Virus record (IMG/VR): IMGVR_UViG_3300027861_004152
Span: 1 to 37,465 of that record
Strand: one strand, 5' to 3'
DNA: 37,465 nt
Source: a virus
In this document: piece after piece, positions 1 through 37,465 of the stretch
Layout: each line of letters begins with the position of its first letter
How positions within the stretch are numbered: the stretch's first letter is position 1
Translations under genes and position numbers: made by a program
The notes under the pieces: model-generated
The model's database searches: none
What the model was told of the DNA's origin: nothing
What the model saw: the letters and a program-made list of their open reading frames with translations, nothing else

Positions 1-1
1 T

Positions 2-1246
2 GATTCCCTGGCTCAAACAGACCATTCTAGTGTTGACGGAATTATCGAATTCCAAAATGCTTGCGACAAATATGGTATTAATCCTATTACAGGATGCGAA
101 GCTTATATTGTTCCTGACATGCTCGTCAAAGAGACCCGCAAATATGGGCATATATCTATTTGGGTTAAGAACATAGATGGGTGGCATACGCTCCTACGAT
201 TGCTCACAGAGGCAAATCTAAATGGATTCTACTACAAACCTAGGATTGACTTCAAATCTCTTCTTGAAAGCGATCTTTCAGGATTGATTTTTGGGACCGC
301 ATGTGCAGGATCATTTCTACTTTTAGATGGCGGAGTAGAATTTCTCCAGGATCTTGAAAAGAAAGCAGAAGTTTATTACGAAATAATGCCACATCAAATT
401 GAAGTACAAGATACTATTCATGAATTTATGAAAGAGAATATAGGATTTGATCTTGACAAAGTAATAGCTACAAACGATTGTCATTATGTTAATGAAGATG
501 AGGCTATAATTCAAGAAATTCTTCTAGCTATTAATAGTAAAAAGAAATGGAGCGACCCTGAAAGGTGGTCTTTTGGTTTTGACGGTCTTTATCTAAGAAC
601 AAGAGATGAAATGAAAACTTCTCTTGAGAATTTAGATTTCTTTTCTGAAGAGGTGATAGAAGCTTCACTTAATAACACTCAAAAAATAGTAGATCAATGC
701 TCAGATTTTAGAATTCCAAAACAAGAAATATATCTTCCTATACCTCCTATGTTTGAAGGTATGGATGCAAATGATACTTTAAAAGATCTTTGTCTTAAAG
801 GATTGGAAGAGATTGGTCAAGCTGGTAACCCTATTTATAAAGAAAGATTAGAGGAGGAATATGAACTCATTAGTAGCAAGGACTTTTCGAAGTATTTTCT
901 TATCGTGTATGAACTTGTCAATTGGTGTGCAGAAAATAATGTTATGTGTGGGCCTGGAAGGGGTTGTTTCTTACCTGATTCTATTGTTGATCTCGTTTTA
1001 AACGATAAAATCATCAAGAAAAAAATACAAGATATAGAGATAGGGGATAAAGTTATTAGTCATGACGGAAGTATTCAATCTGTTATTAATACTTTAGAAT
1101 ATGATTGTGATGAAATTGTTTGTGAGATAGAAACCGAAGATGGAAGATTAATACAATGCACAAAAGATCATGAGATTTATACTAAAAATGGCTGGATAAA
1201 AGCTGCGGAATTGAAAGAAGGAGACGAGATAATAGATTTCAGATAA
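2..1246 (+). CDS. dnaE: DNA polymerase III alpha (DnaE), N-terminal extein plus N-half of a split intein (5' partial)
   Basis: The reading frame is open from base 2, so the true start lies upstream of the window. The first 321 visible residues are the PHP domain and start of the palm of a bacterial-type replicative polymerase: TDHSSVDG and GCEAY near the window start, ATNDCHY in the middle, ending in the DnaE motif GPGRG (950-964). Where DnaE continues with S-x-x-GS, this protein runs into a 93-residue N-intein starting at Cys (965) and stops at 1246. The missing continuation (SVGGSLLAYLLG) is at 2419. Product: the N-terminal polymerase half, expected to be joined to the C-half by protein trans-splicing. 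Confidence 0.93.
   Translation, partial: DSLAQTDHSSVDGIIEFQNACDKYGINPITGCEAYIVPDMLVKETRKYGHISIWVKNIDGWHTLLRLLTEANLNGFYYKPRIDFKSLLESDLSGLIFGTACAGSFLLLDGGVEFLQDLEKKAEVYYEIMPHQIEVQDTIHEFMKENIGFDLDKVIATNDCHYVNEDEAIIQEILLAINSKKKWSDPERWSFGFDGLYLRTRDEMKTSLENLDFFSEEVIEASLNNTQKIVDQCSDFRIPKQEIYLPIPPMFEGMDANDTLKDLCLKGLEEIGQAGNPIYKERLEEEYELISSKDFSKYFLIVYELVNWCAENNVMCGPGRGCFLPDSIVDLVLNDKIIKKKIQDIEIGDKVISHDGSIQSVINTLEYDCDEIVCEIETEDGRLIQCTKDHEIYTKNGWIKAAELKEGDEIIDFR
965..1243 (+). other. N-intein half (split intein in DnaE)
   Basis: 93 residues starting with Cys1 (CFLPDS, block A), with IGDKVISHDG and a block B of the form CTKDHEIYT (the conserved T-x-x-H), ending shortly after AAELKEGDEI at a stop codon. 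Length and block order match the N-terminal fragment of a natural split intein. There is no endonuclease domain in frame. Its C-terminal partner is encoded at 2242-2418. The insertion point lies between GPGRG and Ser of the polymerase catalytic region. Confidence 0.92.
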
Positions 1247-1272
1247 TTCCATTTTGTAGGGCATCTCCAATA

Positions 1273-1281
1273 TGGTATAAT
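1273..1281 (+). promoter_or_regulatory. Possible extended -10 promoter
   Basis: TGGTATAAT has the form TGnTATAAT just downstream of the N-intein stop and upstream of the endonuclease gene. No good -35 is visible at 17 bp. If active it would give the endonuclease, and possibly the C-half of the polymerase, their own transcript. Confidence 0.35.
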
Positions 1282-1288
1282 AGGCATA

Positions 1289-1366
1289 GCCAATAAAGTA
1301 GAATATAACTTTAAATATGTTTATTATACCCTTTTTAGGGATGATTAGGTAAGATACTTTATTGGC
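1289..1366 (+). ncRNA. Stem-loop region between the halves of the fractured gene
   Basis: A perfect 12-bp inverted repeat (GCCAATAAAGTA at 1289-1300, TACTTTATTGGC at 1355-1366) encloses about 54 nt that contain a smaller CCCT/AGGG hairpin near 1330. There is no run of T after the 3' arm, so it does not look like a simple terminator. It may be a leader structure for the endonuclease mRNA or the remnant of a larger element. Function unknown. Confidence 0.5.
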
Positions 1367-1429
1367 GTAAAATATCTAAGTTGTTATTTATCTAGTCGTT
1401 CTTGAAAAGGGTTTTTTATTGGAGTTGGT

Positions 1430-2368
1430 ATGAAAAAAGATAAAGAATGGTCATACAAAATAAGATTATCTAGATTATTGAAAAACAATCCAGAAAAAAT
1501 AGCCTTAAAAATGGCTAATGATGAGTCCTTGACAATAGAGGAATCTAAACTAGCAGCTAATAAATCTAAACATTTAGTTGGGTTTATTTGCTCAGAATGT
1601 AAAAAAGAATCTATTGTTCAAATAAGAAGATTGGCTAACAGACAACATGGTTTAGCGTACAAGCCTATTTGTAATAAATGTATTCTAAAAGTAGTAACAA
1701 ATACTGAAGGCTGGGTAAATAAAAATTCCAAGGCTCAAAAAATAGCACAGAATAAAGAATCGGTTAAAGAAAAACAAAGAATAGCTCAGAAAAAAGCACA
1801 TGAAAGAGACCCTTCTTTGACAGCAAGGAAGGCAGTTGGGTTGAGATTTGCCCAAACTCCAGAAGCAATAAAGAAAAGAATAGAAGCGCATAGAAAACGG
1901 ATGAGTAACGATCCTGACTATGCAAGAAAGTTCGCTCCGAAAGGATATGTTTCTGGATATATAAATGATATTTGGTTTGACAGTTCTTATGAACTTTTAT
2001 TCCTGATTCATTGTTTCGAAAAAGAAATAAAGGTTAAGAGATGCAAACTAAGAATCCCTTATGTCTTAGAAGGGAAAGCTAAAATGTATAACCCAGATTT
2101 TATTGTCGGTGATAAAATAATAGAATTAAAAGGTGCTAAACGAAAAGGCACAAGAAATAAGACTATAGCTGCTAATAAATATTGCAAAAACAACAATTTG
2201 GTTTACCAAATAATACATAGAAAGGAATTAGAGGCTAAAAAATGGTTCAAAAAACCAAACACGGATTTTCTATTAAAACAGAAGATAATATTTGTAAAGA
2301 ACAACGCAGTTATGCGGTGGTTAAAAAGGTTCGGTTTAAGCCACACAAAGGTAAAGTTCACGACATAA
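1430..2368 (+). CDS. Free-standing PD-(D/E)XK (Vsr-like) homing endonuclease
   Basis: 312 residues with a GGAG site 6 nt before ATG. Residues about 60-90 hold two CxxC pairs (SECKKE, CNKC) as a possible zinc ribbon. The basic middle looks like DNA-binding repeats. Residues about 180-235 form a nuclease core: FDSSYEL, then YNPDF, then IIELKG, i.e. the E, PD and ExK pattern of Vsr-related homing enzymes. It sits exactly between the two halves of a split intein, the arrangement described as fractured genes in phage metagenomes, where such an endonuclease mobilises the split locus. The last 127 bp overlap the start of the C-intein gene in another frame. Cleavage site unknown; the assignment is by motif. 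Confidence 0.8.
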   Translation: MKKDKEWSYKIRLSRLLKNNPEKIALKMANDESLTIEESKLAANKSKHLVGFICSECKKESIVQIRRLANRQHGLAYKPICNKCILKVVTNTEGWVNKNSKAQKIAQNKESVKEKQRIAQKKAHERDPSLTARKAVGLRFAQTPEAIKKRIEAHRKRMSNDPDYARKFAPKGYVSGYINDIWFDSSYELLFLIHCFEKEIKVKRCKLRIPYVLEGKAKMYNPDFIVGDKIIELKGAKRKGTRNKTIAANKYCKNNNLVYQIIHRKELEAKKWFKKPNTDFLLKQKIIFVKNNAVMRWLKRFGLSHTKVKFTT

Positions 2369-2418
2369 CTGTTGATAAGACTCATAGTTATAATATAGAA
2401 GGTCTTGGAGTTCACAAC
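2242..2418 (+). other. C-intein half (split intein in DnaE)
   Basis: The core is about 34 residues (block F: KVHDITVDKTHSY; block G: GLGVHN) immediately before Ser+1 of the DnaE C-extein. The upstream 25 residues overlap the endonuclease gene and are probably not needed for splicing. Its N-partner is 965-1243. Confidence 0.92.
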
Positions 2419-4677
2419 TCTGTTGGAGGCAGTCTCCTTGCTTATCTACTTGGCATTACCACTGTAGACCCTCTTAAATACGGATTGCTTTTCGCTAGAT
2501 TTATCAACGAAGAGAGATTAGACTATCCTGATATTGATCTTGATTTTGAAGATTGCAAAAGAGGATTAGTAAGAGAACATCTCCAGGATATTTATGGTGA
2601 AGAGAACATAGCAGGAGTTTCTACCTTTGGAACTATGAAAGGAAAATCTGCAATAAGAGATGTATCCAGAGTTTTTGATGTTCCCTATATGGATGTTGAT
2701 GAATTTGCCAAGATAGTTGAATATGAAGATCATATAGAAGAATGTGTTAAGTGGGCATCTAGAAATACAGAAGAGGGTATTAGATTTACTAATAAATATC
2801 CTGACATTGTTAAGTATGCTATCAAACTTGAAGGACAGGTAAGAAGTGCCGGTCAACACGCATCAGCTATTATAGTATCAGCAGAGCCTATCACGAATGG
2901 ATCAAGAGCGCATATAGTAAGACGTAAAGGTGTTAATGTCATAAATTGGTCGAAGGATGATGCAGAATATTGTGGGCTTATGAAGCTTGATGTGCTTGGG
3001 CTTAAAACGCTTTCTGTTCTGAATGAGGCGAAAGCCCTTATAAAAGAAAACCATAAAAAAGATGTAGATTTTAAGAGTTTACCCCTTGACAATGCAGGTA
3101 TTTATGATTACTTTAAGAGAGCGAAAAACGCTGGAGTGTTTCAGTTTAATACTGAAGGCGTTGGAGGCCTCTGCAAAAGAATCCTTCCTGAAAAATTCGG
3201 TCATCTAGTAGCAATAAATGCTCTATATCGTCCTGGAACATTAAGATCTGGAATGGTAGATGAGTATGTTGATCGACACAAATCTCAAGAATGGAAACAT
3301 AAAAACCCTGATTTACATGAATTAACAAAAGATACTTACGGTATTATTGTTTATCAAGAGCAAGTTATGCAAATAATGCACAAGTTGGCTGGATTGCCTT
3401 GGAAAGAAGCTGATAAGGTTCGTAAAATTATTGGTAAATCTAAGGGTGCTGATAAGCTAAAACCTTTCAAAGACGCATTTGTCGAGGGTTGCCATAGCCA
3501 GGGAACTATGAACAGAGCTGCTTCTACTCAATTATGGGAAGATATAGAGAGCTTCGGAGGTTATGGATTTAATTTATCTCACGCTGTAGAATACACAATG
3601 ATCTCTTATTGGTGTGCTTGGGCTAAATTCTATTATCCAGCTGAGTTTACTTGTGCAAGTCTTTCTTTTGGCCAAGATGATAAAAAAGAAGAGCTTATTA
3701 TAGAAGGTTTTAACAATGGCTTAAAGGCCCTACCTCCTAAAATTGGCAGATCAGATCCTTTGAAATGGACTACCAAGGATAACAATCTTTACTGTCCTTT
3801 TCTAGAGATAAAAGGGATAGGAGAGAAGAAAGCTCTTACTATCAAAGAGAATAAAAATAAAAAAGGATTTTTCAATAAGGATGGCAAGACAGAAAGTGCT
3901 TTGGGTAAACTACTCAAAACTATAGGAGCTTATGATTTAGATCACACTCCTGAAAATATTGCTGATTATCTTGCTTTTGATATTAATCAAGATCCTAAAA
4001 AGAAATTTCCATCTATGTATAAGTTTCTAGGTGAAGAGATTTACAATCATGATTTTGATTTGATTAGAAAAGGAGAAATCGGGTTTGATGGAGCGATAAA
4101 AACTAATTCGAGATACCGTGATGAAAGGGTTGCTGATTGTAGAAGATGTTCTCTTGCAGATGAATGTAAAGGTCCGAATCTTTCTTCTACTGGGAAGTAT
4201 AATGTCTGGATCTATGGAGAGTTTCCTGGATGGGATGATGAGAAAAGGAAGAAACCTTTATCTGGAAATGTAGGGAATAGTACTATATGGAAAGTTCTTG
4301 AGAAATACGAATTGAAAAGATCGATGTTTCATGTTTCTTATTTAGCAAAATGCTTTCCTAAACTTTCAAAAAAACCAAGAGTTGAGCATCTTAGTCAATG
4401 CAAAAAGTGGCTTGATTCTGAGTTAAGAACTTCTGATGCTAAAATAATTCTAGCGTTTGGAAACATAGGAATTCAAGCTTTTACTAATGATGTTGGCGGT
4501 ATAATGAAAAGGAATGGAACTACAGAATGGTCTGAGAAAGCACAAGCATGGATCTGTTGGTGTGTAAGTCCTTTTGCTTATTTCTTTGGGGATAATGAAG
4601 GTATTCATAATTTTGAAGTAGGAATTGAAAATTTTGTCAAAACTGTAAAAAGATTTCCTGGGTTTAATGAAATATGA
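2242..4677 (+). CDS. dnaE: C-half of split intein + DNA polymerase III alpha C-terminal part fused to a family-4 UDG-like domain
   Basis: 811 residues. Residues 1-59 are the C-intein ending in VHN, followed by Ser+1 (2419). The extein continues DnaE: catalytic D99-x-D101 in PDIDLDF, third Asp D250 in LMKLDVLGL, and a helix-hairpin-helix GIGEKK near 525. The usual OB-fold and tau-binding tail are absent. Instead residues about 630-811 form a UDG-superfamily domain: C633-x2-C636, GEFPG at 659, and C704-x15-C720 match the four 4Fe-4S cysteines and GE-x-PG motif of family-4 enzymes. The distal motif reads SPFAYFF rather than HP-x-YLL, so glycosylase activity is doubtful. Alternative start: GTG at 2317. 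The stop overlaps the next gene (ATGA). Confidence 0.9.
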   Translation: MVQKTKHGFSIKTEDNICKEQRSYAVVKKVRFKPHKGKVHDITVDKTHSYNIEGLGVHNSVGGSLLAYLLGITTVDPLKYGLLFARFINEERLDYPDIDLDFEDCKRGLVREHLQDIYGEENIAGVSTFGTMKGKSAIRDVSRVFDVPYMDVDEFAKIVEYEDHIEECVKWASRNTEEGIRFTNKYPDIVKYAIKLEGQVRSAGQHASAIIVSAEPITNGSRAHIVRRKGVNVINWSKDDAEYCGLMKLDVLGLKTLSVLNEAKALIKENHKKDVDFKSLPLDNAGIYDYFKRAKNAGVFQFNTEGVGGLCKRILPEKFGHLVAINALYRPGTLRSGMVDEYVDRHKSQEWKHKNPDLHELTKDTYGIIVYQEQVMQIMHKLAGLPWKEADKVRKIIGKSKGADKLKPFKDAFVEGCHSQGTMNRAASTQLWEDIESFGGYGFNLSHAVEYTMISYWCAWAKFYYPAEFTCASLSFGQDDKKEELIIEGFNNGLKALPPKIGRSDPLKWTTKDNNLYCPFLEIKGIGEKKALTIKENKNKKGFFNKDGKTESALGKLLKTIGAYDLDHTPENIADYLAFDINQDPKKKFPSMYKFLGEEIYNHDFDLIRKGEIGFDGAIKTNSRYRDERVADCRRCSLADECKGPNLSSTGKYNVWIYGEFPGWDDEKRKKPLSGNVGNSTIWKVLEKYELKRSMFHVSYLAKCFPKLSKKPRVEHLSQCKKWLDSELRTSDAKIILAFGNIGIQAFTNDVGGIMKRNGTTEWSEKAQAWICWCVSPFAYFFGDNEGIHNFEVGIENFVKTVKRFPGFNEI

Positions 4678-4871
4678 GTAAAAAACTAATATTTCATAAA
4701 TGTTTGGTGTGTAAGAGTGAACATCTTTATATTGATAATTATAAGGGTAAATATCAAGTCGTATGTAAATCATGTACGACATCTACTAGTAAATCATACG
4801 AGACGGAAATTATGGCTATTGATGCTTGGAACTTAATGCATACATATTGTAATAAGCGTGAAGCGATATGA
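4674..4871 (+). CDS. Small zinc-ribbon protein, Lar-like
   Basis: 65 residues, ATGA-overlapping with the polymerase stop, so probably translationally coupled. CLVC near the N-terminus and CKSC in the middle, followed by E-x-x-A-x-x-AWN, match the layout of Lar/restriction-alleviation-like phage zinc ribbons. A role against host restriction is inferred from family resemblance only. Confidence 0.6.
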   Translation: MSKKLIFHKCLVCKSEHLYIDNYKGKYQVVCKSCTTSTSKSYETEIMAIDAWNLMHTYCNKREAI

Positions 4872-4892
4872 AAAACAGGACTAAGGAGAAAA

Positions 4893-5111
4893 ATGTCAAA
4901 TAATAATAGTACCACAGGAGTAGGCTTTTTTGGACTATTAGCTATAGTTTTTATAGCTTTAAAATTAGCAGGCTGTATAGCATGGTCATGGGTTTGGGTC
5001 TTAGCACCTTTATGGATAGGGATACCTTTGGCTATTCTATTTTTCTTGTTCCTTTTCATGATAGGTATAATAATAGGCCTAATAATAGCCATAGCAGAAG
5101 AATTTGGTTAA
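4893..5111 (+). CDS. Small membrane protein (Fragile-X-F-like transmembrane family)
   Basis: 72 residues with AAGGAG before ATG. Almost the entire chain is hydrophobic, with two to three membrane segments (GFFGLLAIVFIALKL, a Trp-rich WSWVWVLAPLW, and a long Leu/Ile/Phe segment). The Trp-rich layout resembles short phage proteins labelled transmembrane Fragile-X-F protein. Role unknown. Confidence 0.6.
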   Translation: MSNNNSTTGVGFFGLLAIVFIALKLAGCIAWSWVWVLAPLWIGIPLAILFFLFLFMIGIIIGLIIAIAEEFG

Positions 5112-5122
5112 AGGAGAGGAGA

Positions 5123-5722
5123 ATGACACAAGAATATGATGGAAAAGTCTGCAATCGGGGTGTTCCTGGTATTAAAACGGAGGAGACTTCAGGAGTAACT
5201 TCTTGTATAAGTGCTGAGTCTACTTATTCCGGTTTTCCAGGAGACAAAGTGATAGGTGATTGTACTGATGAAGATATAGGAGAAACTGAAGATATAGGAG
5301 AAACTGAAGATATAGGAGAAACTGAAGATATAGGAGAAACTGGTGATATCAAATCTTATGATGAAATGGACCAAGAAGATAAAACTTCTTATAATAGAAA
5401 TTGGGATAGTGTTGGAAATATTATGTTTGGCCCTAACGCACAATCAACTAAAAGAATATTAGAAGAAAATATGAGCCAAAAATTCGACATAATCAACAAA
5501 GCAAAACATTACAATTCTCATCCTTCGGGAGTAGAATGCATTGATGTCGTAAAACACCATTGCTTTTGTACCGGAAACGCTATTAAGTATCTTTGGAGGA
5601 GCGGGCTTAAAGAGGGAGAGTCCTCTATTAAAGATCTTAAAAAAGCAGTTTATTATATTAACAAAAAGATAAAGGAGCTAGAAGAAGAGGATGGCAAAAG
5701 AAAAGAAGGAAACAACGTTTGA
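5123..5722 (+). CDS. DUF3310-domain protein with N-terminal DIGETE repeats
   Basis: Start chosen at 5123, directly after AGGAGAGGAG; an upstream in-frame ATG at 4982 lies inside the preceding gene. 199 residues. Residues about 50-73 are four tandem copies of a six-residue acidic repeat (EDIGET). The C-terminal part is a DUF3310 domain: KHYNSHPSGVECIDV, then TGNAIKYLWRSGLK and a helical DLKKAVYYI segment. DUF3310 is common in phages and sometimes labelled nucleotide kinase; its biochemistry is not established. The 3' end overlaps the next gene by 32 bp. Confidence 0.8.
   Translation: MTQEYDGKVCNRGVPGIKTEETSGVTSCISAESTYSGFPGDKVIGDCTDEDIGETEDIGETEDIGETEDIGETGDIKSYDEMDQEDKTSYNRNWDSVGNIMFGPNAQSTKRILEENMSQKFDIINKAKHYNSHPSGVECIDVVKHHCFCTGNAIKYLWRSGLKEGESSIKDLKKAVYYINKKIKELEEEDGKRKEGNNV
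5270..5341 (+). repeat. Four perfect 18-bp tandem repeats inside the DUF3310 gene
   Basis: The unit gaagatataggagaaact is repeated four times with no mismatch, in frame, encoding an acidic hexapeptide. Identity at the DNA level suggests recent slippage expansion. Because the unit is a multiple of three, copy-number change would alter length without breaking the frame. Confidence 0.95.
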
Positions 5723-6284
5723 GGATGATGTCTATATAGACGATACCGATTTGAAAGGAGAGGTTAGGAAGCAACCAAATCTCTATTTTAAATGGGGTAA
5801 GAAATATGCAAAAGCAAAAGGTGCTGCATTCAGTTCGATTGAAATTCTCAAGATTACTAAGTCTGAAGCAAAAGCTGAATTAGAACGAGTAAGAGCAGGT
5901 CTTGATTTAGAGGTAAGAGAGAATTGGGGTATTCTTGGCTTTGATAAGAAGCCGACAGAAGGAGCAATCTCTGCGTGGGTAGTTACTCAGCAGGCCTATG
6001 TAGATCAGCATAAAAAATATATTACCAGTCTTAAGAAGGAAACAGAACTTACAGCCGTGGCAATTGAAGAGGAGGAAACTCTAGAAAGTGCGAAGCTGGC
6101 AATGAGTAATAAGAAGATCTCTCTACAGGATCTTTGTCAGATGAGAGTAACTGAGTATTATGCAGAACCAAAAATAGATGGAAGGTACCGTGAAATCTCA
6201 AAAGAAGAGCAGGAGGCATCAGAGAATGAGGTAAGTGAAGAGTTGAATCAGAAGATGAGTCAAAGACGCAAACAAAAAAAATAA
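5691..6284 (+). CDS. uvsY: UvsY-like recombination mediator
   Basis: 197 residues. The N-terminal third (DVYIDDTDL, then NLYFKWGKKYA and a charged helix) matches the pattern of T4 UvsY (acidic residue, V, I-D-x-T-x-L, N-x-LY-x-KW). UvsY loads the UvsX recombinase onto gp32-coated ssDNA. The neighbours here are a gp32-like protein directly downstream and a UvsX/RecA-like protein after it, which supports the call. It is longer than T4 UvsY (about 137 residues), with an extra charged C-terminal region. The start overlaps the end of the DUF3310 gene. Confidence 0.7.
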   Translation: MAKEKKETTFEDDVYIDDTDLKGEVRKQPNLYFKWGKKYAKAKGAAFSSIEILKITKSEAKAELERVRAGLDLEVRENWGILGFDKKPTEGAISAWVVTQQAYVDQHKKYITSLKKETELTAVAIEEEETLESAKLAMSNKKISLQDLCQMRVTEYYAEPKIDGRYREISKEEQEASENEVSEELNQKMSQRRKQKK

Positions 6285-6297
6285 AGGAGAGCAAAGA

Positions 6298-7293
6298 ATG
6301 GCAAAAAAGATGAGTAAAAGAGAGCAGATGAAACAAGATCTAGTCAAGAGGAATCAGGAAGCAGAGAAGACAAATGATAACTTTGGCGGGACTTTCAACA
6401 ACAGCGTTATGGTTGATAATCTTAAGATGTGGAAGTGTGGTGAGGATGAGCATATCGTAGATATAATTCCTTATCAGGTTGGAGCCAATCATCCAAACCC
6501 AAATATCAAGGAAGGAGAATGGTCTTACTACTTTGAGTTTTTCGCTCATTATAATGTTGGACCAATGCAGGATCAGTTTATCTGCCTTAAGGAGACATTC
6601 AACAAGAAGTGTCCTATTTGTGAGCAGAAGATGGCCCTTATGAGGCAAGAGAATTACGATGAGGATGAGGTTAAGTCTCTTCGTGCTAAGAAGAGAACTC
6701 TTTATAACATTGTTTGTTATGATACTCCTGATGAAGAGGCAAAGGGCAATCAGGTATGGCATGTAGCACATTGGTATATGCAGAAGAATATTGTACCCCT
6801 GGCCAAGAATAAAAGGACCGGTGCTTGTATTGCTTTTGCCGATCCAGATGAGGGTAAGTCTATCCAGTTTTCTCGTCAGGGTACTGGTCAGACTGGTAAG
6901 TATCTAGGTCATGTTTTTCTTGATCGTGAGGATGCAGATGGAAATAAGTATATCATTTCTGATGAGCTGCTTGAGTCAGCAGTAAGGCTTGAGGAGTGTA
7001 TTAAGGAGCCTACTTATGATGAGGTTGCCAAAGCCTTTTATGGTCAGGAAGAGGTTCCAAATGATGATGCTGCAGAGGAAGCCGTAACAAAGACTCCAGG
7101 TAGAAGGACTCCTACTAAACCAGTTGCTGTAGAAGAGCAGGAAGAGGTTTCAGAGGCTATTATTTGCCCTGCAGGAGGAACTTATGGAGATGATCTAAGT
7201 ACTCTTCCTGAATGTGATGATTGTGAGAGTTGGGATGATTGTCGTGCTTCAAATGCTGAGTCAAAAGCAGAGGAGAAGGCTTCAGACGAGTAA
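6298..7293 (+). CDS. gp32-like single-stranded DNA-binding protein
   Basis: 331 residues with AAAGGAGAG before ATG. The basic N-terminus (KKMSKREQMKQDL) resembles the cooperative-binding region. The core contains H84, C96, C105 and C108 (ICLKETFNKKCPIC), matching the zinc site of T4 gp32 (His, C-x9-C-x2-C) with one residue less in the spacer. The tail is acidic, as in gp32, and also carries a second Cys group (C290, C306, C309, C315) not present in T4 gp32. It coats ssDNA at forks and recombination intermediates. It is placed between the UvsY-like and UvsX-like genes. Confidence 0.85.
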   Translation: MAKKMSKREQMKQDLVKRNQEAEKTNDNFGGTFNNSVMVDNLKMWKCGEDEHIVDIIPYQVGANHPNPNIKEGEWSYYFEFFAHYNVGPMQDQFICLKETFNKKCPICEQKMALMRQENYDEDEVKSLRAKKRTLYNIVCYDTPDEEAKGNQVWHVAHWYMQKNIVPLAKNKRTGACIAFADPDEGKSIQFSRQGTGQTGKYLGHVFLDREDADGNKYIISDELLESAVRLEECIKEPTYDEVAKAFYGQEEVPNDDAAEEAVTKTPGRRTPTKPVAVEEQEEVSEAIICPAGGTYGDDLSTLPECDDCESWDDCRASNAESKAEEKASDE

Positions 7294-7305
7294 AATTAAC
7301 ATCAG

Positions 7306-7348
7306 AGCTGTCTAGAGTTTTCTGCCTCCCATTTTTCTCTAGGCAGCT
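7306..7348 (+). promoter_or_regulatory. Stem-loop 1 upstream of the recombinase gene
   Basis: AGCTGTCTAGAG (7306-7317) pairs with CTCTAGGCAGCT (7337-7348): 12 bp including one G-U pair, around a 19-nt loop. It lies 13 nt after the ssDNA-binding-protein stop. No U-tract follows directly. Possible mRNA stabiliser, processing site or weak terminator. Confidence 0.55.
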
Positions 7349-7352
7349 ATTC

Positions 7353-7369
7353 TAGTCATTTTATGACTA
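7353..7369 (+). promoter_or_regulatory. Stem-loop 2 upstream of the recombinase gene
   Basis: TAGTCAT and ATGACTA form a 7-bp stem with a 3-nt T loop. The in-frame ATG at 7363 lies inside this stem and is not taken as the start. Confidence 0.45.
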
Positions 7370-7371
7370 AG

Positions 7372-7400
7372 CCCGACCCTAATTACTTTTTGGGGTCGGG
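7372..7400 (+). promoter_or_regulatory. Stem-loop 3 (GC-rich) upstream of the recombinase gene
   Basis: CCCGACCC (7372-7379) and GGGTCGGG (7393-7400) form a perfect 8-bp GC-rich stem with a T-rich 13-nt loop, ending 8 nt before the AAGGA ribosome binding site. In this AT-rich genome such a stem is conspicuous. It could attenuate readthrough from the abundant ssDNA-binding-protein mRNA. Confidence 0.6.
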
Positions 7401-7419
7401 TATTCTAAAAAGGATCTAT

Positions 7420-8523
7420 ATGGCAAAAAAGAAAGATGATGCAAAAGAAATTAAGAAAGTATTGAAAGACAAGAAAGACAACAAAAAAGAAAAGAAGGAA
7501 GAGGAAGAGCAAATATATGTGTCTTCTGGGTCATACCTTTTAGATTTAGCATTGTCTGAGCAAAAAGATGGTGGATACCTATTAGGAAGTGTGATACAAA
7601 TATCAGCAAAAGACCATGTTGGGAAAACCCTCATGGCTTTGAATATGTTTGCAGAAGCAAAGAATAATAAGAAATTCAAGGATTATAAGCTTATTCTTGA
7701 TGAACCTGAAGCAGCAATGAATTTCCCTCTGGATAAAATGTATGGTAAGGGGATGAAGAAGAGAATGACTTTTGTCCCCACACCAGAAGAGAGGGTTTCA
7801 CCTCGAACTGTCCAGGATTGGTATCATAGCATTACTAATGAAAAGAATTATCCATGTATTTATGTTTTGGACTCATTTGATGCTCTAACTTCAGATGATG
7901 ATCTAAACCTAAAAGGAGATCCAGGTAAAGGTGGTTATCATCTGGAGAAAGCTATCGTTGCAAGCTCTACTTTTCCAAAAATAATTGGGCCTTTAGCGAA
8001 GACAAATTCTTTATTCTTCTGGATATCCCAAACAAGAGCGAATCTTGGAATGGGCATGGAAGACGATACTGAATCTGGTGGAAGAGCTATCAAGTTTTAC
8101 AGATCTTATTACATTAAGCTTAAAAAAATTCAAACTCTGACTAAGATGGTCAGGGGTAAGAAAATAGTTGTTGGAAATATGGTAGAAATAACTATCAAGA
8201 AGAACAAGGTTACTGGTAAGATCAGGACTATAACTATTCCAATTTATAATGATTATGGAATTGATGACCTTGAATCCATGGTTGATTGGCTGTGTGAAAG
8301 AGATTTTTGGGATAAGCCTAAGAAAAGTGCTTGGATTGACTGTCTTGGAGATTTTAGTAAAGGTTTAGATAAAGACGGTAATGAAAAGAGATGGACTCGT
8401 AAAGAGTTGATATTACATATCGAAACTGAAAAACTTCAACAGAAATTGAGGGGTATACTTTACGAGAAATGGATGCAATACGAATCTGAAATATGCACAG
8501 ATAGGGAACCAAGATATGTCTAA
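7420..8523 (+). CDS. uvsX: RecA/UvsX-like recombinase
   Basis: 367 residues from the ATG at 7420 (AAGGA 6 nt upstream). A lysine-rich linker (residues about 5-30) precedes the RecA core: SAKDHVGKT (Walker A, about 62-70; the usual first Gly is Ala), IYVLDSFDAL (Walker B, D151), ISQTRANLG (about 202-210, like RecA NQ-x-R) and SGGRAIKFYRS (like RecA TGGRALKFY). It would catalyse strand exchange with the UvsY-like and gp32-like partners encoded upstream. The end overlaps the exonuclease start by 8 bp. Confidence 0.88.
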   Translation: MAKKKDDAKEIKKVLKDKKDNKKEKKEEEEQIYVSSGSYLLDLALSEQKDGGYLLGSVIQISAKDHVGKTLMALNMFAEAKNNKKFKDYKLILDEPEAAMNFPLDKMYGKGMKKRMTFVPTPEERVSPRTVQDWYHSITNEKNYPCIYVLDSFDALTSDDDLNLKGDPGKGGYHLEKAIVASSTFPKIIGPLAKTNSLFFWISQTRANLGMGMEDDTESGGRAIKFYRSYYIKLKKIQTLTKMVRGKKIVVGNMVEITIKKNKVTGKIRTITIPIYNDYGIDDLESMVDWLCERDFWDKPKKSAWIDCLGDFSKGLDKDGNEKRWTRKELILHIETEKLQQKLRGILYEKWMQYESEICTDREPRYV

Positions 8524-9373
8524 AATTATACTAGATTGTTCTGGATTGATACATAAGACAATACATACAATAGGAGATCGGCTTTCTTATGAGGATGAGC
8601 AGACCGGATTAATATTCGGTTTCCTAAGACAGCTATTTTCTATCTCTAAGCATTTTGAAGCTAAAGATATCGTCTTCTGTTGGGATTCAGTAAAGTCGAA
8701 AAGGAAGAGGTTTTATCCTGATTATAAGAAGAAAAGAAAAGCGATTGAGCTTTCTCCTGAAGAATTAGAAATAAGAAAGATTCTTTATAGTCAAGCAGAT
8801 AGACTTAGGATGAAGATTATTCCTGCGTTAGGATTCAAAAACAGTTTTATAAAAACCGGATTAGAAGCCGATGATATAATGGCTGTTATTGTCAAGAAGT
8901 ATCCTGGGAATATAATGGTTACGGGAGATAAAGATCTTTACCAGATGTTTGATTATTGTGATATTTCACCTGACGGGAAAAAGATTATCTTAAAAGCAGA
9001 GTTTGATGAGAAGTATGGTATAACTCCTGCACAATGGGCAGAAGCTAAAGCTCTTGCTGGTTGTGATAGTGATAGTGTTCAGGGAGTTAAAGGTGCTGCA
9101 GATCCTGCAAAATCCGAGAAGTCAAAAGTTTTCGCTTATTTGAAAAAAGAGTTGACAAAGGGTGTTGTCTATGATAGACTGGTATCCAGTAACGAAATGA
9201 CTGAGAGAAACAAAAAACTGGTTACTCTACCTTATGAAGATTTTGATATCACTTTAGTAAAGGAAGAATTTTTGATGGATGATTGGGTAGAGTTGTTTGA
9301 TCGGTTAGGCTTTCAATCAATGTTGAAAAAGGATTATTTTTTAGACTTAAGAAAACTTTTTAAATTGAAGTAG
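8516..9373 (+). CDS. 5'-3' exonuclease / flap endonuclease (PIN-FEN family)
   Basis: 285 residues. Metal-binding acidic residues are in family order: IILDCSG near the N-terminus, FCWDS near residue 55, EADDIM near 118 and TGDKDLYQM near 135. The H3TH-like GCDSDSVQGVKG segment follows. It corresponds in family to the Pol I 5' nuclease, T5 exonuclease and T4 RNase H, which remove RNA primers and flaps during lagging-strand synthesis. It is the last gene before the RNA-rich region. Confidence 0.9.
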   Translation: MSKIILDCSGLIHKTIHTIGDRLSYEDEQTGLIFGFLRQLFSISKHFEAKDIVFCWDSVKSKRKRFYPDYKKKRKAIELSPEELEIRKILYSQADRLRMKIIPALGFKNSFIKTGLEADDIMAVIVKKYPGNIMVTGDKDLYQMFDYCDISPDGKKIILKAEFDEKYGITPAQWAEAKALAGCDSDSVQGVKGAADPAKSEKSKVFAYLKKELTKGVVYDRLVSSNEMTERNKKLVTLPYEDFDITLVKEEFLMDDWVELFDRLGFQSMLKKDYFLDLRKLFKLK

Positions 9374-9395
9374 GAGAAAAGTCAAGATATTGAGG

Positions 9396-9505
9396 ATTAA
9401 TTTGGGGGTGATTAGCCTAATTGAGGCAGAAGGCAATATAGTGCGCCGTTGGGTTGTGGCCCCAATGTTATTGGATGCAAGTTCCAACTGTCTCCCCAAA
9501 TTAAT
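9396..9505 (+). ncRNA. Structured RNA closed by a 12-bp helix, possibly Y-RNA-like
   Basis: attaatttgggg (9396-9407) and ccccaaattaat (9494-9505) pair perfectly over 12 bp. Inside are successive hairpins: GCCT/AGGC near 9414, GGC/GCC, TTGGG/CCCAA, and a T-arm-like TTGGA-TGCAAGT-TCCAA near 9474-9490. The last resembles the TGCAAAT T-loops of the tRNA-like RNAs at 10088 and 12144. No ORF or terminator pattern fits. The strand is assumed from neighbouring genes. Confidence 0.6.
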
Positions 9506-9527
9506 TTAGAGAAAATGAAAAAAGTGC

Positions 9528-9556
9528 TTGACAAATAACGAAAAAAGAATTATATT
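9528..9556 (+). promoter_or_regulatory. Sigma70-type promoter P1
   Basis: TTGACA (9528-9533), 17-bp spacer, TATATT (9551-9556). The predicted transcript starts near 9563 and would carry the minigene at 9613 and RNA element copy 1. Confidence 0.75.
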
Positions 9557-9612
9557 AGGTTTTACATTTTAATTGACCTTAACACTTACTAAATTGTAAT
9601 GGAGGGCTTATC

Positions 9613-9627
9613 ATGTATCTGGTGTAG
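9613..9627 (+). CDS. Putative four-codon minigene (MYLV)
   Basis: GGAGG at 9601-9605 is placed 7 nt before ATG TAT CTG GTG TAG. An ideal ribosome binding site in front of a four-codon ORF downstream of P1 is reminiscent of leader peptides or phage minigenes, but it could be chance. No homology can be claimed. Confidence 0.25.
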   Translation: MYLV

Positions 9628-9650
9628 AAACACATCATTCCGAATTTATA

Positions 9651-9710
9651 AGAATGACTGCAGCAAACACATAAAACTTTCTATTTAGAAGAAATTTAAA
9701 TGTCATTCTG
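9651..9710 (+). ncRNA. Four-copy RNA element, copy 1
   Basis: Outer stem AGAATGAC/GTCATTCT (8 bp), CAGCAA at 9661-9666, inner hairpin TTTCT/AGAAA, AAAT before the 3' arm, and a G directly after it. The same design recurs at 9760, 10422 and 11932 with compensatory changes. Function unknown. Confidence 0.75.
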
Positions 9711-9722
9711 AAAATTAAAATC

Positions 9723-9751
9723 TTGACAAATCGAAAAGGATAAAGTATAAT
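9723..9751 (+). promoter_or_regulatory. Sigma70-type promoter P2 for the tRNA cluster
   Basis: TTGACA (9723-9728), 17-bp spacer, TATAAT (9746-9751): a consensus promoter. The start site is predicted near 9758-9760, so the transcript would begin with RNA element copy 2 and then run into the tRNAs. Confidence 0.85.
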
Positions 9752-9759
9752 GCTTTTAA

Positions 9760-9815
9760 AGAATGATTACAGCAATTAAAAATTTTCTATTTAAAGAAAC
9801 CGAAATACCATTCTG
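9760..9815 (+). ncRNA. Four-copy RNA element, copy 2 (at the predicted 5' end of the tRNA transcript)
   Basis: Outer stem AGAATG/CATTCT, CAGCAA at 9770-9775, inner hairpin TTTCT/AGAAA, AAAT before the 3' arm, terminal G. It begins within about 2 nt of the start site predicted from P2, so it may cap the tRNA precursor. Confidence 0.75.
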
Positions 9816-9829
9816 TATAGTAATAATTT

Positions 9830-9905
9830 AGCGGGGTCTAGTAACGGTTAGCTGACGAGGCTCATATCCTCGGTTTTACGGGTTCGAATCCCGTCCCCGC
9901 TTCCA
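9830..9905 (+). tRNA. tRNA with CAT anticodon (Met or Ile2)
   Basis: Full cloverleaf: acceptor AGCGGGG/CCCCGCT, D-arm with GG, anticodon stem CGAGG/CCTCG, loop CTCATAT (anticodon CAT), T-arm ACGGG-TTCGAAT-CCCGT, encoded CCA. The paired first base argues against an initiator tRNA. The discriminator is T, unusual for Met or Ile tRNAs. Whether C34 is modified to lysidine (Ile) cannot be seen. Confidence 0.93.
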
Positions 9906-9909
9906 AAAT

Positions 9910-9993
9910 GTCTGGGTATACGAATTGGTATAGCAACCTGCCTTAGAAGCAGGGTCTTTAGGCGTGAGAGTTCGAGTCTCTCCCTGGACACCA
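9910..9993 (+). tRNA. tRNA-Leu (TAG)
   Basis: Acceptor GTCTGGG/CCTGGAC (two G-U pairs), anticodon stem CCTGC/GCAGG with loop CTTAGAA (anticodon TAG), a long class II variable region, T-arm GAGAG-TTCGAGT-CTCTC, A73 and encoded CCA. The D-stem is weak in the standard register. Confidence 0.88.
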
Positions 9994-10005
9994 AAAAGAT
10001 TTCAT

Positions 10006-10067
10006 CTGTGTGTAGCTCCGTCTGGAGCGGAGGGGTTTCGAAGGTTCAAATCCTCCCACACAGACCA
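10006..10067 (+). ncRNA. Short tRNA-like RNA lacking an anticodon arm
   Basis: Acceptor CTGTGTG/CACACAG, D-arm-like GCTCC/GGAGC with a 4-nt loop, a T-arm region with TTCAAAT and CCTCC, A73 and an encoded CCA; only 62 nt in total. GGAGG (near 10029) could also pair with CCTCC across a larger loop. There is no room for a standard anticodon stem-loop, so it cannot decode as a normal tRNA. It is either a decayed tRNA or a tRNA mimic like its neighbours. Confidence 0.65.
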
Positions 10068-10087
10068 ACAAAAGTTTATAAAATCAA

Positions 10088-10206
10088 GGCTAAGTGGCGA
10101 AATATAAACGCAGATTCAATAGGGGTAACTCCTAAATATGCTTTGGGTCGAACACGGTGACAGCATTAACTTGTGTTCATGTAAGGTGCAAATCCTTACC
10201 TTAGTC
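10088..10206 (+). ncRNA. tRNA-like RNA with extended centre, Y RNA (YrlA-like) candidate
   Basis: Acceptor GGCTAAG/CTTAGTC (extendable by two A-T pairs), TG, D-arm GCG/CGC enclosing AAATATAAA, and a T-arm GTAAGG-TGCAAAT-CCTTAC with an unusual T-loop. In place of an anticodon arm there are about 70 nt with competing helices (ATGCT/AGCAT; GAACAC/GTGTTC) and GGGTCGAACAC. Bacterial and phage Y RNAs of the YrlA class are known to have a tRNA-like domain and to be encoded beside Ro60; a Ro60-like gene starts 293 bp downstream. The Y RNA identity is inference. Confidence 0.65.
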
Positions 10207-10208
10207 TT

Positions 10209-10277
10209 TCTCGGTTAGTTTAGCGGAGAAAACGCCCCTATGAGGGGGAATCATCAGTTCGAATCTGATGCCGAGAA
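10209..10277 (+). ncRNA. tRNA-like RNA with reduced anticodon hairpin
   Basis: Acceptor TCTCGGT/GCCGAGA, D-arm GTTT-AGCGGAG-AAAC, T-arm ATCAG-TTCGAAT-CTGAT. Between the D- and T-arms are only 19 nt, including CCCCTATGAGGGG, which folds as a 4-5 bp stem with a 3-5 nt loop instead of the 7-nt anticodon loop. No CCA is encoded. It starts 2 nt after the preceding tRNA-like RNA. It cannot present a standard anticodon. Confidence 0.65.
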
Positions 10278-10289
10278 AACAAATTTTAC

Positions 10290-10412
10290 AGCAAGGTGGC
10301 CAAATTGGTAAAGGCAACGGTATGGAAAATAAAAATCTGGCATAAGATTTTTTACCGCAATCAAACCTAATGGAACCGTGTTTTGTGGGTTCGAATCCCA
10401 CCCTTGCGACCA
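10290..10412 (+). ncRNA. tRNA-like RNA with a 53-nt anticodon loop, CCA encoded
   Basis: Acceptor AGCAAGG/CCTTGCG (1-72 mismatched), D-arm with GCC/GGC and GG, anticodon stem ACGGT/ACCGT (10317-10321, 10375-10379), a five-base variable region, T-arm GTGGG-TTCGAAT-CCCAC, A73 and CCA. The anticodon loop is 53 nt instead of 7 and holds an 8-bp hairpin (AAAAATCT/AGATTTTT). If 46 nt were removed, the loop would read ATGGAAA (anticodon GGA, Ser), but a Ser tRNA should have a long variable arm. Options: an intron-like insertion or another Y-RNA-like mimic. Confidence 0.65.
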
Positions 10413-10421
10413 TTTTTAATA

Positions 10422-10479
10422 AGATTGAATTCAGCAACTATAAATAATCAACTGTTAATTGATAATATTAATCAATCTG
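10422..10479 (+). ncRNA. Four-copy RNA element, copy 3 (in the leader of the Ro60-like gene)
   Basis: Outer stem AGATTGA/TCAATCT, CAGCAA at 10432-10437, inner hairpin ATCAA/TTGAT, terminal G. It ends about 9 nt before the AAGGAG of the Ro60-like gene, so it forms the 5' leader of that gene or a processing boundary after the tRNA cluster. Confidence 0.75.
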
Positions 10480-10498
10480 TAAATTTAAGGAGAGCAAA

Positions 10499-11926
10499 AT
10501 GAGAGCAAGCGCAACTACAAATGAAGGAGCAGCATGTTACGACCACAGCATGAATCATTCACTTGAATTCTTTTCAAAAGCAGGATCTTTATTCATTAAG
10601 AAAGGAGCTTTCTACGGAAACGAGGCTACTGCTTTAGGGTTATTTAAGAACTCTTGGTTTGCTGATAATGAGATCTCAATGAGGCTTCTTTTCTGGCTTC
10701 GTGATTGTCGTGGTGGAGCAGGTAATCGAAGTGGTTTTAGAAGTTGTTTAACATGGCTTGCAGATGCAGACCCAAGATGGATCTTAAAGAATATTTATCT
10801 TGTTCCTGAATGTGGAAGATGGGACGATCTAAGATCCTTATTCGGAACTACTTTAGAATTAGATGCTTCTATTTTTTGGGCTGCAGCAATAAAGAGCGGA
10901 AACACACTTGCTGCTAAGTGGGCTGATAGAAAAGACTATCCTATCCGAAAAGTATTTGGAATGAAGATAGGAGAATTTAGACGTTATCTTGCTGATTGTA
11001 GAAAAAACAGTATTGTTGAAAACAACATGTGCAAGAAAGAATGGAGAGAAATAACTTATTCTCACGTTCCTTCTGTTGCTATGGCAAGATACACAAATGC
11101 TTTTGGTAGAAATGATGAAAAAAGATTTGAAGCTTATAAAGAAGGCCTAACTTGCAAAACAGAAAAAGTAAATGCTTCGGTTCTGTTCCCTCATGATTGT
11201 GTGAGGACTGCAAGGTCTGGCGATGCAGTTATTGCGGATGCTCAGTTCGATGTTCTTCCTAATTATATGGAAGGTGTTGATGAAAGAGTTATCGCTCTTT
11301 GCGATACTTCAGAATCTATGCAGTGCATAGTAAGTGGCTCAGTCCAGGCTATTGATATCTCTAAAGGATTAGCTCTTTATTGTTCTGAGAAAATTGGAGA
11401 AGATAATCCTTTTTATCGTAAATTTATTGCTTTTGAATCTGAATCAAAATTTGTAGATTGGGAGGGGATGAAGTTTTCTGACACGCTTCATGATCATAGA
11501 ATTTTCAATGGTGCTTGTGGGATGACAAGAATAGATAAAGCTCTTGATCTTATTTTAGATTCTGCAAAGATGTGGAATGTTGAGAATAATAAAATGCCTA
11601 CTTCTTTACTGATCGCTTCTGATATGCAATTTACTCAGGGAGTAACGGCAGGTCATAGATATGGTTGGAGCGACGAGAATGGAGTCAACACTGTGATTGA
11701 AAAGGCTCTTATGAGGTGGGATGAAGCAGGTTACAAACGCCCTAAAATCATTTATTGGAATCTTGCTGGGTATAGTGGCTCACCAGCAACCAATCAACAC
11801 CAAGATGTGGCACTTGTTTCTGGTTTCTCACCTTCTATTCTGAAAGCAGTATTTGATGGGACTGATCTTACTCCTGAAGGAGTAATGATGAGAGCTATTG
11901 AGAAGTATGATATAGTAAGACCATAA
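10499..11926 (+). CDS. Ro60-like RNA-binding protein (TROVE/DUF2828-type HEAT repeats + vWFA domain)
   Basis: 475 residues with AAGGAG before ATG. The N-terminus (TTNEGAACY, then LEFFSKAG) and LRDCRGGAGNRSGF followed by CGRWDDLRSLFG match the helical-repeat domain of the TROVE/DUF2828 group. The C-terminal vWFA domain has a MIDAS: DTSES (D269-x-S-x-S), GMTRID, and ASDMQF (D375). Ro60/Rsr proteins are rings that bind Y RNAs and misfolded RNAs, and in Deinococcus work with polynucleotide phosphorylase. tRNA-like RNAs on both sides support a Ro60-type role. The choice between TROVE proper and DUF2828 is uncertain by eye. RNA element copies lie immediately before and after the gene. Confidence 0.75.
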   Translation: MRASATTNEGAACYDHSMNHSLEFFSKAGSLFIKKGAFYGNEATALGLFKNSWFADNEISMRLLFWLRDCRGGAGNRSGFRSCLTWLADADPRWILKNIYLVPECGRWDDLRSLFGTTLELDASIFWAAAIKSGNTLAAKWADRKDYPIRKVFGMKIGEFRRYLADCRKNSIVENNMCKKEWREITYSHVPSVAMARYTNAFGRNDEKRFEAYKEGLTCKTEKVNASVLFPHDCVRTARSGDAVIADAQFDVLPNYMEGVDERVIALCDTSESMQCIVSGSVQAIDISKGLALYCSEKIGEDNPFYRKFIAFESESKFVDWEGMKFSDTLHDHRIFNGACGMTRIDKALDLILDSAKMWNVENNKMPTSLLIASDMQFTQGVTAGHRYGWSDENGVNTVIEKALMRWDEAGYKRPKIIYWNLAGYSGSPATNQHQDVALVSGFSPSILKAVFDGTDLTPEGVMMRAIEKYDIVRP

Positions 11927-11931
11927 TTATA

Positions 11932-11995
11932 AGAGTGAGTTCAGCAAAACCTAAAATACTCAAATTCAAACTTTGACTAAATTTAAATCACTCTG
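11932..11995 (+). ncRNA. Four-copy RNA element, copy 4 (after the Ro60-like gene)
   Basis: Outer stem AGAGTGA/TCACTCT, CAGCAA at 11942-11947, inner hairpin TCAAA/TTTGA, AAAT before the 3' arm, terminal G. It starts 6 nt after the Ro60-like stop and ends 6 nt before the next tRNA-like RNA. Confidence 0.75.
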
Positions 11996-12000
11996 TTTAT

Positions 12001-12118
12001 AGTAAGGGTTTTGATACAAACGGATTAGGCTATTTGTTTTGGGTTCGATCCCCTAATAGATTTAACGATCTATAATGTTGGAAGGATAGTCAGAGTAGGT
12101 TCGATTCCTACCTTAACT
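12001..12118 (+). ncRNA. Degenerate tRNA-like RNA with two T-arm-like motifs
   Basis: A perfect T-arm GTAGG-TTCGATT-CCTAC (12095-12111) is followed by CTTAACT, which pairs with AGTAAGG at 12001-12007 apart from one A-A mismatch. The centre contains a second GGGTTCGATCCC, an ATTAGG/CCTAAT helix and a TAGAT/ATCTA hairpin, but no anticodon arm. It is either another Y-RNA-like mimic or the remains of two fused tRNAs. Confidence 0.45.
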
Positions 12119-12143
12119 CTAAATTTAAAGTAAATACGAATTT

Positions 12144-12302
12144 AGCTGTGTGGCGGAATAGGTAGTCGCTAGGGCAACATGGATAATCTTACTGATAGTG
12201 TACATTGGTAAGTGGGCCATTTTCGGGGAAGAACCGATAACCTTAGATAGTGCAAATGTACACCCTCACTATTATGTAGAGTGCAAATCTCTACCACATG
12301 CT
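12144..12302 (+). ncRNA. tRNA-like RNA with long central helix, Y RNA candidate
   Basis: Acceptor AGCTGTG pairs with CACATGCT with one bulged T. It is followed by TG and a D-arm GCG-GAATAGGTAGT-CGC. The T-arm is GTAGAG-TGCAAAT-CTCTAC, with the same odd T-loop as 10088-10206. The centre has a 9-bp perfect helix GTGTACATT/AATGTACAC (12198-12206, 12255-12263) that can extend through ATAGTG/CACTAT by way of a bulge, and an inner TCGG/CCGA hairpin. A long bulged helix replacing the anticodon arm is what a Ro60-binding module would look like; this is inference. Confidence 0.6.
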
Positions 12303-12321
12303 AATAAATACAAAGGAATAT

Positions 12322-13932
12322 ATGCCTACAAAAAAGAAAACAACAACAACAACTACGAAAAAGAAAAATTATACTGGTATCTCTATTTCGGCAAGAAAAG
12401 CAAAAGGTAGAAGACTACAGCAATGGGCTTGCAAGCAGATATCGGAGTTACTTGGATTACCATGGGGTTATGAAGAGGCAATTCGTCCAGCCTTAATGGG
12501 TGAAAGTGGTGTTGATGTTAAACTTGTAGGAGAAGCAAAGAAGCGATTCCCCTTTGCTATCGAATGCTTTGGGGAATCGACCTTAATATTAACAAAAGAA
12601 GGGTATAAAAAAATAAAAGATGTTGAAGTTGGAGATAAAGTTTTAACCCACAAAGGTCGTTTTAGAAAAGTCAAAGATGTTTTTTCCAGAATAACGAACG
12701 AGTCTTTATTGCTAAAAGCAAAGCATCTTAATGAGAAAATACATTGCACAAAAAACCATCCTTTTGAATCTTTTTCTAATGATTGGATTGATGCTGATTC
12801 TATATCTCACGTTTCTCATTTTTGCAAAACAAACGACGTGTATAATTATGATATAAAAAGACTTGAAATATGGGATAAAAACAAACTAGCAAAAAATAAA
12901 GAAATCGATCAAGATCATATTCTATGTGCTTGTGGGTGTAATACAAAAATAAAAAAGTACGATAAGAAGGGTAGGCCTGTTAGATATTTGAAGGGTCATC
13001 AAGGCTCTATTCCTAAAAACAGGGATATACCAAAAGCGGTAGTTGTTGATAAGTCTTTATTGTATTTATTTGGGTTTTATATTGCGGAAGGGCATATTGA
13101 CAAAAAAAGAACACGGGTTGTTTGGACTTTTAATAAAAATGAAATAGATTATATTAATGATGTAAAATCTATCTGTAAAAAGAAGTTTAATATAGATATT
13201 AAAACCACGCAAACAAATGATTCAGAAGCCATAAACTTAATTGCTAATTCTTCTATACTTGCAAAATTCTTTATCAAAATTTTAGGCACTGGAAGCAAAA
13301 ACAAAAAAATCGGAGCTTTTATTTTTTTGCATAAAAAGAGATTAATCCCTTTAATAAGAGGGTATTTTTACGGAGATGGATGCATCAGAAGTGATTTTGC
13401 TAGATGTGAAACAGTAAGTAGGAATTTAGCTTATGAAATACAGTTCTGTCTACTTAAATTTGGTATTTTTAGCTCTATCACAAAGGCAAAAAACAAAATT
13501 GATAATCATAATGATTTATATTCTGTTCTGATTTCAAAAAGTAGTTTAAATAGATTTCTTTTTATTTTAGAAAACGACAATATAAAAGATTGCCCCGACA
13601 TAAATACTTCTGAAAATTATGATATTGTTTATGATTTAAAAAGACAGCGTATTTTTTCACAAATAGAAAAAAAAGAATCTGTAGAAGCAAAAACAAGAGT
13701 TTATAATCTTACCGTAGAAGAGGATGAAACTTATATTGTTGAGGGGAGTATTGTTGTTCATAATTGTAAGAATTGTGAGCAATGGGGAGTTGCTAAGTTT
13801 ATCGAACAGGCAAAAGATAATCAATCTGAAGAAACGGATTGGTTAGTAATTATGAAAAAAAACAATCATGAAGAGGTAGTCGTTATTGATGCTAAAGTTT
13901 TCTTTAATTTATTAAAAAAGTTGAAACCATGA
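12322..13932 (+). CDS. PD-(D/E)XK nuclease interrupted by a LAGLIDADG intein
   Basis: Start at 12322 (AAGGA upstream); an ATG at 12298 lies inside the preceding RNA. 536 residues before splicing. The exteins (81 + 55 residues) make a small protein: a Thr/Lys-rich head, GRRLQQWACK, then SGVDVKL and FAIECKNCEQW, i.e. the D...ExK core of a PD-(D/E)XK nuclease. Its place among recombination genes suggests a structure-specific or junction nuclease, but the substrate is unknown. The 400-residue intein separates the catalytic Glu from Cys-Lys, so the precursor should be inactive until splicing. The stop overlaps the Rad50-like gene by 4 bp. Confidence 0.78.
   Translation: MPTKKKTTTTTTKKKNYTGISISARKAKGRRLQQWACKQISELLGLPWGYEEAIRPALMGESGVDVKLVGEAKKRFPFAIECFGESTLILTKEGYKKIKDVEVGDKVLTHKGRFRKVKDVFSRITNESLLLKAKHLNEKIHCTKNHPFESFSNDWIDADSISHVSHFCKTNDVYNYDIKRLEIWDKNKLAKNKEIDQDHILCACGCNTKIKKYDKKGRPVRYLKGHQGSIPKNRDIPKAVVVDKSLLYLFGFYIAEGHIDKKRTRVVWTFNKNEIDYINDVKSICKKKFNIDIKTTQTNDSEAINLIANSSILAKFFIKILGTGSKNKKIGAFIFLHKKRLIPLIRGYFYGDGCIRSDFARCETVSRNLAYEIQFCLLKFGIFSSITKAKNKIDNHNDLYSVLISKSSLNRFLFILENDNIKDCPDINTSENYDIVYDLKRQRIFSQIEKKESVEAKTRVYNLTVEEDETYIVEGSIVVHNCKNCEQWGVAKFIEQAKDNQSEETDWLVIMKKNNHEEVVVIDAKVFFNLLKKLKP
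12565..13764 (+). other. Intein with LAGLIDADG homing endonuclease domain
   Basis: 400 residues in frame. Cys1 (CFGEST, block A), HCTKNHPF (block B), two LAGLIDADG helices (LFGFYIAEGHI and LIRGYFYGDGCI), a Cys-rich patch CACGC before the first, block F TRVYNLTVEED and block G VVHN followed by Cys+1. All splicing residues appear present. It sits exactly at the E|CK catalytic motif of the host nuclease. Confidence 0.93.
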
Positions 13933-15044
13933 TAACAAAACTTATAATTGAATATTTCCAATCTCATAAAAAAACCGAGATCGATTTTAGCAGCGGTATG
14001 AACATTATTACCGGAGCAAGCGATCAAGGTAAATCCGCAATCATAAAAGCCCTTGTGTGGGTATTTACTAATAAACCCTTAAGCGATCCTTTCGTATCAT
14101 CATTTGCAAAGCATGGAGAAGTCTGTTCTGTTACCGTTCATTTCGATGATGGAAGATGGGTTCAAAGAAGGCGCAAAAATAATAATCCGAATGAGTATAT
14201 CTCTTCTGAAACAACAGAACCTCTTACCTCATTTGGAAACGATGTTCCTCAAGAGATAAAGGATATCTTAAATATAGAAGATCATAATATTCAAAGTCAG
14301 CATGATCAATATTTCCTTATTCAATCCCCTCCTCCTGAAGTCGCTAAGAAATTTAATGAGAAAGCAGGTCTTGGTATTATAAACGAGGTTTCCTCTTTAA
14401 CAAAAAAGCAAAAGAATCAAACTAAAGCTAGAATAGAGATCTCCGACAAGAACATTCGACAATTAAGAAAAGAGATTAAAGACCTTGACTATATTGATAA
14501 GTTTGGCAAGAAGATCGCAATCGTTGAAGAGAGCATTATTAAAAGAGAGGAGCAAAGAACAGAACGAAGACAAGTATTCACTCTATCAAAAGAATTAAAA
14601 TCTATCCAGAAAGAGCTGAAAGTTGTGAATATTTGGCTGGAAGTAAAGGACGATATAATTGCTCTTGCTAAAGATGCAAATATAATGGACAAGGAAATCT
14701 TTGAAAAAGAGTCTTTAGAAAAGCACACTTTTGTTATTCAGGATCTTAACAAAAAAATCGTTAGGCTTAACCAGCAGATTCTCGCTAAAGAAGAGATAAT
14801 ATCTTTAATCGAATCAACAAGAATAAATAAGAAAGAAGAAACAGAAAGAAACACCCTCCTTTTGATTGTTGACGAAGCGAAAGGAATCAACTCTGATATT
14901 GATGAGATAGAGGAAGAATTAAAAGGTATGAATGAGAAGCTGAAAGATCTTTATACTAAGATAAAGAATTGCCCTATTTGTGAACAAGAGATAAATGATG
15001 AAGAAACTATAAATCTTATGGCTGAAAACATGATGAGGTTATAG
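13929..15044 (+). CDS. Rad50/SbcC/gp46-like ATPase, N-terminal half (Walker A + coiled coil + zinc hook)
   Basis: 371 residues. The N-terminal ATPase lobe has SHKKTEIDF and a Walker A GASDQGKSA (29-37). A QSQHDQYFLIQ segment resembles the Q-loop region. Residues about 150-340 are heptad-rich coiled coil, ending with a zinc-hook CPIC (348-351) just 20 residues from the C-terminus. Walker B and the ABC signature are missing and are encoded separately at 18155-18841. It is expected to partner with the Mre11-like protein at 16380 in DNA-end resection. Confidence 0.85.
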   Translation: MITKLIIEYFQSHKKTEIDFSSGMNIITGASDQGKSAIIKALVWVFTNKPLSDPFVSSFAKHGEVCSVTVHFDDGRWVQRRRKNNNPNEYISSETTEPLTSFGNDVPQEIKDILNIEDHNIQSQHDQYFLIQSPPPEVAKKFNEKAGLGIINEVSSLTKKQKNQTKARIEISDKNIRQLRKEIKDLDYIDKFGKKIAIVEESIIKREEQRTERRQVFTLSKELKSIQKELKVVNIWLEVKDDIIALAKDANIMDKEIFEKESLEKHTFVIQDLNKKIVRLNQQILAKEEIISLIESTRINKKEETERNTLLLIVDEAKGINSDIDEIEEELKGMNEKLKDLYTKIKNCPICEQEINDEETINLMAENMMRL

Positions 15045-15047
15045 CAT

Positions 15048-15215
15048 ATGAAATGTTTTGTTTGCGAAAAGAATGATATTGCAGGAGCTTATCTTAAAAA
15101 TAAAGTTATTTTTGTTATTTGTCCTGAATGTGGTAAGGGAACGGATGAGAAAGTTGAAAAAAGAGTTGATAAGAAGTTAAAGGAGAAAAATGAAAATAAT
15201 AAGACAAAGTTATGA
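15048..15215 (+). CDS. Tiny zinc-ribbon protein
   Basis: 55 residues (MKCFVCEKND and ICPECGKG), a four-Cys ribbon followed by a Lys/Glu-rich tail. It begins 3 nt after the Rad50 N-half stop and overlaps thyX by 26 bp, so it is likely part of the same operon. Function unknown. Confidence 0.6.
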   Translation: MKCFVCEKNDIAGAYLKNKVIFVICPECGKGTDEKVEKRVDKKLKEKNENNKTKL

Positions 15216-15816
15216 AATACTAAGCTACCCAGATAATTTAGAAAAAACTATAGAGGCAGCAGGAAGAACTTGCTATCAGTCGCAAGAAAAGATAACCTAT
15301 AACTCTGCGGAAGAATTTTGTGGCAGAATGGTTAAAGCCGGTCATCATGCAATGATTGAGTTTGGAAATATAATTGTTAGGTTTATTACTAATCGGGGGG
15401 TTACTCATGAGTTGGTAAGACATCGTTTGGCTTCTTTTGCTCAGGAATCCACTAGATATGTCAAATATGGCGAAGATATGGAATTTATAGAGCCTGTTTG
15501 GATTGGTAATATTCCGCAAGACCAACAATTAATGTTTGTTAATATGTTAGAAACTAGTGCCAAAAACTATACGGACTTGTTAGATCAAGGTCGGAAGCCT
15601 CAAGAAGCAAGAGAAGTCCTACCAAATGCCTTAAAAACAGAAATAGTCGTAAATACAAATGTAAGAGAGTGGAGACATATATTTACCCTAAGATGCTCTA
15701 AAGCTGCTCATCCTCAAATAAGAGAGCTTATGATTCCTGTTAGAGACGACTTTGCCAAAAGATGGCCATCATTGTTTGGTGATTTGAAAAAGGAGATTCA
15801 GGATGACAGAGATTAA
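15190..15816 (+). CDS. thyX: Flavin-dependent thymidylate synthase ThyX
   Basis: 208 residues with AAAGGAG before ATG. It carries the ThyX signature R77-H-R-x7-S-x-R (VRHRLASFAQESTRY). It converts dUMP to dTMP using FAD, NADPH and methylene-tetrahydrofolate. Length is typical of the family. The last 14 bp overlap the next gene. It supplies dTMP for phage replication together with the RNR encoded at 36529. Confidence 0.96.
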   Translation: MKIIRQSYEILSYPDNLEKTIEAAGRTCYQSQEKITYNSAEEFCGRMVKAGHHAMIEFGNIIVRFITNRGVTHELVRHRLASFAQESTRYVKYGEDMEFIEPVWIGNIPQDQQLMFVNMLETSAKNYTDLLDQGRKPQEAREVLPNALKTEIVVNTNVREWRHIFTLRCSKAAHPQIRELMIPVRDDFAKRWPSLFGDLKKEIQDDRD

Positions 15817-16114
15817 TACAACCGGAGAAATGCTTGATTTGATAAAAAAAAATACTAGTCTATTGAATGATAATAAAACAAATGAAGCATGGGTTATACT
15901 TTTAAATGACAAGCAGATATCTTTAAATAACGGTAAATATGTCTGGAGAAAAATAAATCATGCTAAAAGTGCTTTGTCTAATCAAATTAAATATTCTTTT
16001 TGTTCTAAATTAAGAAGGCAAGGTATTGAAAGATTTAGCAGTGAAGAAATTTATCAACAAACCTTAAAAGACCTTCAAGAAGATGGGATATTGGAATTTA
16101 AGAGATTAATATGA
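15803..16114 (+). CDS. Hypothetical protein
   Basis: 103 residues with AAGGAG before ATG and overlaps at both ends. Mixed helical composition, EAWVILLNDKQ in the centre, no Cys motif, signal or membrane segment. I do not recognise a family. Its position between thyX and the mre11-like gene is the only functional hint. Confidence 0.6.
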   Translation: MTEINTTGEMLDLIKKNTSLLNDNKTNEAWVILLNDKQISLNNGKYVWRKINHAKSALSNQIKYSFCSKLRRQGIERFSSEEIYQQTLKDLQEDGILEFKRLI

Positions 16115-16200
16115 TGAATAGAAGAGAATTTTTAAAGAAGGTAGCGAAAGAGGTGACTTATGTTGGCTCGAACGCTTATGATCAGTCTTTTAGTTGTTAA
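16111..16200 (+). CDS. Putative 29-residue peptide
   Basis: ATGA overlap with the preceding gene and a strong GGAG site just after it for the next. The N-terminus MMNRREFLKK resembles the n-region of twin-arginine signals, but no hydrophobic segment follows. Either a real coupled micro-ORF or a truncated remnant. Confidence 0.35.
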   Translation: MMNRREFLKKVAKEVTYVGSNAYDQSFSC

Positions 16201-16209
16201 GGAGAAAGA

Positions 16210-16383
16210 ATGAAACTTATTGAGACTATAAGGGACACAGCAGTAGATCATTGTTTATCCGATGCAAAATGGGTAAAAAACAAAGGAGAAACCTGGACTT
16301 ATTACATAGAATCAAAGAAAATAAAGCATGGTAAAAAATACAAGGTAGTGATATATGAACTAGCTGACGGAGAGAAGAAATGA
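16210..16383 (+). CDS. Small hypothetical protein
   Basis: 57 residues with TAAGGAG 6 nt before ATG and ATGA overlap with the downstream nuclease gene. It reads like a small beta-rich fold (TWTYYIES, KYKVVIYEL). Not recognised. Confidence 0.6.
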   Translation: MKLIETIRDTAVDHCLSDAKWVKNKGETWTYYIESKKIKHGKKYKVVIYELADGEKK

Positions 16384-17333
16384 AATTTTTATGTACAGGA
16401 GATTGGCATCTAAGATTAAAAAAGCCAAAACTAAGAAAAGATAAAGATTATCTTCAAACTCAGAAAGATAAGATTTCTTGGATTTTGAATTTCGCTCAAG
16501 AGGAAGAGGTAGATTGTATCCTTCAACCTGGAGATTTCTTTGATAGTGATACAACTCCTTATTTTGTATTGAGAGAGTTTATCAATCTATTTAAAACATA
16601 TAAAAAAGATATTCTTACTACTCCAGGACAGCATGATCTTAGGTATCATACGAAAAGAACTGATAATATACCTCTTGGATTAGTAGAGACTTCTGGACAT
16701 GTATTATGCCTAACAAGCAAAAAACCTTATTGTTTTGATGGAGTGAATGTTTATGCTGCAGGATGGGGAGAAGAAATCCCAAAAATAAAAAATCCAGATG
16801 AATTTAATATTCTTATTACTCATAGAATGATTATTAAGCGTGAGAAATTATGGAGTCAGCAAGATTCTTATGTTCGTTCTAACTCTTTATTGAGAAAAAG
16901 TGGTTTTGATCTTATTGTTTCTGGCGATAATCACAAACACTTCATAGACAAACATGAAGATTCTGTTTTGATTAATTGTGGATCTCTACTAAGAACAAGC
17001 ATTAGTCAGGAAAAACATCTTCCTTGTGTGTATATTTTTGATACAGACGATTTAACACTTGACAAACACCTCATTCCTGTGTTAAAACATGAAGAAATTT
17101 TCAACCAAAGAACATGCGGGATCGAAAAAAACAGAAACAGACAATTAGAGGCTTTTATCCAAGGCTTAAATGATTCTGAAATAAAAACTATGGATAGTGA
17201 TTATGTCGATAACGTCTATAATCTTCTTCTTCCATTAAAGGATTGTGATGAACTTAAAATTCTTGCTGATGAAATTTTTGCGAATTACTATGATTCTAAT
17301 AGTGATGGTCGATCTAATAGCTATATTGGTTAG
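16380..17333 (+). CDS. Mre11/SbcD/gp47-like nuclease
   Basis: 317 residues. Calcineurin-type phosphoesterase motifs occur in order: GDWHL (7-11), PGDFFD (about 50), GQHD (about 83, in place of GNHD), THRM (about 147) and SGDNHKH (about 181). It is the nuclease partner of the Rad50-like ATPase, here encoded between the two Rad50 halves. It would process DNA ends for UvsX-type recombination. Confidence 0.88.
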   Translation: MKFLCTGDWHLRLKKPKLRKDKDYLQTQKDKISWILNFAQEEEVDCILQPGDFFDSDTTPYFVLREFINLFKTYKKDILTTPGQHDLRYHTKRTDNIPLGLVETSGHVLCLTSKKPYCFDGVNVYAAGWGEEIPKIKNPDEFNILITHRMIIKREKLWSQQDSYVRSNSLLRKSGFDLIVSGDNHKHFIDKHEDSVLINCGSLLRTSISQEKHLPCVYIFDTDDLTLDKHLIPVLKHEEIFNQRTCGIEKNRNRQLEAFIQGLNDSEIKTMDSDYVDNVYNLLLPLKDCDELKILADEIFANYYDSNSDGRSNSYIG

Positions 17334-17589
17334 CTTTTCTTTTTTAGTAGCATATAATGCAAGTATTTTAAGTTTTGTTGAATCCTACGGGCAAAATGAA
17401 GAGGTTTACTCAGCAATTGGTAGGGTCGCTACTGATAAAATGAAATATGCACATAGATATCATGGAATAGCTTATTCGGAATTCGTGAATCAAGAATATG
17501 TATTTTATAGGGATGGCAAAATCTGCCCTCTTTTCACACAAGGAATGTTAGAATCATGGGAGAGAAATAATGGAAGAAATGACAACTGA
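17290..17589 (+). CDS. Small single-span membrane protein
   Basis: Taken from the ATG at 17290 (99 residues); 17305 is equally possible and neither has a clear ribosome binding site. An N-terminal hydrophobic segment (LIAILVSFSFLVAYN) is followed by a soluble domain of about 65 residues. It overlaps the end of the mre11-like gene. Function unknown. Confidence 0.5.
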   Translation: MILIVMVDLIAILVSFSFLVAYNASILSFVESYGQNEEVYSAIGRVATDKMKYAHRYHGIAYSEFVNQEYVFYRDGKICPLFTQGMLESWERNNGRNDN

Positions 17590-17905
17590 AGGTATAAAGA
17601 TCTTTCTAAAAAGCACCCAAGACAGAAAAATGATTGAAGAAAGTATTATTAAGTGGAGAAGTATATCATTAGGAGAAAGAGTAGGTGAGGGAACTAATGA
17701 TTGCAATTTGTGCTTAGCTTATCATACTAAACAAAATAAAAATCACTGTGAAGATTGTCCTGTGAGGATAAAAACCAATAACACTTTTTGTAAAAAAACA
17801 CCATATAGTGAATATATGTCGGCTTCCTTTGGTTCAAATGCAGAACTTCTTGCTGCGGATCAAGTATGTGAATTTTTCATAAATCTTTTAGAGGATTATA
17901 AATAA
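17570..17905 (+). CDS. Cys-rich hypothetical protein
   Basis: 111 residues; overlaps its neighbours by 20 bp and 1 bp. The middle has CNLC, then H and CEDC, and a further Cys, suggesting zinc binding. A C-terminal helix (LAADQVCEFFINLL) follows. Not assigned to a family. Confidence 0.6.
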   Translation: MEEMTTEGIKIFLKSTQDRKMIEESIIKWRSISLGERVGEGTNDCNLCLAYHTKQNKNHCEDCPVRIKTNNTFCKKTPYSEYMSASFGSNAELLAADQVCEFFINLLEDYK

Positions 17906-18174
17906 TGGTTAGAAAAAAAATAGAATCACAAAGTGTTTTAATAGAATTAAACTCTATGCTTGAGCAGGTAGAAGATGCAGAAACTAAGAAGAATAAACTT
18001 CTAGGAAGACAAGAAGAAAAGAAACTACAGATGGAAAGAGAACTGGGCTTTTCCTCTATTAAAGAGGCAGAGAATAGAATCAATACTCTTGATCATACTA
18101 TCACTAAAAGATCCTCGTCTATCTTTAAAAGATTAGAAATTATAAAGGAACAATATGACTTTGAGCAAGCATGA
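17905..18174 (+). CDS. Coiled-coil protein preceding the Rad50 C-half
   Basis: 89 residues, almost entirely charged heptad-like helix (LIELNSMLEQVEDAETKK). It overlaps the Rad50 C-half gene by 20 bp. It could supply part of the descending coiled coil missing from the split Rad50, or act as a separate small partner. Function inferred from position only. Confidence 0.6.
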   Translation: MVRKKIESQSVLIELNSMLEQVEDAETKKNKLLGRQEEKKLQMERELGFSSIKEAENRINTLDHTITKRSSSIFKRLEIIKEQYDFEQA

Positions 18175-18841
18175 GAGACAACCTTACCGCTTTCTTAAAG
18201 TAGATGATCCTGAGTTTCAAAAATTAAAAGAACTCTATGAATCAGATAAAAGATCGTTAGAATTAAAGAAGTTAGAGATTGTACAAACAAAAGAAAGCGT
18301 CAAGAAATATTACAGTAAAATAGAGCTTCTTGACAAACTTATGGCTGTAGAACAGAGAGCAGCTAAAATTGTTACTGAGAAGCTTAAATTTAAGATTTCA
18401 GAATTAGTGACAACTGCTTTAGCTGCGGTCTTTCCTGAACCTTATCAGTTCGAAATAGATTTTGTTGCCAAGCACAATAAGACTGTTTGTGAAATGAGAT
18501 TTAAAAAGACGAAGAAAGAGTTCGGTGATGTTCTTTATGCTGCTGGTGGAGGGCCTATAGATGTTACTTCTTTTGCTTTAAGATGTGCTTTTTGGAGTTT
18601 AGACAAAAACAGGCCGATCCTTATTTTGGATGAACCTTTTAAATTCGTAAATGATGATCCTGATAAGAATACAAGATCTTTACAGAAAAAATGTGTTGAA
18701 ATGCTTGAAATGGTAGCGAAAGAGCTAAAGTTACAAACAATTATTGTTACTACTTTGCCAGAGTTTTTAAGTATAGGAGAATCCGTTTTTAATGTTAGTC
18801 TCAATCAGTTCGATCAATCATGGGTTAGGAGGATGAAATAA
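18155..18841 (+). CDS. Rad50/SbcC/gp46-like ATPase, C-terminal half (coiled coil + signature + Walker B)
   Basis: 228 residues with AAAGGA before ATG. The N-terminal ~75 residues are coiled coil. Then comes the C-terminal ATPase lobe: GGGPIDVTSFALR (from 131, ABC signature region), PILILDEPF (Walker B, D159) and TLPEF. It lacks Walker A, which is at 13929-15044. The two products together make one Rad50-type ATPase. The stop overlaps the next start (ATAATGG). Confidence 0.85.
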   Translation: MTLSKHERQPYRFLKVDDPEFQKLKELYESDKRSLELKKLEIVQTKESVKKYYSKIELLDKLMAVEQRAAKIVTEKLKFKISELVTTALAAVFPEPYQFEIDFVAKHNKTVCEMRFKKTKKEFGDVLYAAGGGPIDVTSFALRCAFWSLDKNRPILILDEPFKFVNDDPDKNTRSLQKKCVEMLEMVAKELKLQTIIVTTLPEFLSIGESVFNVSLNQFDQSWVRRMK

Positions 18842-19020
18842 TGGCACATGTTATGACCGCAAGCGAAGTTGCTAAATACCTGAAGGTTTCTAGACATACT
18901 GTTGTACGATATGCTAAAGAAGGTACCTTACCAGCTGGAAAAATGGGAAGATGTTGGAGATTTGACAAAGATTTAATTGACAGGTGGTTAAGAGGAGAGA
19001 TCATTGATACCTTTATCTAG
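18841..19020 (+). CDS. Excisionase-family helix-turn-helix protein
   Basis: 59 residues. MTASEVAKYLKVSRHTVVRYAK followed by GTLPAGKMGRCWRF and KDLIDRWL is the winged-HTH pattern of the excisionase/MerR-like small DNA-binding proteins. Probably a transcriptional regulator; no integrase is seen in the window. It overlaps the next gene's TTG start. Confidence 0.8.
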   Translation: MAHVMTASEVAKYLKVSRHTVVRYAKEGTLPAGKMGRCWRFDKDLIDRWLRGEIIDTFI

Positions 19021-20065
19021 ACCTAATATAGGAGAAGAGGAGAAAGAGGCTGTTTCTGATGTGTTATCTAGCGGTTGGTGGACCATGGGTCCAGTGACTG
19101 AAAAACTTGAGAAGGAATTTGCTGAATATAAAGGATGTAGGTATGCAGTAGCAGTAAATAGCTGTTCTAGTGCTCTTATATTGGCCGTAGATAACGTTTT
19201 CGGAGCAGAGCACGGTAGAGTATTGACTCCTACTATGACTTTCTGTGCAACAACAAATAGCTTGATTCACAACGGGATTGATCCTGTTTTTGTAGATTCT
19301 AAAAAGCATAGCCCTCAAATAGATATTGATTCTGCCGGTTACTGGTTCGATAAAGTTGATGGGGTTGTTCCTGTTCATTTTGGTGGATGGAGATGCGAAA
19401 AAGACAAGATTAGAGGTTATGCCGAAAAGTATGGCTGGAAAGTAGTTTTTGATTCTGCTCATGCTGTAGAAGGGAAAGAAGATTATATCGGAGATGCTTC
19501 TTGTTATTCATTTAATCCAATTAAAAATCTCGCAGCTCCAGAAATGGGAATGATCTGTACAAACAATGAGGATCTTTATCATACTTTAAGGAATCAGAGA
19601 CTTCACGGAATGTCTGTTGACGCTCATAATAGAGTTGTCAAACCAGGGTCTTATGATATTGTAAGTCTTGGGCATAAGATGAACTGCACCGATGTAGAAG
19701 CTGCTGTCGCCTTATGTCAGTTAAGAAAGTTAGATTCTAATCTACAAAAAAGACTTGACATTATTAACTATTACACCGATAATATAAAACATGATTATTT
19801 CTTTGATGGTGTTCATTTATTTCAGATGTTCATTAAGAATAAACAAAGGTTTATAATGAACATGAAAGAGGATGGTATTTGTTGTGGGATTCATTACAAG
19901 CCGGTTCATCTTCATCCTTATTACAAAATGAATTATTTTACAAGGCCAGACATGTATATGAATGCAGAAAGGATAGGAGAGGATACTGTTTCTTTACCTC
20001 TTGGTCCTGGAATGACGGATAGCGAAGTTGAAAAAGTAGTAGAGAGAGCAAATAAACATTTATAA
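19004..20065 (+). CDS. DegT/DnrJ/EryC1-type sugar aminotransferase (PseC-like)
   Basis: 353 residues from a TTG start with AGGAGAG at good spacing. PLP-dependent nucleotide-sugar aminotransferase motifs: RPNIGEEEK at the start, SGWWTMGP, VNSCSSAL, DSAHAVEG and SFNPIKN with the PLP Lys K174. It transfers an amino group to a 4-keto sugar nucleotide. Together with the PseB-like (25120) and PseF-like (26080) enzymes it suggests a pseudaminic-acid-type or 4-amino-sugar route; the exact substrate is unknown. Confidence 0.88.
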   Translation: MIPLSRPNIGEEEKEAVSDVLSSGWWTMGPVTEKLEKEFAEYKGCRYAVAVNSCSSALILAVDNVFGAEHGRVLTPTMTFCATTNSLIHNGIDPVFVDSKKHSPQIDIDSAGYWFDKVDGVVPVHFGGWRCEKDKIRGYAEKYGWKVVFDSAHAVEGKEDYIGDASCYSFNPIKNLAAPEMGMICTNNEDLYHTLRNQRLHGMSVDAHNRVVKPGSYDIVSLGHKMNCTDVEAAVALCQLRKLDSNLQKRLDIINYYTDNIKHDYFFDGVHLFQMFIKNKQRFIMNMKEDGICCGIHYKPVHLHPYYKMNYFTRPDMYMNAERIGEDTVSLPLGPGMTDSEVEKVVERANKHL

Positions 20066-20070
20066 AAAGC

Positions 20071-20099
20071 TTGACAAAACAAGAAGAATGTATTATAGT
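20071..20099 (+). promoter_or_regulatory. Sigma70-type promoter P3
   Basis: TTGACA (20071-20076), 17-bp spacer, TATAGT (20094-20099). It drives the small membrane protein and SPFH genes, which begin a new transcription unit within the sugar block. Confidence 0.75.
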
Positions 20100-20131
20100 A
20101 TATCTACATTAACATTGAGGAGGAGGAATGT

Positions 20132-20323
20132 ATGGGTTTCTATTATTCAATTTTATTTATTGGTGCTGTTTATTTTGCCTGGAGGCAGATAGATAAGATA
20201 ACTTCTAGTTCTGAAGCTATCGATAAACAAGGTGATATATCTAATAAGATCAACTTAGAAAGAGAAAAGGAGGATGTTAATAGACTAAAAGACAAATTGA
20301 AAAGAGCTAAAAAAAATCAATGA
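20132..20323 (+). CDS. Small membrane-anchored coiled-coil protein
   Basis: 63 residues. N-terminal membrane segment (YYSILFIGAVYFAW), then a charged helix (INLEREKEDVNRLKDKLKRA). It is first after promoter P3 and directly before the SPFH protein, so a membrane partner of that protein is plausible. Confidence 0.6.
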   Translation: MGFYYSILFIGAVYFAWRQIDKITSSSEAIDKQGDISNKINLEREKEDVNRLKDKLKRAKKNQ

Positions 20324-20370
20324 TTAACATTAGTATTAACCTTTAAATTAAAAAAATGGAGAGCAAAAAA

Positions 20371-21618
20371 ATGGTAAAGAAGAGTCAGATTTCGATTATT
20401 TTTGTGGTACTAATTGCGTTTTTTGTTGTTATCTTTGGATCTAGGATTATAGATTCTAATGATTCAACAACAATACAGATCAAACAGGCAGCAATTTCAG
20501 GAGAGATGGAAGCGTTCACAGACCCAGGACTTATTTGGCAGAATTTTGGTAAGCTAATACCTTACCCAAAGTCAAAGCCTTTTTACTTCTCGTCTGAAAC
20601 AGATGAGGGGACTTCAGTAGATCAGTCTATTGCTGTTACATTTAATAATGGCTCTAAGGGTTCGGTAAGTGGTTCCGTATGGTATACTTACCCTCTCATA
20701 AAGACGGATCTTATAGCAATCCATAAGAAATTTACTTCTGATGCAGGAGTAAAAACAGGTCTTATCCAGAAACAGATGAGAAAGCTTGTTAATCTAACAG
20801 CATCTCTTATGAGTCCTGAAGCAGCAATGGTTCAGAAAGAGCTTTTTAACCAGATGTTGAATGATCAAGTCCAGAATGGTCCTTATCTAACTGAGATTGT
20901 AGAGGATACTGTTATCGATTCTATTACAAATGAAGAGACAACTACGGAGGTAGTTAAAATAAAGGAAATTGATGGTATTCAGTTGAGAGGTGAGAATCCT
21001 TTTGAGGATTGGAATATAACAATTTCACAGGTCGATGTACCTACTATAATCACTGATACCACAACAGAAACAATGATCAAGAAGCGTAGAGATGCTGAGA
21101 TGCAGATCATGGTTGCCAAAGCAGAGGTCGAGACAGCAAACCAAAATGAAAAGAAAATTATTGCTGAAGGTAAGAAAGAGGTTGCTGCGAGGCAGTATGA
21201 GGCTCTACAGGCTAAGATGCTTGCTACAACAAAGGCAGAAGAGCTTAAGGAAGTAGCAATTATTGCAGCTCAGAGAGAGAGGGAAGTTAATGAGCAGAAG
21301 CTAGAAGCTGCTCTTATTGATAAGAAGACTGCTGAAGCAGAGAAAGCAGCTATTCTTTTTCGTAAGTCAGGTGAGGCTGAAGGCAAGAAGATGATCATGG
21401 AGGCAGATGGTGCTCTTGAGATAAAAGTTAATGCTTGGCTTCAGTCAGAGCAGTATTGGGCAGAAGCATCTAAGAGTTGGCCAGCCATGGTGCCTACAAT
21501 TGTTAATGGCGGATCTGGAGATGGAAATACTACAAACGCCATGTCTATGCTAGAGATAATGGCTACTAAGGCTGCAAAGGATCTTGCACTTGATATGAAG
21601 ATGGGCGCAACTGAGTAA
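20371..21618 (+). CDS. SPFH/band-7 (prohibitin-flotillin-like) membrane protein
   Basis: 415 residues from the ATG at 20371 (GGAGAG spacing matches other genes here; an ATG at 20356 overlaps that site). One N-terminal membrane anchor (ISIIFVVLIAFFVVIFG), then an SPFH-like beta-rich domain, then a long Ala/Glu-rich helix (AKAEVETANQNEKK, AAQREREVNEQ) typical of flotillin/prohibitin oligomers. SPFH proteins form membrane rings or microdomains. Its role in a phage is unknown; host membrane remodelling or protease control are possible. Confidence 0.78.
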   Translation: MVKKSQISIIFVVLIAFFVVIFGSRIIDSNDSTTIQIKQAAISGEMEAFTDPGLIWQNFGKLIPYPKSKPFYFSSETDEGTSVDQSIAVTFNNGSKGSVSGSVWYTYPLIKTDLIAIHKKFTSDAGVKTGLIQKQMRKLVNLTASLMSPEAAMVQKELFNQMLNDQVQNGPYLTEIVEDTVIDSITNEETTTEVVKIKEIDGIQLRGENPFEDWNITISQVDVPTIITDTTTETMIKKRRDAEMQIMVAKAEVETANQNEKKIIAEGKKEVAARQYEALQAKMLATTKAEELKEVAIIAAQREREVNEQKLEAALIDKKTAEAEKAAILFRKSGEAEGKKMIMEADGALEIKVNAWLQSEQYWAEASKSWPAMVPTIVNGGSGDGNTTNAMSMLEIMATKAAKDLALDMKMGATE

Positions 21619-21626
21619 ATTTAAAT

Positions 21627-21652
21627 AGGGGTGGGCTTTACGGCCTACTCCT
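21627..21652 (+). terminator. Hairpin after the SPFH gene
   Basis: AGGGGTGGGC (21627-21636) pairs with GCCTACTCCT (21643-21652), 10 bp including two G-U pairs, 6-nt loop. No T-run follows, so it may be a processing or attenuation stem rather than a true terminator. Confidence 0.45.
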
Positions 21653-21664
21653 AAAGGCTTTAAA

Positions 21665-22225
21665 ATGATACTTTTGATTGGTAGATGTTGCGAAAAGTTA
21701 ATTCCTTATTTAGATTCTATAAGAGAAGATTATTGTTTTGTTCCAGATGAGAAGATAGATTCAGATTTGGTAAAGCAGCATAATTTCTCTTTTCTTGTTA
21801 GTTTTGGATATAGATACATTTTAACAAAAGATATATTAGATGAGTTTCCTGACAAAGCTATAAATTTACATATCTCTTACTTGCCTTGGAATAAAGGATC
21901 AGATCCTAATTTGTGGAGTTTTGTTGAATCAACACCAAGGGGAATTACTATCCACCATCTGGATGAAGGTCTTGATACAGGGGATATAATCGTTCAAGAT
22001 AAAATCTTCTTTGATGAGAAAGAAACTTTAATCTCAACATATCAAACATTAATACACGAGATTGTTCATTTATTCAAAGCTAACTGGCTTGATATAAAAA
22101 ATGGCGATTCCTCTAGGCAGAAACAGACTGAGAAAGGATCTTATCATTGCTCGAAAGATAAAGCTGCTCTCTATGAGCTACTTAAGGATGGATGGAACAT
22201 ACCTGTTTCTATGTTTGGAGGTTAG
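21665..22225 (+). CDS. Formyltransferase (methionyl-tRNA/sugar N-formyltransferase family)
   Basis: 186 residues. The catalytic core of the formyl-transferase fold is visible: INLHISYLPWNKG, then ITIHHLDEGLDTGDI, which hold the Asn, His and Asp triad. It is shorter than Fmt and lies among sugar genes, so a nucleotide-sugar N-formyltransferase acting on an amino sugar from the PseC-like enzyme is more likely than tRNA formylation. It ends immediately before the GNAT gene. Confidence 0.8.
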   Translation: MILLIGRCCEKLIPYLDSIREDYCFVPDEKIDSDLVKQHNFSFLVSFGYRYILTKDILDEFPDKAINLHISYLPWNKGSDPNLWSFVESTPRGITIHHLDEGLDTGDIIVQDKIFFDEKETLISTYQTLIHEIVHLFKANWLDIKNGDSSRQKQTEKGSYHCSKDKAALYELLKDGWNIPVSMFGG

Positions 22226-22798
22226 ATGGAAGAGCTGGAAATAAGATTAAGACCTGTCGAAGAATCAGACTTGTTGCTTTTGAAAGAATGGAGAAACGAC
22301 CCTGAGTTAATGAGCAGAGTAAGAGAATTTAAGATGCTCTCGAATGTAAACCAACGTAAATGGTTTGCTACTCTTTATGATGATTCGTTTCCACATAATC
22401 TTATGTTTTGTATAGAATGCCTTAAAGAGTCTAGTCATATCACCAATATTGGTGATGGAGATTGGGAAATCATAAGGAATCCTGATACAATAGGCTGTTG
22501 TGGTCTTTGCTATGTTGATTATATAAACAGATCTGCAGAGATAAGCCTTTATATTGGTGATGAAAAACATAGGAATAAAGGTTTTGGAACTATGGCTCTG
22601 TCTGAGCTTAAGAAAAAAGCTTTTGATGATATGAATCTTGTTAGACTGTGGACAGAAATATACAGTATGAATGAACCTTTTATCAAGCTTGTAGAGAAAG
22701 CTGGATATACAAGAGAAGCAACATTGAAGAACACGGTTTATAAAAATGGTGTTTGGAGAGATAGTCATTACTATACTCTTTTCAAAGGAGAGTTATGA
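22226..22798 (+). CDS. GNAT-family N-acetyltransferase (PseH-like)
   Basis: 190 residues. LRPVEESDLLLLKEWRNDPE at the N-terminus, YIGDEKHRNKGFG (acetyl-CoA pyrophosphate loop) and a C-terminal IKLVEKAGYTREA are GNAT hallmarks of the RimJ/RimL and PseH type. In this context it probably N-acetylates an amino-sugar nucleotide. Confidence 0.82.
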   Translation: MEELEIRLRPVEESDLLLLKEWRNDPELMSRVREFKMLSNVNQRKWFATLYDDSFPHNLMFCIECLKESSHITNIGDGDWEIIRNPDTIGCCGLCYVDYINRSAEISLYIGDEKHRNKGFGTMALSELKKKAFDDMNLVRLWTEIYSMNEPFIKLVEKAGYTREATLKNTVYKNGVWRDSHYYTLFKGEL

Positions 22799-23880
22799 AG
22801 CTTATTATTGTAGAAAATTTTCATCCTGATATCCTTGATTACAAGAATGAAACTATTTTTGCTTTGAACCCAAAGGCTTGTTCTGATTTAGATGATAACG
22901 GTGTTTTCTACAATGTGTTAGATTCTTTAGGTAGTTTCACTACTGATAATAAGTTTTTCAGCTGGTTTGAAAGCTTTATAAAAGTTTTACAATTCCATCA
23001 TTTTAAAAATACCGATTTGGTTTTTGATTGCGTTGCTCCTTTGCATTCAATGATACCTAATTTCATTAATAGGGCATTGCAATACGAAGCCTTGTTTGAT
23101 AACCACAAACCCGAAGAGGTGATTTATTTTGTCTCTCAACAAAGTAGAATAAGAGAGATCACTCAAGAATTAGAATTTAAAAGGATGAGTATTTTTCACC
23201 TTCTTTACTCTTCTATGTGGAAAATGGAAAACCCTAATAGTTGTTTTATTAGGTATACAAATGATAAGCCTTATAAAAGATTGACTTCCAGGTTTAGAGA
23301 TACGAAATACATAAGAGGTGTTTTAGACTATATTCGATGCCTTGAATTTCTACCAAAATACAGAAAAGAAAATATCTTATTTGTTAATAGGATCCCCAAT
23401 GAGATAAGAGATGCTAAATTAAAAGGATATGGGGTTAATATCATTACTCCTGAAAGTTATTTGCCTCAAAGTTCTGAGAAGAATAGCGGGATTCATAATT
23501 CTGTATATCAGACTATCGAAGATAATTATGGAATTCCTATAAAAATAAGTAGTAGAATTTTAGATCGAGTTTTAGAGTACTACGTTTATCAGTACCTCCC
23601 TTTGGTTCTTAGATATAAGGAAGCATATTTAAACCATTTTAGACAAGTAAAATATGATTGTGTTGTTTTTAGACATAGGACAGTTCCTTACCAGTTTGGT
23701 GCATATTTAGCAACGAAAGAGGTTGGAATAAAAACCGTTTATATTCGGCATGGGTGGGATGCCTTTTATAACCCTATAACTTATAAAGTAAGGAGAGGTG
23801 TTTACGATTACTTTGTTTGCCCCACTGAAGATTCAAAAGAGTCGCTAATCAGCAAAGGAGTAGATTATGAAGTCTTGTAA
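22795..23880 (+). CDS. Glycan transferase-like protein, N-terminal part of a split gene
   Basis: 361 residues; ATGA overlap with the GNAT gene. The C-terminal part (TVYIRHGWDAFYNP, then YDYFVCPTEDSKESL) resembles the middle of GT-B-like CDP-glycerol transferase or capsule glycosyltransferases, which normally continue with a K-x-LLYAPT strand. That continuation is found in the next gene in another frame. The N-terminal part is not recognised. It probably acts on surface polysaccharide. Confidence 0.6.
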   Translation: MKLIIVENFHPDILDYKNETIFALNPKACSDLDDNGVFYNVLDSLGSFTTDNKFFSWFESFIKVLQFHHFKNTDLVFDCVAPLHSMIPNFINRALQYEALFDNHKPEEVIYFVSQQSRIREITQELEFKRMSIFHLLYSSMWKMENPNSCFIRYTNDKPYKRLTSRFRDTKYIRGVLDYIRCLEFLPKYRKENILFVNRIPNEIRDAKLKGYGVNIITPESYLPQSSEKNSGIHNSVYQTIEDNYGIPIKISSRILDRVLEYYVYQYLPLVLRYKEAYLNHFRQVKYDCVVFRHRTVPYQFGAYLATKEVGIKTVYIRHGWDAFYNPITYKVRRGVYDYFVCPTEDSKESLISKGVDYEVL

Positions 23881-24370
23881 AACGCTGCTATATGCACCAA
23901 CACTTTATGCAGGAGATGTTTCGGGATTCAATATTATTTCTGATTCAGCATATTATCTTTGGCAATCTATGCTCTGGAATTTTTTAGAAACAAAAAAAGA
24001 TTGGGATTTTATCTGGAAGGGAATACCAAGAAGCTGTCATGTAGAAGATCCTTTCCAAAATAAGAAGGCAAAGAATATAAGGTATAGCTCTAATTCTTTG
24101 AAATCTGAGTTTGGAAACGCAGATAAGATATTGTTAGATTTTCCATCAACGCCTTTATACGAGGCGATAACGGCAGAGAAAGAGATTCTTTGTTTTTCTT
24201 TATTTGGTTCAGAATTTATAAGAAGCAATGTAAGAGATAGGGTTTCAATTCCTAAAGATCCTGATCAGGCTTTATCATTTATTGATCATTTCCTGAATGA
24301 TAGATATAAAATCAAACAGAAGTCAAAACTAAAGAAGAATAATATTGATTGGAAAAAAATAGTTATGTAG
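23867..24370 (+). CDS. Glycan transferase-like protein, C-terminal part of a split gene
   Basis: 167 residues. It begins KTLLYAPTLYAGD, continues through KILLDFPSTPLYEAI, the sugar-nucleotide-binding lobe pattern of CDP-glycerol transferase/GT-B enzymes. It overlaps the preceding ORF by 14 bp but has its own AAAGGAG 6 nt before ATG, so it may be a genuinely separate, coupled subunit rather than a frameshift error. The TAG stop overlaps the 5' end of tRNA-Gln by 2 bp. Confidence 0.6.
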   Translation: MKSCKTLLYAPTLYAGDVSGFNIISDSAYYLWQSMLWNFLETKKDWDFIWKGIPRSCHVEDPFQNKKAKNIRYSSNSLKSEFGNADKILLDFPSTPLYEAITAEKEILCFSLFGSEFIRSNVRDRVSIPKDPDQALSFIDHFLNDRYKIKQKSKLKKNNIDWKKIVM

Positions 24371-24445
24371 GGGAATAGTTCAGTCTGGTAGAACATCGGT
24401 TTTTGGGGCCGAGTGTCGCAGGTCCGAATCCTGCTTCCCCTGCCA
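24369..24445 (+). tRNA. tRNA-Gln (TTG)
   Basis: Acceptor AGGGGAA/TTCCCCT, D-arm GTTC-AGTCTGGTA-GAAC, anticodon stem TCGGT/GCCGA with loop TTTTGGG (anticodon TTG), T-arm GCAGG-TCCGAAT-CCTGC, G73 as expected for Gln, encoded CCA. The T-loop has C where T55 is nearly universal. It starts inside the stop codon of the preceding CDS. Confidence 0.93.
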
Positions 24446-24496
24446 AATTTTATATGTTCGAATCTATACGAAAATGGTTAAAATAAGGAGCAAGTG

Positions 24497-25093
24497 ATGA
24501 AGAAATCAGAGAGAAAACTATGTACAATAACAGAAGAGTGGGAACGTATGCAGACTAGGAAAGAGAAAGAGGAAGAGGAAAAATTATATATATGTGACCA
24601 TGCAGAGGAGTGTGGAAGCAAAGTGTGTGGCCATATAAGGCCACACACATGCAATGCCAGTTTCTGTGGTCGCACATATTGCATAAGCAATGAAATGATT
24701 GGCGCAAAATGCATACCTTACAAAGAGAAAGAGGAGACAAAAAGGATGTGGATCATACACGAGTGTGAAATAGACCTGGAAGGAACGCATGATCTTAATA
24801 TATGCATATATGATGGATATGGGAATAGAGTATATAAGGCAGATGCTGAATTGATCCCAGATGACTGGATAACCGATAAAATCATGGCGGAGGGCTCATC
24901 AAACGAGTTTAGAACAATCCACATAAAGCCACCCACCAAGCAGGAAACAGTGGATGAGGTTATAGAGAGGATGCCACTAGTGACTGAGCATAGGAAAGCT
25001 TTCTTAAATGGGGATAATAACGCTACTATGTCAAAGTATCTATCTAATCTTGAAGCTTGGCAAAAAGATCTCGAAGCAGCAAGAAAAATGTAG
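24497..25093 (+). CDS. Cys/His-rich protein of unknown function
   Basis: 198 residues from the ATG at 24497 (AAGGAG 6 nt upstream; GTG at 24494 less likely). After a charged helix, residues about 33-70 hold many Cys and His (CDHAEECG, CGHIRPHTCN, CGRTYC), probably binding zinc. The remaining 120 residues are not recognised. Codon choice looks less AT-biased than in its neighbours, and the gene carries a strong internal hairpin. Confidence 0.6.
   Translation: MKKSERKLCTITEEWERMQTRKEKEEEEKLYICDHAEECGSKVCGHIRPHTCNASFCGRTYCISNEMIGAKCIPYKEKEETKRMWIIHECEIDLEGTHDLNICIYDGYGNRVYKADAELIPDDWITDKIMAEGSSNEFRTIHIKPPTKQETVDEVIERMPLVTEHRKAFLNGDNNATMSKYLSNLEAWQKDLEAARKM
24623..24648 (+). repeat. Perfect 10-bp inverted repeat inside the Cys-rich CDS
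   Basis: GTGTGTGGCC and GGCCACACAC separated by six bases. The stem would be very stable in the mRNA; it falls in the segment encoding the Cys/His cluster. Confidence 0.9.
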
Positions 25094-25119
25094 AGAATGT
25101 TATTTTTAAAGGAGAACAA

Positions 25120-26079
25120 ATGAACGTATTGATAACTGGCGGAACAGGCAGTCTTGGAAAAACTCTTGTCAAGCTCTTGCTGCCACGAATAAATGTAGAT
25201 CGAATTGTTATCTATTCCAGGGACGAATTGAAACAGTGGGAAATGCAAAAAAACTTTAATGATCCTAAACTAAGATATTTCATCGGTGATGTTAGAGATC
25301 TTTCTAGATTAGATAGAGCTATGAAAGGAATTGATGTTGTTATCCATACCGCAGCTATGAAGCAAGTTCCTGCTTGTGAATACCAACCTTTCGAAGCAGT
25401 GAAAACGAATATCATAGGTGCTCAAAACGTTATAGATACTAGTATTTCAAATGAAGTGGCTAGGGTTATAGCTCTTAGTACAGATAAGGCTGTAGATCCG
25501 GTAAATCATTATGGTGCTACAAAAAAGACAGCTGAAGGTTTATTTATTGCCGGTAATGTTTGTGGTAATAAAAAGACTATTTTTTCAAATGTTCGTTATG
25601 GAAATGTTTTAGCAAGTAGAGGCTCTGTTGTTCAACTCTTTAAAGAGCAAGCAGAGACAGGCCGAATAACCATCACTGACCCCAGGATGACAAGGTTCTG
25701 GTGGACTCTTGACGAAGCTGCTAATTTCGTCTTAGATTGTCTTCTTTTTATGAAAGGTGGTGAGACCTTCGCTCCTAAGATAAAAGCTTCCTCTCTGCTT
25801 GATTTGGCAGCTTGTGTTGCTCCTCAAGCAAAATATGAGACTATTGGGATTAGACCTGGAGAAAAATTACATGAAATACTTATTTCCCCTCATGAAGTTG
25901 AGAAAACATATAATCTCTATTGGGGTGCTTATGCGGTTTATCCTGAGTTTCCTTTTTTTAGTTTCCCTGATTATAATAGAGATAATCCTGTTTTGCTAGA
26001 ATTCAAATATACTTCTGATGCTGAAGAGTTTGTTATGACAAAAGAAGAACTAAACACTCTAATCAAAAAGGTTTTATAA
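25120..26079 (+). CDS. PseB-like UDP-GlcNAc 4,6-dehydratase (SDR)
   Basis: 319 residues from the ATG at 25120 (AAAGGAGAAC upstream). Extended SDR: GGTGSLG NAD-binding loop, AAMKQVPACEYQPFEA, LSTDKAVDP, YGATKK (catalytic Tyr and Lys), RYGNVLASRGSV and RPGEKLHEIL. These are the signatures of the inverting PseB/FlaA1-type dehydratase that makes the 4-keto-6-deoxy sugar used by PseC. It sits one gene upstream of a cytidylyltransferase. Confidence 0.9.
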   Translation: MNVLITGGTGSLGKTLVKLLLPRINVDRIVIYSRDELKQWEMQKNFNDPKLRYFIGDVRDLSRLDRAMKGIDVVIHTAAMKQVPACEYQPFEAVKTNIIGAQNVIDTSISNEVARVIALSTDKAVDPVNHYGATKKTAEGLFIAGNVCGNKKTIFSNVRYGNVLASRGSVVQLFKEQAETGRITITDPRMTRFWWTLDEAANFVLDCLLFMKGGETFAPKIKASSLLDLAACVAPQAKYETIGIRPGEKLHEILISPHEVEKTYNLYWGAYAVYPEFPFFSFPDYNRDNPVLLEFKYTSDAEEFVMTKEELNTLIKKVL

Positions 26080-26793
26080 ATGAAAGACGATTTAGAAGAG
26101 GTGATCTTAATTGTTCCTGCTAAGGGAACGAGCACCAGGGTGCTTAAAAAAAACATGAGATATGTAGGAAGGAAAAGACTTTGGCAACATGCGGTAGAAA
26201 GATGTTTGGATTCTAGAATAGGAGATACTTATTTAAGCACTGAATCAGAAGAACTATGGGAACAAGCAACTCTTGAGACTTCTTATGTAGGATTGAGATT
26301 GATAGCAAGAGAGAAAAGTTTATCTCAAGATAATACCAGGGCGGTTGATGTTTGTCTTGATGTTATAAAAAATACAGAAGTAATTGATAAGAAAATATAC
26401 ACAACTATGATTCTGACTCTACCTACTTCTCCATTAGCTGACGCAATTGATCTTGTCAAGGCTTATCAATTTTTCTTACAAAATTATAGAAAACCTGTTA
26501 TGAGTGTTAATAAAGTAGAAGGTAATCCTGGGTTAAGTTTAGCAAAAACAAAAAATGATAGAGTTTATATCCAAAACGAAAACTGGCAAGAATTGAATAA
26601 TTATCACTACCGCTGTAATGGTGCTGTTTTTATTTGTGATATCAAATCTTTTCAAGAAGAAAAAGAATTTTATATGAAAGATCTTATTGGTTTTGAAATG
26701 CCCGAAGATAGAGGATTAGATATTAATACTCCTTTTGATCTGAAGGTTGCAAATCTTTTATGGAGAGAGAAAAATGAAAATAGTTCTAATTAA
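26080..26793 (+). CDS. CMP-sialic/pseudaminic acid cytidylyltransferase-like (PseF/NeuA family)
   Basis: 237 residues starting one base after the PseB-like stop. ILIVPAKGTSTRVLKKNMR is the nucleotide-binding loop (variant of AR-x-GSKR-x-P-x-KN), with TLPTSPL, RCNGAVFI and EDRGLDINTPFD in the usual order. It would activate a nonulosonic acid with CTP. PseI and PseG equivalents are not in this window. Confidence 0.82.
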   Translation: MKDDLEEVILIVPAKGTSTRVLKKNMRYVGRKRLWQHAVERCLDSRIGDTYLSTESEELWEQATLETSYVGLRLIAREKSLSQDNTRAVDVCLDVIKNTEVIDKKIYTTMILTLPTSPLADAIDLVKAYQFFLQNYRKPVMSVNKVEGNPGLSLAKTKNDRVYIQNENWQELNNYHYRCNGAVFICDIKSFQEEKEFYMKDLIGFEMPEDRGLDINTPFDLKVANLLWREKNENSSN

Positions 26794-28138
26794 TCCTTTA
26801 GTCAGAGAGTGGGCGGAACCTAATTGCTTCCCCTTGGGATTAGGCTATATAGCTACTATTTGTCTTGAAGAGGGGCATGATGTAGAAGTAATTGATCTTA
26901 ACGTGGAAAGAATCTCGGATGAAACCCTAGCAGAAAGAATCAAACACTTAGATCCTGATTTTGTTGGTATAACAGGGATCATAACTCAATATAAAGAAGT
27001 TAAAAAAATATCCAGGATCGCTGCTGCTAATAGAAAAATGGGTTGTGCTATTGTTTGTGGCGGTCCGATTGCAAGTACTATTGAAGAGCTGCTACTGACG
27101 AAAACAGATATAGATATTTGTGTTGATGGAGAAGGAGAAGAGATAATTATTGATCTTCTTACTTGGTGGGAGCAGGATTGTTTCTTGCCTCCAGACTCAA
27201 TAAAAGGTATTTCTTGGATTGACTCTAATGATAATATTATTTATTCAGAGGCAAGGAAACCTTTAAAAGAGATCCCAAATATAAGACCTGCATATAATCT
27301 ATTTAACATGGATGTTTATTTAAATAACCCTATTGCTGCGGAGAACAGAAACAAATGGATTGATGGAAAATCCAATACTGATAGCAAAAGTTTCAATATA
27401 GTCGGAACAAGAGGTTGTCCTTATAACTGTATTTATTGTTACCACAATTTTATGGGACAAGGATACAGAAAAAGGTTGGTCTCTGATATCATAAGAGAAA
27501 TGGATTATCTCAAAGAGACATATAATGCTGACTATATTCATTTTACTGATGATGCCTTTGCCCTAGATAAGAACTTCGTCTTGGAATTTTGTAATGAAGT
27601 AAAGGCTTTAAATATAAAATGGTCCTGTGCAGGGAGAGTAAATCTTGTTACTGATGAGATTGTTTCTACTATGAAAGATTCAGGATGCGTAGGTCTTTGT
27701 TATGGGTTTGAATCAGGAAGTCAAAAAATACTTGATAGAATGAATAAGAAAGCTACTATAGAACAATATAAGAATGCTGTCGCTCTAAATAAAAAATATT
27801 TCGACTACGAAGATTATACTTTTATTATTGGTTGCCCAGATGAAACAGGAGAAACGATAAAGGAGTCTATTCAATTTTGTAAAGAGGTAGGAATTGTACC
27901 AACCGCGGTATTCTTTATGACTCCTTATCCAGGAACACCTTTATTTAATGAGATCGTTTCTGAAGGGTTTCTTGATATAACAGATTTAGATAAATATGAG
28001 CGATATGTTTCTAAGTTAGCAGAGCAAGGAGAGAACGCTATTTTAAATCTTTCGAAAAACTTAACGATAGAAGAGCTTTACGGCTGGCATGATTATTTTA
28101 TTAAGGAAACTCAAGCTTGGAATAAGGAGAAACATTAA
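26774..28138 (+). CDS. B12-binding-domain radical SAM enzyme
   Basis: 454 residues from the ATG at 26774 (GGAGAG upstream). N-terminal cobalamin-binding-type Rossmann domain (INPLVREW, PLGLGYIA, GGPIAS, GEGEE), then the radical SAM core with C215-x3-C219-x2-C222 (RGCPYNCIYCYH) and GFESGSQ. Family members methylate or rearrange unreactive carbons. Inside a sugar operon it may modify a sugar or lipid carrier; the substrate is unknown. Confidence 0.88.
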   Translation: MKIVLINPLVREWAEPNCFPLGLGYIATICLEEGHDVEVIDLNVERISDETLAERIKHLDPDFVGITGIITQYKEVKKISRIAAANRKMGCAIVCGGPIASTIEELLLTKTDIDICVDGEGEEIIIDLLTWWEQDCFLPPDSIKGISWIDSNDNIIYSEARKPLKEIPNIRPAYNLFNMDVYLNNPIAAENRNKWIDGKSNTDSKSFNIVGTRGCPYNCIYCYHNFMGQGYRKRLVSDIIREMDYLKETYNADYIHFTDDAFALDKNFVLEFCNEVKALNIKWSCAGRVNLVTDEIVSTMKDSGCVGLCYGFESGSQKILDRMNKKATIEQYKNAVALNKKYFDYEDYTFIIGCPDETGETIKESIQFCKEVGIVPTAVFFMTPYPGTPLFNEIVSEGFLDITDLDKYERYVSKLAEQGENAILNLSKNLTIEELYGWHDYFIKETQAWNKEKH

Positions 28139-28407
28139 TGGAGTTCGTACATGATGATTGTAGAGATGAAGAAATAAAAGGTTTTCTTGATTCTTTTGAT
28201 AAAAATGTTCAAGAGGAAGAAACTCTAGAGGAAGGAGTTCAAAGAACAATAGCTATGATAGATACTATCGAAGAAAACAAGAAACTCCTTTATCCTAAAG
28301 TAGCAAGGCTTACTTTTTATGTTTTTCAGGAGTTTATAAAGGCAGGGTTTACCGAAGATCATGCAATACAATTAGTTATTAATAACACAAAATTTGGAGG
28401 GATATAA
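28138..28407 (+). CDS. Small hypothetical protein
   Basis: 89 residues; its first base is the last base of the radical SAM stop, and its last base is the first of the PIG-L start. Acidic N-terminal half, helical C-terminal half (TFYVFQEFIKAGFTEDHAIQ). Not recognised; probably a co-translated accessory protein. Confidence 0.6.
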   Translation: MEFVHDDCRDEEIKGFLDSFDKNVQEEETLEEGVQRTIAMIDTIEENKKLLYPKVARLTFYVFQEFIKAGFTEDHAIQLVINNTKFGGI

Positions 28408-29165
28408 TGAAGATTCTTATTATTGGTGCTCATCCTACGGACATTGTAGATCTAGCAGGAGGTACGGCATTACTGCATTCTCGAAATGGAGATGAAGTAA
28501 TCGGTTGTGCTGTTACGAATGGTATTTATTCTCATGTTGTTGGCCTTGAGACTGACAGTAGAGATGAAATGAAAAAATGGAAAACAATAAAAAAGATGGA
28601 GACTAAAGAGGCTTGTGCAGAAGTAGGGATAAATACTGTGGCTTTTTTGAATCTTGCCGATGAGCCTTTGGTTACTAATAAACCTAATATCGAAAAAATA
28701 AGAGATATTATTTGTAGAACAAAACCAGATACAATAATTACTCATCACCCAAATGAATATGCTCATTGGGATCATGCCGAAGCCGGTAAGATGGTGTGTA
28801 GAGCGATTAAAGGAGCGATTAAATATCCATCTAAACAAAAGCACTATGTTCCTAATGTTTATTTCTTTGGTGTTCAGTCAAGACCTGAAAGCGCAAGGAT
28901 AGGATTTAATCCTTTGCCTCCTACTGTTCTTGTCGATGTTACGGAAGTAATGCAAACTAAGCTAGCAGCTCTTTTCAATTTTGCTTCTCAAGGACTTAAC
29001 GATATGGATGCGTTATGGAGAAGAGCAGATAGCTTCGAGTCAGAAACAGGAAGAGCGGATGGAATCAGATATGCAGAGGCTTTTATTTCTTATTATCCTA
29101 TAAAGAAGAAACTTCTGCCAGAAAGTATCAACACAAGTTTTTATACTAATAAAGAGGTTAGTTGA
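28407..29165 (+). CDS. PIG-L/LmbE-family deacetylase
   Basis: 252 residues. IIGAHPTDIVDLAGGT corresponds to the AHPDD-x-x-x-x-x-GGT motif, and HHPNEYAHWDH to the distal HxxH zinc motif. The usual first Asp of HPDD (catalytic base) is Thr here; the zinc-binding Asp is kept. It would remove N-acetyl from an amino sugar. TGATG overlap with the next gene. Confidence 0.82.
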   Translation: MKILIIGAHPTDIVDLAGGTALLHSRNGDEVIGCAVTNGIYSHVVGLETDSRDEMKKWKTIKKMETKEACAEVGINTVAFLNLADEPLVTNKPNIEKIRDIICRTKPDTIITHHPNEYAHWDHAEAGKMVCRAIKGAIKYPSKQKHYVPNVYFFGVQSRPESARIGFNPLPPTVLVDVTEVMQTKLAALFNFASQGLNDMDALWRRADSFESETGRADGIRYAEAFISYYPIKKKLLPESINTSFYTNKEVS

Positions 29166-30127
29166 TGAAAATCTTAATAACAGGCGGGGCTGGTTTTATA
29201 GGGAGTTATCTTGCCGAGGCACTTATAGATAAAGGTCATAAGATTTTTATTCTTGATGATCTATCTACTGGTACTGATTATAATCTGACTCAAATAGCCA
29301 AAAAAGGTGCTTTTACTTTTTACCCTGGATCTATTACAAAGCCTATGGATGTAGAACTACTTGTTCGTCAAGTTGATCTTATTTTCCATTTAGCCGCGGT
29401 TGTTGGAGTTAAAAAAGTATTGAAGGAGCCTATAAACACTATCCTTACTAATGTAGAAGGGACTGCTAATGTACTGAAGTTTGCTAACAAACATAAGAAG
29501 AAAATCATCCTGGCTTCTACCTCTGAAGTTTATGGAAAAAACGATATGGTTCTTCTTGAAAATTCAGATAGGATTTTAGGAAATGTTATAGATCATCGTT
29601 GGGCTTATGCTTGTTCTAAAACAGTAGATGAATTCTTAGGGCTAGCTTACTACAAAGAGCATGATCTGCCAGTAACTATAGTTAGGTTCTTCAATACTGT
29701 TGGGCCGAGACAAACAAGCGACCATGGCATGGTTATTCCTACTTTTGTAAAGCAAGCATTGAATAATGAAGACCTAACCGTGTCGGGATCTGGAATGCAA
29801 AGCAGATGTTTTTGTCATGTTTTAGATACAGTTTCTTATCTAGTGAAGCTTATGGATTCTGATGGAATTGAAGGTCAGATTTATAATATAGGAAATCCGA
29901 AAAATGGAGTTCGTATATTAGATCTAGCAGACAAAATAATTGAATACGCAGACTCGAAATCAAAAGTACAGCTAATTTACCCTGAGTTGATGTATGGAAA
30001 AGGCTTTGCCGATATGAGATGCAGATATCCTTCTATCGACAAAGTGAAAGACAAAACTGATTATGAATGTCAGTATAGTTTGGATACAACTATAAACAGC
30101 GTAATCAATTATTATGACCAGCGATAA
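29165..30127 (+). CDS. NAD-dependent sugar epimerase/dehydratase (extended SDR)
   Basis: 320 residues from the ATG at 29165, which overlaps the preceding stop. GGAGFIGSY (NAD-binding), LDDLSTG, FHLAAVVGV, STSEVYG, WAYACSKTVDE (catalytic Tyr/Lys) and FFNTVGPRQ are typical of GalE or UDP-glucuronate decarboxylase-like enzymes. The exact sugar is not determinable. Confidence 0.85.
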   Translation: MKILITGGAGFIGSYLAEALIDKGHKIFILDDLSTGTDYNLTQIAKKGAFTFYPGSITKPMDVELLVRQVDLIFHLAAVVGVKKVLKEPINTILTNVEGTANVLKFANKHKKKIILASTSEVYGKNDMVLLENSDRILGNVIDHRWAYACSKTVDEFLGLAYYKEHDLPVTIVRFFNTVGPRQTSDHGMVIPTFVKQALNNEDLTVSGSGMQSRCFCHVLDTVSYLVKLMDSDGIEGQIYNIGNPKNGVRILDLADKIIEYADSKSKVQLIYPELMYGKGFADMRCRYPSIDKVKDKTDYECQYSLDTTINSVINYYDQR

Positions 30128-30356
30128 TTGGAAGCCATTTTATTTTGAGAGTAATAAGTGTCATGGATGGGTTCATTCGAGCCATGAGTGGGAGAAGGTA
30201 AAAGAATTCCATGATCTTTATTATTTAAAAAAAGCTAAAAAATGGCATAGGACTCATAACACCTTGTTAAATTATCCTTATTTTGGATACACTTTGAAAT
30301 GTCAAGGAGTAGAAACATTGTTTGATTTTTTCGTTAACCATGAAATGGAGATGTAA
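30114..30356 (+). CDS. Hypothetical protein
   Basis: 80 residues, rich in His, Trp and Tyr, overlapping the epimerase end by 14 bp. No recognisable domain. No strong ribosome binding site, so coupling to the upstream gene is likely. Confidence 0.5.
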   Translation: MTSDNWKPFYFESNKCHGWVHSSHEWEKVKEFHDLYYLKKAKKWHRTHNTLLNYPYFGYTLKCQGVETLFDFFVNHEMEM

Positions 30357-30357
30357 G

Positions 30358-30561
30358 ATGAATGGAAAAGTAGCAAAAAGACTTAGGAGAGAAGCAAAAG
30401 AAGGATATCCTACCGAAGAGACAGAATACAAGGCTATCAAAAGAACTTTCAAGATGCTCAATCCTAAAACAGAATTAACAGAAGATATCTATAAATATCA
30501 ACTGCTTTGTGACGGCTGGAGAAAAGACTACAAGGACTTAAAAAAAGAATATAGGAGATAA
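30358..30561 (+). CDS. Small basic hypothetical protein
   Basis: 67 residues from the ATG at 30358 (GGAG 7 nt upstream). Highly charged, NGKVAKRLRREAKEGYP, helical; the pattern is seen in small phage nucleic-acid-binding proteins, but no family is assigned. Confidence 0.55.
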   Translation: MNGKVAKRLRREAKEGYPTEETEYKAIKRTFKMLNPKTELTEDIYKYQLLCDGWRKDYKDLKKEYRR

Positions 30562-30562
30562 T

Positions 30563-30748
30563 ATGATTACAGAACGAAGAGAATTCGAGATTATCGCAGC
30601 AGACAAAAGCGATGCTAAGAGAAAAGCAATTTTATTTATTAAGAATCATTTTAATGGAAAAGCAGAAATCATAAACCTTACTACTCTTAGGTCTAATCCT
30701 GAGAAAACATTTAATGTTATCATTAATGTGAAATATGAAGATTCTTAG
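30563..30748 (+). CDS. Small hypothetical protein
   Basis: 61 residues with AGGAG before ATG. The alternation FEIIAADKSDAKRKAI and FNVIINVKY suggests a small alpha/beta domain. Overlaps the glycosyltransferase start by 14 bp. Confidence 0.55.
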   Translation: MITERREFEIIAADKSDAKRKAILFIKNHFNGKAEIINLTTLRSNPEKTFNVIINVKYEDS

Positions 30749-31922
30749 AATAATAACCCGTTTGAATATCGGAGGTCCATCTATTCAGGTTGCTTCTTTA
30801 ACTGAAAAGTTCAAGGAAGAGGGCCATGATATATTGCTAGTTTCAGGATCTATAGAAAAAAATGAAACTCCTTATGATTATGATGGAGAAGTAAAATATG
30901 TTTCTTCATTAAAAAGAAGCTTGTCTTTATTTGACTTCAAAGCGATCTATGATATTTACAAAATAATCGAAGAGTTTCAGCCTGATATCATTCATACTCA
31001 TACTGCGAAAGCAGGTTTTGTAGGTAGAATAGCTGGATTTCTTTTTAATAAAATTGCAGGGGGTAACGCCAAGATAGTCCATACTTACCACGGCCATGTT
31101 TTTCATGGTTATTTTGGCGAATATAAAACATCGTTATTTCTCTTTCTTGAAAGGCAATTAGCAAAAATAACAGATAGGCTTATAGCGATTAGTCCCCTGC
31201 AACAAAAAGAGCTTTGCTTTAAATATGAAATAGGCAAAAACGAACGGTATGAAGTCGTTCCTTTAGGTTTTGATTTGTCTTCTTTGCTTGAGATCCCTAT
31301 AGATCCATGGAAGGAAAAGCTAAATGTTGGAATTGTTGGAAGACTTACCGATATTAAAGATCATGATAGTTTTTTAGATTCGGTAAAAAACTATCAAAGA
31401 CATAGTAAAGGAGAGAGTTGTTTTACTTTTTATGTGATCGGAGATGGAGAATTAAGAACTCATCTAGAGAAAAGAAATTTAAATGAGCTAGGTGGAGAAG
31501 TAAGGTTTTTAGGATGGCAAGAAAAAGAAGATATCTATAATAAAATAGACTTGTTAGTTCTTACATCTAAAAACGAAGGAACTCCAGTTGTGATTATTGA
31601 GGCTATGGCTGCTGGAAAAGCGGTTGTCGCTTCTGATGTAGGGGGAGTAAAAGATCTCTTTGCTACTCCTAGAACTAAGCTGGCCCCAGGAGTTTTTGCG
31701 TATAATAATGGATGGCTACTTAGAAAAGATAGCAGTTTTGTAGATAATTTATCAAGCTTCTTTTGCACTTTACAAGAGATGCTAAATGAAAAGACCTACG
31801 AGGAAAAGATAAACATGATTGTCAGAAAAAATGCAAGACTTCTAAGTAAAAAATTTAATCAAGAGACGTTGTTGATTAACTTGAAAAAGATTTATGAAGC
31901 CTTGACAAAGGAGAAAAAATGA
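30735..31922 (+). CDS. Glycosyltransferase family 4 (GT-B)
   Basis: 395 residues. N-lobe ITRLNIGGPSIQVASL and HTHTAKAGFVGR; C-lobe VGIVGRLTDIKDH, FLGWQ and the donor-binding LTSKNEGTPVVIIEAMAAG with E-x7-E geometry. A retaining transferase that adds a sugar to a surface polysaccharide or lipid-linked acceptor. Stop and next start overlap. Confidence 0.92.
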   Translation: MKILRIITRLNIGGPSIQVASLTEKFKEEGHDILLVSGSIEKNETPYDYDGEVKYVSSLKRSLSLFDFKAIYDIYKIIEEFQPDIIHTHTAKAGFVGRIAGFLFNKIAGGNAKIVHTYHGHVFHGYFGEYKTSLFLFLERQLAKITDRLIAISPLQQKELCFKYEIGKNERYEVVPLGFDLSSLLEIPIDPWKEKLNVGIVGRLTDIKDHDSFLDSVKNYQRHSKGESCFTFYVIGDGELRTHLEKRNLNELGGEVRFLGWQEKEDIYNKIDLLVLTSKNEGTPVVIIEAMAAGKAVVASDVGGVKDLFATPRTKLAPGVFAYNNGWLLRKDSSFVDNLSSFFCTLQEMLNEKTYEEKINMIVRKNARLLSKKFNQETLLINLKKIYEALTKEKK

Positions 31923-32908
31923 GTATCTTAGTAACAGGGGGGGCTGGTTTTATAGGAAGTCATTTTGTAGATAAGCTTTATAAGGAGGGATATGGAAAAG
32001 AAGTTTTAGTTGTTGATAAATTTACTTATGCCGGTAATATGAAAAACTTAGAGAATAATAATCCTCTTCTCTGCATCTGCGATATCTCAGATCCAGAGAT
32101 GGAAGGAATAATAGAATTAGAAAAGGTCGATACTGTTGTTAATTTTGCTGCAGAGACCCATGTAGATAGATCTATTTCTGATCCAAAAGCTTTTATCAAT
32201 ACTGATATAACAGGCTTGGTTAATCTTATTCATATTTGTGTGAGAAAGAACATTAAAAAGTTTGTTCATATATCCACAGATGAGGTTTATGGTTCTATAA
32301 GTTCTGGAGCTTTTATAGAAGAACAAAAATTAAATCCAACTTCTCCTTATAGCGCAAGCAAAGCAAGTGCTGATTTATTATTGCAGTCTTTTTATAAGAC
32401 TTATAACTTACCAGTTGTTATTGTTAGGCCATCAAATAATTATGGTACGAGACAATACCCTGAGAAGCTTATTCCTATGACTATATTAAGGCTTCTCAAG
32501 GGGGAAAACGCTCTGCTGCATGGGGAAGGTCAAGAAGTTAGAGAATGGCTCCATGTGGATGATTGTGTGAATGGTATCTATAAAGTTTTAAGGGATGGCA
32601 AGATCGGAGAGATATATAATTTAGGTTCTTCCAACAGACTGAACAATCTTGTTGTTGTGGAATCAATTTTAACGATTATGGGTTTAAATCCTGATCGAAT
32701 TGAAAAAATAAAAAATAGACCTGGAAACGATTCTAGGTATGCGATTGATTCTATCAAAGCAATGCAAGAGTTGGATTATAATCCTAACAAATCTTTTTTT
32801 ACTGAGATGGAAAAGATCATAAGATGGCATGAAGAGAATATGGATCATTGGGATAATGTCAATACTGATGCCAATATTTATCGAAGCAATAGTCAATATT
32901 TAAGGTAG
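31919..32908 (+). CDS. dTDP-glucose 4,6-dehydratase-like (RmlB family SDR)
   Basis: 329 residues. GGAGFIGSHF, FTYAGN, NFAAETHVDRSI, STDEVYG, YSASKASAD (catalytic Tyr and Lys), RPSNNYGTRQYPEKLIP and REWLHVDD are RmlB signatures. It makes a 4-keto-6-deoxy sugar nucleotide; whether dTDP-, CDP- or UDP-linked is not certain by eye. Confidence 0.88.
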   Translation: MSILVTGGAGFIGSHFVDKLYKEGYGKEVLVVDKFTYAGNMKNLENNNPLLCICDISDPEMEGIIELEKVDTVVNFAAETHVDRSISDPKAFINTDITGLVNLIHICVRKNIKKFVHISTDEVYGSISSGAFIEEQKLNPTSPYSASKASADLLLQSFYKTYNLPVVIVRPSNNYGTRQYPEKLIPMTILRLLKGENALLHGEGQEVREWLHVDDCVNGIYKVLRDGKIGEIYNLGSSNRLNNLVVVESILTIMGLNPDRIEKIKNRPGNDSRYAIDSIKAMQELDYNPNKSFFTEMEKIIRWHEENMDHWDNVNTDANIYRSNSQYLR

Positions 32909-32914
32909 GAGACC

Positions 32915-33469
32915 ATGAAAGGATTTAAGCATCAACAAAGAAAGGACGAGAAAAAACCAAAGAGATTCTTTATCGTTGCGGATGAACATTACGATCATAA
33001 AAATATGATCCAATATGCAGATCGGCCTTTTGAAGATAAAGAAGAGATGAACGAAGCTTTGATCAGGAATCATAATGAAGTAGTAACCGCGGATGATATT
33101 ACTATTCATGCAGGAGACTTTACCTTAAGGAATAAAGACTTTGCTCAAGCTATTATCAAGAGACTTAATGGTCGTCATATTTTTTTGAAAGGTAGTCATG
33201 ATAACTGGCTTTACAAAGACGCACCTATGATTTGGGAAGGAAATATCAATGGGCAGTTTGTGGTAGTTTGTCATTATTGCATGAGGACTTGGGGAAGATC
33301 CCATTATAATTCTTGGCATCTTTTTGGTCATTCTCATGGTAAATTAGATCCAATAGGAAAATCATGGGATGTTGGTGTAGATAACAATAACTATTATCCG
33401 GTTTCTTTTAATAAAATCAAAAAGATAATGTATAAAAGACCTGATAATCCAAACTTAATCAGAAAATAA
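32915..33469 (+). CDS. Calcineurin-like metallophosphoesterase
   Basis: 184 residues with TAGGAG before ATG. FIVADEHYDHKN, HAGDFTL, GSHDNW, VVCHYCMRTWG and FGHSHG give the metal-binding motifs in order. Small phage and bacterial homologues hydrolyse phosphodiesters or nucleotides. It is not part of the sugar pathway by function, though embedded in that block. Confidence 0.85.
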   Translation: MKGFKHQQRKDEKKPKRFFIVADEHYDHKNMIQYADRPFEDKEEMNEALIRNHNEVVTADDITIHAGDFTLRNKDFAQAIIKRLNGRHIFLKGSHDNWLYKDAPMIWEGNINGQFVVVCHYCMRTWGRSHYNSWHLFGHSHGKLDPIGKSWDVGVDNNNYYPVSFNKIKKIMYKRPDNPNLIRK

Positions 33470-33480
33470 AAGGAGAAACG

Positions 33481-33807
33481 ATGAAAGTAAATGAGATTGA
33501 AAACGAGATCAAGGATGAGAATCTGGAAGTTAAAAAAGAAATAGCCAAGAGGAGACTTAAGAAGCTAAACGAAGAAAGACAGTATCTTTATGATAAGGTT
33601 TCTATTCATTATGACCTTCTTGAAGATTCTAAGAAAAAATTAAAAGCGAAAGAGTGCGAATTAAGTGTTTTTAAAGAGACTGATGTTGAGGATATTGAGA
33701 TTCCAGAAACAGAAAGTGGTAGTGGTCCTGATTTTTATAGCTTCTTAGACGATCTAGAAAAACAGATTTCCAAGGGTTTTAATAATTTTGACGGTATTAA
33801 ATGGTAG
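33481..33807 (+). CDS. Coiled-coil hypothetical protein
   Basis: 108 residues with AAAGGAG before ATG. Residues 1-65 are charged heptad helix (IENEIKDENLEVKKEIAKRR); the tail is acidic (VEDIEIPETE) and ends in an aromatic FDGIKW. Function unknown. Confidence 0.6.
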   Translation: MKVNEIENEIKDENLEVKKEIAKRRLKKLNEERQYLYDKVSIHYDLLEDSKKKLKAKECELSVFKETDVEDIEIPETESGSGPDFYSFLDDLEKQISKGFNNFDGIKW

Positions 33808-33977
33808 AACTTGAGAATGGCGGGCCAAAAATAGTATGCAATGAATGCTTTGAGGAAGTCGATTTCTTTGGAGTTGTTTATGAAGATACTATTAAAGAAT
33901 TAATATTATTAGGATGGAAAAGAATTAAATCTTACATGGGTGATATTCATTATTGCCCATCATGTATCGGGAGATAA
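33801..33977 (+). CDS. Tiny zinc-ribbon protein
   Basis: 58 residues overlapping the preceding gene by 7 bp. CNEC in the first third and CPSC at the end form a likely four-Cys zinc site around a short alpha/beta core. One of several such mini-ribbons in the window (4674, 15048). Confidence 0.6.
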   Translation: MVELENGGPKIVCNECFEEVDFFGVVYEDTIKELILLGWKRIKSYMGDIHYCPSCIGR

Positions 33978-33979
33978 AA

Positions 33980-35200
33980 TTGAAAAGACTACACATTCAT
34001 TCAGACAATAGTGAATGGGCTGGATCTGAAAACATGCCTGGAATTATGCTGACTAATGAGAAGATCTATGATAATTACTTAGTTTCTTTTAGCTATCGTG
34101 ATTCACCCGAATATTGTGAGGGTTTTTCTAAATGGGTAAAACCCTTCTCTCATAGGCAATGGGCTGATATTTATCCTATGGATTTTTGGGTAACGAATCT
34201 TTATAAGCTTAGAAAGTATTATAAGCCTATAATGGGGTTGAAATACTTCGCTATGATAGAAGAGGTTATTAAACTCTACAACTTATTCAGCGATATAAAG
34301 CCAGATGTTTTACATATAAACAATGGTGGTTTTCCTGCAGCTACTTCTTGTAATTCTGCAGCTATTGCCGGTAAATTGTTGGGGGTACCTGTTATTACTT
34401 ACACTATTAACTCTGCTGTGAGAGCTAGTTTTGTCGATAAAGTACTTGCTTCTATTGTTAAGAAGTGTGTTACTTTTTTTATTTCTGCTTCAAAGCATTT
34501 AAAGCAGACTTCTGAAACTTTAAAAGAAGATGGAAATTGGATTGTCATTCCCAATACTTTAAGATATGAAGAGCCTAGAGTTTCTCCCGATCAGATTCGG
34601 GAGAAACTCGGTATCGATCCTGAGAAAACTTTCTTCTTGAATGTTGGGGTTATGGAACCGAGAAAATCACAACACTTATTACCTAAACTTCTAAACGGTA
34701 AAAAATCTTTTATTGTTATCAAGGGAGAAGATAAAGGCAATCTTATTAATATCAAAAAGAAGATCATAGAAGAGGATGGTAATGGAGAGTTTAAGATTCT
34801 ACTCAAATCTGAATTTACAGATAGAGAGCTTATTAGTGCATGTGATTATTTTGTTCTTCCTAGTGAGAGCGATGAAGACTTCCCTAATGTTTTATTATTA
34901 GCAATGATGTATGGAAAACCTTCTATTGCTAATGACCTGGCTGGAATTCCTGAAATTATCAATAAAGAAATTCTAGGATCTATTTTTGACTACAGGGGGT
35001 CCTCTTTTACTCATTTTTCACTAAAACTAATGAGCATGATTGATTACAACGAAGGTTCTTTTAATTTGAAAGGAACAGAAACAAATAGAAAAGAGCACCA
35101 CTCAAAAGAAATAAAAGAGATCTATCAAGAAAGATACGGTGAAGACATCGTGATTGATAGATTTTTAAAGACTTGGAGCTTATCTGATGACCTTTTCTAA
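33980..35200 (+). CDS. Glycosyltransferase family 4 (GT-B)
   Basis: 406 residues from a TTG at 33980 with GGGAG 6 nt upstream; this gives the usual N-terminus LKRLHIHSDNSEWAGSE. HINNGGFPAA, FLNVGVMEPRKSQ and VLPSESDEDFPNVLLLAMMYG are GT4 motifs. Upstream ATG 33962 is possible but poorly placed. Probably adds a sugar in surface-glycan synthesis. Confidence 0.85.
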   Translation: MKRLHIHSDNSEWAGSENMPGIMLTNEKIYDNYLVSFSYRDSPEYCEGFSKWVKPFSHRQWADIYPMDFWVTNLYKLRKYYKPIMGLKYFAMIEEVIKLYNLFSDIKPDVLHINNGGFPAATSCNSAAIAGKLLGVPVITYTINSAVRASFVDKVLASIVKKCVTFFISASKHLKQTSETLKEDGNWIVIPNTLRYEEPRVSPDQIREKLGIDPEKTFFLNVGVMEPRKSQHLLPKLLNGKKSFIVIKGEDKGNLINIKKKIIEEDGNGEFKILLKSEFTDRELISACDYFVLPSESDEDFPNVLLLAMMYGKPSIANDLAGIPEIINKEILGSIFDYRGSSFTHFSLKLMSMIDYNEGSFNLKGTETNRKEHHSKEIKEIYQERYGEDIVIDRFLKTWSLSDDLF

Positions 35201-35993
35201 TCCAAAAGTATCAGTGATTATTCCAACTTATAATAGATATTATTCTCTTAGTAAGGCTATTAAGTGTGCTCAGAGCCAGACTTTAAAAGACATTGAAATT
35301 ATCGTTGTTGATGACTGTTCTACAGATCGAACAAAAAGTGTTGTCAAGGTTTATTCTCAGTCCGATAAGAGAATAAAGTATTTTAGGTTGGATAGTAACA
35401 GTGGCTCTCCGGTCGCTCCTAGAAATTTAGGAGCATCAATGGCGAAGAGTGATTATCTTGCCTTCCTTGATTCTGATGATTTATGGGAGATTGATAAGCT
35501 ATCTATTCAATATAAAATGATGTTGGCTGATAAAACTTTTATTTCTTATCATGATTTGAAAGTAAACAAAGACAACCACTTTTATAAGCTTTGGTCTCAA
35601 ATGTCAACCTGTCATGAAGGATTGGTCTTTAAGCATTTATTGAAGAAAAACTTTATTCCTACTTCGTCTGTAATGATAAGGAGAGAAACATACAAAGCTT
35701 TTGGAGGAATGAATCCTAATTATCGCATTTCTCATGATTGGGATTTATGGTTGAGGATAGCATTTCAAGATATTCGTATCAGGCGTTTGAAAGGATCTTA
35801 TGGTACTCTTTCTCTGCATTCTGGATCAGTAATAACAGAAACTCATAAACGTAGAGAAGAATGTAGAAAAATTATTAGAACTTGGAAGAAAAATTGTGAT
35901 TTACTATATTATTATAAGCTTTTATCTTATTATTATTTGATAGAAGTTTATGATTACTTACCAACCTTTATTAAAGATTTTATCAGGAGATAA
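35187..35993 (+). CDS. Glycosyltransferase family 2 (GT-A)
   Basis: 268 residues. VSVIIPTYNRYYSL, IIVVDDCSTDRT, NLGASMAKSDYLAFLDSDD (DxD metal site) and SHDWDLWLR in the acceptor region are textbook GT2 features. Overlaps the preceding gene by 14 bp. Inverting transferase using a nucleotide sugar. Confidence 0.93.
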   Translation: MTFSNPKVSVIIPTYNRYYSLSKAIKCAQSQTLKDIEIIVVDDCSTDRTKSVVKVYSQSDKRIKYFRLDSNSGSPVAPRNLGASMAKSDYLAFLDSDDLWEIDKLSIQYKMMLADKTFISYHDLKVNKDNHFYKLWSQMSTCHEGLVFKHLLKKNFIPTSSVMIRRETYKAFGGMNPNYRISHDWDLWLRIAFQDIRIRRLKGSYGTLSLHSGSVITETHKRREECRKIIRTWKKNCDLLYYYKLLSYYYLIEVYDYLPTFIKDFIRR

Positions 35994-35996
35994 ATA

Positions 35997-36542
35997 TTGA
36001 TCTGCCCAAAATGTAGTTCTACAAATTATGCTACTTACAAACATATGAAAGCTAAAATATGGTGTACGGATTGTAATTTTGTAATAAGAGATGAAGGAGA
36101 GAAACATTTTAATATATACAAATCCGAAGATCATAAAGGTTTGAATTCTATTTTCGAAGATGTAAAATTATTCCATAAAACATTTAATCATTCGGTAAGT
36201 GATAAGCCAAAAGAGCTTTCTAGGGATAGAGCGAATAAACGTCTTCATTGGATGAACTCAGAATTGACTGAGTTCGACGGTGCTAAAGATGTGGTAGATC
36301 AGGCCGATGCAATGATAGATTTGATCTATTTTGCTGTAGGAACATTAGTTGAAATAGGAGTAAAACCACAAAACCTTTGGGATATAGTCCAGAATGCAAA
36401 TATGGCCAAACTTTGGCCAGATGGAAAACCACATTACTATGAAGATGGAAAAGTAAAGAAACCTGAAGGATGGAAAGATCCTTATCCACTTTTAAAAGCA
36501 GAAATAAAAAGACAACAAGGAGAGAACGTTGAAGTTAAGTAA
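35997..36542 (+). CDS. Zinc ribbon fused to MazG/PRA-PH-like pyrophosphohydrolase
   Basis: 181 residues from a TTG with AGGAG 7 nt upstream. N-terminal CPKC and CTDC ribbon (residues about 3-26), then an all-alpha pyrophosphohydrolase core: NSELTEFDGA, DQADAMIDLIYFAVG (the E-x-x-E and D-x-x-D metal-binding pattern) and NANMAKLWPDG. It likely hydrolyses nucleoside triphosphates, matching its place next to ribonucleotide reductase, whose start it overlaps. Confidence 0.8.
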   Translation: MICPKCSSTNYATYKHMKAKIWCTDCNFVIRDEGEKHFNIYKSEDHKGLNSIFEDVKLFHKTFNHSVSDKPKELSRDRANKRLHWMNSELTEFDGAKDVVDQADAMIDLIYFAVGTLVEIGVKPQNLWDIVQNANMAKLWPDGKPHYYEDGKVKKPEGWKDPYPLLKAEIKRQQGENVEVK

Positions 36543-37465
36543 AAATGCAATAACTGTTTTGGAGAGAAGATACTTCAAAAAAGACAAAGATGAAAACCTC
36601 ATTGAAGATGCAGATGGAATGTTCAAGAGGGTGGCAAGCAATGTCGCTCTTGCAGAGGATAATTACCCTGCATCTGGAGCTGTTCGATCAGAATGGGAAG
36701 AGATGTTCTATGAGGAAATGACCTCTCTTAGATTTCTTCCGAACTCCCCCACACTCATGAATGCAGGTAGAGAACTTGGTCAGCTGAGTGCATGTTTTGT
36801 AGTACCGGTTGAAGATTCTATGGAATCTATTTTCGATGCTGTAAAAACAGCTGCCTTGATTAATAAATCAGGTGGAGGTACGGGTTTTTCTTTTTCCAGA
36901 GTTAGGCCTAACAATAGTATTGTCGGGTCAACCGGTGGTGTTGCATCAGGACCAATATCTTTTATGAAGGTTTTTGATGTCGCAACAGATACCGTGAAGC
37001 AAGGAGGTACTCGAAGAGGTGCTAATATGGGTGTTCTTCGAGTTGATCATCCAGACGTGATGGAATTTATTCATTGCAAGAAAGGAGATGAAGGCCTTAC
37101 TAATTTTAATATCAGTGTGGCTATTACTGATGAATTCATGAGAGCAGTAGAGAAGGAAGAATCTTATAACCTTATTGATCCAAAAACTGGAAAACCAGTT
37201 GGTTCCTTATTTGCGCCAACTGTCTTCCAAGAATTAATTGAAAGTGCTTGGGAAAATGGAGATCCAGGTGTTATCTTTATTGATGAGATAAACAGTCATA
37301 ACCCAACTCCTAATGTTGGTGCTCTTGAAGCGACAAATCCATGTGTTACAGGTGATACTTTAGTGGGTACACCATTAGGGTGGAAAAGAGTGGATTCATT
37401 AGAAGTGAATGATTTTATATGCACAACTTTAGGTTCTGGATTAATAAAAACTATAGAAGTAAATG
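36529..37465 (+). CDS. nrdJ: Ribonucleotide reductase large subunit, class II (NrdJ)-like, with intein (3' partial)
   Basis: TTG start with AAGGAG 6 nt upstream. No ATP-cone is seen before the catalytic core: LPNSPTLMNAG, QLSACFVVPVEDS, SGGGTGFSFSRVRP, STGGVASGP, QGGTRRGANMG and the active-site ATNPC. At NPC the protein runs into an intein (Cys at 37342), and the window ends 124 bp later. The motif set fits the B12-dependent class II enzyme better than NrdA. It supplies dNTPs. Confidence 0.87.
   Translation, partial: MKLSKNAITVLERRYFKKDKDENLIEDADGMFKRVASNVALAEDNYPASGAVRSEWEEMFYEEMTSLRFLPNSPTLMNAGRELGQLSACFVVPVEDSMESIFDAVKTAALINKSGGGTGFSFSRVRPNNSIVGSTGGVASGPISFMKVFDVATDTVKQGGTRRGANMGVLRVDHPDVMEFIHCKKGDEGLTNFNISVAITDEFMRAVEKEESYNLIDPKTGKPVGSLFAPTVFQELIESAWENGDPGVIFIDEINSHNPTPNVGALEATNPCVTGDTLVGTPLGWKRVDSLEVNDFICTTLGSGLIKTIEVN
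37342..37465 (+). other. Intein N-terminus in NrdJ (partial)
   Basis: Cys1 followed by VTGDTLVGTPLGWKRVDSLE, a block A. The insertion is at NP|C of the reductase active-site loop, a known hot spot for RNR inteins. The window ends before block B, so it is unknown whether this intein is continuous or split. Confidence 0.85.

What the first reader, a model, noticed from the sequence alone, without database searches (positions are those of the whole stretch)
9651..11995. Four-copy structured RNA element with compensatory base changes
Copies at 9651-9710, 9760-9815, 10422-10479 and 11932-11995 share an outer 6-8 bp stem, an invariant CAGCAA just inside it, an inner 5-bp hairpin and a G after the 3' arm. 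In the outer stem the fourth pair is A-U, A-U, U-A and G-C. The inner stem is TTTCT/AGAAA, ATCAA/TTGAT or TCAAA/TTTGA, always complementary. All copies are intergenic and mark borders: before the tRNA cluster, between it and the Ro60-like gene, and after that gene. It matches no family I recognise. Possible roles: Ro60-like ligand, processing or stability element, or small-molecule sensor.
Basis: seen in the sequence. Interest (0 to 1): 0.9.

Follow-up and report, generated by a model that had tools for sequence, protein, structure and literature searches.

The report
Phage Y-RNA-like partners of Ro60-like protein
Four short hairpin RNAs beside a phage tRNA cluster belong to a very large, apparently undescribed family of Y-RNA-like elements that accompany a Ro60-like RNA-binding protein in phages and in many bacteria, and some of them carry a tRNA mimic in their loop.

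Summary
Four copies of [7-bp stem]-NNN-CAGCAA-loop-[stem']-G lie on the + strand around the tRNA cluster and the Ro60-like gene; 0.06 are expected by chance.

Starting from Ro60-like (Pfam DUF2828/DUF7788) genes, and looking at whichever hexamer lies 3 nt inside any perfect 7-bp stem, CAGCAA wins outright: 41 of 80 viral and 66 of 80 cellular loci. It occurs in 1 locus on the opposite strand, and the next unrelated hexamer reaches about 5. The stem covaries at every inner pair when elements are picked on the outer pairs only. In about 60 copies the loop holds a tRNA-like domain, often permuted as in bacterial YrlA. All element-bearing contigs over 30 kb checked carry the gene; 0 of 10 chance-hit contigs do. 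The protein model has the Ro60 fold.

Best reading: Y-RNA-like modules, ligands or tethers of the DUF2828-type Ro60; copies over the gene's start site probably autoregulate it.

The module misses Rfam's YrlA threshold and motif: a new variant of the Y RNA kind. Binding and expression are not shown. Chen 2014 could not be read, so partial prior description is possible.

The parts
9651..9710 (+). copy 1: 5' arm 9651-9657 (8 pairs with C9658), CAGCAA 9661-9666, inner hairpin TTTCT/AGAAA, 3' arm ending 9709, G 9710
9760..9815 (+). copy 2: AGAATG/CATTCT, CAGCAA 9770-9775, G 9815; ends 15 nt before tRNA-Met (9830)
10422..10479 (+). copy 3: AGATTGA/TCAATCT, CAGCAA 10432-10437; 10 nt after the last tRNA, in the leader of the Ro60-like gene, ending 19 nt before its ATG
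11932..11995 (+). copy 4: AGAGTGA/TCACTCT, CAGCAA 11942-11947; starts 6 nt after the stop codon of the Ro60-like gene
10499..11926 (+). Ro60-like protein, 475 aa (Pfam DUF2828 + DUF7788); the AlphaFold2 model has the Ro60/TROVE fold
9830..10412 (+). tRNA cluster between copies 2 and 3 (tRNA-Met, tRNA-Leu, odd tRNA-like genes, tRNA 10290-10409)
   Evidence: reading

Best explanation
The four elements are minimal Y-RNA-like modules: structured RNAs whose closing 7-bp stem plus the CAGCAA side loop are the binding site for the Ro60-like protein encoded between them. Shown by sequence comparison: the element family exists, its stem covaries, it lies on the gene's strand, it co-occurs specifically with DUF2828-type Ro60 genes, and some copies carry a tRNA-like domain in the loop, as bacterial Y RNAs do. 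Inferred: the protein binds the stem and CAGCAA. The free RNAs (cut out of the tRNA transcript by tRNA processing, or made from the gene's leader) act as gate or tether of the Ro60 ring, directing it in RNA or tRNA quality control during infection. Copies over or next to the start site let the protein repress its own synthesis.
For: De novo test without any assumption about the motif: of all hexamers 3 nt inside perfect 7-bp stems near DUF2828 genes, CAGCAA is first in 41/80 viral and 66/80 cellular loci and in 1 on the opposite strand; the next unrelated hexamer reaches about 5. With the descriptor, 43 v 0 (gene strand v opposite) in viral and 196 v 8 in cellular loci; permuted motifs average 0.07 and 9.3. 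Elements chosen on the three outer pairs and the G only: all four inner pairs are Watson-Crick in 42/63 and 98/127, with all four pair types at pair 4 and wide variety at pairs 6 and 7. In total 392 elements with 162 distinct 5' arms. Pattern-first contigs: about 33 carry the gene in the fetched stretch; of the others all longer than 30 kb carry it elsewhere, against 0 of 10 chance-hit contigs. About 60 elements have a T-arm in the loop, permuted (T arm, acceptor, D arm) in phages and unpermuted in Clostridia; Rfam YrlA hits such RNAs at 28-45 bits. The protein has the Ro60 fold: Foldseek's top ten are all Ro60/Rsr; VIA Z 13.6-18.8 against 10.6 for the best unrelated chain. 42 elements in cellular loci end within 60 nt of, or overlap, the start codon and only 1 lies inside the gene; in L003 and L015 the Shine-Dalgarno AAAGGA(G) overlaps CAGCAA itself. 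Isolate phages of Listeria, mycobacteria (LeBron), Felix O1 type, Campylobacter, Enterococcus and Staphylococcus each carry 2-4 copies beside the gene.
Against: There are no binding, probing or expression data. Milchi, XbC2 and pEa_SNUABM_49 have the gene but no recognisable element next to it, and about 35 of 80 viral loci lack one under the strict form. The motif differs from the YrlA consensus, and Rfam YrlA does not reach its gathering score anywhere. G-U pairs are scarce in the stem, which a DNA-level inverted repeat would also give. In Listeria phage cka15 the strongest non-coding transcripts reported (26,236-26,727; PMC12282133) do not coincide with its three elements (25,289-25,552).
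Confidence: 0.82

Rival explanations
1. Purely cis-acting operator: the element is only the autoregulatory binding site in the mRNA of the Ro60-like gene, and no free RNA is made.
For: In cellular loci 42 elements end within 60 nt of, or overlap, the start codon; in L003, L015 and L025 the ribosome-binding site and ATG lie inside the element; window copy 3 lies in the leader.
Against: Most copies are not at the start: 134 lie 60-1500 nt upstream in tandem arrays, 43 viral copies lie downstream, and others sit inside tRNA arrays far from the gene (PX29, KVP40, L023, L054). tRNA-like domains in loops make no sense for an operator.
Confidence: 0.08
2. Processing or stability signal of phage tRNA transcripts, unrelated to the Ro60-like protein.
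For: Window copies border the tRNA cluster; many phage copies lie between tRNAs on the same strand.
Against: In bacterial genomes the same element sits upstream of DUF2828 genes with no normal tRNA array around it; presence follows the Ro60-like gene.
Confidence: 0.05
3. DNA-level inverted repeat: transposon end, recombination site or operator for a dimeric DNA-binding protein.
For: Stem pairs are almost all Watson-Crick, few G-U; multi-copy and intergenic.
Against: Strict orientation with the gene (43 v 0; 196 v 8), an asymmetric CAGCAA on one side only, loops carrying tRNA-like folds, and no transposase or target duplications seen.
Confidence: 0.04
4. Small-molecule sensor (riboswitch).
For: Conserved loop and placement in leaders.
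Against: Tandem arrays of 2-9 with free-form loops, downstream and tRNA-array placement, a single partner gene family.
Confidence: 0.01

Closest known systems
Bacterial Y RNA, YrlA (Rfam RF02553) with Rsr/Ro60 (Chen 2013, 2014; Wang 2018, as cited in PMC8394870 and PMC7790460)
   Same: Encoded next to a Ro60-fold protein, stem between the RNA's ends, variable loop that can carry a tRNA-like D/T/acceptor domain (permuted in the phage copies); several Y RNAs per locus.
   Different: CAGCAA 3 nt inside a 7-bp stem with a 3' G, instead of the YrlA consensus CgaAUGC / AcUuGucG; partner is DUF2828/DUF7788, not Pfam TROVE; many copies (as in this window) have no tRNA domain; Clostridia copies have an unpermuted tRNA body; no RF02553 hit at gathering score.
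Vertebrate Y RNA (RF00019)
   Same: Ro60 site includes a seven-base-pair helix next to an asymmetric loop or bulge (PMC4726728).
   Different: No sequence similarity found; different loop motif; no Rfam hit.
Putative Y RNAs of mycobacteriophages (Chen 2014) and of Listeria phage CKA15 (PMC12282133)
   Same: Same protein family: LeBron gp53 and CKA15_055 are DUF2828-type. LeBron has three of our elements right beside the gene, one with a permuted tRNA core.
   Different: The CKA15 paper pointed to other transcripts (26,236-26,727), whose counterpart in LP-083-2 matches ROOL RNA. The Chen 2014 paper is not held, so I could not check whether it showed this motif.
Thermus phage phiLo Ro60 dimer (PDB 9l5y) and TROVE protein 9kop
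   Same: Ro60 fold; among the best structural matches of the window protein.
   Different: Named as TROVE-domain proteins in PDB; 14-17% identity over the alignment.

Membership tests
Y RNA (functional class) | encoded beside a Ro60-family protein | tested here: met
   Ro60 fold
Y RNA (functional class) | 5' and 3' parts pair into a conserved stem under selection | tested here: met
   inner pairs covary when elements are chosen on outer pairs only
Y RNA (functional class) | physically bound by the Ro60 protein | not testable with these tools
   needs EMSA, CLIP or co-purification
YrlA (RF02553) | reaches the Rfam gathering score (69 bits) | tested here: not met
   window: no hit; relatives with tRNA-like loops 28-45 bits
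YrlA (RF02553) | YrlA closing-stem consensus (CgaAUGC ... AcUuGucG in the model) | tested here: not met
   elements have NNN-CAGCAA instead
YrlA (RF02553) | tRNA-like domain in the loop | tested here: inconclusive
   absent in the four window copies; present in about 60 relatives of the same element
TROVE (PF05731) for the protein | Pfam TROVE match | tested here: not met
   only DUF2828 and DUF7788 match at E <= 0.001
Ro60 fold for the protein | helical-repeat ring plus vWA domain as in Ro60/Rsr | tested here: met
   388-411 residues aligned to Ro60 chains, Z 13.6-18.8

The most novel reading that the evidence does not exclude
DUF2828-type Ro60 proteins and CAGCAA RNAs form a second, separate Ro60/Y-RNA lineage spanning phages, bacteria and possibly archaea. 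A constant protein-binding stem there accepts interchangeable loop cargo (nothing, a permuted tRNA core, an unpermuted tRNA body, or a start codon), so one module serves as free tether RNA, tRNA mimic or decoy, and autoregulatory switch.
Probability: 0.6. Interest if true: 0.85.

Novelty: new variant of a known kind. Interest (0 to 1): 0.78.

Why it matters
Ro60 is a major human autoantigen and its Y RNAs are known in detail in few bacteria. If the reading is right, a simple search rule (7-bp stem, NNN, CAGCAA, G) assigns RNA partners to hundreds of Ro60-like proteins annotated only as DUF2828, including in well-studied phages (Felix O1 type, Listeria P100/A511 type, LeBron, KVP40, PX29). It explains unannotated gaps beside phage tRNA arrays, and it makes the long-open question of what Ro60 and Y RNA do for a phage directly testable in laboratory phages.

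Tried and rejected
Single-sequence folding energies: not distinguishing. Rfam at gathering score: only tRNAs in the window. Single-protein search for the window's Ro60-like gene in viral contigs found nothing; the alignment query worked. blastn of a consensus element against phages gave mostly chance hits. Idea that the elements are introns or degenerate tRNAs: rejected, because most loops lack any tRNA feature while CAGCAA stays fixed. Idea that the abundant non-coding transcripts of Listeria phage CKA15 are these elements: rejected, the coordinates differ and the counterpart region in LP-083-2 matches ROOL RNA. Variant motif in loci without CAGCAA: none found beyond rare CAGCAG, CAGCAT, CAGCGA and CCGCAA. 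TROVE genes as specificity control: 1 of 7 genomes has an element within 1.5 kb, a small sample. G-U enrichment as proof of RNA pairing: not seen. Chen 2014, Sim and Wolin 2018 and 2020, and Wang 2018 are not held.

Full report
What is there. The window is a 37,465-base virus record. Four copies of one element lie on the + strand around the tRNA cluster and a 475-aa Ro60-like gene at 10499-11926. The element is a 7-bp stem, three free bases, CAGCAA, a loop, the second arm and a G. Chance gives 0.06 per shuffled window.

First expansion, by pattern. An exact-pattern scan of IMG/VR with one stem position left free gave 56 stretches. In about 44 of them the free pair was complementary, and A-U, U-A, G-C and C-G all occurred. 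Nearly all of these lie in tRNA clusters, or directly before or after a 465-480 aa reading frame, on the same strand as the tRNAs and the frame. That frame is the Ro60-like gene. A covariance model then found copies whose stems share no sequence with the first ones, for example AGGGTCA/TGACCCT, AGTATCA/TGATACT and AGGATCG/CGATCCT. Whole virus records hold one to six copies.

Second expansion, by protein. To avoid selection on the element I searched with an alignment of the Ro60-like proteins (A3) and took 80 viral and 80 cellular loci. Strict elements: 43 on the gene strand, 0 on the other; permuted motifs average 0.07. In cellular loci, mostly Clostridia and other Firmicutes but also Chloroflexi and a Woesearchaeota contig, tandem arrays of two to nine copies stand before the gene. 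A de novo count of the hexamer 3 nt inside every perfect 7-bp stem puts CAGCAA first with 41/80 and 66/80 loci; the next hexamers have 5-7, and the opposite strand 1. Elements chosen only by their three outer pairs and the trailing G have all four inner pairs Watson-Crick in 42/63 and 98/127 cases, with several pair types per position. This is structure under selection. Strand bias, the one-sided motif and the tRNA-like loops say RNA rather than DNA.

Specificity. Contigs with true elements that are longer than 30 kb all carry the DUF2828 gene, also when it lies kilobases away, as in PX29; none of ten contigs with chance matches does. Seven Clostridia-class genomes with a Pfam TROVE gene show one element near the gene in one genome.

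Loop cargo. About 60 elements hold a T arm in the loop. In phages the order is T arm, acceptor, short link, acceptor, D arm: the permuted tRNA core of YrlA. Examples are L023:8795-8893, LeBron L235:4480-4602, the Felix-type phage L236:6385-6511 and EfV12 L238:3251-3373. In Clostridia the order is D arm, anticodon-like arm, T arm, with the element's stem in place of the acceptor. Rfam's YrlA model matches several such RNAs at 28-45 bits, under its cut-off of 69. Other loops hold only a small hairpin, and some hold the ribosome-binding site and start codon of the Ro60-like gene. In cellular loci 42 elements end within 60 nt of, or overlap, the start codon; 134 lie further upstream and only one lies inside the gene.

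The protein. Pfam gives DUF2828 plus DUF7788. The AlphaFold2 model (mean pLDDT 80, pTM 0.78) matches Ro60, Rsr and TROVE structures above all others. A homologue, CKA15_055, was found in purified Listeria phage particles (PMC12282133), and LeBron gp53 is toxic when overproduced (PMC13148394).

How it most likely works. Shown by comparison: a conserved RNA module coupled to a Ro60-fold protein. Inferred: stem and CAGCAA are the protein's binding site; the copies in tRNA arrays are released by tRNA processing; the RNAs tether or gate the Ro60 ring as Y RNAs do; the tRNA-like versions recruit tRNA-binding partners or act as decoys for tRNA-cutting enzymes; copies at the start site repress the gene. 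In this window copies 1, 2 and 4 would be free or tRNA-linked RNAs, and copy 3 the regulatory copy 19 nt before the start codon.

Known or new. The kind is known: Y RNAs beside Ro60, also claimed for mycobacteriophages in Chen 2014 (as cited in PMC12282133). The closing motif, the DUF2828 partner, the multi-copy tRNA-array setting, the unpermuted tRNA cargo and the start-site copies are not in Rfam, nor in any paper I could read. DUF2828 appears in four held papers, all on plants. The key Y RNA papers are not held, so partial earlier description remains possible. I therefore call it a new variant of a known kind.

Noticed in passing
L234:2429-2980 (Listeria phage LP-083-2); cka15 OR088597 about 26,195-26,746: The most abundant non-coding transcript region of Listeria phage CKA15 (26,236-26,727, PMC12282133, suggested there to be Y RNA or siRNA) lies where a ROOL RNA match is found in the close relative LP-083-2 (87.4 bits, gathering 99.1).
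   Followed up: partly
window 9396-9505, 10004-10066, 10089-10207, 10290-10409, 12004-12117, 12145-12296: Odd tRNA-like genes: one with a 12-bp extended closing stem, one without an anticodon arm, one with an insert of about 23 nt in the anticodon loop (10290-10409), two degenerate ones after the Ro60-like gene and one with a long insert.
   Followed up: no
L004, L007, L031, L036: The Ro60-like gene is split into two frames (about 165 and 380 aa) in L004, L007 and L031, each half preceded or overlapped by its own element; L036 holds the larger half.
   Followed up: no
window 119-4677 and 12298-13932: Intein-like insertions (Hint-type sequence) in the DNA polymerase III alpha-like gene and in the frame after the tRNA-like region, seen in the translations.
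   Followed up: no
L032:4112-4333 (-): Group I intron (90.9 bits) in a viral contig that also carries three elements.
   Followed up: no
L011 (G002), reverse complement 6513-7395: A divergent DUF2828 protein (21% identity to the window's) with six elements just upstream, most with spacer NAA.
   Followed up: partly
L060 (Milchi), L061 (XbC2), L062 (pEa_SNUABM_49): DUF2828 genes without any recognisable CAGCAA element nearby; their RNA partner, if any, has another motif or place.
   Followed up: partly
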